Shown here: piece by piece, positions 1 through 49,291 of the stretch | Layout: every line of letters starts with the position of its first letter | Numbering within the stretch: position 1 is the stretch's first letter | Translations under genes and position numbers: made by a program | The notes under the pieces: generated by a model | What the model saw: only the letters and a program-made list of their open reading frames with translations | The model's database searches: none | Told to the model about the DNA's origin: nothing | NCBI GenBank assembly: GCA_004213645.1 | Contig: SGZF01000007.1 | Location: 1 to 49,291, forward strand | Direction: 5' to 3' | DNA length: 49,291 nucleotides | DNA from: Flavobacteriales bacterium | GTDB lineage: Bacteria; Bacteroidota; Bacteroidia; Flavobacteriales; Flavobacteriaceae

Positions 1-31
1 GAGCTCCGCCTAGCCACTCGGCCACAATGCC
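1..31 (-). tRNA. tRNA 5' end, truncated by the window edge (Cys or Ser)
   Basis: Read on the minus strand, bases 31 to 1 give a 7-nt acceptor strand (GGCATTG), TG at positions 8-9, a D arm GCC-GAGTGGCTA-GGC with the invariant GG, one base, and the start of an anticodon stem (GAGCT). The anticodon lies beyond the window, so the isotype cannot be read. The short 9-nt D loop fits bacterial tRNA-Cys slightly better than tRNA-Ser, whose D loops are usually longer. Confidence 0.75.
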
Positions 32-56
32 ATAGAGTGCAAAAATAAAAAAAAGA

Positions 57-407
57 TTAAACTTTCTTTCTTAATTCAACAGAATCAACATTTCCACCAA
101 TAGGTGGTTTAAGTTTTTTGATGCTAACATCAACAGAGTCAACACTTTTACTGATGTTTTTAATAGAAAAAATAATCCTCTGCATAACGCTTTCTAAAAG
201 CTTAGAAGGCACACCCATTTCTTTTTTAACAACACTGTAAACAGACACATAATCAACAGTACTTTCAAGGTTGTCACTTTCTTCAGCATCAGAAGTGTTA
301 GTTTCAACAATAACGTTTACTATGTATTCTGCCCCTATAACACTTTCTTCATGAAGACATCCATGAAATGAGTAAAACCAGGCGTTATTTATAATAATTT
401 TTGACAA
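57..407 (-). CDS. folB: Dihydroneopterin aldolase
   Basis: This 116-residue protein is the usual FolB length. FolB cleaves 7,8-dihydroneopterin to 6-hydroxymethyl-dihydropterin and glycolaldehyde in cytoplasmic folate synthesis. The sequence shows the N-terminal YSFHGCLHEE block (residues 12-21), the central region ending in LLE (about 70-72), and the C-terminal KLKPPIGG block (about 98-105) carrying the catalytic lysine. The start is TTG at 405-407: the family normally begins a few residues before this point, and a promoter -7 element ends only 8 nt upstream, leaving no room for an earlier start. It is divergent from glnS. Confidence 0.9.
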   Translation of the reverse strand: MSKIIINNAWFYSFHGCLHEESVIGAEYIVNVIVETNTSDAEESDNLESTVDYVSVYSVVKKEMGVPSKLLESVMQRIIFSIKNISKSVDSVDVSIKKLKPPIGGNVDSVELRKKV

Positions 408-415
408 AATTTTAT

Positions 416-423
416 CAAAGATA
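416..423 (-). promoter_or_regulatory. Promoter -7 element for folB
   Basis: The minus strand reads TATCTTTG, an exact match to the Bacteroidota -7 consensus TAnnTTTG. Its last base is 8 nt before the folB TTG codon, so the message would have almost no leader. I see no clear TTG -33 element at the expected distance. Confidence 0.55.
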
Positions 424-457
424 TAAAAGCAAGGTCATTTTCTAAATACCTTTTCAA

Positions 458-465
458 TATCTTTG
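458..465 (+). promoter_or_regulatory. Promoter -7 element for glnS
   Basis: TATCTTTG matches TAnnTTTG exactly and ends 5 nt before the glnS GTG codon, so transcription should begin at or next to the start codon. With the folB element at 416-423 it forms a divergent pair in a 63-nt gap. No -33 TTG is evident. Confidence 0.55.
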
Positions 466-470
466 ACAAA

Positions 471-2123
471 GTGAAGAAAAAAGGCCCAAACTTTATAGAA
501 CAAATTATAGAAGGAGACATCATTCGAGGGTTTGATAAAAACCTTTTGCGCTTTAGATTTCCTCCAGAGCCAAACGGATACCTTCATATAGGACATTTAA
601 AAGCTATATGTTTAAATTTTAATTTAGGAAAAAAATACAATTCACCGGTTAACTTGAGGTTTGATGACACCAACCCAGAAAAAGAAGCAAAAGAATACGT
701 AGACGCCATAAAAGAAGATATTAAATGGCTTGGTTTTAAATGGGACAAGGAGTGTTATGCGTCAGATTATTTTGAACAACTCTATGGTTGGGCAACATTT
801 TTAATAGAAAAAGAAATGGCGTATGTTGATTCACAAACATCAGAAGAAATTGCAACACAAAAAGGGACCCCAACCACAAAAGGTGAGCCAAGCCCATATA
901 GAAACAGGAATAAAGAAGAAAGCTTAAAAATTTTTAAAAAAATGTATGATGGAGACTACAAACAAGGGGAGCACGTGCTTAGGGCTAAAATAGACATGTC
1001 TTCGCCAAACATGTTAATGAGAGACCCTGTTTTATATAGGGTGATGAATATTAGTCACCACAGAACAGGAGTGGATTGGAAAATATACCCAATGTATGAT
1101 TGGACACATGGAGAGTCGGATTATATAGAGCAGGTTTCACACTCACTGTGTACTTTAGAGTTTGAACCACATAGAGAGCTTTATGACTGGTTTTTAGATG
1201 CAATAAGCCCTCTAGAAGGTGTTAGGCCAAAACAAAGAGAGTTTTCCAGACTTAATCTCTCTTATACTATCACAAGCAAGAGAAAGCTGGCCCTGTTAGT
1301 TGAAGAAAATTTGGTTGATGGGTGGGATGACCCGAGAATGCCTACAATTTCAGGGCTAAGAAAGCGAGGGTACACACCAGAGTCTTTGAAAAACTTTGCC
1401 CTTACAGTGGGGGTTTCAAAAAGAGAAAACATTATAGATGTCTCGTTGTTGGAGTTTTGTGCAAGAGCACACCTTAATGAAGTTGCCCCAAGGGCAATGG
1501 CAGTTATAAACCCATTAAAGGTAAAAATTATTAACTATAAAAAAGACGAAGGAGAAAAATTAGACTTTGAAATTAACCCTCAAAATAAAGCATTGGGCAC
1601 AAGAAAAATATCCTTTACAGATGAAATTTATATAGAGAGTGAAGACTTCCAAGAAGGTCCAGAGGAAGGGTTTTTTAGACTTTCACCAGGACAGGAGGTT
1701 AGGTTAAAAAATGCATATATAATTAAAGCGGTTAAAGTTATAAAAGACAAAGATGGAAATGTCAATCTAGTTATGTGTGAGTATGATGAGAAAAGCAGAA
1801 GTGGCTCGAACACTCCCGAAAGCAATAGAAAGGTAAAAGCAACAATACATTGGGTCTCCTCGTCACAAGCAGTTAAAGCAAAAGTAAATGTATATGACAG
1901 ATTGTTTAAGGTTGAGGAGCCAGGAAAAGAAATAAATATAATAGATGAGGTAAATGAAAATTCTTTAGAAACAAAAGAGGCATATGTCGAGGGATACCTT
2001 TCAGATTCTTTACCTGGACAACAATATCAATTTCAGCGTTTAGGTTATTTTGTAAGAACCGATAACAAAAAAGCCCTAGAGTTTAACAAAACAGTAGGGC
2101 TAAGAGATCGTTGGAAAAAATAG
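471..2123 (+). CDS. glnS: Glutaminyl-tRNA synthetase
   Basis: Class I aminoacyl-tRNA synthetase that charges tRNA-Gln with glutamine. Its 550 residues match the usual GlnRS length. The HIGH motif appears as PNGYLHIGH (about residues 34-42), and the KMSKS-like loop as TSKRKL near residue 267. A GlnRS-type C-terminal beta-barrel anticodon-binding region follows and ends in the family-typical QFQRLGYF segment. The start is GTG: the first residues (NFIEQII) align with normal GlnRS N-termini, and a promoter -7 element ends 5 nt upstream, so the mRNA is probably leaderless. The stop lies 9 nt from the stop of the convergent SPFH gene. Confidence 0.96.
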   Translation: MKKKGPNFIEQIIEGDIIRGFDKNLLRFRFPPEPNGYLHIGHLKAICLNFNLGKKYNSPVNLRFDDTNPEKEAKEYVDAIKEDIKWLGFKWDKECYASDYFEQLYGWATFLIEKEMAYVDSQTSEEIATQKGTPTTKGEPSPYRNRNKEESLKIFKKMYDGDYKQGEHVLRAKIDMSSPNMLMRDPVLYRVMNISHHRTGVDWKIYPMYDWTHGESDYIEQVSHSLCTLEFEPHRELYDWFLDAISPLEGVRPKQREFSRLNLSYTITSKRKLALLVEENLVDGWDDPRMPTISGLRKRGYTPESLKNFALTVGVSKRENIIDVSLLEFCARAHLNEVAPRAMAVINPLKVKIINYKKDEGEKLDFEINPQNKALGTRKISFTDEIYIESEDFQEGPEEGFFRLSPGQEVRLKNAYIIKAVKVIKDKDGNVNLVMCEYDEKSRSGSNTPESNRKVKATIHWVSSSQAVKAKVNVYDRLFKVEEPGKEINIIDEVNENSLETKEAYVEGYLSDSLPGQQYQFQRLGYFVRTDNKKALEFNKTVGLRDRWKK

Positions 2124-2132
2124 AATGATAAA

Positions 2133-3128
2133 CTATTCCCCCTCAAAGTCGCCAAATTCTGGAGTTTGAGGATCTTTCGGCTCCACTCCACCATCAGGTT
2201 CAGATATAGAAGTTTTTTGGTTCTCCTTTTGCATAGCTTCACCAATTTTACTGCTAGCAGTAAAGGCTGCTACCATATCATTTAACATAGTGCTTCCTGC
2301 TTGAGGCGAGTTAGGAAGAAGAATTAAATTAGAGTTGGTTTCACCTCCAATCGATTGAAGAGTATCATAGTGTTGAGTAACAACAATTAATGCAGACGCT
2401 TCTTGAGAGTTTATTCCAACAGAACCAAGGGTTCCAACGGAGTCCTCAATACCTTTAGCAATTTCTCTTCTTTGATCTGCTATACCTTGACCTTGAAGCC
2501 TCTTACTTTCAGCTTCAGCTTTTGCCTTTTCAACAATTAATATTCTTGCAGCATCACCCTCATATTGGGCAGCCGTTTTTTCTCTGTCTGCTGCATTAAT
2601 TCTATTCATGGCTATTTTAACTTCAGCGTCCGGTTCAATATCTGTAACAAGGGCTTTAACAATAAAATATCCATATTCATCCATTGCTTCACCCAATGAC
2701 TGTTTTACAGCAACGGCAATATCATCTTGTTTAGAAAAAACATCATCAAGTTTCATTTTCGGAACTTGTGATCGAATTAAATCAAACACATAAGATGTAA
2801 TTTGATCTTGAGGAAAATCCAGCTTATAAAATGCATCAAAGACTTTTGAGTCAACAACCCTGTATTGAACAGAAACTTTTAATTTCACAAAAACATCATC
2901 ACTAGTTTTTGTTTCAACAACAACATCGAGCTGTAAAACCTTAAGACTTAACCTTCCGGCTATTCTATCTACAAGAGGTATTTTAATTTGAAATCCAGGG
3001 CCTCTAACAGACTGGAATTTACCAAACCTTTCTACAATTGCTGCAGACTGTTGTTTTACAATAAAAATTGTTGACATTAATAAGAAAAAAAGAAATAATA
3101 TAATTAGGGGTGTTGTAAATAAACTCAT
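2133..3128 (-). CDS. SPFH/Band 7 (stomatin/QmcA-like) membrane protein
   Basis: A 331-residue protein with one N-terminal membrane segment (about residues 5-25) followed by a Band 7/SPFH domain. Recognisable landmarks are QQSAAIVERFGKF, the GPGFQIKIPLVD block, and an alanine/glutamate-rich coiled-coil helix (AKAEAESKRLQGQGIADQRR). The C-terminal 30 residues are acidic and proline-rich. Proteins of this group assemble into large membrane-associated rings and influence membrane proteases and microdomains; the specific role here is unknown. It starts 3 nt after the gltX stop, so the two are probably co-transcribed. No partner NfeD gene is visible. Confidence 0.9.
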   Translation of the reverse strand: MSLFTTPLIILFLFFLLMSTIFIVKQQSAAIVERFGKFQSVRGPGFQIKIPLVDRIAGRLSLKVLQLDVVVETKTSDDVFVKLKVSVQYRVVDSKVFDAFYKLDFPQDQITSYVFDLIRSQVPKMKLDDVFSKQDDIAVAVKQSLGEAMDEYGYFIVKALVTDIEPDAEVKIAMNRINAADREKTAAQYEGDAARILIVEKAKAEAESKRLQGQGIADQRREIAKGIEDSVGTLGSVGINSQEASALIVVTQHYDTLQSIGGETNSNLILLPNSPQAGSTMLNDMVAAFTASSKIGEAMQKENQKTSISEPDGGVEPKDPQTPEFGDFEGE

Positions 3129-3131
3129 TTT

Positions 3132-4580
3132 TTAAATTTTATTAGTTAAACTTTCTATTCTGTTTAAGGTCTCTTCAGGACCTAATATTTCAATAATTTT
3201 AAATAAATCTGGCCCAGAGAGATTTCCCACTAGACAAAGGCGAAGTGATTTCATAATGTTTCCGAAAGAAATCCCTTGCTCTGACCCAAATGATAATAGC
3301 TGATTTTTCAGTGAATGTGGGTCTGAGATTAAAGCCTTGTTTAATTTACAAAAATTTAAAACATCATATATTAACCCCCTATCAATTTTTTCTATTGCTA
3401 CTGAGTCATATCCTTTAGGTTGACTTAGAAAAACAGAAAGTTCTTTGTCTATATCAAGAGTTGTGTTAAGCCTTTCTTTAATTAAATCAACAATTTCTTC
3501 ACTTTTTTCTAAAGAATACTTTTGAATTAGGCTATCTGAAGTTCTGTTTGCAAGAGTAAGAATTTTTTCTGCCGAGAATTCTTTTAAATGTAAATGGTTT
3601 ATCCAAACAGCTTTCTTATAATCAAATCTAGCGCCCGACTTGTTGATTTCAGTATCATTAAATGAATCAATCAATTCATTAATCGAATACTTTTCTTTGT
3701 TGGAGCTATTATTCCATCCAAGAAGACCTAGATAATTAATTAGTCCTTCGGAAGTAAAACCCGCTTCTTTAAAACCAGTTGAACCCTGCCAATTTACAGC
3801 ATATACTGGATGGCCTTGTTCTTCAGCATCTCTCTTTGACAGCTTACCAGAACCAGTGCTTTTTAGAATTAATGGGAGATGATAAAATTTAGGCGGTTCC
3901 CAACCAAAGTGTTTGTACAAAAGTATGTGCAATGGTAATGAAGAAAGCCACTCTTCTCCCCTTATAACAGATGTTATATTCATTTCATAATCATCCACAA
4001 CATTTGCAAAATGATATGTGGGCATTCCATCTGACTTCATAATAATTTTGTCTTCTAATTCTTCCGACTTAAAGCTTAATTTTCCCCTAACCTGATCAAC
4101 AACATTTACTGTTTCATTCTCAGGAATAATCATTCTTACTACGTACGCCTCTCTTTCTAATCGTGACTTAACCTCATCTTCGCTAAGTGTTAGAGAGTTT
4201 GACATGTTTTTTCTAGACAGGAAGTTATACTTAAAGCTCGTTTCAGCTTCATTTCGAGCCTCTTCTAGTTCAGAGGCAGTGTCAAAAGCATAGTATGCTA
4301 GGCCACTTTTTATAAGCTCTTTTATTCTTTCTTTATAAATATGAGTTCGTTCGCTTTGTTTTATAGGGCCTTCATCAAATTTAAGCCCTAACCAATTTAA
4401 AGAATCTATTATGTGCTGTTCAGCTCCATCTATAGTTCTTTTAGAGTCAGTATCTTCAATTCTAAGTATAAACTCCCCATTATTTTTTTTTGCCATCAAG
4501 TAACTAAACAAAGCAGTTCTTACACCTCCAATGTGAAGAGGTCCTGTTGGGCTAGGGGCAAATCTGGCTCTTTCTCTCAT
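3132..4580 (-). CDS. gltX: Glutamyl-tRNA synthetase
   Basis: Class I synthetase attaching glutamate to tRNA-Glu. The N-terminus RFAPSPTGPLHIGG contains the HIGH motif at about residues 15-18; the KMSKS motif appears as KLSKRD near residue 250. Length (482) is normal for bacterial GltX. Because a separate GlnRS is encoded upstream, this enzyme is expected to be discriminating, though this cannot be read from sequence alone. The ATG is 4 nt downstream of a promoter -7 element, implying a leaderless message. Divergent from ybeY. Confidence 0.95.
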   Translation of the reverse strand: MRERARFAPSPTGPLHIGGVRTALFSYLMAKKNNGEFILRIEDTDSKRTIDGAEQHIIDSLNWLGLKFDEGPIKQSERTHIYKERIKELIKSGLAYYAFDTASELEEARNEAETSFKYNFLSRKNMSNSLTLSEDEVKSRLEREAYVVRMIIPENETVNVVDQVRGKLSFKSEELEDKIIMKSDGMPTYHFANVVDDYEMNITSVIRGEEWLSSLPLHILLYKHFGWEPPKFYHLPLILKSTGSGKLSKRDAEEQGHPVYAVNWQGSTGFKEAGFTSEGLINYLGLLGWNNSSNKEKYSINELIDSFNDTEINKSGARFDYKKAVWINHLHLKEFSAEKILTLANRTSDSLIQKYSLEKSEEIVDLIKERLNTTLDIDKELSVFLSQPKGYDSVAIEKIDRGLIYDVLNFCKLNKALISDPHSLKNQLLSFGSEQGISFGNIMKSLRLCLVGNLSGPDLFKIIEILGPEETLNRIESLTNKI

Positions 4581-4584
4581 TTTT

Positions 4585-4592
4585 CAAATATA
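4585..4592 (-). promoter_or_regulatory. Promoter -7 element for gltX
   Basis: The minus strand reads TATATTTG, an exact TAnnTTTG match, separated from the gltX ATG by 4 nt. This predicts transcription starting at the initiation codon. No obvious -33 TTG. Confidence 0.55.
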
Positions 4593-4635
4593 ACACCATA
4601 TTATTCCTTATTGAAATAATCCTGTAGAATTGATT

Positions 4636-4643
4636 TATATTTG
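4636..4643 (+). promoter_or_regulatory. Promoter -7 element for ybeY
   Basis: TATATTTG matches TAnnTTTG and lies 7 nt before the ATG at 4651. It overlaps the first codons of a longer reading frame that opens at TTG 4630, which argues that translation really begins at 4651. Confidence 0.55.
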
Positions 4644-4650
4644 CCAGCAT

Positions 4651-5085
4651 ATGCATAATGTAAAGTTCATAGGTGTTCCTAAAAACCTCCTAAATAAGAA
4701 GGTGGTTGTTTCACAAATTAATCTTTTTGCTTTGCAAGACTCTTATAGTGTTGGCAAGCTTCAGTTTAACTTTGTTGATTCTGAAACAATGCTTGGTTTA
4801 AATAAAGGTTTTTTGAGTCATAATACTGATACTGACGTAATTACTTTTGATTATTCAGAAAAGGGTTTAATTACTGCAGAAGTTTTTATATCATTGAGCG
4901 TTATGAGAGAAAATGCAAAAAAATACTCTCAAACAACTGAAAATGAGGCGATTAGGTTAATTTCACATGGTCTTTTTCATTGTTTGGGGTACAAGGACAA
5001 GTCTAATAATGAAAAAGAGATCATGAGAAAGAAAGAAGAAGAGTTTATATTTGCCGTTTCACGTGAAACTAAATTAGATGTTTAA
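4651..5085 (+). CDS. ybeY: rRNA maturation endoribonuclease YbeY
   Basis: YbeY is a metal-dependent RNase needed for 16S rRNA 3' processing and ribosome quality control. This 144-residue protein has the family's DTDVITFDY block and the C-terminal metal motif at residues 106-116. In place of the usual H-x3-H-x5-H it reads H106-x3-H110-x5-D116 (HGLFHCLGYKD), a variant I recall from other Bacteroidota. I chose ATG 4651 over TTG 4630 because a promoter -7 element sits between them. The 3' end of the gene contains a parS-like palindrome (codons for VSRET) and overlaps mnmG by 8 nt, so the genes are coupled. Confidence 0.9.
   Translation: MHNVKFIGVPKNLLNKKVVVSQINLFALQDSYSVGKLQFNFVDSETMLGLNKGFLSHNTDTDVITFDYSEKGLITAEVFISLSVMRENAKKYSQTTENEAIRLISHGLFHCLGYKDKSNNEKEIMRKKEEEFIFAVSRETKLDV
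5055..5070. promoter_or_regulatory. parS-like ParB-binding site 1
   Basis: Bases 5056-5069 form a perfect 14-bp palindrome, GTTTCACGTGAAAC, which is the core of the bacterial chromosomal parS consensus TGTTTCACGTGAAACA; only the two outermost bases differ. It lies inside the last codons of ybeY. A second site follows 1.9 kb away at 6951. ParB/Spo0J loads on such sites to organise origin-proximal DNA. Confidence 0.75.
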
Positions 5086-6949
5086 TTCAAAATATGATGT
5101 AATTGTAGTTGGGGGTGGCCATGCTGGAGCAGAAGCTGCTGCAGCTTCTGCTAATCTTGGTGCAAAGACTTTATTGGTAACCATGAATCTGCAAACAATA
5201 GGTCAAATGTCATGTAATCCTGCAATGGGGGGTATTGCAAAAGGACAGATTGTAAGAGAGATAGATGCTCTTGGAGGTTATAGTGGGGTTGTTTCAGACC
5301 TTACAGCCATACAGTTTAAAATGCTCAATAAATCTAAAGGTCCCGCAATGTGGAGCCCAAGAGTACAATCAGACAGATCCCAGTTTGCTCTCAAGTGGAG
5401 AGAAATGCTTGAAAAAACTCCAAATCTTGATTTTTATCAAGATATGGTTATAGGATTAATTGTTAAAAATAATATCATTGAGGGCGTTGAAACTGGTTTA
5501 GGTAATAAAATTTATTCTAAGTCAGTTATTTTAACTAATGGAACTTTTCTAAATGGCCTTATACATGTTGGGGAAAAAAAATTTGGTGGCGGAAGGGTTG
5601 GAGAGAAACCCTCTACCGGAATTACCGCAGGTTTAGAATCCCTTGGCTTTGAGTCCGGCAGGATGAAAACAGGCACGCCTCCTAGGGTAGATGGTAGATC
5701 TTTAAATTATTCTTTAATGGAGGAACATCCAGGAGATGAAAATCCAGGAAAATTTAGCTATTTAGAACATATAAAACCATTAAAAAAACAAACCAGCTGT
5801 CACATTACCTATACAAACTTAGATGTTCATGAAATAATGGCTTCATCTTTTGATAGATCACCAATGTTTAACGGAAGCATCAATAGTACTGGGCCTAGGT
5901 ATTGTCCATCTATAGAAGACAAGGTTTACAGATTTTCAGATAAAAAAAGACATCAAATATTTGTTGAGCCAGAAGGAATAAACACCATAGAAGTTTATGT
6001 TAATGGATTTTCAACATCTATGCCAGAAGATGTCCAGTATTCCGCTATCAAGATGATAAAAGGATTCGAAAACGTTAAGATGTTTAGGCCTGGATATGCC
6101 ATTGAGTATGACTATTTCCCTCCTACACAATTAACTCTAACTTTGGAAACAAAATTAGTAGAAAATTTATTTTTTGCAGGACAAATAAACGGGACCACAG
6201 GATATGAGGAAGCTGCAGCACAGGGTTTAATGGCTGGAATTAATGCCGTTGCAAAAGTTTTTTCAAAAGAACCTTTGGTCTTGACACGAAGCGAGGCTTA
6301 CATTGGGGTTTTAATTGATGATTTAATTACAAAAGGAACAGAGGAACCATATAGAATGTTTACATCAAGAGCAGAATATCGAACTCTCTTAAGACAAGAT
6401 AATGCTGATATTAGATTAACTGAAAAATCTTTTAATATTGGTCTTGCAAAAGAGGAAAGAGTTAAACGGGTTTTAAAAAAGCAGGACGCTGTAAACAAGT
6501 TTGTTAGTTTTTTCAATACAACTAGTTTTGAGTTAGATGAGATAAATAACCTCCTCAAATCAGCAAACTATGACCCTGTTCCGCAGAAAGGAAAGCTTTC
6601 TAAAATATATTCCAGACCAAACATTACACAGGAACATATCAATAAGATTGACTCTGTAAATTCTTATATATCTAAAAACAATCTAGACACAGAGGTCTTG
6701 GATCAAACGGAGATTCAAATTAAGTACAAGGGATATATTGAAAAAGAAAAAACAAATGCCGATAAGCTTCAAAGGCTTGAAGATATAAAGATACCTACCA
6801 ACTTCGACTATTCCCCGTTAGCTTCATTGTCTCATGAAGCAAAAGAAAAGTTAAACAAAATTAAACCTAAAACACTTTCTCAAGCATCTAGAATAAGCGG
6901 AATTAAGCCTAGCGACATTAGTGTATTGTTAGTTAAAATGGGAAGATAA
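5078..6949 (+). CDS. mnmG: tRNA uridine-34 5-carboxymethylaminomethyl synthesis enzyme MnmG
   Basis: With MnmE, this FAD enzyme installs the cmnm5 group at the wobble uridine of certain tRNAs. The 623-residue length is normal. The N-terminal dinucleotide-binding motif is VVGGGHAGAEAA (about residues 10-21), followed by the family hallmarks CNPAMGGIAKG (about 46-56), TGTPPR near residue 200, and the GQINGTTGYEEAAAQG block near 370-385. The C-terminal helical domain is complete. It overlaps ybeY by 8 nt; the following methyltransferase starts directly after its stop. mnmE is not in the window. It is flanked by two parS-like sites. Confidence 0.97.
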   Translation: MFNSKYDVIVVGGGHAGAEAAAASANLGAKTLLVTMNLQTIGQMSCNPAMGGIAKGQIVREIDALGGYSGVVSDLTAIQFKMLNKSKGPAMWSPRVQSDRSQFALKWREMLEKTPNLDFYQDMVIGLIVKNNIIEGVETGLGNKIYSKSVILTNGTFLNGLIHVGEKKFGGGRVGEKPSTGITAGLESLGFESGRMKTGTPPRVDGRSLNYSLMEEHPGDENPGKFSYLEHIKPLKKQTSCHITYTNLDVHEIMASSFDRSPMFNGSINSTGPRYCPSIEDKVYRFSDKKRHQIFVEPEGINTIEVYVNGFSTSMPEDVQYSAIKMIKGFENVKMFRPGYAIEYDYFPPTQLTLTLETKLVENLFFAGQINGTTGYEEAAAQGLMAGINAVAKVFSKEPLVLTRSEAYIGVLIDDLITKGTEEPYRMFTSRAEYRTLLRQDNADIRLTEKSFNIGLAKEERVKRVLKKQDAVNKFVSFFNTTSFELDEINNLLKSANYDPVPQKGKLSKIYSRPNITQEHINKIDSVNSYISKNNLDTEVLDQTEIQIKYKGYIEKEKTNADKLQRLEDIKIPTNFDYSPLASLSHEAKEKLNKIKPKTLSQASRISGIKPSDISVLLVKMGR

Positions 6950-7771
6950 TTGTTCCACGTGAAACATAATTTAAATAAAGACATTAAAGTTCTAAAAGCT
7001 CAAGATCATGTTCTTACGGGAGAGTTTTTTAATATATATCTAGATTCAAATACTGGAATTTTCTGGACATCAATCAAAAAAGATCACAATCATTTAAAAT
7101 ATTATATGTCAGAAAAGTATATTCCACATTCAAATAAAAAAGGGTTTTTTGGGTATATATATTCAGTTTCGCAAAGCATAATGTTTCTGTATAAAAGAAA
7201 CATTTTAAAAAAGTACCTATCTCCAAAATGTCATATTTTAGATTATGGGTCAGGTGATGGAAAATTTGCTGATTATCTAAATAAGGAAGGATTCAAAACT
7301 TCTAAATATGATCCTATCAAAGATAGGTTAAAAAAAACACAAGAAACTGATTATCAGTTAGATATGATTATGTTGTGGCATGTATTAGAACATATACCAG
7401 ACCTTCAAAATACCATGAAAAGTTTAATTTTTAAACTTGAAAATAAAGGTACATTCGTTATTGCTCTTCCAAACAGAGATTCTCTAGATTCAAAGATATT
7501 TAAAGAAAAATGGGCTGCATGGGATGTTCCAAGGCACCTTTACCATTTTAATCATGACTCTATAATCAAGTTAATGAACAGTTATGGTTTTTTTCTTAAA
7601 TCAAAACATCCACTGTTTCTAGATGCTTTTTATGTTTCATACTTATCTGCAAAAATCAAAAAATCAAAATTTCCTTGGTTACAATGTTTAACCATTGGAG
7701 TTGTTTCTAATCTATTTGCCTTATTTAGCAAACAGTACTCTTCTTCTATATATATATTCAAAAAAATTTAA
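6950..7771 (+). CDS. Class I SAM-dependent methyltransferase
   Basis: A 273-residue Rossmann-fold methyltransferase. Motif I is LDYGSGDGKFADYL (about residues 95-108), followed by an acidic motif II region (KYDPIKD) and the motif IV-like MIMLWHVLEHI near 140-150. A C-terminal hydrophobic segment (about residues 235-255) may contact the membrane. The substrate is unknown. It occupies the place after mnmG where many bacteria have rsmG, but it lacks the RsmG signature and is not RsmG. The start is TTG, immediately after the mnmG stop; codons 1-6 (MFHVKH) are created by a parS site. The stop is shared in a TTAA overlap with holB. Confidence 0.85.
   Translation: MFHVKHNLNKDIKVLKAQDHVLTGEFFNIYLDSNTGIFWTSIKKDHNHLKYYMSEKYIPHSNKKGFFGYIYSVSQSIMFLYKRNILKKYLSPKCHILDYGSGDGKFADYLNKEGFKTSKYDPIKDRLKKTQETDYQLDMIMLWHVLEHIPDLQNTMKSLIFKLENKGTFVIALPNRDSLDSKIFKEKWAAWDVPRHLYHFNHDSIIKLMNSYGFFLKSKHPLFLDAFYVSYLSAKIKKSKFPWLQCLTIGVVSNLFALFSKQYSSSIYIFKKI
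6951..6966. promoter_or_regulatory. parS-like ParB-binding site 2
   Basis: TGTTCCACGTGAAACA matches the chromosomal parS consensus TGTTnCACGTGAAACA at all defined positions and, as I recall it, is identical to a Bacillus subtilis Spo0J-bound site. It begins one base into the TTG start codon of the methyltransferase and so encodes FHVKH. It is 1.9 kb from the palindrome at 5055. Two such sites in a small interval suggest that the segment is near the replication origin. Confidence 0.88.
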
Positions 7772-8865
7772 TCTTCTGTCAAATTTATAAGCTTAGTTAA
7801 ACTTATTGCAAAGCAAGTAAACACTATCTTTGAGTTTACATTTCTTGTGATAGAATAATGCGAATCTTCTATTAACCTGATTATTTCCTGTACATTTTTG
7901 CTGTGAATAAAAGGAGATAGTTTTTCTATTTGAAAACCTGAATTAGAAAAAAAAGATGTAAGGTTTGAAGATTTGTAGCTCACAAGCATTACTTCTCTAA
8001 CAAGATAAGAACAATAACCAAGAAATTCTTTTTGCTGTTCTCTAGAATTTGAAGAAACTTTCTCAGCCCACTTAGTAAGGTCTAACACCGCCTTTTTACT
8101 TTTTTTTGCCAAAAAAGCAAATCTTAAACATTCAACAAAGGTTTGTTCATGAGAGATTGAAGAAGCTTCTTCAAGTATATAATTCATAGATCTTGAAAGG
8201 CTTCCTCTGGACGATGATGTAATTAGTTCATAGTCTATTCCCTCAAACGAATTCTCTAGATAAGCTTTGTGAACTTTATAACTGACAGGACTAAGTGTAG
8301 ATATTTGGCAACGAGAAATAATTGTAGGTAATATTTCTTGAATGTTTTGGGTTATTAATATAAAATACGTGTCTGAAGGCGGCTCTTCTAAGATTTTTAA
8401 CAGTTTATTTGAAGATTGAGGCTTCATAGTTTCTGCTCCCCAAAAAATAAAAACTTTATTGCCTCCAAGGAATGGTTTTAATATAGCTTTTTTTTGAACT
8501 TTGTCAATTTCAGAAACTTTGATAGACCCTTGAGAGCTTGAGTTGCCAATAAAGTTTGACCATTTTTGAAAGTCAGAAAAAGGATACTCCTTAATAAAGG
8601 AAAGCCATTCACTATAAATATTTTCGTTTTCTTTAACTGAAGCAAAAGTAGGAAAAGAGAAATACAAATCAGGGTGATTTAAAATATCGCCAAGATATGA
8701 GTCACCATTTTTAAGCAAGCCCCTTGCTATTTCAATGGCAAAATTTAATCCCCCGTAGCCATCTTTATCAATAATAATTTTTGATTGTGGATAGTTTTTT
8801 TTTTTAATAGAGGTGTAGATCTTTTCTTTAATATGCTCTTGACCCAAAATTCTATCTAAATCCAT
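7768..8865 (-). CDS. holB: DNA polymerase III delta' subunit-like clamp-loader protein
   Basis: A clamp-loader subunit of the replicative polymerase. It opens with LGQEHIKEKIY, as HolB/DnaX proteins do. The P-loop region is degenerate (DKDGYGG), as expected of the non-hydrolysing delta'. The sensor-1 region contains FILITQNIQEILPTIISRCQ, with the SRC motif diagnostic of this family near residue 187. The length is 365 residues from ATG 8865. An in-frame TTG at 8871 lies inside the promoter -7 element 8869-8876 and is rejected as start. Divergent from pgk. Confidence 0.88.
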   Translation of the reverse strand: MDLDRILGQEHIKEKIYTSIKKKNYPQSKIIIDKDGYGGLNFAIEIARGLLKNGDSYLGDILNHPDLYFSFPTFASVKENENIYSEWLSFIKEYPFSDFQKWSNFIGNSSSQGSIKVSEIDKVQKKAILKPFLGGNKVFIFWGAETMKPQSSNKLLKILEEPPSDTYFILITQNIQEILPTIISRCQISTLSPVSYKVHKAYLENSFEGIDYELITSSSRGSLSRSMNYILEEASSISHEQTFVECLRFAFLAKKSKKAVLDLTKWAEKVSSNSREQQKEFLGYCSYLVREVMLVSYKSSNLTSFFSNSGFQIEKLSPFIHSKNVQEIIRLIEDSHYSITRNVNSKIVFTCFAISLTKLINLTED

Positions 8866-8868
8866 ACT

Positions 8869-8876
8869 CAAATATA
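8869..8876 (-). promoter_or_regulatory. Promoter -7 element for holB
   Basis: The minus strand reads TATATTTG (exact TAnnTTTG), with 3 nt between its last base and the ATG at 8865. This predicts a leaderless transcript. Confidence 0.55.
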
Positions 8877-8886
8877 TATCATATTA

Positions 8887-8894
8887 TATCTTTG
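8887..8894 (+). promoter_or_regulatory. Promoter -7 element for pgk
   Basis: TATCTTTG, an exact TAnnTTTG match, 19 nt upstream of the pgk ATG. It leaves a leader of only about a dozen bases and is paired divergently with the holB element 10 bp away. Confidence 0.55.
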
Positions 8895-8913
8895 TCGACA
8901 TAATTATATTAAC

Positions 8914-10107
8914 ATGCTCGATCTACATAAACAAGATTTAAATAACAAAAGAGTTATAGTAAGGGTTGATTTAAATGTTCCAGTCGATCAGATGGATAAT
9001 GTTACAGATATTACTAGAATTGAGGCCTGTCAAGCAACTATTGAATTAGTATTACAATTAGGAGGTTCATGTGTGTTGTTATCTCACCTAGGCAGACCAA
9101 GAGGAAAAGACAAAAGGTTTTCTTTAAAAAAGATTGTTACAACAGTTTCAACAGTTTTAAATAAGCCAATTCTGTTTTTTGAAGACTGTATTGGAGATTC
9201 AGCAGAACAAGCAACGTTAGAATTAGAGCCAGGTCAGATTATCCTTATGGAAAACCTTAGGTTTTATGAAGAGGAAACAGCAGGAGATATAGAATTTGCC
9301 AAAAAATTAGCAAGATTAGGGGATCTTTATGTAAACGATGCTTTTGGAACATCTCATAGAGAACATGCATCAACAGCTACTATTGCTAAATTTTTTAAAA
9401 ATAAAAAGTTTGCGGGTAATTTACTCCAAAAGGAGCTAGAGGCAATAAGTCAAATCGCAAATCATGGTGAAAAACCTGTACTTGCAATACTTGGAGGTGC
9501 AAAGGTTTCAAGCAAGCTTAGTATACTTTATAATCTTGTTAAAAAAGTAGATAAAATAATTATCGGAGGTGGAATGGCTTATACTTTTTTAAAAGCAAAA
9601 GGAGGAGCAGTAGGTAAGTCACTTCTTGAAGAGCATCTAGTAGCAGAAGCAAAAGAAATACTATTAATAGCAAAAAAACTTGGCAAAGAAATTATCTTAC
9701 CAACTGACATTTTAGCGTCAAAAGACTTTGACAATAATCAAGATATTAAAACTTTTAAATCAAGTGAAATAGATGATGAATGGATGGGGCTAGACATAGG
9801 TGTAGAATCTGCTGAGAAATTTAAAAATGAAATTTTTACCAGTAAAACAATTTTTTGGAATGGACCAGTTGGTGTTTTTGAGAAAGAACTTTTTTCCAAC
9901 GGAACAAGATCACTTTGTACTTCTCTTAAACAAGCTAAGGAAAGAGGAATAAATGTTATAGTAGGAGGAGGAGACTCAATAGCAGCATTAAAAAAGCTTG
10001 GAAATAAGGAATGGGTTAGTTATATTTCAACTGGAGGAGGAGCCCTTTTAGAAAGTCTTGAGGGAAAAACCTTGCCCGGAGTCAAAGCTTTAGCTAATGA
10101 TTATTAA
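8914..10107 (+). CDS. pgk: Phosphoglycerate kinase
   Basis: Glycolytic enzyme transferring phosphate between 1,3-bisphosphoglycerate and ADP. At 397 residues it is full length. Recognisable blocks are VIVRVDLNVPVD (about residues 14-25), LLSHLGRPRGK (about 57-67), the LMENLRFYEEE block near 110, the inter-domain ILGGAKVSSK (about 192-201), WNGPVGVFE near 315, and the C-terminal STGGGALLESLEG. The pgk 3' end overlaps the DUF4837 lipoprotein gene by 11 nt, so the two are probably co-transcribed. Confidence 0.97.
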   Translation: MLDLHKQDLNNKRVIVRVDLNVPVDQMDNVTDITRIEACQATIELVLQLGGSCVLLSHLGRPRGKDKRFSLKKIVTTVSTVLNKPILFFEDCIGDSAEQATLELEPGQIILMENLRFYEEETAGDIEFAKKLARLGDLYVNDAFGTSHREHASTATIAKFFKNKKFAGNLLQKELEAISQIANHGEKPVLAILGGAKVSSKLSILYNLVKKVDKIIIGGGMAYTFLKAKGGAVGKSLLEEHLVAEAKEILLIAKKLGKEIILPTDILASKDFDNNQDIKTFKSSEIDDEWMGLDIGVESAEKFKNEIFTSKTIFWNGPVGVFEKELFSNGTRSLCTSLKQAKERGINVIVGGGDSIAALKKLGNKEWVSYISTGGGALLESLEGKTLPGVKALANDY

Positions 10108-11074
10108 AGATAGTTTTATTGCACTTCTAATTTGTATTTTATTTACTTCTTGTCAATCAAATGGGTCAAAAGCGTATGTTCCTGAATCAAATGGAAATAT
10201 AAATTCATTGACAATTGTAATGGGAAAAAATGCATGGGGCGGAAATCTTGGAAAATCAATAAAAGCATCTTTAATGGAACCATATGAGGGCCTTCCATTT
10301 GATGAACCCAAGTACGATCTTTACCATTTAGAGCCTTCACTTTTTAGTGGGTTTGCAAGAAGTGGCAGAAATATATTAGTTTTTAACAGAGACACTACGG
10401 ATCAAGGTTTTAGATTAATAAGAAATCTCTGGGCAAGACCTCAAATTACAGCCATAATAACAGGTGAAGATCAAGATGTTATGAACTTTTATTTTGAAGA
10501 AAATAAAAGTCTTTTAATGCGATCAATTTCTGAAAATGAACGACTAGAAAAAATTAGGAGGATGTCAAAGTCCTTAAATAGTGACTCCCAGCTTATAGAT
10601 AGATATGGAATAAACTTAACTTTCCCAGATGCTTATGAAACAGTTAAAGACACCACTAATTTTGTTTGGATCGAAAAGCAAGTTGTAAAAGGTCACTTAA
10701 ACATAATCGCTTATACACTTCCATATGAAATTGATCTAAAAAAAATAGAGGAAAGAATACCAAAAATTAGAGATTCAATAGGAGAGTTATATATTCCAGG
10801 AAGAGTTCCAGGATCATATATGATAACTGAAAGGGCATACTTGCCTTATTATTATAAAACAAAAGTTAATAATTTAGATGCTATACTTACCAAAGGGACT
10901 TGGGAGGTTCAGAATGATTTTATGGCAGGGCCATATGTAAACTACATAATAAAAGACACAATCAACAAAAGAAATATTGTGTTAGAGGGGTTTTCATTTG
11001 CTCCATCGGAAAGCAAAAGAGACTATATGTTTGAGTTAAACACGATTATAACAACAATGAGACTAGTTAACTAG
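10097..11074 (+). CDS. DUF4837 family lipoprotein
   Basis: A 325-residue protein with a lipoprotein signal: a short hydrophobic stretch ending in the lipobox LFTSC, placing the lipidated cysteine near residue 19. It matches the Bacteroidota-restricted DUF4837 family, which has no known function; the LARPQ-like NLWARPQI segment and paired RSGRNILVF and SYMITERAYLPYY blocks are visible. As a lipoprotein without an obvious retention sequence it is probably membrane-anchored in the periplasm or outer membrane. The start codon overlaps the end of pgk. Convergent with tatA, 5 nt apart. Confidence 0.8.
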   Translation: MIIKDSFIALLICILFTSCQSNGSKAYVPESNGNINSLTIVMGKNAWGGNLGKSIKASLMEPYEGLPFDEPKYDLYHLEPSLFSGFARSGRNILVFNRDTTDQGFRLIRNLWARPQITAIITGEDQDVMNFYFEENKSLLMRSISENERLEKIRRMSKSLNSDSQLIDRYGINLTFPDAYETVKDTTNFVWIEKQVVKGHLNIIAYTLPYEIDLKKIEERIPKIRDSIGELYIPGRVPGSYMITERAYLPYYYKTKVNNLDAILTKGTWEVQNDFMAGPYVNYIIKDTINKRNIVLEGFSFAPSESKRDYMFELNTIITTMRLVN

Positions 11075-11079
11075 AATAA

Positions 11080-11232
11080 TTATTCTTTATTATCATCATC
11101 ATCATCTTTAGTGGCTTTTTTAAATTCCTTTATACCACTACCAAGCCCTCTCATAAGCTCAGGAATTTTTCTACCACCAAAGAGTAAAAGAACAACGATA
11201 ATTATTAATATAATTTGAGGTCCACCTATCAT
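11080..11232 (-). CDS. tatA: Sec-independent translocase subunit TatA
   Basis: A 50-residue protein, just short for automated callers. It has an N-terminal membrane helix ([14 protein letters not shown], residues 7-20), the invariant FGGRKIPEL hinge (18-26), an amphipathic helix [13 protein letters not shown] (28-40) and an acidic tail with five consecutive aspartates encoded by a GAT repeat. This is the TatA layout; TatA oligomers carry folded twin-arginine substrates across the inner membrane. tatC is not in the window. A candidate substrate, the aminotransferase at 48110, is encoded here. Confidence 0.9.
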
Positions 11233-11263
11233 ATATATAAATTTATGGAACTTAGTTCCAATA

Positions 11264-11271
11264 CAAATTTA
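11264..11271 (-). promoter_or_regulatory. Promoter -7 element for tatA
   Basis: The minus strand reads TAAATTTG, an exact TAnnTTTG match, 31 nt upstream of the tatA ATG. No matching -33 TTG seen. Confidence 0.4.
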
Positions 11272-11331
11272 CTGAATTATTTTTGTAAAGTGTATTTATT
11301 ATTCAGATAATAACTTCTGCAGAACTATACA

Positions 11332-11339
11332 TATATTTG
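11332..11339 (+). promoter_or_regulatory. Promoter -7 element for the M23 peptidase gene
   Basis: TATATTTG matches TAnnTTTG and ends 5 nt before the ATG at 11345, again implying a leaderless message. The tatA and M23 promoters are divergent in a 112-nt gap. Confidence 0.5.
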
Positions 11340-11344
11340 TATTA

Positions 11345-12202
11345 ATGCCTAAAAAGAAAAAACATACCTTAATTGATAAACTTTCAGATCGATTTCATAT
11401 TCTTTTAGTAAAGGAGAAAACACTTGAAAAGAAAAAGCTTTTTTCATCATCCCTTATTAATTTGATATCATCATCACTATTTGCTTTTTTGCTACTTTTA
11501 TCGATAACTTTTCTTTTAATATACTTTACACCTCTTAAAGAATATTTTAGGGGATACACGAGTATTGAACTTCGAGAAAATGCAGTTGAAAATTCTATGA
11601 AATTAGATTCATTAGAGAATCTTTACATAACTCAAAGTAACTATATAAACTCCTTAAGGGACTTGCTTTCAGGAAACATCACTTTTGAAGATATTGATCG
11701 ATATGATGGAAATATCGAAAATAATATTGTAGAGCTTGAGATTATAGAAACAAATAGAGACGACTCTCTATTAAGAGCTATAGTTGAGGAAGAAGACAAA
11801 TACAATGCTTTTGACGTTCAAGGTCAAAGATTTACATCTGTTCTGTTTCCCCCAGTTAAGGGCGGACTTTCTTCAGTGTTTGATGTTGATACTAAGCATT
11901 ATGGAGTAGACATAGTTATTCCAGAAAACTCTCCTGTTCATTCTATAAGCGAAGGGATTGTTGTTTTTTCTGAATGGACATCAACTACAGGTTTTGTTAT
12001 TATTATAGAACATCTAAATGGGCTAACCTCAATTTATAAACACAATTCTTCTATTGTTAAAAATCAAGGTGATAGAGTCGATACGGGTGAAATAATTGCA
12101 TTTTCTGGAGATACGGGATCCCTCACTACAGGCCCTCATCTTCATTTTGAATTATGGCATCAAGGGGAACCTGTAGACCCTCAAAGCTATATCGATTTCT
12201 AA
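11345..12202 (+). CDS. M23 family peptidoglycan metallopeptidase (LytM type)
   Basis: A 285-residue membrane-anchored endopeptidase. A basic N-terminus precedes one transmembrane helix (about residues 35-58). A short coiled coil (70-105) and a linker lead to a C-terminal M23 domain (about 165-285). The zinc ligands are intact: H185-x3-D189 (HYGVD) and H265-x-H267 (HLHFELW). Such enzymes cut peptide cross-links in the cell wall from the periplasmic side. The gene abuts the following GH3 gene with no spacer, so they form one transcription unit. It contrasts with the degenerate M23 domain at 27723-28931. Confidence 0.9.
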   Translation: MPKKKKHTLIDKLSDRFHILLVKEKTLEKKKLFSSSLINLISSSLFAFLLLLSITFLLIYFTPLKEYFRGYTSIELRENAVENSMKLDSLENLYITQSNYINSLRDLLSGNITFEDIDRYDGNIENNIVELEIIETNRDDSLLRAIVEEEDKYNAFDVQGQRFTSVLFPPVKGGLSSVFDVDTKHYGVDIVIPENSPVHSISEGIVVFSEWTSTTGFVIIIEHLNGLTSIYKHNSSIVKNQGDRVDTGEIIAFSGDTGSLTTGPHLHFELWHQGEPVDPQSYIDF

Positions 12203-13696
12203 ATGAAGACATTAATAACAATAATATTCGCTAAACTTGTCAAGATAAAAAATCAGAAATGGATATTAAACCCTATTCAATCCCAGGATAAAACATTTCA
12301 AAAGCTAATAAGGACTGCATTGAGAACTAGCTTTGGTAATGAACATGATTTTTCAGAAATAATCACTTACGATGATTTTAAAAAGAAAGTCCCAGTCAGA
12401 GATTATGAAGGGTTTAAACCATATGTTGATAAAGTTGTAAATGGTGAAAAAAACATACTATGGCCTGGAAAACCTCTATATTTTGCAAAAACAAGCGGAA
12501 CAACATCAGGAGCAAAGTATATTCCAATCACCAAGGAGTCAATTAAGACACATGTAAACTCTGCAAGAGATGCTTTGTTAAATTATTTTTTAAAAACTAA
12601 AAATTATAAACTAATTAACGGAAAGCATATGTTTCTTCAGGGAAGTCCAGTACTTTCAAAAAAAAATGGAGTATTTATTGGAAGGCTTTCAGGAATAAGC
12701 GCACATTATATTCCTAAATTATTTTTAAAAAACAGAAAACCATCTTGGGAAACAAATTGTATTGAAGATTGGGAAGAAAAAGTAGACAAGATAATTAAAG
12801 AAACAGTCGGCGAAAAAATGACAATTATTGCTGGGATTCCCTCTTGGGTGCAAATGTATTTTGAAAAAATTGTTTTAGATACACAAAAATCAATTAGTGA
12901 GGTTTTTCCTAATCTATCACTATATGTATATGGAGGGGTAAGTTATGAACCATACAGATCAACATTTAATAAGTTGTTTGGAAAAAAAATTGACACATTA
13001 GCAACATTTCCTGCTTCTGAAGGGTTCTTTGGATATCAAGACACCTTTCAGGAAGGAGAAACAGACCTTTTGCTTTTACTAAACAATGGTATATTCTATG
13101 AATTCATTAAGGCTAGTGATTTTTTAGAAGGAAAATATGCTAGAAGACCTCTTAAAGAAGTTGAGCTAAACGTAAATTATTTGTTAATTATTTCGACATC
13201 AGCAGGCTTGTGGGCATACAACATTGGAGATACTGTAAAATTTACTTCTTTAAAACCATACAAAATAATAGTTACCGGAAGGGTTAAACACTTCCTTTCA
13301 GCTTTTGGTGAGCATGTGATTTCAGAAGAAGTGGAAAATGCAATGAAGGTTGCAACAAATAAACATGGAGTCACTATAAGAGAGTTTACTGTTGCACCAA
13401 ATATTAATCCAAAAAATGGTCTTCCACGACATGAATGGTATATTGAGTTTGAGACTGATCCTGAGAACACAAAAAGTTTTGCATCTACTTTAGAAATGGA
13501 GATGATAGGTCAAAACATCTATTATGAAGATCTTATAAAGGGAAATATAATTCAACAACTAGAGGTTATTGTTGTAAATCAAGGTGGGTTTAATTACTAC
13601 ATGAAGTTAGAGGGAAGGCTGGGTGGTCAAAATAAAGTTCCAAGACTATCTAATGATAGACAAATAGCAGATAAATTAAATGCATATAACTCTTGA
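12203..13696 (+). CDS. GH3 auxin-responsive promoter family protein
   Basis: A 497-residue member of the bacterial GH3 group within the adenylate-forming ligase superfamily. Plant GH3 enzymes join amino acids to acyl acids through acyl-AMP. The nucleotide-binding motif is visible as KTSGTTSGAKYIPIT (about residues 95-109), and a second motif region is ASEGFFGYQD near 272-281. The C-terminal small domain is complete. The bacterial substrate is unknown; I infer acyl or amino-acid conjugation only from the fold. ATG directly follows the M23 stop, and the next gene overlaps its TGA. Confidence 0.85.
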   Translation: MKTLITIIFAKLVKIKNQKWILNPIQSQDKTFQKLIRTALRTSFGNEHDFSEIITYDDFKKKVPVRDYEGFKPYVDKVVNGEKNILWPGKPLYFAKTSGTTSGAKYIPITKESIKTHVNSARDALLNYFLKTKNYKLINGKHMFLQGSPVLSKKNGVFIGRLSGISAHYIPKLFLKNRKPSWETNCIEDWEEKVDKIIKETVGEKMTIIAGIPSWVQMYFEKIVLDTQKSISEVFPNLSLYVYGGVSYEPYRSTFNKLFGKKIDTLATFPASEGFFGYQDTFQEGETDLLLLLNNGIFYEFIKASDFLEGKYARRPLKEVELNVNYLLIISTSAGLWAYNIGDTVKFTSLKPYKIIVTGRVKHFLSAFGEHVISEEVENAMKVATNKHGVTIREFTVAPNINPKNGLPRHEWYIEFETDPENTKSFASTLEMEMIGQNIYYEDLIKGNIIQQLEVIVVNQGGFNYYMKLEGRLGGQNKVPRLSNDRQIADKLNAYNS

Positions 13697-14748
13697 AGAA
13701 GACAGCAACAATTGTGTTTTCCATTGAACGGAGCTTCGTTAAGTCAGATATTTTAATTTTTGAAGCATTAGGCTTTAAGGTTTTAAAGATTAAGTCCGAA
13801 CCACATAAGACAATAACACTTTTTATTTTAAATAGATTTAAAGAAGCCTTAAAATCAATTATCTATTTGCCAAAGTCCGATTTCGTTGTTTCTTGGTTCA
13901 ATGACTATCATACCTTTATGCCAATTTTAATTTCAAAATTATTATTCAAAAAATCAATAATTATTGTAGGTGGTTACGACGCTATAGTTGATAAAGAAAA
14001 TAAACACGGGATTTTCCTAAATAATGGATTAAGATCATATATAGCTAAAGTAAATTATAAAATGGCAAGTGAAGTATGGGTCGTCCACAAAACATTGGAA
14101 AATGGATGTAGACATGCTGAAGAAAAATTTAATATCACTTCAGGAGTTAGAAATTTCGTAGATAAAAAAAAAATAATAATTAAGGAAATTAATACCGGCT
14201 ATGATTCAAGGTTTTGGAATTATGATCAAGAAAAAGATAAATCAGGCGTCTTGACAGCTGCATTTTTTTCCGATAAACGAGTTATAAGCATTAAGGGGCT
14301 CAAGCTTTTTAACAAACTTGCTTCTCTTGTTCCAGATGTAAACTTCACTATTGCAGGGGAATCAGGAATAAATATAGAAGAAATCATAAATCTAGAACCC
14401 AATGTGAATGTAATAGGGGTTCAAAGTAAAACCCAAATGAAAGAACTGTATCAAAAAAATAAATTTTATTTTCAAGGCTCTAGATTAGAAGGTCTGCCAA
14501 ATACAGTTTGCGAAGCAATGCTATGTGGATGTGTTCCAATAGGATCAAGAGTTTTTGGAATTCCTGATGTGATTGGGAATGCTGGAATTTTGTTTGATAC
14601 TGAAAAAAATCTTCAACAAGTTGCCAAGTACATTAATTCTGATCTAACAAAATACAACTCCAAAAAAGCAAGACAGAGAATCAAAAGAAAATTGGACGTA
14701 TTATTTAGAATAGAGAAAATAAAAGAAAGAATCGTACAATGGAAATAG
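13693..14748 (+). CDS. GT4-like glycosyltransferase
   Basis: A 351-residue GT-B fold protein resembling group 1 (GT4) glycosyltransferases. The C-terminal donor domain shows SRLEGLPNTVCEAMLCGCVPIGS (EX7E-type motif, about residues 256-278) followed by a GIPDVIGNAGILF block. It probably adds a sugar to a cell-surface glycan; donor and acceptor are unknown. The start is TTG at 13693, overlapping the TGA of the GH3 gene in a TTGA junction, which suggests translational coupling. The 3' end overlaps the pyruvyltransferase gene by 10 nt. Confidence 0.8.
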   Translation: MKKTATIVFSIERSFVKSDILIFEALGFKVLKIKSEPHKTITLFILNRFKEALKSIIYLPKSDFVVSWFNDYHTFMPILISKLLFKKSIIIVGGYDAIVDKENKHGIFLNNGLRSYIAKVNYKMASEVWVVHKTLENGCRHAEEKFNITSGVRNFVDKKKIIIKEINTGYDSRFWNYDQEKDKSGVLTAAFFSDKRVISIKGLKLFNKLASLVPDVNFTIAGESGINIEEIINLEPNVNVIGVQSKTQMKELYQKNKFYFQGSRLEGLPNTVCEAMLCGCVPIGSRVFGIPDVIGNAGILFDTEKNLQQVAKYINSDLTKYNSKKARQRIKRKLDVLFRIEKIKERIVQWK

Positions 14749-15671
14749 GTGTATTAGGATTTTTAGATTCAAAAAATATTGGAGACTATATTCAATCTCA
14801 AGCGGTTATCGACCTCATTAAACCAAATAAAACAAAATTTATTGATCGAGAGAATCTTCATAAATACGATGGAAATAATTTAAAAACAATAATTAATGGT
14901 TGGTTTATGGAAAAACCAAATAACTGGCCTCCAAGTGCAAAGGTCAAACCTCTTTTTTTATCATTCCATATAAACCCATCAATTGTCAAGACATTTCTAA
15001 ATAAAAAATCTATAGAATATTTCAAAAAAAACGAACCCATTGGTTGTAGGGATTATTATACAAGAGATGTACTGATCAAAAAAGGTGTAAATGCTTTTTA
15101 TTCGTCCTGTCTTACAACCACAATTGACAGAAAAAAGTATTTAAAAGAAAAACCCCCGACAGGAATAATTGTCATAGGAGCTTTTGACAGACTAAATCCA
15201 ATAATTGACAATAAATCAATATTTAAATTACTTTTATCAATTATTAAATATCCATTTAAAAAAATCAGCTATACAATTAAGCTAAAAAAATTTAATAACC
15301 ATTTGTTAGGCTTAAACAGGGAAATAAACACACATAGTCAGATTATTAAACAGCCAGTGAAATCTCATCAAAAAGGTATAGAGTTAGCTAAAGAAATGCT
15401 CGAAAAAATTGCTAAGAGTGAAATCATAATTACATCCAGAATTCATGCTGCTCTTCCAGCACTTGCAATGGGATTAAAGGTTATTTTTATTAATGAAGGA
15501 CTTGATCACAATAATCATAAACAAAGGCTTTTAGGATTAAAAAATTATTTCACATGTGTTAACTATAAAGATTTTTTTATGATTAATTTCGATACAATAA
15601 AACAAGATCTTTCACATAAAGAATATGTTTATAATATAAAAAAAACAATTAATAACTTTAAGAATAAATGA
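14739..15671 (+). CDS. Polysaccharide pyruvyl transferase family protein
   Basis: A 310-residue protein with the two signatures of this family: the central EPIGCRDYYTRDVLIKKGV block (about residues 104-122) and the C-terminal IITSRIHAALPALAMGLKVIFI block (about 228-249). Family members attach a pyruvyl ketal to a sugar of an exopolysaccharide or wall polymer. It follows a glycosyltransferase with a 10-nt overlap, so the pair likely modify the same glycan. It overlaps purD by 4 nt (ATGA). Confidence 0.82.
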   Translation: MEIGVLGFLDSKNIGDYIQSQAVIDLIKPNKTKFIDRENLHKYDGNNLKTIINGWFMEKPNNWPPSAKVKPLFLSFHINPSIVKTFLNKKSIEYFKKNEPIGCRDYYTRDVLIKKGVNAFYSSCLTTTIDRKKYLKEKPPTGIIVIGAFDRLNPIIDNKSIFKLLLSIIKYPFKKISYTIKLKKFNNHLLGLNREINTHSQIIKQPVKSHQKGIELAKEMLEKIAKSEIIITSRIHAALPALAMGLKVIFINEGLDHNNHKQRLLGLKNYFTCVNYKDFFMINFDTIKQDLSHKEYVYNIKKTINNFKNK

Positions 15672-16939
15672 ATATCTTAGTTTTAGGATCTGGAGGAAGA
15701 GAACATGCAGTAATTTCAAGTTTCTCAAAAAGCAAAAAATGTTCAAAAATTTATGCACTTCCTGGAAATGGCGGAACATCAATTCTAGCAGAAAACATTA
15801 AAGGAGATATTAATGATTTTGACTTTATTAAGAACCTTGTTATTGAAAAGAATATTTCTATGGTTTTTGTTGGACCAGAAGATCCAATAGTGAATGGAAT
15901 TTATGACTACTTTAAGTCATCTCCGAATCTAAAAAACATAAAAATTATTGCTCCAAGCAAGCTTGCAGGGTCTTTAGAAGGAAGTAAAGATTTTGCTAAA
16001 GATTTTATGGAAAAGTATAATATTCCTACTGCTAGGCACAAAACATTTACTGCAGACAATATTAATGAAGCTGATACTTTTTTGGAATCCATGACACCTC
16101 CTTATGTCTTAAAAGCAGATGGACTTGCTGCAGGAAAAGGAGTATTAATAATATCTGATTTAATAGAAGCAAAGAAAGAGCTTAGGCGCATGATATTAGA
16201 TGAAAAGTTTGGAACAGCTTCCTTAAAAGTTGTTATTGAAGAGTTTCTGGAAGGAATTGAGCTTTCATGTTTTGTGTTAACAGATGGAAAAAACCACAAA
16301 ACACTTCCATTTGCAAAAGACTATAAAAAAATTGGCGAGGGTGACAAAGGTTTAAATACAGGAGGTATGGGGGCAATTTCACCTGTTCCGTTTCTTGATG
16401 ATAAATTTTTATCAAAAATTGAAAATAAAATTATTAAACCAACAATTAAAGGAATTATAAATGAAAAGATGGACTACTTCGGCTTTGTATTTATTGGACT
16501 AATTAAAGTCAAAGATGAACCGATGGTTATTGAGTATAATGTTAGAATGGGAGATCCTGAAACTGAAGTCGTATTTCCTAGAATTAATAATGATGTTATT
16601 GAGCTTTTTGACTCTATGGGAACCTCTAATTTTAATCTTATTAATTTGGACATTAAACCAGATCATGCAGCAACAATTATATTGGTTTCAGAAGGTTATC
16701 CAAATGAATATGAGAAGGAAAAACCTATAAAAGGATTATCTGACACAAAAGACACAATTATTTTTCATGCTGGAACGAAGCGAAGGGGAAAGGAATATAT
16801 AACAAATGGGGGAAGGGTTTTAGCCGTTACATCACTAGCAAAAAACTATCTAGAGGCATTAAAAAAGTCGTACAATCAGATAAAAAAATTAGGGTTTGCT
16901 GACATGTATTACAGAAAAGATATTGGGTTTGATTTATAA
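15668..16939 (+). CDS. purD: Phosphoribosylamine--glycine ligase
   Basis: Second enzyme of purine synthesis, forming glycinamide ribonucleotide from phosphoribosylamine, glycine and ATP. The 423 residues are the usual length. It begins MNILVLGSGGREHA, followed by the ATP-grasp domain with VLKADGLAAGKGVLI (about residues 146-160), the GDKGLNTGGMGAISP signature near 228-242, and YNVRMGDPETEVV near 291-303. The ATG overlaps the stop of the preceding gene. The stop codon overlaps that of the convergent DUF6341 gene. Confidence 0.97.
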   Translation: MNILVLGSGGREHAVISSFSKSKKCSKIYALPGNGGTSILAENIKGDINDFDFIKNLVIEKNISMVFVGPEDPIVNGIYDYFKSSPNLKNIKIIAPSKLAGSLEGSKDFAKDFMEKYNIPTARHKTFTADNINEADTFLESMTPPYVLKADGLAAGKGVLIISDLIEAKKELRRMILDEKFGTASLKVVIEEFLEGIELSCFVLTDGKNHKTLPFAKDYKKIGEGDKGLNTGGMGAISPVPFLDDKFLSKIENKIIKPTIKGIINEKMDYFGFVFIGLIKVKDEPMVIEYNVRMGDPETEVVFPRINNDVIELFDSMGTSNFNLINLDIKPDHAATIILVSEGYPNEYEKEKPIKGLSDTKDTIIFHAGTKRRGKEYITNGGRVLAVTSLAKNYLEALKKSYNQIKKLGFADMYYRKDIGFDL

Positions 16940-17164
16940 AAATGAGTGAGATGTAATATCCATATCTTCTTCATTTTTATTATCAAACTCCTTTAATTTT
17001 TTTATCCAGTAGACTGCACCAGCAATTCCAATTATAATGAAAGTCCAGCTAACAATATTGGCTATATACCAACTATCATATTGTATATTTCTTAAAAGAT
17101 CGAAAGGAAAAAATAGGACTTCTTGGAAAAGCCATGCAATTGAATAAAAAAAATCTTTAACCAT
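16934..17164 (-). CDS. DUF6341 family small membrane protein
   Basis: A 76-residue protein with a membrane-associated N-terminal segment and one clear transmembrane helix (about residues 36-55, IANIVSWTFIIIGIAGAVYW) and a charged C-terminal tail. It resembles DUF6341, a small flavobacterial family between purD and the DUF6427 gene that is often mislabelled in databases. The function is unknown. The stop overlaps the purD stop by 6 nt. A good promoter sits upstream. Confidence 0.7.
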   Translation of the reverse strand: MVKDFFYSIAWLFQEVLFFPFDLLRNIQYDSWYIANIVSWTFIIIGIAGAVYWIKKLKEFDNKNEEDMDITSHSFL

Positions 17165-17180
17165 AATTAAATTTATTCTA

Positions 17181-17211
17181 CAAAATTAATACATTGAAGT
17201 ATGATTACAAA
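17181..17211 (-). promoter_or_regulatory. Bacteroidota -33/-7 promoter for the DUF6341 gene
   Basis: On the minus strand TTTG (17211-17208) is followed after exactly 19 nt by TAATTTTG (17188-17181), an exact -33/-7 pair. The -33 part lies inside the first codons of the divergent DUF6427 gene. The leader before ATG 17164 is about 10 nt. Confidence 0.55.
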
Positions 17212-18148
17212 GGCATTTGAAAAGTTTTCCTATACTTCTGCTGGTATATCATCTTTACTGTTATTGGGAATAACTTATTATTACTTGACACTTCCACTTA
17301 AATGGTCATTTTTCGAATCTAAAATTTCCAATGGACTATTAATTTTTGGAGCACTAATGCTAACAAATCATGCAATTGATACTATTACAAGGCAACTAAC
17401 TATTGAGAGGGCCAACAGGAATGCTTATCATCTTTTATTATATCCAATTTTGATATTCTCTTTCCCAATTGAGTCAATTGACATGAGGTTTATTTTAAGT
17501 TCAGCGGCAATTTGGTCTGCCTGGAGAAATATGAGAATATTTTTTGAGCTTACAAATAATGAAAAACAAAAAAGAAGATTATTTGATGCCTCTCTTCTAC
17601 TTAGTTTCGCATCATTAATAATTCTTGAAAACCTAATTATTTTTATTTACCCACTAATTGTATTAATTACAGCAAACATTAAGAGAGACTTTAAACATTT
17701 TATCATCCTTTTTTTTACTCCACTTTTGATTATCCCACCAGCATATGTGATTTTATCTTTTTTTTCATTAGATAGTTATTTGTTTAGCTCATACTTTTTT
17801 GGAGATCAACTTCAAATTCTCAATGGGTTTAAGCTTAATTTATCGACTGATTATATCCCAATATCTATTATATTTATTTTATATCTAATATCATTTCTAA
17901 TTAAATTCTTTAGAACTTTCAGTTTAAACAGAAGAGTTTTAGATATTGTAGGTTTTGTATTTACTGCTTTTACCTCTTATTTGTTTTTTTACCAACAAGA
18001 TCTCAGTGGCTCGGAGTTTCACTACCTTTCTTTAATTCTTGTTTATTTTATATCTCAACTTTTTGCAAAAAAAATTAGCAGTTTATATCTAAACTTTATC
18101 TTTACGTCTATTATTGTATCAACAATAATTTTTAAATTCATTATATGA
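17201..18148 (+). CDS. DUF6427 family integral membrane protein
   Basis: A 315-residue polytopic protein with about eight to ten predicted transmembrane helices covering most of its length. It matches the flavobacterial DUF6427 family by position (between DUF6341 and DUF4254 genes) and by its overall hydrophobic layout with an internal SAAIWSAWRNMRIFFEL block. No catalytic motif is visible and no function is known. It overlaps the DUF4254 gene by 4 nt (ATGA), so co-translation is likely. Confidence 0.7.
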   Translation: MITKAFEKFSYTSAGISSLLLLGITYYYLTLPLKWSFFESKISNGLLIFGALMLTNHAIDTITRQLTIERANRNAYHLLLYPILIFSFPIESIDMRFILSSAAIWSAWRNMRIFFELTNNEKQKRRLFDASLLLSFASLIILENLIIFIYPLIVLITANIKRDFKHFIILFFTPLLIIPPAYVILSFFSLDSYLFSSYFFGDQLQILNGFKLNLSTDYIPISIIFILYLISFLIKFFRTFSLNRRVLDIVGFVFTAFTSYLFFYQQDLSGSEFHYLSLILVYFISQLFAKKISSLYLNFIFTSIIVSTIIFKFII

Positions 18149-18774
18149 CAAATACAAAAATCAGCAAGAAAGCGATTGAAATATTTGAAAAATCAGTAAA
18201 TGACTATCATGTTTATGATGATATAAGTCGCAAGCCAAATAACCCATTTGAGAATAAAAGTTTTGAACACCTTATGTATGAGAAGAACTGGATAGATACA
18301 GTTCAGTGGCACTATGAAGATATTATTCGTGATCCTAATATTGATCCAAATGAGGGTATGAAACTGAAAAGAATGATTGACAGTTCAAATCAAAATAGAA
18401 CTGAAATGGTTGAGTATATTGATTCATATTTTTTAAACCTATACTCAAAAGTAACTCCTCTAAAAAACGCAACAATAAACACTGAAAGTCCTGCATGGGC
18501 AATTGATAGATTATCTATCTTAATTTTAAAAATATTTCATATGCAAGAGGAATCAAAAAGACAAGATGTCACGGAAGAGCACAGAAATAATTGTCAAGCA
18601 AAATTAAATGTTTTACTTGAGCAACAAGAAGATCTTTCAGAATCAATAGATCAATTGTTAATTGATTTATCAACAGGTAATAAGAAAATGAGAGTTTACA
18701 AGCAAATGAAAATGTATAATGATGAATCACTAAATCCTGTTTTGTACAAGAAAGATGACTCAAAAAAAGGATAA
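18145..18774 (+). CDS. DUF4254 family protein
   Basis: A soluble, largely helical 209-residue protein matching DUF4254, a Bacteroidota family with no known activity. Conserved-looking segments include NPFENKSFEHLMYEKNWID and TVQWHYEDIIRDPNI, rich in histidine, tryptophan and acidic residues. It lies between a membrane protein and a GT9 glycosyltransferase, with which it overlaps by 20 nt. This suggests, without proof, a role linked to lipopolysaccharide or surface glycan assembly. Confidence 0.78.
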   Translation: MTNTKISKKAIEIFEKSVNDYHVYDDISRKPNNPFENKSFEHLMYEKNWIDTVQWHYEDIIRDPNIDPNEGMKLKRMIDSSNQNRTEMVEYIDSYFLNLYSKVTPLKNATINTESPAWAIDRLSILILKIFHMQEESKRQDVTEEHRNNCQAKLNVLLEQQEDLSESIDQLLIDLSTGNKKMRVYKQMKMYNDESLNPVLYKKDDSKKG

Positions 18775-19822
18775 ATCAATACTGGTTTTAAGGTTTTCAT
18801 CTCTAGGAGATATTGCGATGACAATACCCGTATTAAGATCTTTTTCTTATACCTATCCTAATCAAAAAATAATATTTGTTTCTAGAAGTTTTACTGAACC
18901 ATTATTCAGTGAATTTGAGAACATAGAATTTATAGGAGTAGATTTTAATGATAAATACAAAGGATTAAAGGGGCTATTTAGACTTTTTAGGAGGCTTAAA
19001 AAAGAAAAAATTAAATCTGTAGCAGATTTGCACAACGTCTTAAGAACAAATATTTTAAGCTTCTTATTTATCCTGACATTTAAAAAAGTTAAATTTTTAA
19101 ATAAGGGAAGAGTTGACAGAAAAAGATTAATTAGAGATAAAAATAAAATTTTTAAACCACTAACTCAGATTCATTACAGGTATTGTGATGTTTTTAGGCG
19201 TCTTGGATACCCGGTTGATTTAGCAAATCATGAGTATCCAATTAAACCTTATTTGAAAGAAAATTCTGATGAAAAAAAACTTTTAATTAATAGTAATGAA
19301 AAAAAAATAATAGGAATAGCTCCATTTGCATCTTTTGATGGAAAGAATTATCCTCTTGACCTTATGCAAAATGTAATAGCATATCTTCAAAAAGAGCATT
19401 TAATCTACCTTTTTGGAGGAGGAGAAGAAGAGTTAGAAAAAATTAAAGTTTGGGACAAGGCATATAAAAATGTAATAAATGTTTCAAGTAGATTTAATCT
19501 TAATCAGCAAATAAATATTGTTAATTATATAGATATGATGATTTCAATGGACTCTGCTAATGGCCATATTGCAGCAAATTATGGGGTTCCTGTCCTTACA
19601 ATTTGGGGAATGACTCATCCCTTTTGTGGGTTCACTCCATTTGATCAAGGGATAGAAAATTCAATAACGATTGATAGAAATAAATATCCAAAAATTCCAA
19701 CTTCAATATTTGGTAATAAAATTCCTAAAGGATATGAAACTGCTTTTAGATCTATTGAACCAAAGGAGGTAATCGAGAGAGCATTAAAACTCCTTAATGA
19801 TTCTAAACTTCGTCATAATTAA
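18755..19822 (+). CDS. GT9 family (heptosyltransferase-like) glycosyltransferase
   Basis: A 355-residue protein resembling ADP-heptose:LPS heptosyltransferases. The N-terminus ILVLRFSSLGDIAMTIPVL (about residues 9-27) is the standard GT9 opening. The C-terminal domain includes SMDSANGHIAANYGVPVLTIWG (about 264-285), which holds the nucleotide-sugar-binding aspartate region. It acts at the inner membrane in LPS core assembly; the donor sugar is uncertain. It is the last gene of the DUF6427-DUF4254-GT9 run. Its 3' end overlaps the convergent ferredoxin gene by 20 nt. Confidence 0.88.
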   Translation: MTQKKDKSILVLRFSSLGDIAMTIPVLRSFSYTYPNQKIIFVSRSFTEPLFSEFENIEFIGVDFNDKYKGLKGLFRLFRRLKKEKIKSVADLHNVLRTNILSFLFILTFKKVKFLNKGRVDRKRLIRDKNKIFKPLTQIHYRYCDVFRRLGYPVDLANHEYPIKPYLKENSDEKKLLINSNEKKIIGIAPFASFDGKNYPLDLMQNVIAYLQKEHLIYLFGGGEEELEKIKVWDKAYKNVINVSSRFNLNQQINIVNYIDMMISMDSANGHIAANYGVPVLTIWGMTHPFCGFTPFDQGIENSITIDRNKYPKIPTSIFGNKIPKGYETAFRSIEPKEVIERALKLLNDSKLRHN

Positions 19823-20084
19823 CCTCTAACTCATCTGATGTTGGCCTAGCTTGGCAAGATAGAATGTATCCATCTTCAACTTCGTCATCAGTTAAAATTT
19901 GATTATTATCCATTTGTACCGTCCCTTTATCAAGCTTTGCTAAACAGGTACTACAAATACCCCCTTGGCAGGAGTAAGGGGCATCTATGTCATGTTCAAG
20001 CGCTAATTCTAGAATTGTTTTGTCTTCTGTCATTTCTAAATCATATTCTAGATTATCACAAATAATTTTAATTTTTTTTGACAT
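19803..20084 (-). CDS. Plant-type 2Fe-2S ferredoxin
   Basis: A small ferredoxin with cluster ligands in C-x4-C-x2-C plus a distal Cys (SCQGGICSTC, then LSCQ about 30 residues later). The closest resemblance I recognise is to the C-terminal ferredoxin domain of PaaE-type oxygenase reductases, but here it stands alone without a flavin domain. I place the start at ATG 20084 (MSKKIKI, 93 residues). An upstream ATG at 20162 would add 26 hydrophobic residues, a possible membrane anchor, but would leave only 11 nt before the divergent bactofilin gene. The redox partner is unknown. Confidence 0.78.
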   Translation of the reverse strand: MSKKIKIICDNLEYDLEMTEDKTILELALEHDIDAPYSCQGGICSTCLAKLDKGTVQMDNNQILTDDEVEDGYILSCQARPTSDELEVNYDEV

Positions 20085-20173
20085 ACAAGCATTGATTATT
20101 AGAGCAATATTACTAATAAAAAAAGTAATTATTAAAAATAAAATTGTAATTTCAATATCCAATTTTTATAAAA

Positions 20174-20575
20174 ATGAAAAATTACGATCTGTCAGCAAGT
20201 TGCAACACTATCGAAAAGAATAGTAGTTTTACAGGAAACTTTTCTTCTGAATCTGATTTTAGAATTGATGGTTTTTTTGAGGGTAACATTGAAACAAAAG
20301 GTAAGGTAGTTGTCGGAAAAAATGGAAAAGTTGATGGAACAATTGTTTGTTCTTCTGCCGACATCGAAGGTAAATTTTCTGGAACAATTCATGTTGAAGA
20401 TTTACTATCAATAAGATCAACAGGTGAAGTTAATGGCGATGTAGTTATGTCAAAACTTATTGTTGAATCTGGTGCTGTCTTCAATGCAAAATCTTCAATG
20501 CAAAATGAAGCAAATAACATAGCTCCATTAAAAAAGATAACTAATTTTACTGACCCACGTGAAAAAACAGCCTAA
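20174..20575 (+). CDS. Bactofilin (polymer-forming cytoskeletal protein)
   Basis: A 133-residue protein with a central right-handed beta-helix: repeated hydrophobic/glycine units such as DFRIDGFFEGNIETKG, VVVGKNGKVDGTI, DIEGKFSGTI and LSIRSTGEVNGDV (about residues 29-110). N- and C-terminal tails are disordered. Bactofilins self-assemble into membrane-associated filaments that organise cell shape or wall enzymes. It overlaps atpZ by 17 nt. In Bacteroidota this bactofilin-atpZ-atpB order is common, so it is probably part of the extended ATP synthase region. Confidence 0.88.
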   Translation: MKNYDLSASCNTIEKNSSFTGNFSSESDFRIDGFFEGNIETKGKVVVGKNGKVDGTIVCSSADIEGKFSGTIHVEDLLSIRSTGEVNGDVVMSKLIVESGAVFNAKSSMQNEANNIAPLKKITNFTDPREKTA

Positions 20576-20762
20576 AACTTGGCTTGTGTTTTCAGGGTTA
20601 TTCTTTCAGATAGCGGCAATTATGTATATCCTTACAAAGCTAGGCAGCTTTGCAGACTCATATTTTAAAAACCAATCTGGACAGTATACTCTAGCTTTAT
20701 CTATCATTGGTATAATTCTTATAATTTTTCTTATAATTTCTCAGACTAAACATTTAAAATAA
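20559..20762 (+). CDS. atpZ: AtpZ/AtpI family F1F0 ATP synthase accessory protein
   Basis: A 67-residue protein with two transmembrane helices (about residues 9-28 and 43-62), the AtpZ/AtpI layout. These proteins assist assembly of the c-ring or act as small cation-handling factors. It overlaps the bactofilin gene and sits 88 nt upstream of atpB, with a separate promoter between. Family assignment rests on size, topology and position. Confidence 0.78.
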   Translation: MKKQPKTWLVFSGLFFQIAAIMYILTKLGSFADSYFKNQSGQYTLALSIIGIILIIFLIISQTKHLK

Positions 20763-20811
20763 CTTTTTAAATTTTGGCATCAAATGATTTTATAAATATG
20801 TATTTATATAC

Positions 20812-20819
20812 TACATTTG
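20812..20819 (+). promoter_or_regulatory. Promoter -7 element for the atpBEFHAG operon
   Basis: TACATTTG is an exact TAnnTTTG match in the 88-nt gap between atpZ and atpB. It gives a leader of about 25 nt. No properly spaced TTG -33 found. Confidence 0.5.
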
Positions 20820-20850
20820 TCGCGCAAAACTTAATCTCCTTAGTTTAAGC

Positions 20851-21921
20851 ATGATATATATAAAAAGCAGATTTTTTTTCTTATCCTTAATGCTTTTATC
20901 TGCGTTTGGTTTAGAAGCAAAAGAAGAAGAAAAAGAACAAACACTTCAAGAAGAAATAACTGAATATATTTATCATCACGTTCAAGACTCTCATGATTTC
21001 TCGCTTTTCTCAACAAAGGACAAAGAAACAGGCAAAAAGGTATATTATGGCTTTCCTCTTCCAGTAATATTAGTTGACGATGGGCTCAAGGTTTTTATGT
21101 CTTCTAAATTGGATCATGGAAAAAAAGTTGTTGAGTCTTCAGGAAAATTTTACAAGCTATATCACTCAAAAATTTATGAAACAAATGCAGCGGGGGATAT
21201 ATCATATGACGACTCAGGTGAGGTTACTAATCTTATACCTCTTGATTTGTCAATTACTAAAAGTGTTTTCTCAATATTATTAGTATCTATCCTGATGTTT
21301 ATGTTATTTACATCCTTAGCAAAATCATATAAAGAAAACAATCAAATTGCAAAAGGTATTGGTAGATTTTTTGAGCCTATTGTAATTTTAATCAGAGATG
21401 AAATAGCAATTCCAAGTATTGGGGAAAACAATTATAAAAAGTATATGAGTTTCTTACTGACATTATTCTTTTTTATATGGTTTCTAAATCTTCTTGGCCT
21501 CAGTCCTTTGGGTGTTAACGTAACGGGGAATATAGCAGTTACATTTGGATTAGCGTTAGTAACTTTTTTAATAACAAACCTTACTGCAAACAAAACATAT
21601 TGGAAACACATTTTTTGGATGCCAGGCGTTCCAGTATGGCTTAAACCACTTCTGGCACCAATTGAACTTTTAGGAGTATTTATTAAACCTTTCTCTTTGA
21701 TGATTAGGTTATATGCAAATATTCTTGCAGGTCATATAGTATTATACAGCTTGATTGGATTAATTTTTATTTTTAAAAATTTAGTTGGATCAAGTTTGTC
21801 ACTTGTCCTTGTGTTCTTTATTTCAATTATCGAAGTATTAGTAGCTTTATTACAAGCGTATATCTTTACGCTTTTATCTGCTTTATATTTTGGTTTTGCA
21901 GTTCAGGAGGACGATCATTAA
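20851..21921 (+). CDS. atpB: F0F1 ATP synthase subunit a
   Basis: Forms the proton half-channels of the F0 motor. At 356 residues it is longer than the E. coli protein because of an N-terminal signal peptide and a periplasmic extension of about 120 residues (containing YYGFPLPVILVDDG), a Bacteroidota trait. The C-terminal part holds the membrane helices with the essential arginine in MIRLYANILAGH (about residue 286). Where E. coli has Glu219 and His245, this protein has His and Glu (IIEVLVALLQAY), the swapped arrangement seen in many lineages. First gene of the operon. Confidence 0.95.
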   Translation: MIYIKSRFFFLSLMLLSAFGLEAKEEEKEQTLQEEITEYIYHHVQDSHDFSLFSTKDKETGKKVYYGFPLPVILVDDGLKVFMSSKLDHGKKVVESSGKFYKLYHSKIYETNAAGDISYDDSGEVTNLIPLDLSITKSVFSILLVSILMFMLFTSLAKSYKENNQIAKGIGRFFEPIVILIRDEIAIPSIGENNYKKYMSFLLTLFFFIWFLNLLGLSPLGVNVTGNIAVTFGLALVTFLITNLTANKTYWKHIFWMPGVPVWLKPLLAPIELLGVFIKPFSLMIRLYANILAGHIVLYSLIGLIFIFKNLVGSSLSLVLVFFISIIEVLVALLQAYIFTLLSALYFGFAVQEDDH

Positions 21922-21954
21922 CTTTAAATAATTGTATAACTAAAATAAATAAAA

Positions 21955-22149
21955 ATGGAAATACCCAAAATAGTCGGAGCAGGACTTGTAATTATCGGAA
22001 CCGGAATCGGTATTGGACTTATCGGTCGTGGAGCTATGGATGCAATTGGCAGACAGCCAGATGCTTCAAATAAAATTCTTGTAGCAGCAATTGTAATTGC
22101 AGCTCTTGTTGAAGGAATTGCTTTTGCTGCCTTATTCGCAGTTAATTAA
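21955..22149 (+). CDS. atpE: F0F1 ATP synthase subunit c
   Basis: A 64-residue hairpin protein forming the rotor ring. Helix 1 carries a glycine-repeat (GTGIGIGLIG), the polar loop is GRQP (about residues 32-35), and helix 2 carries the ion-binding glutamate in ALVEGIAFAALF (about residue 53). The residue after the glutamate is Gly rather than Ser/Thr and helix 1 lacks the sodium-ligand Gln, so the ring is probably proton-coupled. It lies 33 nt after atpB. Confidence 0.96.
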   Translation: MEIPKIVGAGLVIIGTGIGIGLIGRGAMDAIGRQPDASNKILVAAIVIAALVEGIAFAALFAVN

Positions 22150-22156
22150 ATAGTTT

Positions 22157-22660
22157 ATGGAAAAATTAATAAGTGAGTTTTCATCTGGCCTCTTTTTTTG
22201 GCAGACTTTAATATTCGTTACGCTAATTTTTTTACTAAAGAAATTTGCATGGAAGCCAATATTAGACACTATAAACGAAAGAGAGAAATCCATTCGGGAC
22301 TCTTTAAACTCTGCTAAAGAAGCTAAAAAGGAAATGGAAACACTTCAGGCAGAGAACAAAAAAATTCTACAAGAAGCTAGAGCTGAAAGTGACGCTATGA
22401 TTAATCAAGCAAAACAGTCAGGTAAAGATCTAGTAGAAAAAGCAAAGTCTGACGCACGTTCAGAGGCTGAAAACATTTTAGCTCAAGCACGAACTTCAAT
22501 TGAAAATGAAAAAAGATCAGCCATGAATGAAATTAAAAATCAGGTTGCTGATCTTTCAATTAATATTGCTTCAAAAGTTTTAGAGCAAGAACTCGATGAT
22601 AATAAAAATCATCAAGATTATATTGATAAATTATTAAAAGAGAAAAAATTTGATCAATAA
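22157..22660 (+). CDS. atpF: F0F1 ATP synthase subunit b
   Basis: Peripheral stalk subunit of 167 residues. One N-terminal transmembrane helix (about residues 10-28, ending KKFAWKPIL) is followed by a long charged coiled coil rich in Ala, Lys and Glu (about 35-140), which bridges F0 to the delta subunit. It lies 7 nt after atpE and 2 nt before atpH. Confidence 0.95.
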   Translation: MEKLISEFSSGLFFWQTLIFVTLIFLLKKFAWKPILDTINEREKSIRDSLNSAKEAKKEMETLQAENKKILQEARAESDAMINQAKQSGKDLVEKAKSDARSEAENILAQARTSIENEKRSAMNEIKNQVADLSINIASKVLEQELDDNKNHQDYIDKLLKEKKFDQ

Positions 22661-22662
22661 TT

Positions 22663-23202
22663 ATGGCCTTAGGAACTTCCTCTAAAAGATACGCAAAAGC
22701 TCTAATCAGTTATGGAATTGATCAAGGGAAACTTGATCTTTTGTTCAATGAAATAAATTCATTGATCAATACTCTAGAAGGATCAGAAGATCTAATGAAC
22801 TTTATTTCAAATCCAACAATTTCAAAGGATATAAAGGGAAACGTTTTAAATCAACTTACTGATACATCTATGCCTAATATTTCAATTTTGGTAAACCTGC
22901 TTTCTGCAAACAACAGAATTGATATGTTGCTCGAGGTATGTAAGGATTTTATAAATCAGTACAACGAAAAAAACAATATAGTTGAAGTAACTATTACAGC
23001 CCCAATAGAAATTTCAGATGAACTTGAAAATACAATAGAGAAATATTTGTCTTCCATTAAAGCAGGGACTATCAAATTAACAAAAAAGAAAGATAAAGCT
23101 TTAATTGCAGGCTTTACTCTAGACTTAGATAATACAAGACTAGACGCTAGTGTTAAGAAAAGATTAGAGAAAATGCAAAAACAGCTCAAAACAACAAGCT
23201 AA
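22663..23202 (+). CDS. atpH: F0F1 ATP synthase subunit delta
   Basis: A 179-residue protein linking the b-stalk to the top of F1. The start SSKRYAKALISYG is the OSCP/delta signature; the C-terminal IKLTKKKDKALIAGFTLDLDNTRLDASVKKRLEKM block is also diagnostic. It sits 2 nt downstream of atpF. Unusually, it is followed by a small lipoprotein gene before atpA. Confidence 0.93.
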   Translation: MALGTSSKRYAKALISYGIDQGKLDLLFNEINSLINTLEGSEDLMNFISNPTISKDIKGNVLNQLTDTSMPNISILVNLLSANNRIDMLLEVCKDFINQYNEKNNIVEVTITAPIEISDELENTIEKYLSSIKAGTIKLTKKKDKALIAGFTLDLDNTRLDASVKKRLEKMQKQLKTTS

Positions 23203-23204
23203 TT

Positions 23205-23435
23205 ATGAAAAAACTTCTGTTAATTACTTTTATCGCTCTCACTTTTTCTTCTTGTATATCACTAAAGTTCCCTGATAAAATGAATATAAATATTACAGTA
23301 CCTGAAGATTATGATATTGAAAAGTTTGAGACAATAATTGACACAATTAAAAGTCAAGCTAAAGATAAATATGACCTTGTATTAATGGGGTCAATCATAA
23401 AAAAAGATAAATCACAAAAAAAGAAAAAGAATTAA
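23205..23435 (+). CDS. Small lysine-rich lipoprotein inside the atp operon
   Basis: An unrecognised 76-residue protein. It has a clear lipoprotein signal: MKKLLL, a hydrophobic stretch, and lipobox FSSC with the lipidated cysteine at about residue 17. The middle contains a short VPEDYDIEKFETIIDTIK segment, probably helical, and the last 14 residues are mostly lysine. It starts 2 nt after the atpH stop and ends 10 nt before atpA, so it must be co-transcribed with the ATP synthase. I know no ATP synthase role for such a protein; it may be an envelope factor inserted into the operon, or an accessory subunit. Gene call confident; function unknown. Confidence 0.8.
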   Translation: MKKLLLITFIALTFSSCISLKFPDKMNINITVPEDYDIEKFETIIDTIKSQAKDKYDLVLMGSIIKKDKSQKKKKN

Positions 23436-23445
23436 AATTTAAGAA

Positions 23446-25020
23446 ATGCAAAAAATTAAACCAGCTGAAGTTTCAGCACTATTAAAAAAACAGTTAGAGT
23501 CAGCAAATATTCAATCATCATTTGATGAAATTGGAACTGTCCTAGAGGTGGGTGATGGTATTGCAAGAGTTTACGGTCTTTCTAATGCTCAGTATGGAGA
23601 ACTTGTCGCATTTGACAATGGTTTACAAGGAATGGTACTAAACTTAGAGGAAGATCATGTGGGTGTTGTTTTGTTCGGATCTTCAAAAGGTATTAAAGAA
23701 GGAGATAATGTAAAGAGAACTAATCAAATCGCCTCCATTAAAGTTGGTGAAGGAATTCTTGGAAGAGTTGTTGACACACTTGGAAATCCTATTGATGGAA
23801 AAGGCCAAATACAAGGTGAGCTTTTTGATATGCCAATTGAAAGAAAAGCACCAGGTGTAATATATCGTCAACCTGTCAATGAACCACTTCAAACAGGTAT
23901 AAAATCAATTGATGCGATGATTCCCATTGGAAGAGGTCAAAGAGAATTAGTAATTGGAGATAGACAGACTGGAAAAACTACGGTATGTATTGATACAATT
24001 TTAAATCAAAAAGAATTTTATGATGCTGGTGAACCTGTTTTTTGTATCTACGTTGCAATTGGTCAAAAAGCATCAACTGTAGCTGGAATTGCAAAAACAC
24101 TAGAAGAAAAAGGTGCGTTAGATTACACTGTAATAGTGGCTGCAAATGCTTCTGACCCTGCACCAATGCAAGTTTTTGCTCCGTTCTCAGGAGCATGTAT
24201 AGGTGAATATTTTAGGGATACAGGTAGACCTGCACTTATAATATATGATGATTTATCTAAACAAGCGGTTGCCTACAGAGAGGTATCACTTCTTTTAAGA
24301 AGACCTCCCGGAAGAGAAGCATATCCTGGAGATGTTTTTTATCTGCACTCAAGACTTCTAGAAAGAGCAGCGAAGGTTGTAAATGACGACAATGTTGCAA
24401 GTGAAATGAATGATTTGCCAGATTCTTTAAAATCTAAAGTTAAAGGTGGAGGTTCTCTTACAGCACTTCCAATAATTGAAACACAAGCTGGAGATGTCTC
24501 GGCGTATATTCCTACAAATGTAATATCTATAACTGATGGTCAAATTTTCTTGGAATCAGACTTATTTAACTCAGGTGTAAGACCTGCAATTAATGTTGGT
24601 ATTTCTGTTTCTAGGGTTGGAGGATCAGCGCAGATAAAATCTATGAAAAAAGTTGCAGGAACCTTAAAATTAGATCAAGCCCAGTATAGAGAGCTTGAGG
24701 CATTCTCTAAATTTGGATCTGATTTAGATGCTGCAACACTAAATGTTATTGAAAAAGGGAGAAGAAATGTTGAAATTTTAAAGCAAAATCAAAATGACCC
24801 ATTTCAAGTTGAAGATCAGGTTGCAATAATTTATGCAGGATCTCAAAACCTTTTAAAAGAAGTTCCTGTTCATAAAGTAAAATCTTTTGAAGAAACTTTC
24901 CTTCAAGAACTTAAGAAAAACAATAAAAACTTATTGTCAAATTTAAAAGCAGGAAAAATCACTGATAAAGAGACAGATGAAATAAAAAAAGTTGCTGAAA
25001 AAATTGCAAAATCATTTTAA
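23446..25020 (+). CDS. atpA: F0F1 ATP synthase subunit alpha
   Basis: The 524-residue non-catalytic nucleotide-binding subunit of F1. The P-loop is GDRQTGKT (residues 171-178). The downstream [11 protein letters not shown] and [45 protein letters not shown] region, containing the arginine finger area and the family PROSITE motif, is complete. The N-terminal extension is normal for Bacteroidota. atpG follows after 3 nt. atpD and atpC are not downstream; in this phylum they form a separate operon. Confidence 0.98.
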
Positions 25021-25023
25021 GAT

Positions 25024-25884
25024 ATGTCAGGATTAAAGGAAATTAGAAATAGAATAAGTTCAGTTTCATCAACCATGCAGATAACGAATGCCATGAAAAT
25101 GGTTTCGGCTGCTAAATTGAAGAAAGCACAAGATTCTATTACAGCTACTCTCCCATATTCAAACAAGCTGTCAGATTTAATTAAAAGTATATCTGCTTCA
25201 GTTGATTCTAACGACTCTAATCCGCTTTTTAAAAAAAGAGAGGTTAAGAAATCTCTTTTAGTAGTTATTACATCAAATAAAGGGCTATGTGGAGGTTTTA
25301 ATTCCAACATAATTAAAGAGGCGATTAATGCTTCTTTTAAAAATGAATCAAGCAAACCAGATTTTATAACTATTGGAAAAAAAGGGAACGATATACTAAG
25401 AAAAAAATTTAATGTTATCTCTTCTCATAATGAAATCTATGATGACTTAAATTATTCTAATGTAAAAGTGATTGCAGAGAATATAATGCAAAAGTTTACA
25501 GACGAGGAGTATGATGAAGTGATTTTAATTTATAACCATTTTAAAAATGCTGCAACACAAATTATCACAAAAGAACAATTCCTGCCAATTTCAGATGAAA
25601 ATGATGAAAATGAATCTGTATCAGGGGACTACATCTTTGAGCCTAATAAAATAAAGATTTTAGACGAGTTAATTCCAAAGTCTTTATCTATCCAGCTATT
25701 CAAAGCTATATCAGACTCTATAGCTGGAGAACATGGAGCTAGAATGACAGCAATGCATAAAGCAACAGATAATGCATCAGAGTTAAAAGACCAACTTAAG
25801 CTTACTTATAACAAAGCAAGACAGACAGCTATAACAAACGAAATATTAGAAATTGTTGGTGGTGCTGAGGCATTGAACTCATAA
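25024..25884 (+). CDS. atpG: F0F1 ATP synthase subunit gamma
   Basis: The central rotor shaft, 286 residues. The N-terminal helix (LKEIRNRISSVSSTMQITNAMKMV) and C-terminal helix (ARMTAMHKATDNASELKDQLKLTYNKARQTAITNEILEIVGGAEAL) form the coiled coil that turns within F1; the middle is the Rossmann-like domain with SNKGLCGGFNSN (about residues 80-91). Last gene of the operon; the next gene has its own promoter. Confidence 0.97.
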   Translation: MSGLKEIRNRISSVSSTMQITNAMKMVSAAKLKKAQDSITATLPYSNKLSDLIKSISASVDSNDSNPLFKKREVKKSLLVVITSNKGLCGGFNSNIIKEAINASFKNESSKPDFITIGKKGNDILRKKFNVISSHNEIYDDLNYSNVKVIAENIMQKFTDEEYDEVILIYNHFKNAATQIITKEQFLPISDENDENESVSGDYIFEPNKIKILDELIPKSLSIQLFKAISDSIAGEHGARMTAMHKATDNASELKDQLKLTYNKARQTAITNEILEIVGGAEALNS

Positions 25885-25911
25885 ACCTATTATCACATCC
25901 CACACTTTTTG

Positions 25912-25919
25912 TATTTTTG
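25912..25919 (+). promoter_or_regulatory. Promoter -7 element for the nucleotidyltransferase gene
   Basis: TATTTTTG matches TAnnTTTG, 16 nt upstream of ATG 25936, in the 51-nt gap after atpG. It is AT-rich and without a clear -33 TTG, so only moderate support. Confidence 0.35.
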
Positions 25920-25935
25920 ATTTTAAATCAAATAA

Positions 25936-26964
25936 ATGAAAATATTTATTCCGATGGCAGGAAAAGGGACAAGGCTTAGGCCTTTTACATTAACTTCTCC
26001 AAAACCTTTGCTAGAGATTATTGATAAGCCAATAGTTGAACACCTTATTGATCAAATAACATCCACACTTAACACAGATATAGATGAGATCATATATATT
26101 TTAGGAGATGAGTCCTATTTCAATTCAGATGTTGTAGATTCTTTAAAGCTAATCTCTGATAAATATAATGCGCAAACAAAAATTTATAGACAACTTGAAC
26201 AACTTGGAACAGGTCATGCAATTATGTGTGCAGAGGATTCATTAACTGGCCCATCTATCATTGCTTATGCTGATACGATGATTCAAGGTAAAATTTCAAT
26301 AGATAGCGATGTTGATGGTATGATATGGGTAAAGAAAGTGAAAAATCCTTCAAGTTATGGAGTTGTGAATCTTGATAAAGACGGTAACATAATTGAATTA
26401 ATAGAAAAACCACAAAATTTTATTTCTGACCTTGCAGTTGTTGGAATATATTATTTTAAAGATATTTCTTTGGTAAGAGACCATCTCAGAACTCATCTTA
26501 AAGAGACACTAGATCCTTCAAAAGAATACCTTTTAAATTATGGAATTGAAAAAATGATTGAAAACAATTATGTTTTTAAATCTCAAGAAATTAATACATG
26601 GATGGATTGTGGTACTCCACAATTACTTATTAAATCGGCAAAAACTATAATGAATTCAACTGAAAAATCAAATGTTGAAAATAATTTATCAGAAAAGGTG
26701 AATGTTCATATAAACCAGCCTGTTTTTTTTGGAAAAAATGTTCAGATTACAGATTCAACAATTGGTCCATATGTATCAATTGGAGATAATACTGTTGTTT
26801 CAAATTCTAAAATTGAATCAACAATTATATATAAAAATGCAAAAGTTTTAAATGCTAATTTGAAAAACTCAATACTAGGTTCAAATACTTCTTACAATGG
26901 ATCGAGTAAAGCTGTTTTTTTAGGTGATCATTCTCAAATAAATGGTGATGAAGACAAACAATAG
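25936..26964 (+). CDS. Sugar phosphate nucleotidyltransferase
   Basis: A 342-residue protein with an N-terminal nucleotidyltransferase domain: the signature IPMAGKGTRLRPFT (about residues 5-18), SPKPLLEI with the substrate lysine (about 22-29), and a metal-binding ADT near 108-110. A C-terminal left-handed beta-helix (about 255-335) shows hexapeptide-like repeats. It resembles glucose-1-phosphate thymidylyl/uridylyltransferases and GlmU-like enzymes; the sugar is not determinable. The product would feed glycan synthesis. It overlaps the DUF4292 gene by about 20 nt. Confidence 0.87.
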   Translation: MKIFIPMAGKGTRLRPFTLTSPKPLLEIIDKPIVEHLIDQITSTLNTDIDEIIYILGDESYFNSDVVDSLKLISDKYNAQTKIYRQLEQLGTGHAIMCAEDSLTGPSIIAYADTMIQGKISIDSDVDGMIWVKKVKNPSSYGVVNLDKDGNIIELIEKPQNFISDLAVVGIYYFKDISLVRDHLRTHLKETLDPSKEYLLNYGIEKMIENNYVFKSQEINTWMDCGTPQLLIKSAKTIMNSTEKSNVENNLSEKVNVHINQPVFFGKNVQITDSTIGPYVSIGDNTVVSNSKIESTIIYKNAKVLNANLKNSILGSNTSYNGSSKAVFLGDHSQINGDEDKQ

Positions 26965-27739
26965 AAGATGTTTATTTTTATTTTCTCTTATTCTATTTTT
27001 TATTTTAGAAGGCTGTTCTGTTAAGAAAAAAATTATTTCAGATGTTCCAGAAAAAAACATTGAAGTATCTGAGATAATTAAAAATGTTAGAAACTCAGAG
27101 CTTAAATACAAAAACTTAAGAAATAGAATAAAAGTTGAGTTTAATAATGGCCGATCTGTTCAAACCGTAAATCTAAATCTCAGAGCATTAGAAAAAGAAG
27201 TTTTGTGGCTTAGCGCATCAATGATTGTTCCAATTGCAAAAGTTTTAATGAGTAATGAAAAATTTGTGTTTTATGAAAAATTCCAAAAAACATACATAAA
27301 TCAAGATATTTCACAAATAACTGCTATAGCAGGATTTAATAGGCCAGTTGATGTTTTACAGAGAATACTTTATGGACAATCCATTATGAATCTTAACAAA
27401 AGCGATTGGAAAAGAATTGAAAATCCTAATCATTATGTTTTACAGTCTACAAAAGGATTGCAAACAACATTATTTTTTAACCCAAAAACTTTCAATCTTG
27501 ATCAACAAAGAATTTTTATACCTTTTCTATCATCTTTAATTACACTTGAGTATAATAATTACAAAGTAGTTGAAGAAAGAGTTGTTCCAAATAATCTATT
27601 AATATCATACATCAGAGGAAACCAAATTATAAAAATTAACCTCGAGTATTCACAGTTTGATTTTCCTGAAAATTTGACTTTTCCAATGGAAATTCCTGCC
27701 AATTATAAAATTAAAACTTTAGATGAAATTCTTAAGTAA
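26942..27739 (+). CDS. DUF4292 family lipoprotein
   Basis: A protein of about 265 residues with a lipoprotein signal ending in LEGC, followed by a mainly beta body. It fits DUF4292, a Bacteroidota family with a suspected LolA/LolB-like half-barrel, and it precedes an EnvC-like gene as in related genomes. Start could be ATG 26942 or ATG 26948; the latter gives a cleaner MKTNNRR signal start. Function is unproven; lipoprotein handling at the outer membrane is only an inference from fold resemblance. It overlaps envC by 17 nt. Confidence 0.75.
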   Translation: MVMKTNNRRCLFLFSLILFFILEGCSVKKKIISDVPEKNIEVSEIIKNVRNSELKYKNLRNRIKVEFNNGRSVQTVNLNLRALEKEVLWLSASMIVPIAKVLMSNEKFVFYEKFQKTYINQDISQITAIAGFNRPVDVLQRILYGQSIMNLNKSDWKRIENPNHYVLQSTKGLQTTLFFNPKTFNLDQQRIFIPFLSSLITLEYNNYKVVEERVVPNNLLISYIRGNQIIKINLEYSQFDFPENLTFPMEIPANYKIKTLDEILK

Positions 27740-28931
27740 AATATATATTTTATTCCTTCTTCTTTCATTTTCAGTATTGAATGCTCAAGATTATCAAGCA
27801 AGACAAAAAAAACTTGAAGCTCAAAAAATATCATTAAAAAATGAGATAATTCAAATTAATTCATTAATTGAAGACTCAAGAAGAAGGTCTAAGAATCTTG
27901 CAAACGAACTTGAAGATCTTCAGCTAAAAATATCTGTTAGAGACAAGTTAATTAATATTAATAATTCCCAGCTTAACAATCTTACAAGCATAATAGAAAA
28001 TCAAACAAAAAAAATAGCAGATCTTGAAAACAATCTGATTGATCTTAAAAACGAATATGAAAAAATCATTTACACCTCTTATAAAAAAAGATCTACTCAA
28101 ATGAAGTTAATGTTTTTGTTTGCATCTGAAAATTTAAATCAAGCCTTTAAACGTTTCCAATATTTTAAACAATATTCTAAATATAGAAAGAAACAAGCTG
28201 ATCAAATTATAATAATACAAGGCCAACTAATCCAGAAAATAGACAGCCTGGAAATTATGAAAACAGAAAAACAAAACATAGTTAAAGAAAACAAAACAGT
28301 TAAACAATCACTCACAAACGAAATAATTCAACAAGACAATTTATTTAGAAGTCTGTTGAAAACCCAAAAAGATTACTCTGCACAGGTTGATATAAAAGAA
28401 AGACAATCAAGACAAATTGATAATGAAATTAGAAAACTTATAAGTCTTGCGATTTCAGAGTCAAACAAAAACAATAACTCTTCAAACTTCTCTCTTACCC
28501 CTGAAGGGAGGTTAATTTCAAAAAACTTTCAATCAAATAAAGGAAGACTTCCATGGCCTGTAAAAGAGGGTGTAATAGTTAGAAGATTTGGAACTCAGCG
28601 TCACCCTGTAGTAAGAACAACAACAATTAATAGTAATGGAATATCAATAGCAACTTCTCCTAATTCAATTGTATACTCAGTATTTGATGGTGAAGTTTTA
28701 TCTGTTTACGGTTTTTCAGGGGGTAATCCAGGCGTTTTATTAAGGCACGGAAAATATATTTCAAACTATCAGAATTTATCTTCAATCTATGTAAATAAGG
28801 GAGATAAAGTATCAGCAAATGATCAAATAGGTATTGTTTTTACAAACGAATCAACAGGAAAAACAGTTTTGAAATTTAATATATTTAATGAGTTAAAACC
28901 TGAAAACCCAATTATTTGGCTTGATAAATAA
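27723..28931 (+). CDS. Murein hydrolase activator EnvC family protein (degenerate M23)
   Basis: A 402-residue periplasmic protein with a signal peptide ending LNAQ (about residue 21), a long coiled coil (about 22-245, with a repeated Gln/Lys/Asn-rich heptad pattern), and a C-terminal LytM/M23 domain (about 275-402). The zinc ligands are lost: where active M23 enzymes have H-x3-D the sequence reads NSNGISIAT, and the HxH motif is replaced by VLKFNIF. EnvC/NlpD proteins with this loss activate amidases rather than cut peptidoglycan. So this is a probable division amidase activator. Convergent with the HU-SPOR gene, 1 nt apart. Confidence 0.88.
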   Translation: MKFLSKIYILFLLLSFSVLNAQDYQARQKKLEAQKISLKNEIIQINSLIEDSRRRSKNLANELEDLQLKISVRDKLININNSQLNNLTSIIENQTKKIADLENNLIDLKNEYEKIIYTSYKKRSTQMKLMFLFASENLNQAFKRFQYFKQYSKYRKKQADQIIIIQGQLIQKIDSLEIMKTEKQNIVKENKTVKQSLTNEIIQQDNLFRSLLKTQKDYSAQVDIKERQSRQIDNEIRKLISLAISESNKNNNSSNFSLTPEGRLISKNFQSNKGRLPWPVKEGVIVRRFGTQRHPVVRTTTINSNGISIATSPNSIVYSVFDGEVLSVYGFSGGNPGVLLRHGKYISNYQNLSSIYVNKGDKVSANDQIGIVFTNESTGKTVLKFNIFNELKPENPIIWLDK

Positions 28932-28932
28932 T

Positions 28933-29835
28933 TTAGTTTTCTATTAACAACCAAGCATCTTGACCATTATTTTTAATAGAAGACATCAAATTCGCTGCTT
29001 CATTCCTTGTTTCTAATCTACCATAAGCTACCCTATACAAGCCTTTAGGGTTAATTGAAGTGTAGGATGCTTTATATCCGAGGCTGATTAAATAATTTAA
29101 CTGTTTTTCAGCATTAACCTTTGACCTGAAAGAACCTGAAATTACACTAAAATAAATAGATTTTTCGTTAACAATCGGAGCAGTAACGTTAAGTCTAATT
29201 GCAGGAAGTTCACCGAGGTTAAAAGTAGCTGTTTGAACATTTTCAAGAATTTTATCTTGAGCAATTGCAATATTTTTTAGCTTTTCATTATCTAGATAAC
29301 TATTGTAATTAAAATATCCAAAGTAACCTAACCCAATTAAAATTAATGCAGTCGCAGCATATTTTAACAAAGGTAACTTAGGAGATGAAGGAATATCTTT
29401 TATAAATTCTTTTTTGATAGTCCTATGGATAGGTTTTCTAGTGAATGATTTAAACCCAAAAGCTAAACTGTTATAATTGACTGAAAAGTCAGGATTAAAA
29501 ATTAAAACTTCATTTTCTTTTAACTCAAATATTCCAAGGGAATCAATCTCAAAAACTAAGTTTTTTGATAAATTTTCATTAAGTAAATCAACTTCTTCAT
29601 TGACCAAGTCAAGCGCTTTTTTATAAGTTATATTATTTTTATTACTTATATACTTAACTAATAGACCATCATTTTCCTTAAGCATTGAGTTAAATGAAAC
29701 ATATTTGCTAGGGGGGAAAAACTCATCTCCCTTTCTGAAAGCTGATTTGTTTTTTAGAACAAAGGCTCCAAAGCCAGGTAAAATTACACAATCGTTGTTG
29801 TATAAAAGATCAACAATATGTTTAAAAATAGACAT
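28933..29835 (-). CDS. HU-CCDC81 and SPOR domain protein
   Basis: A 300-residue protein joining two domains: an N-terminal HU-like region of the CCDC81 type in two halves (about residues 1-70 with LLYNNDCVILPGFGAFVL; about 70-135), one transmembrane helix (about 155-175, containing GLGYFGYFNYN), and a C-terminal SPOR domain (about 225-300, VISGSFRSKVNAEKQLNYL and ending WLLIEN). SPOR domains bind denuded peptidoglycan at the division septum. The cytoplasmic HU-like part could bind DNA or protein. The start is ATG 29835 rather than the preceding TTG at 29838. It follows trpS by 23 nt. Confidence 0.85.
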   Translation of the reverse strand: MSIFKHIVDLLYNNDCVILPGFGAFVLKNKSAFRKGDEFFPPSKYVSFNSMLKENDGLLVKYISNKNNITYKKALDLVNEEVDLLNENLSKNLVFEIDSLGIFELKENEVLIFNPDFSVNYNSLAFGFKSFTRKPIHRTIKKEFIKDIPSSPKLPLLKYAATALILIGLGYFGYFNYNSYLDNEKLKNIAIAQDKILENVQTATFNLGELPAIRLNVTAPIVNEKSIYFSVISGSFRSKVNAEKQLNYLISLGYKASYTSINPKGLYRVAYGRLETRNEAANLMSSIKNNGQDAWLLIEN

Positions 29836-29858
29836 CAAGTAAATTTAAAAAAAAAGAG

Positions 29859-30827
29859 TTAATAACCAACACGGGACCGAACTCTTTTAAGAACATTTTT
29901 AGCTTTTATTCTTGCTTTTTCTGCCCCCTCTTCTAAAAGTAATTCTACTTTTTCTTTATTATCCATTAGTTCAAAAAACTTTTCTCTGTTTAATGAAAAA
30001 CGATTTAAGATTTCATTGTAAAGTAATTCTTTAGCTTCACCGTATCCTACATCACCCTTTTGGTATCGATCATTTAAAATTTCCACATTTTTTTTTGATG
30101 CTATTACATTATATAACTTAAACACATTACAAAGCTTTGGATTTTTAGGCTCATCTAAAGACAAGCTTTGAGTTTTTATTCTCATTATTTGCTTTTTCAG
30201 TTTTTTATCTTCAGCGAAAATATCAATGGTATTCCCCTTTGATTTGCTCATTTTTTCACCATCTGTTCCTATAATATATTTTGTGTCATTTTGGATTTTA
30301 GCTTCTGGAATAATAAATGTATCACCCATTAAATTATTGAACCTTGAGGCCACATCTCTTGTTATTTCAAGATGTTGAAGCTGATCTTTTCCTACTGGAA
30401 CTAAATTAGCATCATAAATTAAAATATCAGCAGACATTAGCATCGGATAAGAAAATAATCCAGAGTTTACATCTTTCAGATTATTGACTTTATCCTTAAA
30501 TGAGTGAGCAAGTTTCAATCTCTGATATGGAAAAAAACAACTAAGATACCAAGCTAACTCAGTAACTTCAGGTATATCACTTTGTCTAAAAAAACAACTT
30601 TTTATTGGGTCAAGACCAAATGCAAGCCAAGTAGCAGCAGTAGATAAAGTATTCTCATGTAAAACCTTTTTATCTTTGATTTGAGTTAAAGAGTGCATGT
30701 TTGCAATGAACAGATAAGACTCTTCTTTTGAAGAGTTGGCCATCTCAACGGCAGGTTCAATTGCTCCAAGAATGTTGCCAAGGTGAGGTGTTCCAGTGGA
30801 TTGAATGCCAGTTAATATTTTGGCCAT
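29859..30827 (-). CDS. trpS: Tryptophanyl-tRNA synthetase
   Basis: Class I synthetase charging tRNA-Trp; 322 residues is normal. The HIGH-equivalent is TPHLGN (about residues 13-18) after the diagnostic GIQSTG; the KMSKS loop is GEKMSKSKGN near residue 195. A strong divergent promoter lies upstream, 17 nt from the ATG. The downstream HU-SPOR gene is probably co-transcribed. Confidence 0.97.
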   Translation of the reverse strand: MAKILTGIQSTGTPHLGNILGAIEPAVEMANSSKEESYLFIANMHSLTQIKDKKVLHENTLSTAATWLAFGLDPIKSCFFRQSDIPEVTELAWYLSCFFPYQRLKLAHSFKDKVNNLKDVNSGLFSYPMLMSADILIYDANLVPVGKDQLQHLEITRDVASRFNNLMGDTFIIPEAKIQNDTKYIIGTDGEKMSKSKGNTIDIFAEDKKLKKQIMRIKTQSLSLDEPKNPKLCNVFKLYNVIASKKNVEILNDRYQKGDVGYGEAKELLYNEILNRFSLNREKFFELMDNKEKVELLLEEGAEKARIKAKNVLKRVRSRVGY

Positions 30828-30844
30828 ATTCTCATTTTACAAAA

Positions 30845-30876
30845 CAAAGATATTTTTTTTTGACCTTGAAACAAAA
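30845..30876 (-). promoter_or_regulatory. -33/-7 promoter for trpS
   Basis: On the minus strand TTTTG (30876-30872) is followed after 19 nt by TATCTTTG (30852-30845), an exact Bacteroidota -33/-7 pair. The leader before the trpS ATG is about 10 nt. Confidence 0.65.
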
Positions 30877-30891
30877 TACCTGTTACCTTTG
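30860..30891 (+). promoter_or_regulatory. -33/-7 promoter for the acyltransferase gene
   Basis: TTG (30860-30862) is followed after 21 nt by TACCTTTG (30884-30891), an exact TAnnTTTG match. It interleaves with the trpS promoter on the other strand, so the two -33 elements lie within 17 bp. The leader is about 18 nt. Confidence 0.6.
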
Positions 30892-30916
30892 AATTTATAA
30901 TATCAAATATTTAGAC

Positions 30917-31699
30917 ATGATTAAAAGGTTCTTTTTAACTATATGGCTACAAGTTTGGTTCTACTTTCTTGCAGGAATACAAATTGTTATTTATTTCCCC
31001 TTTTTAGTAATAATTTTATTATTTCCAAATGGATATGAGATGCTTTATTGGGTAGCAAGGAATATGTGGGCAAGAATCATCTTACATGGCAGCGGGTATT
31101 ATGTTAAAGTGGAAAATAAGGATAAATTAATATCCGACACAAATTGTCTAATAATAGCTAACCATTCTAGTCACATGGACCCTTTCTTAATGCTAATTCT
31201 TAATAAGAAACCCTTTAGGTTTGTTGGTAAAAAAGAATTATACTCTATACCTCTTTTTGGATATTTATATAAAAAAGCTGTTATAATGGTTGACAGGTCT
31301 GATAAAAGAAGTCGATATGCAGTTTATGGTAGAGCAAATCAAATGTTAGAGAGAGGTTATAACGTTTGTATTTTTCCTGAAGTTCATTATTGGGATGACA
31401 CTGTTTTATTGCAAGAATTTAAAAGGGGTGCTTTTAAAATTGCAATTGAAAATAAACTACCGATAGTACCACTTGTATTTTTTGATCTAAAATTAAAACA
31501 TCCGTGGTATCCTAGATTTGGAGCTTTAGGAAAATTAAGGGTCAAAGTTTTAGATAAAATAAGTGTTGAAAATTTAAAGGAGGATGATATTCCAGCTCTG
31601 ACAAAAAAGGCCTTCGATTTAATCAAGAATGAATTAAAAAACGATCCTAAACAATCAGCAATAAAAGCTACAAACAATTGGAAAGAAATACTTTCTTAG
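30917..31699 (+). CDS. 1-acyl-sn-glycerol-3-phosphate acyltransferase (PlsC-like)
   Basis: Second acylation step of phospholipid synthesis at the inner membrane. The 260-residue protein has an N-terminal hydrophobic hairpin (about residues 8-38), the catalytic NHSSHMDPF block (H83-x4-D88), the [16 protein letters not shown] block and the acceptor motif [11 protein letters not shown] near 150-160. In typical enzymes this last motif reads FPEGTR; VHYW is a departure often seen in Bacteroidota. Convergent with recA, sharing TTAG as overlapping stops. Confidence 0.88.
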
Positions 31700-32697
31700 T
31701 CAGTGTCAAGCTGATCAATAATCTTTTGCTCTAATTCTGACATTAATTCTGGATTGTCTTGCAAGATAGCCTTGACTGAATCTCTTCCTTGACCAAGCTT
31801 ACTTCCTCCATAACTAAACCAAGATCCACTTTTTTCTATTATATCAAGCTCTACACCAATATCTAAAATTTCACCTGTTTTAGAGATTCCTTGGCCATAC
31901 ATAATGTCAAACTCAGCCATTTTAAAAGGTGGAGCAACTTTATTCTTAACAATTTTCACCCTTGTTTTATTACCGAGCACACCTCCCTCAGGGTTTTTTA
32001 ACTGAGTAGATCTTCTTATATCAACTCTTATGGAAGCGTAAAATTTTAGAGCATTACCTCCAGTTGTAGTCTCGGGATTTCCAAACATAACACCAATTTT
32101 TTCTCGCAATTGGTTAATAAAGAAAACTGTACAATTTGTTTTGCTTATGGATGCTGTTAATTTTCTTAATGCTTGAGACATAAGCCTTGCATGTAAACCC
32201 ATTTTTGAATCTCCCATTTCGCCTTCTATTTCACTTTTAGGTGTAAGGGCTGCAACGGAGTCAATAACTAAAGCATCCACAGCACCAGATCTTATTAGGT
32301 TATCAGCAATTTCTAGAGCCTGCTCACCATTATCTGGTTGAGAGATTACTAGCTCTCCTAAATCAACACCTAGTTTTTCAGCATAAAATCTATCAAAGGC
32401 ATGTTCTGCATCTATAAAGGCAGCAATTCCTCCAGCTTTTTGACACTCTGCAATTGCATGAAGTGTAAGTGTAGTTTTACCCGAAGATTCTGGACCATAT
32501 ATTTCTATAACCCTACCTTTAGGATAACCTCCTACACCAAGAGCAATATCTAATCCAATAGAACCTGATGAGATAGATTCAACCTTTTCAATCGTTTGAT
32601 CACCTAATCTCATCACGGATCCTTTTCCGTATGTTTTATCAAGTTTATCTAATGTTAATTTTAATGCTTTAAGTTTAGAATCTTTAGGATCTGACAT
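31696..32697 (-). CDS. recA: Recombinase RecA
   Basis: DNA strand-exchange protein and SOS co-protease. From ATG 32697 it has 333 residues, beginning [12 protein letters not shown]; a longer frame to 32748 encodes an AT-rich unrelated extension and is rejected. The Walker A is GPESSGKTT (68-76), Walker [10 protein letters not shown] near 145, and loop L2 carries [11 protein letters not shown] near 215. The C-terminal acidic tail is short ([11 protein letters not shown]). Divergent from the M24 peptidase gene, with no clear TAnnTTTG element. Confidence 0.98.
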
Positions 32698-32751
32698 ATT
32701 ATGACATTTATCACTAAAGTAATATTTTTTATATTTATATTTTATCAAACT

Positions 32752-34083
32752 ATGAGAAAAATATTAATATTATTTGTACTACTATTTATAACTGATATTT
32801 ATGCGCAAAATGTTCTACCATTAAAAGAAAGAGCAGAGTTTGTAAATAAACTTCAAAAAGATAGACTCACTAATTTATTGCCAACACTTATGGAAAAAAC
32901 AGGCATTGATATGTGGGTGTTAATTGCAAGAGAATACAATGAAGATCCAATAATTAAAACAATGCTTCCGCCAACATGGTTAAATGCAAGAAGAACAACA
33001 ATGATAGTTTTTTCTTTAGATTCTAAATCTAAAAAATTTGAATCAGTTGCAATTGCAAGATATGCCTTTGGGGATAATATTCCATCAATATGGAATAAAG
33101 AAAAACAGCCCAACCAATGGGAAGCTCTGAAAGACTACATTGTAAGTAAAAATCCAAAAAAAATAGGCATTAACACTTCTAGTTATGAATCTCTTGCAGA
33201 TGGACTTAGCAAGTATCACTATGATCAACTGTACAATGTATTGCCATCTAAATTGAGAAACAAAATAGTTTCAGCAGAAGATCTAGCTATTGCTTGGATT
33301 GAAACAAGAACAGAGTTAGAGATGACAGTTTATTCACAACTTATAGAAATAAGTAGTTCAATAATAAGGGAGGCTTTTTCAACAAAAGTGATTACTCCAG
33401 GTATTACCACAACTGATGATGTCGTTTGGTGGATGCGTGAAAAAGTTAAGAAACTAGGTCTTGATACTTGGTTTCATCCTAGTGTTGATGTACAAAGAAA
33501 AGATAATAGTGACTTATATGCATTTGACGGATTATCTAAATTTGATATAATTCAACCGGGAGATCTAGTTCATTGTGACTTTGGAATTACCTATTTAACA
33601 TTAAATACTGATACGCAGGAACTAGCTTATGTACTAAAACCCGGAGAAACAAGTGCACCTGAATATTTAATCAATGCTCTAAAGGAGGGGAACAGGGTGC
33701 AAGATATTTTTACAAATAATTTTAAACAAGGAGCTACAGGCAACGAAATTTTAAAACAATCTTTAAACCAGGGAAAAGCTGAAGGCTTAAGGCCGTCGAT
33801 TTATACTCATCCATTAGGTACATATGGACATTCTGCTGGAACTACATTAGGAATGTGGGATTCTCAAAATGGAGTTCCTTATACTGGAGATCACCCATTA
33901 CAATTTAACACTTCATATGCAATTGAGTTAAATACAACAGTATATATTCCAGAATGGAAAAAGGATGTAAGAATTATGCTTGAAGTTCCAGGTTTTTTCG
34001 ATGAAGATGGATTCAGATATATTAAGGGTAGACAAACAAAGTTTATTTTGATTGGGGACATTCAGTATGGTTTAACCAACTGA
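32752..34083 (+). CDS. M24 family metallopeptidase, exported
   Basis: A 443-residue aminopeptidase P/prolidase-like (M24) protein with a signal peptide ([19 protein letters not shown]). The pita-bread domain carries apparent metal ligands: Asp in HCDFGITYL, a second Asp shortly after, His in [13 protein letters not shown], Glu in [10 protein letters not shown], and Glu in [13 protein letters not shown]. It would release N-terminal residues from proline peptides in the periplasm. I start at ATG 32752; the upstream ATG 32701 adds a hydrophobic AT-rich stretch and overlaps recA's control region. Confidence 0.85.
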
Positions 34084-34087
34084 GATC

Positions 34088-34097
34088 ACCTTAAGGT
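34088..34097. repeat. 10-bp palindrome upstream of trhO
   Basis: ACCTTAAGGT is a perfect 10-bp palindrome directly after the M24 stop and 14 nt before the trhO -7 element. It could be an operator or a chance AT-centred repeat. Confidence 0.3.
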
Positions 34098-34110
34098 TGT
34101 TAAAAAGTTG

Positions 34111-34118
34111 TAGTTTTG
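34111..34118 (+). promoter_or_regulatory. Promoter -7 element for trhO
   Basis: TAGTTTTG matches TAnnTTTG, 19 nt before ATG 34138. A TTG occurs 11 nt upstream, which is too close for a standard -33 element. Confidence 0.4.
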
Positions 34119-34137
34119 TTTACTATTTTAGTATAGC

Positions 34138-35172
34138 ATGCAACTGTACAATAAACATAGTGCTAAAGAGCGCGCCAGAATTATCGATGAAAATTCTCAG
34201 GTTAGAATTACACTTTCTTTTTATAAGTATTTTAATCTTGGGAATCCATCACTATTTAGAGACCACTTATTTATTGTTTGGTCTAAAATTGATGTTTTAG
34301 GCAGAATCTATGTTTCTAAAGAGGGAATAAATGCTCAGCTTTCAGTTCCTAAAGAAAACTTTCAGAAATTTAAAAAATCAATTATTGAATTGCCTCCTCT
34401 TAGTGAGGTTAGATTAAATGTTGCATTAGAACATTACAATAAATCTTTCTTAAAATTAACTATTAAAATTCGAGATAAGATAGTTTCTGACGGGCTTCAA
34501 GCTAATTCCTTTGATGTTACTAAGATTGGAAAACATTTAGACGCAACAGAATTTAATTTAATGTTAAAAGATGAAAACACTATTTGCATTGATATGAGAA
34601 ATCACTACGAAAGTGAAATAGGGTTTTTTAAGGGTGCGGTTAAACCAAATGTGGATACTTTTAGAGAGTCTCTTCTAACAATTGATAAGGAACTTAAGAA
34701 ACATGGTATAAGCAAAAACTATCTTATGTATTGTACAGGAGGGATTAGATGTGAGAAAGCAAGCGCATATTTAAAACATAAGGGAATAAAAAATGTATTT
34801 CAACTTGAGGGAGGAATAATTGAATATTCTAGACAAGTAAAAGAGAATGGATTAGAAAACAACTTTCTTGGTAAGAATTTTGTTTTTGATAACAGAATGG
34901 GAGAAAGAATTTCAAATGAAATTGTTTCAAATTGCCATCAGTGCGGAAAACCCTGTGACTCTCACATAAACTGTGCAAATGACTCATGTCATCTTTTATT
35001 TATTCAGTGTGACGAGTGTAGAAAAAAAATGAATAGTTGCTGTTCTATAGAATGCATGAAGGTTGTTGAACTTCCTTATGATCAACAAAAATCTCTTAGA
35101 AAAGGACAGTATAATAGTAACAAGAAATTTAAAAAAGGAAGATCAAGCAAACTAAAATTCAAAATAAATTGA
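34138..35172 (+). CDS. trhO: tRNA uridine(34) hydroxylase TrhO (rhodanese family)
   Basis: A 344-residue YceA/TrhO-type protein that makes 5-hydroxyuridine at the tRNA wobble position. The N-terminal ferredoxin-like domain contains VLGRIYVSKEGINAQLS (about residues 51-67). The rhodanese domain contains IDMRNHYESEIGFFKGA and the active-site loop YCTGGIRCEKASAYL with Cys199. The C-terminal third carries a cysteine cluster (CHQCGKPCDSH, CANDSCHLLFIQCDECR) resembling a zinc site, then a basic tail. Followed after 1 nt by PBP1A. Confidence 0.93.
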   Translation: MQLYNKHSAKERARIIDENSQVRITLSFYKYFNLGNPSLFRDHLFIVWSKIDVLGRIYVSKEGINAQLSVPKENFQKFKKSIIELPPLSEVRLNVALEHYNKSFLKLTIKIRDKIVSDGLQANSFDVTKIGKHLDATEFNLMLKDENTICIDMRNHYESEIGFFKGAVKPNVDTFRESLLTIDKELKKHGISKNYLMYCTGGIRCEKASAYLKHKGIKNVFQLEGGIIEYSRQVKENGLENNFLGKNFVFDNRMGERISNEIVSNCHQCGKPCDSHINCANDSCHLLFIQCDECRKKMNSCCSIECMKVVELPYDQQKSLRKGQYNSNKKFKKGRSSKLKFKIN

Positions 35173-35173
35173 T

Positions 35174-37459
35174 ATGAAAAGCTTACTTAAAATTAGGGTC
35201 CTGTGGTCTTTGCTGATTTTTGGTTTAATTTCTTTCGTCTCATTGTTTGTACTTGCGGGTAATGGGACATTTGGGGAAATGCCTGAGTTTGAACAGTTAG
35301 AAAACCCTAATACAAATCTTGCTACTCAAATAATATCATCTGATGGGGAAATGTTGGCTAAGTTTTATTTCAATGATAATAGAACACCAATAACTTACAA
35401 TGAGCTTCCAAAAAATCTTGTTGATGCATTAATTGCCACTGAAGATGAAAGGTTCTACGATCATCCAGGAATTGATGTTAGATCAACATTAAGAGCAATA
35501 GTTTTTTTAAACACTCGAGGAGGTGCAAGTACAATAAGTCAACAATTAGCTAGGCAGCTTTTTGTTGGAGTAAGATCACGAAGTATCATTCAAGCTGTTT
35601 TACAAAAAGCAAAAGAATGGGTTTTAGCAATTCAAATTGAGAAGAGATATACTAAGAATGAAATAATATCTATGTATTTAAATATATATGATTTTAATAA
35701 TGCTGCAGATGGTGTTCGTTCAGCATCAAAAATTTATTTTAATAAAATACCTGACTCTCTGCTTATTGAAGATGCTGCTACCCTTGTTGGAATGTTAAAG
35801 AACTCATCTCTTTATAATCCATTAAGAAGACCTAAGCTTGTTACTGAAAGGAGAAATGTTGTATTTCAACAAATGTATCGAAATGATATGATAACAAAAG
35901 ATGAAAGAGATTCGTTATCATTATTGCCTTTAAATATTGATTATTCTCCAGAGTCACACAGAGAAGGACTTGCAACATATTTTAGAGCTTATCTTCAGGA
36001 GTTTATGAACAAGTGGTTAAGAGACAATCCAAAACCTGATGGGTCAAGATATAATCTATACAGTGATGGTCTTAGAATATATACAACTATTGATTCAAGA
36101 CTTCAGTCTCTTGCTGAAGAGTCTATGAATGAGCATTTGAAAAATCTTCAATCTGAATTCTTTTCCCAAAATAAAGAATCTGAGGAAAACCCTACTCCAC
36201 CATTTAAAGATCTTAGAGAAGGACAAGTAGATACCTTGATTAAATTATCAGCAATGAGATCAGAAAGGTGGAGAAAGATGAAATTAAATGGAAAAAATGA
36301 AGATGAAATATGGGCAACATTTCAAGTTGATACTCCAATGAAAGTGTTTTCATGGAGTGGTGAGATTGACACAATTATGAAACCAATAGATTCTATTAGG
36401 TATTATAAGTTTCATCTAAGAGCATCAATGATGTCTATGGAGCCACAGACTGGACATGTAAAAGTTTGGGTTGGAGGTTATAACTATAAACATTTCCAGT
36501 ATGACCAAGTTAAACAAGGAAGACGACAAATAGGATCAACTTTCAAGCCATTTTTATATGCAACAGCTATTGATCAATTGAAATTATCACCATGTTATAC
36601 TGTTCCAGATGCTCTTTATTGTATTGAGCCAATGAAGCATGGCAATATGAATGCCTGGTGCCCAAAAAATTCAAGTGATAGATATGGACAGACAAGAAAT
36701 TTGAAAAATGCATTAGCAAATTCAATTAATACAATAAGTGCAAGATTGATGGATCAAGTGGGTCCAAAGCCAGTTGTAACACTAATGAAAAAAATGGGAA
36801 TTAATTCATATTTACCAGAAGTTCCTTCAATAGCTCTTGGAACACCAGACATTAGCCTTTATGAAATGGTAGGAGCATACAGTACCTTTGTTAATAAAGG
36901 AATCTATATAGAGCCTATTTTCATTACTAGAATTGAAGATAAGAATGGAGTACCGTTGTTTGAGGTAATTCCTGAAACAACAGATGTTCTGAGTGAAGAA
37001 GCAGCTTATGTAACAGTTAACCTTATGGAAGGTGTTACAAAGTATGGATCAGGTGGAAGGTTGAGACATTCAGGCTTAGAAGAGACTAATTATATATATA
37101 AAAATCTAATCACAGGTTATCCATACGCTTTTGAAAATGCAATTGCAGGTAAAACGGGAACGACACAAAATCAAAGCGATGGTTGGTTTATGGGAATGGT
37201 CCCAAATTTAGTCACTGGTGTTTGGGTCGGAGGAGAAGACCGTGCTGTACATTTTGATGATATTGCATTTGGTCAAGGAGCTACAATGGCATTGCCAATT
37301 TGGGGTCAGTTCATGAAAAAAGCTTACTTAAACCCAGAATTAGGAATTTCTAAAGAAGATTTTCCTGTCCCCGAAATAGTTTCAATCCCGTTAGATTGTG
37401 AGAATTTAAATATAGAAAGCTCAGAGAAGAAGAAAGATTTAGAAGAATTAGGATTCTAG
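35174..37459 (+). CDS. Class A penicillin-binding protein 1A-like
   Basis: A bifunctional peptidoglycan synthase of 761 residues. One N-terminal membrane anchor (about residues 9-29) is followed by a GT51 glycosyltransferase domain with EDERFYDHPG (catalytic Glu about 90) and GASTISQQLARQLF (about 115-128). The transpeptidase domain has S455-T-F-K458, S517-I-N519 and K660-T-G662. All catalytic motifs are present. It is co-directional with trhO (1-nt gap). Its stop overlaps the convergent GNAT gene in CTAG. Confidence 0.95.
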   Translation: MKSLLKIRVLWSLLIFGLISFVSLFVLAGNGTFGEMPEFEQLENPNTNLATQIISSDGEMLAKFYFNDNRTPITYNELPKNLVDALIATEDERFYDHPGIDVRSTLRAIVFLNTRGGASTISQQLARQLFVGVRSRSIIQAVLQKAKEWVLAIQIEKRYTKNEIISMYLNIYDFNNAADGVRSASKIYFNKIPDSLLIEDAATLVGMLKNSSLYNPLRRPKLVTERRNVVFQQMYRNDMITKDERDSLSLLPLNIDYSPESHREGLATYFRAYLQEFMNKWLRDNPKPDGSRYNLYSDGLRIYTTIDSRLQSLAEESMNEHLKNLQSEFFSQNKESEENPTPPFKDLREGQVDTLIKLSAMRSERWRKMKLNGKNEDEIWATFQVDTPMKVFSWSGEIDTIMKPIDSIRYYKFHLRASMMSMEPQTGHVKVWVGGYNYKHFQYDQVKQGRRQIGSTFKPFLYATAIDQLKLSPCYTVPDALYCIEPMKHGNMNAWCPKNSSDRYGQTRNLKNALANSINTISARLMDQVGPKPVVTLMKKMGINSYLPEVPSIALGTPDISLYEMVGAYSTFVNKGIYIEPIFITRIEDKNGVPLFEVIPETTDVLSEEAAYVTVNLMEGVTKYGSGGRLRHSGLEETNYIYKNLITGYPYAFENAIAGKTGTTQNQSDGWFMGMVPNLVTGVWVGGEDRAVHFDDIAFGQGATMALPIWGQFMKKAYLNPELGISKEDFPVPEIVSIPLDCENLNIESSEKKKDLEELGF

Positions 37460-37965
37460 TCAATAATCTTCTCATAGCAGTGAAATGGGTACTCACTTTG
37501 CATTGGAAAAAAGACATTTCCAAGTTGACTATAATTTCTTGATTTGTAGAACTTATTATTTCTGATATTTTTGCTAAAAGTATCAAGCCTAATTGATTTG
37601 AAATCATTAATCTTAGCATATTCTTCTGCAAAAGTCATCAATGATTTTCCAATTCCCTTTTTTTGATAGTCAGGATGAACAGCAAGCCTATGAATGTATA
37701 TGTTCATATAGTCTTTTGATAACCAATCTATATTTTTGTAAACATGGTCTTTTTTAGTTGAAATTACAATACACCCAGTAATTATATCTCCTTGTTTAGA
37801 TATATATAAGCTATTATTCATGATATCATTTTTAAACACATCTCTACTGGGATATTTTTCATTCCATTGAAAAATATTTTTAGAGATCATGTCTGCTGCA
37901 CATGCTTCTGCAATCGTTTTAACTCTTTGGAGATCTTCTATTTTAGCTAATTCAATTTTAATCAT
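37456..37965 (-). CDS. GNAT family N-acetyltransferase
   Basis: A 169-residue GNAT protein. The acetyl-CoA binding motif A is visible as IHRLAVHPDYQKKGIGKSLM (about residues 90-109; Q/R-x-x-G-x-G/A type). The substrate is unknown; similar single-domain proteins act on small amines or protein N-termini. Its stop codon is shared in a CTAG overlap with PBP1A. Confidence 0.85.
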   Translation of the reverse strand: MIKIELAKIEDLQRVKTIAEACAADMISKNIFQWNEKYPSRDVFKNDIMNNSLYISKQGDIITGCIVISTKKDHVYKNIDWLSKDYMNIYIHRLAVHPDYQKKGIGKSLMTFAEEYAKINDFKSIRLDTFSKNIRNNKFYKSRNYSQLGNVFFPMQSEYPFHCYEKIID

Positions 37966-38005
37966 AAAAAATAATAATGTTTAAATTAGAGTAAAATTAA
38001 TTTAA

Positions 38006-38902
38006 TTGTCTAAAAAAACAGCACTTAGATTTTTGACTATCCTAGCTTTAATGATTTCAAGTTATAGCTATTCTCAACAACAGGTTAATTTGGATGTAGA
38101 TAATGATCTTTATTTTGACAGAGACTTTTATTACTCAAGTGGAATTTTTCTTTCATACTCATCTTATAAAATTGAAAAAGAAAAAACCTTTATTAATCAT
38201 TTTAAATTAGGACAGTTAATTTATACCCCGTCGAGTAGATATGAGACTGACCCAAATAAATACGATTACCCATACAGTGGCTATTTATTTTTGGAGGGAT
38301 TAAAACAAAAACAATTATCTAATTACTCCAGTTTTACCTATGGAGTAAATTTTGGAATAACAGGTAACGCATCATTGGCTAAAGGAATGCAGAATTTATA
38401 TCATGATATTGTTTTGAATTTACCAAATCTGGAATGGAAATCTCAGATGCCTCAGCAATTCCAAATAAATCTAGTTGCAAATTATTTCAAAGGCTTCAAA
38501 TTTGAAGACAACATAAATATTACAACAGAGATTTATTCAAGACTAGGAACATACCAGCAAATGGCAGGCGTTAATATTGGACTTCTAATTGGAGAGTTAA
38601 GTTGGTTTAGTATATCAGATAATATTATAAACGAATCATATGATAATTTATCTTTTTATATTGGAACCAGTCAGGAATATTACCTACATGATTATAAATT
38701 AGAGGGAAGCCTTTTTAATGAAAACGCTGAGCTCACAATGACCTCAAATAAATATAGAAACACAATAGAAGTTGGATTTCAAAAGCGATTTAACAAACTT
38801 CAAGTTCTTACCACTTTTAATTCTATGTCTAAGGATACCGAAATGCAAAGAACTATGAGGCACCCATTTTTAAAAATTAGCTTAAGTTATAACCTTCATT
38901 AA
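38006..38902 (+). CDS. LpxR-like lipid A deacylase family (DUF2219) outer membrane protein
   Basis: A 298-residue protein with a signal peptide ending about residue 24 (YSYSQ) and a beta-barrel-like body. The LpxR signature is present: NDLYF with N33-D34, YYSSGIFLSYS (serine in the position of the catalytic Ser), and the LYHDIVLNLPNLEWKSQ block holding the equivalent of the catalytic His and Glu. LpxR removes the 3'-acyloxyacyl group of lipid A at the outer membrane. The start is TTG 38006, chosen because it provides a full signal peptide. Family assignment is good; activity is inferred. Confidence 0.8.
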   Translation: MSKKTALRFLTILALMISSYSYSQQQVNLDVDNDLYFDRDFYYSSGIFLSYSSYKIEKEKTFINHFKLGQLIYTPSSRYETDPNKYDYPYSGYLFLEGLKQKQLSNYSSFTYGVNFGITGNASLAKGMQNLYHDIVLNLPNLEWKSQMPQQFQINLVANYFKGFKFEDNINITTEIYSRLGTYQQMAGVNIGLLIGELSWFSISDNIINESYDNLSFYIGTSQEYYLHDYKLEGSLFNENAELTMTSNKYRNTIEVGFQKRFNKLQVLTTFNSMSKDTEMQRTMRHPFLKISLSYNLH

Positions 38903-39030
38903 TTTTAACTTTTCTTTAAAATTATTTTAAGATAATTAAAAGTATTTTTAAGTATAAATTTAAAAGACGCTTACTTGTCATCTTTGTCCTTTTTTTAGCT
39001 AGGTTAATTTTGAATTTTTGTTAATTGGTT
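38903..39030. other. Gap between convergent genes, possible AT-rich terminator
   Basis: This 128-nt stretch is the only convergent junction in the window with real spacing. It contains an AT-rich imperfect hairpin (around 38913-38932) and several T runs, which could end transcription on either strand. A 10-bp inverted repeat, AAAGACGCTT at 38963-38972 and its complement at 39036-39045, straddles the end of the next gene. No coding potential seen. Confidence 0.4.
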
Positions 39031-39921
39031 TCAAGAAGCGTCTTTCTTTTTAACACCTACTTTATACAAAAATGGACTTCCCGATCCCTCGTCTTCTGAG
39101 GTTATCCAGAACGTCTTTTTGTCAATTATCTTAATCGCTTCAATTTGCGCTCTCTCAAGTGGGATTTTAAATTTTCTAAATTTCTTATCAGCTAAGTTTT
39201 CCAAATTAAAGTCTTCAAATAGAATTAAAAATTGGTTTCCTTTTGAGTTATAGCTAACAAGGGCAAGTAAGCTCATATCTTTATTGTAATCACCGCCAGT
39301 AATTAAAGAATTTACATTGTATGTAATTTTACTTTCAAGTACTTGCTTTGAATTACTTTCTTTATCAATTAAATATAAATCAGTAAATAGTTCGCTTCTG
39401 TCCTTAGACAAAACCGCAATTTTATCTTCAATTAAAAATAATGCTTCAGCATCATACTTATGCTTTGGTCTTGGTATAAATATTTCTTGATCTTCATAGG
39501 AAATATCAATTTTACCATCAATACTAAAATCAGTTTTTTTAACTTTTATAATATTTAGATTGTCTCTGTTACCAAAATTGTTTCCTGTATCAGCAATGAA
39601 TATATAATCTTCATCAGCTGTAATATCTTCCCAATCATTATTATAAATTTCCCAAAAAGATTCTTCTTCCAGTTTTATAGAATTTATGATCTCACCATTT
39701 AGATTAAAAAAATATAAACTTGGCTCTCCTCCAGAATCATTATGTGTTATAAAAACTTCATTTAGAGTTTCTAAACCAGAGGTTTCGTTTATAATTTTTG
39801 GTAGAACAATAGTTTCAAGAATAACAGCATTTTCATATTCTTCCTTTTCTTGTCCATTTGAACAACTAAATATTATTAATAGTATTATGAAGTAATAGCT
39901 TCTCATTAATTTAAACATCAT
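39031..39921 (-). CDS. Putative beta-propeller lipoprotein, unknown function
   Basis: A 296-residue protein with a lipoprotein signal (lipobox FSC, cysteine about residue 20) and repeated beta-rich segments consistent with a propeller: ETSGLE, FITHNDSGGEPSLYFFN, WEDITADEDYIFIADTGNN, DAEALFLIEDKIAVLSKDR and AIKIIDKKTFWITSEDEGSG. I know similar unnamed Bacteroidota proteins but no function. Translation may start at 39921 or at ATG 39906 (MRSYYF). It is the last gene of the plug-TlpA-propeller operon and overlaps the previous gene. Confidence 0.7.
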   Translation of the reverse strand: MMFKLMRSYYFIILLIIFSCSNGQEKEEYENAVILETIVLPKIINETSGLETLNEVFITHNDSGGEPSLYFFNLNGEIINSIKLEEESFWEIYNNDWEDITADEDYIFIADTGNNFGNRDNLNIIKVKKTDFSIDGKIDISYEDQEIFIPRPKHKYDAEALFLIEDKIAVLSKDRSELFTDLYLIDKESNSKQVLESKITYNVNSLITGGDYNKDMSLLALVSYNSKGNQFLILFEDFNLENLADKKFRKFKIPLERAQIEAIKIIDKKTFWITSEDEGSGSPFLYKVGVKKKDAS

Positions 39922-41110
39922 TAGAATTCAATTTTACTGTCTTTAATTGATTGTTTTCGTCATCAAAAACAGTCCAAACAATAAATATCTCGTTATCTAG
40001 TATTTCTAATTGTGGCACTCCTGTTCCTCTTCCACTATCAATTTTAGAAACTGTAATTGGCTCTGAAACTTTTCCATCTATTGAAACTTTTTTTATTCTT
40101 AAATATGTCCCATCATCATCACCTTCCATATAACTCACTATTACTTCTTTTTCATTTAAGAAGGCTGTATCTACTCTACCAATAGCATTATGGTCATTAA
40201 TTTTTATTGGGCTACCAAAAGATGACCCGAAAGATTCTGAAAAAGAAAGATTAACCGTTGGTTTTCCATCAGAGGCAGTAAACCAACTTACAGCAAGATT
40301 GTTAGAATTAGATACAATTTTAGGACCATTTACCGGGCACCCATAAATTACCCATCCATCATCATGAACCGAAACAGGACTTTCCCAACCATCATTTATG
40401 TTTCGTGTGACATATATATCTCGAACTTCTTCTTCACTTCTGTCTCTGTATACAACTATAGGTCCTTTTTCGCTATATGTTATTGATGTCTGACAACAAT
40501 CACAAACTGATGAATCAAGTTCAGTCTCATTTATAATATCCCCAGCATTTGTAATTTCCGCAAATCTAATAGTCATAGGTTTGTGATTTCCGTTCATATC
40601 TTTCTCTACTGTATTTCTTCCATCTAACCAGCTAATAAAAAACCCTTCATTATTTTTTGCAGCTATGCTAACAAAACCATGTTCTGCTTTAAAACCATCA
40701 GTGTTTAATATAAAGTCCTCTTTTACTTTTTTTCCAGATAATTTATGTAGACTTAAAAAAACATCATAAGTATATGTACCGGAGGCAGATTTTTTTAGGT
40801 AGCTAGTTAGAACTTGATCACCGCTTATTGCATGTGTTGGAAAGTCAGCCCAATTAACAAACCAGTCGGAACCATTTGCCAATTTTATGGGATTAGTCCA
40901 TCCGTCATTTTTAAATTGTCTGAAATTTAAACTAGCATTCATATCCTCATCACTAGAAATCCAAGTCAACGATAAGTTATCATTATTTAAAACTAGGCTA
41001 GGTTGCGCATTATTGTTTTCATATGAAAAAGATATTTCTTCTATTTTAATATCATTAGAATTACAGGAAAACAGACTTAAAAAGAAAAAAGCAATTATAA
41101 ATTTTTTCAT
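39911..41110 (-). CDS. Sialidase-like (BNR) propeller lipoprotein with a cysteine cluster
   Basis: A 399-residue lipoprotein (lipobox LFSC, Cys16) with six-bladed propeller features: repeated W/Y-rich strands and Asp-box-like loops (TWISSDED, ISWLDGRN, VVYRDRSEEEVRDIYV, VSWFTASDGK). A conspicuous cluster C203-D-C205-C206 is followed by C258 in GCPVNGP. In secreted proteins such clusters usually bind metal or form disulfides. No sialidase Arg triad is evident, so the substrate is unknown. It lies 1 nt after the TlpA-like gene, which suggests a redox-linked role. Confidence 0.75.
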   Translation of the reverse strand: MKKFIIAFFFLSLFSCNSNDIKIEEISFSYENNNAQPSLVLNNDNLSLTWISSDEDMNASLNFRQFKNDGWTNPIKLANGSDWFVNWADFPTHAISGDQVLTSYLKKSASGTYTYDVFLSLHKLSGKKVKEDFILNTDGFKAEHGFVSIAAKNNEGFFISWLDGRNTVEKDMNGNHKPMTIRFAEITNAGDIINETELDSSVCDCCQTSITYSEKGPIVVYRDRSEEEVRDIYVTRNINDGWESPVSVHDDGWVIYGCPVNGPKIVSNSNNLAVSWFTASDGKPTVNLSFSESFGSSFGSPIKINDHNAIGRVDTAFLNEKEVIVSYMEGDDDGTYLRIKKVSIDGKVSEPITVSKIDSGRGTGVPQLEILDNEIFIVWTVFDDENNQLKTVKLNSNDV

Positions 41111-41111
41111 A

Positions 41112-41600
41112 TTATAACATCTTTAATTTATTAATCATTTCTTCAGAATCCCATTCAATTGCACCAATAATAGTTTCAATTATTTGACCATTTTCATCAA
41201 AAATATATGAAATAGGCATAGCATATACTCCAAGTGTTTCAAATGATTTACTTGATTTTAAAAAATTGAAATCAAAATTCCATTCGTTCTTAAACTCAGA
41301 TATTTTAGATACTGTTTCATCAGAAACTAATAAAAAAGTATATCCATATTCCTGTAATATTTCTTCAGCTCTTTTGATTCCTGGCATTTCCTTTATACAT
41401 GGGGCACACCATGTGGCCCAGTAACTTACTACAATCTTCCCCTCCTTATAGACTGAGAGATCCAAATTTTTCTCGTTTAAATCAAAAAATGATGTTTTAA
41501 GCTGTAAAGATTCTAAATCAGAAACTTTTTTAATATTTGTAGTACCTGAGTTACAACCCAATAATATTATACAGCATAATGTATGAATAACAATTTTCAC
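41112..41600 (-). CDS. TlpA-like thioredoxin family lipoprotein
   Basis: A 162-residue thiol-disulfide protein of the TlpA/ResA group. Lipobox LLGC (Cys16) anchors it in the envelope; the thioredoxin domain has the active site WC65-A-P-C68 and a cis-proline in YAMPISYIFDENG. Such proteins reduce periplasmic disulfides or metal sites. The start is GTG 41600. It lies between the TonB plug protein and the cysteine-bearing propeller, its likely redox partner (inference). Confidence 0.88.
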   Translation of the reverse strand: MKIVIHTLCCIILLGCNSGTTNIKKVSDLESLQLKTSFFDLNEKNLDLSVYKEGKIVVSYWATWCAPCIKEMPGIKRAEEILQEYGYTFLLVSDETVSKISEFKNEWNFDFNFLKSSKSFETLGVYAMPISYIFDENGQIIETIIGAIEWDSEEMINKLKML

Positions 41601-41624
41601 CTTTGATATATTTAAAAAACAAAA

Positions 41625-42116
41625 TTAAGACTTCTTTCTTTTTTTATCCTTCTTTTTCTTTTTATTTTTCTTTTTTTTGGAATTGCTATCAATTTTATTT
41701 GAGGTATTCAATAGATTCTTGCGACTATTTATTTGATTAGCATTAACAATAGTTTTAACAATTATTACACCTGCTGCTCCTTCACTTCCATATTTATTTG
41801 TTGCAGAAACGCCATTTAGAACTTCAACATACTTTACTTGTTCAATGTAAAGTACTGGTGGGTTATTATATATAATACCATCAATTTCCCATATAACTTC
41901 ATCCCCTGCTGTTTTAAAAGATTGTCTTCCTCTAAGAGCTATGTTCTGGTTCCCCATTCTATCTGTAATTCTTCGCGCACCAGGAATTCTTGTGGAAAGA
42001 GCATCTACTAGAGACATCGACGAAATAGCATTTTGTTTTGCTTTTACAATTTTCTCCTCTTGTGAAAAAGAAACTGTTGTAATAAAAATAATGATAATCA
42101 AATAAATATGTTTCAT
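41625..42116 (-). CDS. Stand-alone TonB-receptor plug domain protein
   Basis: A 163-residue exported protein (signal peptide ending SFSQ) made of a single plug domain: SMSLVDALSTRIPGARR, NIALRGRQSF, EVIWEIDGIIYNNPP, IEQVKYVEVLNGVSATNKYGSEGAAGVIIVKT. A complete TonB-dependent receptor would follow this with a barrel of several hundred residues, but here the protein ends in a tail of about 18 mostly lysine residues. It is not an obvious frameshift remnant, because a different gene begins 24 nt downstream. First gene of the operon. Confidence 0.82.
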   Translation of the reverse strand: MKHIYLIIIIFITTVSFSQEEKIVKAKQNAISSMSLVDALSTRIPGARRITDRMGNQNIALRGRQSFKTAGDEVIWEIDGIIYNNPPVLYIEQVKYVEVLNGVSATNKYGSEGAAGVIIVKTIVNANQINSRKNLLNTSNKIDSNSKKKKNKKKKKDKKRKKS

Positions 42117-42318
42117 GATACTTTTAAGAATATGGTGATTGAAAAGCTAAATATATTAATTTTCTATTGATATAAGTAATATTTAAAAGATCTAATAATA
42201 GCATAATCAAAGAGTGGGGCAATCAAAAGAATTATAGTAATTTTCTAATATAATATATTAAGGCACAGTTATATAAAAATGTTATTTTTTTTTTTACCTT
42301 TATAGGCTAGCTAAAAAA
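42117..42318. other. Longest gene-free stretch (202 nt), divergent control region
   Basis: It separates the plug operon from the helix-turn-helix gene. It is very AT-rich, with an 11-T run at 42285-42295 and a TACCTTTA sequence (one mismatch to TAnnTTTG) at about 42295-42303, which could serve the rightward gene. No exact promoter or RNA structure is recognised. Confidence 0.4.
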
Positions 42319-42645
42319 ATGAACAAAAAGTGGAGTCATATTGATCAAATTTATTTTCCAGATGGAGTTCGCTCTGTATATTTTGATGGTAGAAGAGTTA
42401 AAAAAGAAGATATACAAATTGAAAGAAGTTTTATAGAGCTTATGTCTTCTGAATTCGACAGCTCAAATTTACCTGATCACATCAAATATCTTCCTCGCAA
42501 ACAAGCCGCTCAATATCTTAGTCTAAGTGAAAGTACATTGGTTAGATATCATGAAAATGGTAAACTTAAATGGATAACAAGACGTAACAGAACTCCAATT
42601 TATTCTAGGGTTGCATTAGATGCTTTTAGTAAAAAAAATCAATAA
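42319..42645 (+). CDS. Helix-turn-helix (excisionase/MerR-like) DNA-binding protein
   Basis: A 108-residue protein. The C-terminal half (about residues 57-105) is an HTH_17-type winged helix: YLPRKQAAQYLSLSESTLVRYHENGKL followed by a short wing PIYSRVALDAF. The N-terminal half is unrecognised. Proteins of this class bind DNA as small regulators or recombination directionality factors. No integrase is nearby, so regulation of the downstream amino-acid genes, 32 nt away, is more likely but unproven. Confidence 0.75.
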   Translation: MNKKWSHIDQIYFPDGVRSVYFDGRRVKKEDIQIERSFIELMSSEFDSSNLPDHIKYLPRKQAAQYLSLSESTLVRYHENGKLKWITRRNRTPIYSRVALDAFSKKNQ

Positions 42646-42677
42646 AAACATTAAATTAGATTATCATTGCTGATAGA

Positions 42678-43736
42678 ATGGTAATAAAATTTCATACTGT
42701 AAATCTTAAAAAAAAATATCCACTACAGATAAGTAGAGGAGTCAATGACAGGTCACAAAATCTAGTTATTGAAATTAAGAAAGATGGAATTACTGCTTGG
42801 GGAGAATCAGCGCCAGGGAAGACAGAAGGGGCTTCATCAGCTAAGGAGGTTAAAGATCATCTAATCAGGCTCATAAATTCAGACATAAACACCTTATCAA
42901 TTTATGAAGTTCATCAGCGGTGTAAAGATTTAAATATACCACGCTGTGCTCAGGCTGCAATTGATGTTGCTTTATGGGACTTGAAAGCAAAAGAAGCAAA
43001 AATGTCATTGAAAGATTTACTAGGACTTCCATCACCTCAAGTTCCTTCATCTATAACTGTTGGAATAAACCCACCAGAAATAATTAAAGAACGAGTTGAA
43101 ATAATATTATCTAATCCTCAGGTAAAAGCTCTAAAAATAAAGTTAGGTTCTCCTAAAGGAATAGAATATGATCAGTTAATTTACTCACAAGTTATTGAGT
43201 CAGTGGGGAAATCAAATGTTGCAATACGTGTAGATGCAAATGGAGGTTGGAGTCTTGATGAGGCTCAATTCATGATGAAGTGGTTAAGCCAGAGAAAAGC
43301 TGAATATATTGAACAACCTTTAATTGAGGGTGATGAAGATAAATTGAAGTTCTTATTTAAGGGAAGACCTCTTCCAATTTTTATTGACGAATCCTGTAGA
43401 GTTGCAGAGGATGTAGCGAATTTCCATCATAATGTAGATGGAATAAATTTAAAGCTCATGAAATGTGGTGGTATAACAGAGGCTATAAAAATCTTGAATG
43501 TTGCAAAATCGCATAGTTTAAAAACTATGATAGGATGTATGAGCGAGTCATCTATTAGTATATCTGCTGGAGCATCAATATCAGGAATAATAGATTACGT
43601 TGATCTTGATTCACATTATAATTTAGATCCAGATCCAAGTGAGGGATCTAAAATGGAAAATGGTATAACTATTACAAACTCAAAATATGGACATGGAGCG
43701 AATCTAAAAAAAGAATATTATGATAAAATCGACTGA
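42678..43736 (+). CDS. Enolase-superfamily epimerase (dipeptide epimerase or N-acetyl-D-glutamate racemase, DgcA-like)
   Basis: A 352-residue muconate-lactonizing subgroup enzyme. Catalytic residues are visible: K153-I-K155 (first acid/base lysine region), metal-binding Asp in RVDANGGW, Glu in YIEQPL, Asp in FIDES, the second catalytic lysine in NLKLMKCGG, and a D309-L-D311 motif typical of L-Ala-D/L-Glu epimerases. Its partner is a DUF1611 protein overlapping by 17 nt. Pairs of this kind have been described as DgcA and DgcN in marine bacteria, converting D-glutamate through N-acetyl forms. Whether the substrate is N-acetyl-glutamate or a wall dipeptide cannot be told from sequence. Confidence 0.82.
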   Translation: MVIKFHTVNLKKKYPLQISRGVNDRSQNLVIEIKKDGITAWGESAPGKTEGASSAKEVKDHLIRLINSDINTLSIYEVHQRCKDLNIPRCAQAAIDVALWDLKAKEAKMSLKDLLGLPSPQVPSSITVGINPPEIIKERVEIILSNPQVKALKIKLGSPKGIEYDQLIYSQVIESVGKSNVAIRVDANGGWSLDEAQFMMKWLSQRKAEYIEQPLIEGDEDKLKFLFKGRPLPIFIDESCRVAEDVANFHHNVDGINLKLMKCGGITEAIKILNVAKSHSLKTMIGCMSESSISISAGASISGIIDYVDLDSHYNLDPDPSEGSKMENGITITNSKYGHGANLKKEYYDKID

Positions 43737-44751
43737 TAAAATTGCAGTTTGGATGGAGGCAAGCCTAGACGATGATTATGGAAAAATGGGAATTAGTGCA
43801 TTAAGATATCTAGATAATGAAATATTATGTGTTATAGATTCAGTTTTTTCTGGAAAAAGTCTTTCGGAAGTTTCAATAATACAAAAAAACATACCTATAG
43901 TAAAAAGTATAAATGAAGCAAAATCCCTAGGCTGTAATGTTCTTCTTTTAGGAGTTTTAACATCAGGAGGACTTAGACCAAAGTCATGGGATATTGTTTT
44001 GAAAGAAGCTTTAGAGAAAGGAATGTCAATAATTAATGGACTCCATGATCAGGTTTCTCCTACTTTTTCAAAATATATAGTAGAAGAAAACCAATGGATA
44101 TGGGATACTAGAGTGCCTAAATTTATTCCAAAAGTAGGATCAGCTAAAGCCGCTAATCTTAATAATAAAAGAGTTCTTATGATAGGAACAGATATGGCTG
44201 CTGGTAAAATGACTGTTGGGCTAGAATTATATTCATACTTAACAGATAAAAAAATTAATACAGGGTTTGTCGCTACAGGTCAAGTAGGAATAACTATTAC
44301 CGGAAGAGGGATTCCTCTTGATGCATATAAACTTGATCATGCATGTGGTGCAGTTGAGTCTGCAATAATAGAGCAAAAAGATAAAGATATCATAATTGTA
44401 GAAGGTCAAGGGTCAATTCTTCACCCGGGGAGTTCCGCAACACTGCCGTTGATGCGAGGAGCATGTCCAACACATATGATTCTATGCCATATTGCCAGAA
44501 ATCAAACATTAAGATCTGTAGAAAATATTAGAATTCCAGATTTGAAAAAATTCATATCTCTTAATGAGCAGTTGGCATCAGTCATAGGAACCTATCCAGA
44601 ATCAAAAGTAGTGGGGATTGCATTAAATACTAATTTGATGTCGGAAAAGTCTGCTAGGAAATTTATCAAAAAAGTAGAAAAAGAGACAGGGCTTCCTTCA
44701 ACTGATGTTGTAAGATTTGGAGGAGATAAAATTTTTAGTCAATTAGTATAG
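43720..44751 (+). CDS. DUF1611 family protein, D-glutamate N-acetyltransferase (DgcN)-like
   Basis: A 343-residue protein of the DUF1611 family, with an N-terminal Rossmann-like part and a C-terminal P-loop-like domain with GTDMAAGKMT at G156 to T165 and IIVEGQGSILHPG near 225-237. Members are now linked to D-glutamate N-acetyltransferase (DgcN). It overlaps the epimerase gene by 17 nt, indicating coupled synthesis. The stop abuts that of the convergent YkuK gene. Confidence 0.8.
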   Translation: MIKSTDKIAVWMEASLDDDYGKMGISALRYLDNEILCVIDSVFSGKSLSEVSIIQKNIPIVKSINEAKSLGCNVLLLGVLTSGGLRPKSWDIVLKEALEKGMSIINGLHDQVSPTFSKYIVEENQWIWDTRVPKFIPKVGSAKAANLNNKRVLMIGTDMAAGKMTVGLELYSYLTDKKINTGFVATGQVGITITGRGIPLDAYKLDHACGAVESAIIEQKDKDIIIVEGQGSILHPGSSATLPLMRGACPTHMILCHIARNQTLRSVENIRIPDLKKFISLNEQLASVIGTYPESKVVGIALNTNLMSEKSARKFIKKVEKETGLPSTDVVRFGGDKIFSQLV

Positions 44752-45201
44752 CTACTTACAATGATAATCAGCTGCTCTGGTTGCAATTTGATTGTTTGGC
44801 TTAACGTTTACTTTATATCCTAGTGAATTTGCCCAACCTTTAGTTGCAGAAATTAGTTTATTTGATTTAAAACTTTCGTCAGAGTTGTAGTCCATGTCAA
44901 TTTCGACCTGAACACTAACTTGCTTTGTTAACCATTCAGCTACTTTTATACTATATTCAGCTTCCAACCAAAGCCTTTTCCATATATCATTTATCGCTTC
45001 ACAAGAAGATTTACTTAAAATATAATGCACACCTCTAGTTCCCAGTCTATAAGCAATAACACTTGTATAATTTGTTTTCTTCCCTACATTTTGTGAGTCA
45101 GATCCAATATGAATTTTTGCGTAAGGATATTCTTTTAAAATACCAAGTGTATGGTCAACCGGGTCAACATTATTTCCTTGAATATCTTTAAATAATCTCA
45201 T
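44752..45201 (-). CDS. YkuK/DUF458 RNase H-like family protein
   Basis: A 149-residue protein with the family opening IHIGSDSQNVGKKTNYTSVIAYR (about residues 30-52), in which D34 resembles the first RNase H-fold acid residue, and IDMDYN near 100. The C-terminus ends NQIATRAADYHCK. Nuclease activity is predicted from fold only. It lies opposite in strand to the neighbouring amino-acid genes and probably has no link to them. Confidence 0.75.
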   Translation of the reverse strand: MRLFKDIQGNNVDPVDHTLGILKEYPYAKIHIGSDSQNVGKKTNYTSVIAYRLGTRGVHYILSKSSCEAINDIWKRLWLEAEYSIKVAEWLTKQVSVQVEIDMDYNSDESFKSNKLISATKGWANSLGYKVNVKPNNQIATRAADYHCK

Positions 45202-45261
45202 ATTCGAAAATAAATATTATTTGTAAATTACATTATCAATAAAACCTTAAATTATTAACGA

Positions 45262-46695
45262 ATGAAAAATTTTCTCATATTTTTATTACTAATATTTGTT
45301 CACGAAAACATATATGCACAGAGCGCAAATAAATTAAAGAAAGAATTACTTAGCTCTATTGAGCAAAAGTCAGAGGAACTAATAACCATTAGTGATAATA
45401 TTTGGGAAGCTGCTGAAGTTGCGTTTAGAGAAGCAAAATCTTCGCAATATTTAATTGAGTATGCAAAAAAAAATGGGTTTATTGTTGATTCTGATTTAGC
45501 AGGTATGCCAACAGCATTTACCGCAACCTTTGGAGAAGGAAGCCCGGTTATTGGAATTATTGGAGAATTCGATGCGTTACCTGGTCTATCTCAGACCACA
45601 GTTCCTTATAAAAGTGAACTTGTTAACGGAGGTGCCGGACATGGTTGTGGTCATAACTTATTTGGAACAGCCAGTTTGGGAGCTGCTGTAGCCATAAAAG
45701 AGTTAATAGAGAATGGAAGTCTAACCGGAACTGTAAAATATTTTGGGACTCCTGCTGAGGAAAAGTTTTTTGGAAAACTTTGGATGATAAGAGAAGGGGT
45801 ATTTGATAATGTAGATGTTGTGATGGATTGGCACCCCGCTGATAATACCGAGGCAAATGTTCAGCCTTCATTAGCACTAGTTGATTTTATGGTGGAATTT
45901 ACTGGGCAAGCTGCTCATGCTTCTGCAGACCCTTGGAATGCAAGAAGTGCTTCCGATGCATTAGAGCTTTATACTCATGGGATAAATTCGTATCGAGAGC
46001 ATATTAAACCAAGCGTAAGGATTCACTACCATATTCAAGATGCTGGACAGGTAGTAAATGTTGTACCAGATTACTCAAGAATTTGGGTAAGGGTAAGAGA
46101 CATAACAAGAGATGGATTAGTTCCTGTTTATGATCAAGTTAAAAAAATGGCAGGTGGTGCTGCAATTATGGCAAATGTTGATCATAATGTTTCGTTAATT
46201 TCAGGTATTCATGATTTACTTCCAAATAGAACAGGTGGAATGGTAATGCAGAAGAATCTAGAAACTTTAGGAGATATTCAATATTCTCAAGAAGAAATTC
46301 AATTTGCATTTGAAATGCAAGAAAATAATGGAAAACCTAAAGTTGGCATTGATGGAAAAATTAGACCTCTAAGAGAGACGCTCGCAAGTCCTGGGGGTGG
46401 TTCAACAGACGTTGGAGATGTAAGTTATAATGTTCCTGTTGTTAGCTTAGCAGCAACAACAGCTCCAAAAGGTGTGCCATGGCACTCCTGGTCTGTTGTA
46501 GCAAGTTCAGGAATGTCAATTGGCCACAAAGGAATGCTTCACGCAGCAAAAGCATTAGGGATGACTATGGTAGATATTTTCAAGGATGAAAAATTAAGAA
46601 AAGAGATAAAGGCAGAGTTTGATGAAAGAATAGGGGACTATAAATATGATGCTTTCTTGGATCCAGGTCCACCCCCTATAGATTATGTAGATTAG
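45262..46695 (+). CDS. Exported M20 (AbgB-like) amidohydrolase
   Basis: A 477-residue zinc peptidase-like protein with a signal peptide (MKNFLIFLLLIFVHENIYAQ). It fits the aminobenzoyl-glutamate utilisation protein B group: GHGCGHN with H127, C129 and H131, PAEE near 165, MDWHPAD near 190, and PWHSWS near 412. The C-terminal KYDAFLDPGPPPIDYV tail is typical of this group. It would release an amino acid from an N-acyl or aryl-glutamate-like substrate in the periplasm; the substrate is unproven. Convergent with the AGCS symporter, sharing TTAG. Confidence 0.88.
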   Translation: MKNFLIFLLLIFVHENIYAQSANKLKKELLSSIEQKSEELITISDNIWEAAEVAFREAKSSQYLIEYAKKNGFIVDSDLAGMPTAFTATFGEGSPVIGIIGEFDALPGLSQTTVPYKSELVNGGAGHGCGHNLFGTASLGAAVAIKELIENGSLTGTVKYFGTPAEEKFFGKLWMIREGVFDNVDVVMDWHPADNTEANVQPSLALVDFMVEFTGQAAHASADPWNARSASDALELYTHGINSYREHIKPSVRIHYHIQDAGQVVNVVPDYSRIWVRVRDITRDGLVPVYDQVKKMAGGAAIMANVDHNVSLISGIHDLLPNRTGGMVMQKNLETLGDIQYSQEEIQFAFEMQENNGKPKVGIDGKIRPLRETLASPGGGSTDVGDVSYNVPVVSLAATTAPKGVPWHSWSVVASSGMSIGHKGMLHAAKALGMTMVDIFKDEKLRKEIKAEFDERIGDYKYDAFLDPGPPPIDYVD

Positions 46696-48041
46696 ATCCA
46701 AGATCTAGATTTCATCTCTTTTGTTACAATTTTTGCTAAACATATAATTGCAATCATATTAGGAATAGCCATTAATGCAAATGCAACATCAATTAATCCT
46801 ATAACAATTTCAACTGTAAGAATTGAAGAAATAATTATTGCGGCTATATATACATAATTATAATGCTTGCCTTTTTCAGGGCTTGTCAAAAAACCATAGC
46901 ATTTAACTCCATAATATGAATAAGTAAAAAGTGTTGATATTCCAAATATAGAAATCATAATAATTAGAATATAATCTCCAAAGCCAAAGAATAATAATCT
47001 AAAGGCTTCAAGAGATAAAACAATTCCATTTAAATCACTTTCAAGATAAGCACCACTAATAATAATAATTAAACCCGTTATTGTACAAACTAAAATTGTA
47101 TCTAATATTGGGCCTAACATACCAACCAAACCTTCATCAGTTCCCTTCTTAGATGTTGATTGACCGTGATAGATTGGAGCTAGACCAACTCCACTCTCAC
47201 TTGAAAAAACCGCTCTTCGAATACCAATTAAAACAAGCCCCCAGAAGCCACCCTGAACCATAGTGTTAAAGTTAAAAGCCTCACTAAATATTAGGGCAAA
47301 TGTAGATGGAACAACACTCGCATTTGATATCAAAATAAATAATCCTAAAATAAAATATAAAATTACCATAACTGGAACTAAACTGGATGTTACACTTACT
47401 ATTGATTTAAGACCACCAAAAATTACAAATGAAGTTAATATTGTAAAGATTATGCCTATAATTAGTTTCCAATTGCCTTCACCTATATTAAGAAGAGCAT
47501 TAGGATTTAATACATCTATATATGACTGGGTTAATTGATTTGCGGTAAACGCAGGAAGCACCCCTATTAATCCAGCTATTGAAAACCAAATTGCCAAAGG
47601 TCTACCCCACTTTTTAATTCCCAAAGTCATGTAGTACATTGGGCCTCCTAAAAACTCTCCATTTTTATCCTTTTTTCTTAAACTAACAGCAAGTGAACAT
47701 GAGAAAAATTTTATAGTTGCTCCAATCAAAGCAGTAATCCACATCCAGAAAAGTACTCCTGGGCCTCCTTGATGAATTGCAATAGAAACGCCAGAAATGT
47801 TTCCAAGCCCTACAGTTGCAGCTAAGACTGCTGATAGAGCTTGAAACCGTGAAATACCAATATTAGAATCATCTTTTTTTAATAAAAGGTTAAATCCATT
47901 TGAAATTTTTAACAAAGGATTTGCTCTGGAGATTATAGTTAGATAAATTCCTCCACCAATAATAAGGAATAACATTATCCAATTTAATGGAACTATAATT
48001 TGATTTATAAAGGTTTCAATTGAATCAAATAATCCATTCAT
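46692..48041 (-). CDS. AGCS family sodium:alanine (amino acid) symporter
   Basis: A 449-residue inner-membrane transporter with about eleven helices. It shows AGCS landmarks: AATVGLGNISGVSIAI, GGPMYYMTLGI, and the ESGVGLAPIYHGQS loop. Members import alanine or glycine, sometimes D-alanine, with sodium. Its position beside an exported amidohydrolase and a D-glutamate pair suggests amino-acid scavenging. The stop codon is shared in TTAG with the amidohydrolase. Confidence 0.9.
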   Translation of the reverse strand: MNGLFDSIETFINQIIVPLNWIMLFLIIGGGIYLTIISRANPLLKISNGFNLLLKKDDSNIGISRFQALSAVLAATVGLGNISGVSIAIHQGGPGVLFWMWITALIGATIKFFSCSLAVSLRKKDKNGEFLGGPMYYMTLGIKKWGRPLAIWFSIAGLIGVLPAFTANQLTQSYIDVLNPNALLNIGEGNWKLIIGIIFTILTSFVIFGGLKSIVSVTSSLVPVMVILYFILGLFILISNASVVPSTFALIFSEAFNFNTMVQGGFWGLVLIGIRRAVFSSESGVGLAPIYHGQSTSKKGTDEGLVGMLGPILDTILVCTITGLIIIISGAYLESDLNGIVLSLEAFRLLFFGFGDYILIIMISIFGISTLFTYSYYGVKCYGFLTSPEKGKHYNYVYIAAIIISSILTVEIVIGLIDVAFALMAIPNMIAIICLAKIVTKEMKSRSWI

Positions 48042-48109
48042 GTCGAAAATTAATGATTAAATTTTGAAAAGATTACTTTCTTTTTTAATTTATTATAAAA
48101 TAAATAATT

Positions 48110-49240
48110 ATGCAATCAAGACGAGAGTGGTTCAAGTCTTCAATTGGTTTAGGAGGGCTAATGATTACACCTTCAATTTTAACTGCTGAAGAAATAAAAA
48201 AATATAATCCAAGACCTTTGTCAAATATCGTTAAGTTAAGCTCAAATGAAAATCCGTATGGGCCATCAGAAAGAGTTAGAAATGCTATTATAGATTCATT
48301 TGACAATGCATGTAGATATCCATATGAATATATTTTAGAACTTCAAAAATCATTAGCAAAAAAACATAATGTTTCTCTTGAAAGTATTGTAATTACAGGG
48401 GGGTCTAATGAAGCACTTAGAGTTACTGGATTGGCTATAGCAGATGCAGGAGGTGAAATAGTAGCAGGACAACCTACTTACCTTGCACTTATGAGTTATG
48501 CTGAGGGAATGGGTGGGAAAATTAAATGGGTGCCTGTTGGTTCTGATAAAGGATATGATCTTGTTGAACTTGAAAAAAAAATAGATGATAAAACAAAGAT
48601 GGTTTTTATTGCAAATCCAAATAATCCAACTGGCACTTTACTTGATAAGAATCCATTAAGTAAATTTTGTGAAAGAGCTTCTGAGAGAACAATAGTCTTT
48701 TGCGATGAGGCCTATTATGACTATATAACTGAGGAGAATTATCCATCCATGGATTATCTTGTAAGAGAAGGAAAAGATGTTATAGTTTCCAGGACATTCT
48801 CAAAAGTATACGGAATGGCCGGCTTAAGAATTGGATATTTGATTTTGAAACCAGAATTAGCAGATCAATTATTTGGTGAGTACTCTCCATATGGAAGAAA
48901 TAAGATTATGGCACAGACAAATATACTTGCTGTTGCAGCTGCAAACGAAGCATTAAAAGACTCGGACTTTTACTCTTTCTCGTTGAAAAAAGCAAATGAG
49001 GAAAAAAATAAAATTTATAAATTACTAGACTATTTGGACCTTAAATATATTAAATCAAGCACCAACTTTGTTTTCTTTGAATCTAAAAAACATATTGATG
49101 ATTTATCAAAAGAAATGCTGGATAAAGGAGTTAGAGTTGGAAGACCTTTTCCTCCTTTCTACGACTGGTGTAGAATAAGCACTGGAACTAGTCAAGAGGT
49201 AGATAAATTTATAAATGCAATGTTGGAAGTTTATAGCTAG
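48110..49240 (+). CDS. Class I/II PLP aminotransferase with twin-arginine signal (HisC-like)
   Basis: A 376-residue fold-type I aminotransferase of the histidinol-phosphate/aromatic group. PLP lysine K232 lies in SRTFSKVYGMAGLRIGY; other blocks are LSSNENPYGPS, ANPNNPTG and CDEAYYDY, and C-terminal RVGRPFPP and RISTG. The N-terminus MQSRREWFKSSIGLGG has a twin-arginine motif (SRREWFK) and a hydrophobic stretch to TAEE, as in Tat signals. A Tat-exported PLP enzyme fits export of a cofactor-loaded protein. It is not in a his operon, so biosynthesis of histidine is unlikely. The substrate is unknown. Confidence 0.85.
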   Translation: MQSRREWFKSSIGLGGLMITPSILTAEEIKKYNPRPLSNIVKLSSNENPYGPSERVRNAIIDSFDNACRYPYEYILELQKSLAKKHNVSLESIVITGGSNEALRVTGLAIADAGGEIVAGQPTYLALMSYAEGMGGKIKWVPVGSDKGYDLVELEKKIDDKTKMVFIANPNNPTGTLLDKNPLSKFCERASERTIVFCDEAYYDYITEENYPSMDYLVREGKDVIVSRTFSKVYGMAGLRIGYLILKPELADQLFGEYSPYGRNKIMAQTNILAVAAANEALKDSDFYSFSLKKANEEKNKIYKLLDYLDLKYIKSSTNFVFFESKKHIDDLSKEMLDKGVRVGRPFPPFYDWCRISTGTSQEVDKFINAMLEVYS

Positions 49241-49291
49241 TTTTTGTAAATAATATAAGTTGCTTTTACACCTGTAGCAAGATTCCATCTA
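49237..49291 (-). CDS. 3' end of an unidentified gene, truncated by the window edge
   Basis: The minus strand is open for 17 codons (RWNLATGVKATYIIYKN) up to the edge, ending in TAG. The stop overlaps the aminotransferase stop in CTAG, the same arrangement as at other convergent junctions here. The alternating hydrophobic/polar pattern suggests a beta strand, but no family can be named. Confidence 0.4.
   Translation of the reverse strand, partial: RWNLATGVKATYIIYKN

Follow-up and report, generated by a model that had tools for sequence, protein, structure and literature searches.

Two palindromes on either side of mnmG in a contig from a Flavobacteriales bacterium are, with high probability, the chromosomal parS sites of this organism and the predicted places where ParB is loaded near the replication origin (oriC). 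The window, i.e. the whole stretch of 49,291 nucleotides that was analysed, carries the two sites 1.9 kb apart (Table 1). Chromosomal parS of the ParB/Spo0J type, as found in Bacillus, Caulobacter and Pseudomonas, has the consensus TGTTNCACGTGAAACA. Site 2 displays no mismatches to this 16-bp sequence. Site 1, CGTTTCACGTGAAACT, has two mismatches, both at the outermost bases, and its core at 5056-5069 is a perfect 14-bp palindrome. A prior sequence-only reading of the window had described the full match and the core palindrome, and had also placed one site in coding sequence and the other on a start codon. These descriptions hold; site 1 lies in the last codons of ybeY, and site 2 overlaps a putative TTG start codon (6950) in the frame that follows mnmG.

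The same reading listed a half site, TGTTTCAC, at 4707-4714. The 8-mer is present, but it has only two copies in the window (both strands), the second being part of the 6951 site; as a lone 8-mer it adds nothing and was dropped as a parS component. With up to three mismatches to the consensus, the window has seven matches compared with a shuffle mean of 1.21 (sd 1.45; n = 100 shuffles). As one of the 100 shuffles also reached seven, the excess is modest on this loose count alone.

Table 1. Features around the two palindromes (positions in the window)
Feature	Position	Strand	Remarks
Putative parS site 1	5055..5070	.	Within the ybeY 3′ end, shortly before mnmG; core GTTTCACGTGAAAC
Putative parS site 2	6951..6966	.	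TGTTCCACGTGAAACA; directly 3′ of the mnmG stop, where the following gene may start
mnmG (gidA), tRNA modification	5078..6949	+	Between both sites; TIGR00136, 835.8 bits (cut-off 524.85)
ybeY, rRNA maturation RNase	4651..5085	+	TIGR00043, 82.8 bits (cut-off 45); last codons contain site 1; start inferred as the first ATG of the frame
Methyltransferase-like gene	6950..7771	+	Weak UbiG-type model matches, below cut-off; first possible codons overlap site 2
gltX, divergent neighbour	3132..4580	-	TIGR00464, 455.7 bits (cut-off 289.95)
DNA polymerase III delta′-like gene	7768..8871	-	Best match 125.6 bits, under the model's cut-off of 282

The assembly that contains the window (1,043,041 bases in 31 contigs, 77.7% complete) has only two places with zero or one mismatch to the core sequence, and these are sites 1 and 2. 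Six further places, on six other contigs, have two mismatches, which brings the total to eight, versus two for a reversed-pattern control. Thus the genome-wide scan suggested in the sequence-only reading does not find the motif spread round the assembly; the close copies are few and are clustered at mnmG, as is typical of parS. Cognate partition genes are also present in the genome. Another contig (L009) encodes a ParA of 257 amino acids followed by ParB, whose first 120 amino acids are seen before the contig ends. The ParB of a relative finds its best matches in solved ParB/Spo0J chains (1.5e-50), which rank above Noc.

Position of the sites relative to the origin

When parS is taken as the origin, all 41 rRNA operons of 17 relatives, which come from genera other than that of the window, are co-directional with replication. 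The corresponding counts in the same genomes are six of 41 for dnaA and 12 of 41 for parB. Eighteen genomes were searched and one, G142, was left out with no rRNA match. Fragments of rRNA were merged by hand; G085 is represented by a partial rRNA only, and G047, G056, G064 and G091 each have one partial rRNA beside full ones. Genome lengths were rounded to 100 kb for G049, G064, G080, G085 and G106, the two-contig genome G048 was handled as its 3.41-Mb contig, and in G045, G091, G100 and G147 the position of mnmG was used for the sites, which adjoin it. Measured from the sites, parB is found at 0.09-0.46 and dnaA at 0.24-0.49 of the circle in the 17 genomes. Among 17 relatives that form a single contig and have a full dnaA match, four have a sequence that starts at dnaA, and such dnaA-first records begin at a gene that is not the origin by the present tests.

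GC skew supports an origin near the sites in five of the six near-complete genomes sampled, G117 being contrary. In the five, the distance between the sites and the fitted origin is 0.006-0.044 of the circle, and dnaA is 0.21-0.46 away. One of these relatives, G047, has the sites at 997-999 kb and mnmG at 1277 kb, a separation of 280 kb. Its fitted origin is closer to the sites (0.030 of the circle) than to mnmG (0.136), and 15 of 20 skew samples agree with the sites versus 12 of 20 with mnmG; some samples to the right of the sites (1160, 1210 and 1310 kb) are negative again. A gene adjoining the relocated sites shares 34% identity (E 1e-46) with the methyltransferase-like gene of the window. 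Skew over single kilobases round mnmG was rejected for fine placement of the origin: in the named-record loci it averages above zero on either outer side, and it was not used because it seems to follow gene direction.

It is conceivable that the sites are true parS but that, in the genus to which the window belongs, the origin has been displaced from them, with ParB loaded at a distance from oriC. G117 displays no skew switch at its sites (four of four samples negative on the right and six of eight on the left, with no clear pattern in twelve further 3-kb samples), and its origin may have been displaced in this way. In a rough skew test of G017, a member of the genus with sites at 465 kb, the best origin tried is at 350 kb (11 of 14 samples); an origin at 450 kb fits 10 of 14. 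This possibility is nevertheless considered improbable, given the agreement of the rRNA operons of other genera with a parS origin, the single operon of G117 included, and the skew of the window itself, with -0.032 to the left of ybeY and +0.049 to the right of position 7800. The nearness to oriC surmised in the sequence-only reading is thus borne out in relatives by operons and skew, and roughly in the genus itself by G017.

DnaA boxes, searched for with a general consensus, were rejected as a general marker of oriC. The window's own genome contains no two copies of TTATNCACA close together in the same direction, and the best DnaA-box score in the window is 3.7, scored without a shuffle control. 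Among 20 loci of relatives, clusters near the sites exceed 15 block-shuffled controls in four (G101, G147, G097 and G047) and are absent in 16; they are absent as well in all 80 named-record loci (best 80 of 580). One G091 shuffle scored 8.4, close to the 8.5 of the lowest of the four clusters, so the weaker of these could be due to chance. In G106 and G117, DnaA-box pairs are at least 0.7 Mb from mnmG. From the results for its own genome, the window is termed origin-near, not oriC.

Conservation of the sites and of ParB

Of 149 relatives, 125 carry exact copies of GTTNCACGTGNAAC, in most cases two in each genome. A reversed-motif control gave eight forward matches in total, spread over seven of the 149 genomes. 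In a tally of 66 genomes with hand-typed coordinates, drawn from 70 of the 125 site-bearing genomes, sites are found within 700 bp of mnmG on both sides in 59, on one side in six and elsewhere in one. Four of the 70 were set aside before counting. In G039 and G061 a contig break divides mnmG and each fragment has a site next to it, and in G007 and G059 no mnmG was detected. Named records gave 580 confirmed loci, of which the best 80, ranked by resemblance to the MnmG of the window, were used, a choice by which the sample leans to close relatives. The exact 5′ site is found in 80 of these 80 and the exact 3′ site, hence both sites, in 71; the reversed control gave none in the 1.65 Mb concerned. 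From such comparisons, the predicted parS pair at mnmG is lineage-wide and strikingly fixed in position in most relatives examined. In family f11, a one-base variant site occupies the parS place.

The translated end of YbeY across site 1 reads VSRET in the window, and FHVE or FHVK in 34 of the 80 loci (best 80 of 580). The 5′ site is therefore read in two frames in different relatives, and the sites appear to be maintained as DNA. The start codon within site 2 was rejected as a conserved feature and looks local; the 3′ site is outside every frame of at least 100 codons in 50 of the 71 loci, from the same best 80 of 580, that have it.

High-quality relatives (completeness of 90% or more, contamination of 5% or less) have the sites in 85 of 96 genomes with ParB and in none of six without. 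All six are of family f16 and retain mnmG; as they represent a single family of 0.3-0.6-Mb genomes, they are not independent cases. There are exceptions. Eight relatives, all drafts that are 72-84% complete, have sites and no ParB match, and nine have mnmG and ParB with no exact site, five of which (G111, G122, G094, G141 and G148) have no site within one mismatch. Despite these eight drafts and nine genomes, sites and ParB were judged to be retained or lost jointly.

The location of the palindromes at the gene junctions flanking mnmG might also suggest transcription-factor operators that control mnmG and its neighbours, with no role in partition. This is very improbable, as the ParB-less genomes, albeit of one family and reduced, keep mnmG with no sites, and as the skew in G047 fits the distant sites better than mnmG. 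In addition, mnmG is not within 1.5 kb in seven of 30 parS loci at the class level; the phylum draw was restricted to genomes with a completeness of 90% or more. A functionless resemblance, due to chance or codon usage, might be argued from the one site within coding sequence, but it is contradicted already by the conservation of the exact 5′ site, the empty reversed control and the two frames through that site, and can be dismissed. The identification as parS in the sequence-only reading therefore finds backing in the 125 relatives, in the genome's own parA and partial parB, and in the lack of sites in ParB-less genomes, and the comparative evidence is in favour of the putative ParB loading centre it proposed.

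Comparison with known systems and proposed role

The pair most likely represents a known kind of site in a strikingly fixed place. As with ParB/Spo0J-type parS, the sites are palindromic, few in number and origin-near, and parA-parB is in the genome. They differ in the distances of parB and dnaA from the sites in the 17 genomes, and in being tied to two sides of one gene, mnmG. Noc binding sites (NBS) are likewise palindromes recognized by a ParB-family protein, but the palindromes of the window have the parS sequence, and among the matches of the relative's ParB the ParB/Spo0J chains stand above Noc. Many bacteria have the gene cluster mnmG (gidA)-rsmG-parA-parB near oriC. Here too mnmG is beside parS and near the origin, whereas parA-parB and dnaA are located elsewhere. 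The mnmG-parS arrangement might be a remnant of an ancestral origin cluster.

Predictions based on Ori-Finder and GC skew place oriC at mnmG and away from dnaA in Mariniflexile litorale (PMC11278836, where a figure legend swaps oriC and ter relative to the text) and at mnmG in Algorimicrobium (PMC12843772). By the same methods, oriC in Bacteroidetes is frequently distant from dnaA (PMC4755523). The origin predicted near mnmG here is like the first two, and its separation from dnaA is like that in PMC11278836 and PMC4755523. The words parS and ParB are absent from the main texts of these three papers. The available portions of PMC2768785, PMC4759079, PMC7203096 and PMC13342612 do not treat parS in Bacteroidota; the last mentions parS for Bacillus subtilis. 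In the titles and abstract openings from a literature search, parS was not found at mnmG or in Flavobacteriales. Livny and others have reportedly surveyed parS sites, and an earlier report may be contained there.

From the identity and position of the sites and from the par genes, which are read directly from sequence, a scheme of ParB binding, clamp sliding and segregation may be proposed. In the presence of CTP, ParB would bind at each of the two sites and close into a clamp. The clamps would slide outward over mnmG and its neighbours to form one partition complex near oriC, and ParA, whose gene lies next to parB on a different contig, would pull sister origins apart.

A wider proposal, for which the chances seem evenly balanced, is that the chromosomal centromere throughout Flavobacteriales, varied in the class, consists of two sites in a fixed arrangement round mnmG. 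The device would mark the origin region and would have persisted after parAB and dnaA moved elsewhere. In this proposal dnaA is confined to the terminus-proximal half of the circle, where it lies in 17 of 17 genomes, perhaps through selection against an origin-near dnaA dosage. A conserved parS pair at mnmG would be a simple marker of the origin region in fragmentary marine genomes. It also names candidate loci for ParB loading in a phylum for which titles and abstract openings gave no parS literature. Natural experiments are offered by G047, with parS and mnmG separated, and by the variant site of family f11.

parS-like sites on either side of mnmG

The sequence-only reading had placed parS-like sites on both sides of mnmG, and this is confirmed. 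The window is one whole contig (C29) of an assembly of 1.04 Mb in 31 contigs, which is 77.7% complete and shows no third site at up to one mismatch; an even spread of the motif, proposed as a refutation, is not seen.

Location of the parS-like palindromes in the window
Feature	Position	Context
parS-like palindrome 1	5055-5070	within the last codons of ybeY
parS-like palindrome 2	6951-6966	immediately 3′ of the mnmG stop

The exact sequence GTTNCACGTGNAAC is present in 125 of 149 relatives, usually twice per genome; the reversed pattern, as a control, yields 8 forward matches over the 149 genomes. Comparison of site positions with mnmG coordinates in 66 genomes places parS within 700 bp of the gene on both sides in 59, on one side in 6 and elsewhere in one (G047). 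Named-record loci were taken as the best 80 of 580 by similarity to the window's MnmG, which is 86% identical to that of the MAG Cryomorphaceae bacterium MED-G11, first among the named matches listed. The majority of these 80 are titled as Flavobacteriaceae genera; all have the 5′ site and 71 the exact 3′ site. Eight of the nine exceptions are Aquimarina records, which carry additional 5′ sites as well as another one at a distance of 2.2-2.35 kb from the start of mnmG. The ninth (L307) has GTTCCATGTGGAAC at the 3′ position.

A phylum-wide draw, limited to genomes at least 90% complete, has the exact site in 359 of 392. Among 30 loci fetched from it, all of the same class, mnmG is within 1.5 kb of parS in 23 and not in 7. 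Class-level relatives with parS not within 1.5 kb of mnmG are found in families f19 (L219-L223) and f23 (L232-L233). One drawn genus, g101, carries 3 to 10 exact sites per genome; most other drawn genera of its family have two.

The two palindromes are most likely true parS sites, of a known kind but in a strikingly fixed place, and are predicted to bind ParB. That parS sits at mnmG throughout the order was not found in the literature searched, a search that did not extend to what is reportedly the main survey of parS sites, by Livny and others.

Conservation of the 5′ site could in principle reflect the YbeY protein. The site is inside an upstream frame of at least 80 codons in 38 of the best 80 of 580 named-record loci. 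It is translated as VSRET at the YbeY end in four of the 38 (L234-L237, the window's closest relatives by MnmG among the 80) and as FHVE or FHVK in 34. As two different frames cross the same palindrome, the YbeY sequence probably does not account for the conservation, and the site would be kept as DNA.

Association with ParB

In the window's own genome the gene for ParA precedes that for ParB, which is truncated by a contig end after 120 residues. The full ParB of one relative matches solved ParB and Spo0J chains across ∼200 residues. In a high-quality set of 102 relatives (at least 90% complete, at most 5% contaminated), ParB is found in 96, of which 85 have sites; none of the six genomes without ParB has them. 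These six retain mnmG in 0.3-0.6 Mb and all belong to f16, a single family of reduced genomes, and are thus not independent. Across the full set, ParB was not matched in 16 genomes, and 8 of these nevertheless have sites; all 8 are drafts, 72-84% complete.

The 24 relatives without exact sites consist of 9 without an mnmG match in the assembly, the 6 of f16, and 9 with both mnmG and ParB, from families f11 (six) and f6 (three). In four of the six f11 genomes, GTTTCATGTGAAAC adjoins mnmG. In the other five of these nine (G111, G122, G094, G141 and G148), no site within one mismatch of GTTTCACGTGAAAC was found. The f11 variant (family loci L182, L183, L191-L194) and that of L307 share the centre CATGTG instead of CACGTG, possibly through a changed ParB preference or decay.

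ParABS systems, in which ParB loads and spreads as a clamp and ParA moves the partition complex, are established and form the basis of the mechanism proposed here. ParB would load at both sites and spread as a sliding clamp across mnmG and further; the resulting partition complex would be moved by ParA.

Position relative to the replication origin

It had also been suggested that the sites lie near oriC. Skew fits in five genomes and rRNA direction support this in relatives; one relative, G117, is contrary in its skew, and support in the window's own genus is rough. In the main texts of earlier papers, oriC is described as commonly far from dnaA in Bacteroidetes (PMC4755523) and is predicted at mnmG in two flavobacteria (PMC11278836; PMC12843772); a word search of these three texts found neither parS nor ParB.

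In 17 genomes, rRNA operons (not independent within a genome) are co-directional with replication in 41 of 41 cases for an origin at parS, 6 of 41 at dnaA and 12 of 41 at parB. Every operon fits in 17, 3 and 2 of the 17 genomes, respectively. All 17 of these near-complete relatives (G038, G045 and G102 among them) have dnaA outside the origin-proximal part, separated from parS by 0.24-0.49 of the circle, but as related genomes they are not independent. DnaA boxes count against an origin at the sites: clusters occur near the sites in 4 of 20 fetched loci and in none of the best 80 of 580 named-record loci. Paired DnaA boxes are present at least 0.7 Mb from mnmG/parS at G106:C1:1941001 and at G117:C1:422307 and 3057630.

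For GC skew, a two-arm pattern was fitted to 20 samples of 20 kb in each of five one-contig genomes. As a fraction of the circle, the fitted origin and the sites are 0.027 (G038), 0.044 (G102), 0.030 (G047), 0.006 (G147) and 0.036 (G142) apart, with mnmG, which the sites adjoin, taken for the sites in the last two; the dnaA distance is 0.21-0.46. In the same order, 17, 19, 15, 20 and 18 of the 20 samples fit an origin at the sites and 10, 1, 5, 6 and 2 fit one at dnaA. G117, sampled in small pieces (3-5 kb), has no skew switch at its sites, and the four samples to the right are all negative, opposite to expectation. The test in the window's genus (G017) is rough and assumes a circle of 1.2 Mb: an origin at 450 kb is consistent with 10 of 14 samples and one at 350 kb with 11 of 14, the sites being at 465 kb.

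G047 can tell the sites and mnmG apart as candidates for the origin region, as the sites (997-999 kb) and mnmG (1277 kb) are separated by 280 kb. The sign of the skew changes from minus to plus between 910 and 1010 kb, the fitted origin is closer to the sites than to mnmG, and 15 of 20 samples agree with the sites versus 12 with mnmG. This genome is supportive but not clean, because negative skew returns in the samples from 1160, 1210 and 1310 kb. Its sites (L024, L190) are placed round a methyltransferase-like gene, which shares 34% identity (E 1e-46) with the one adjoining mnmG in the window.
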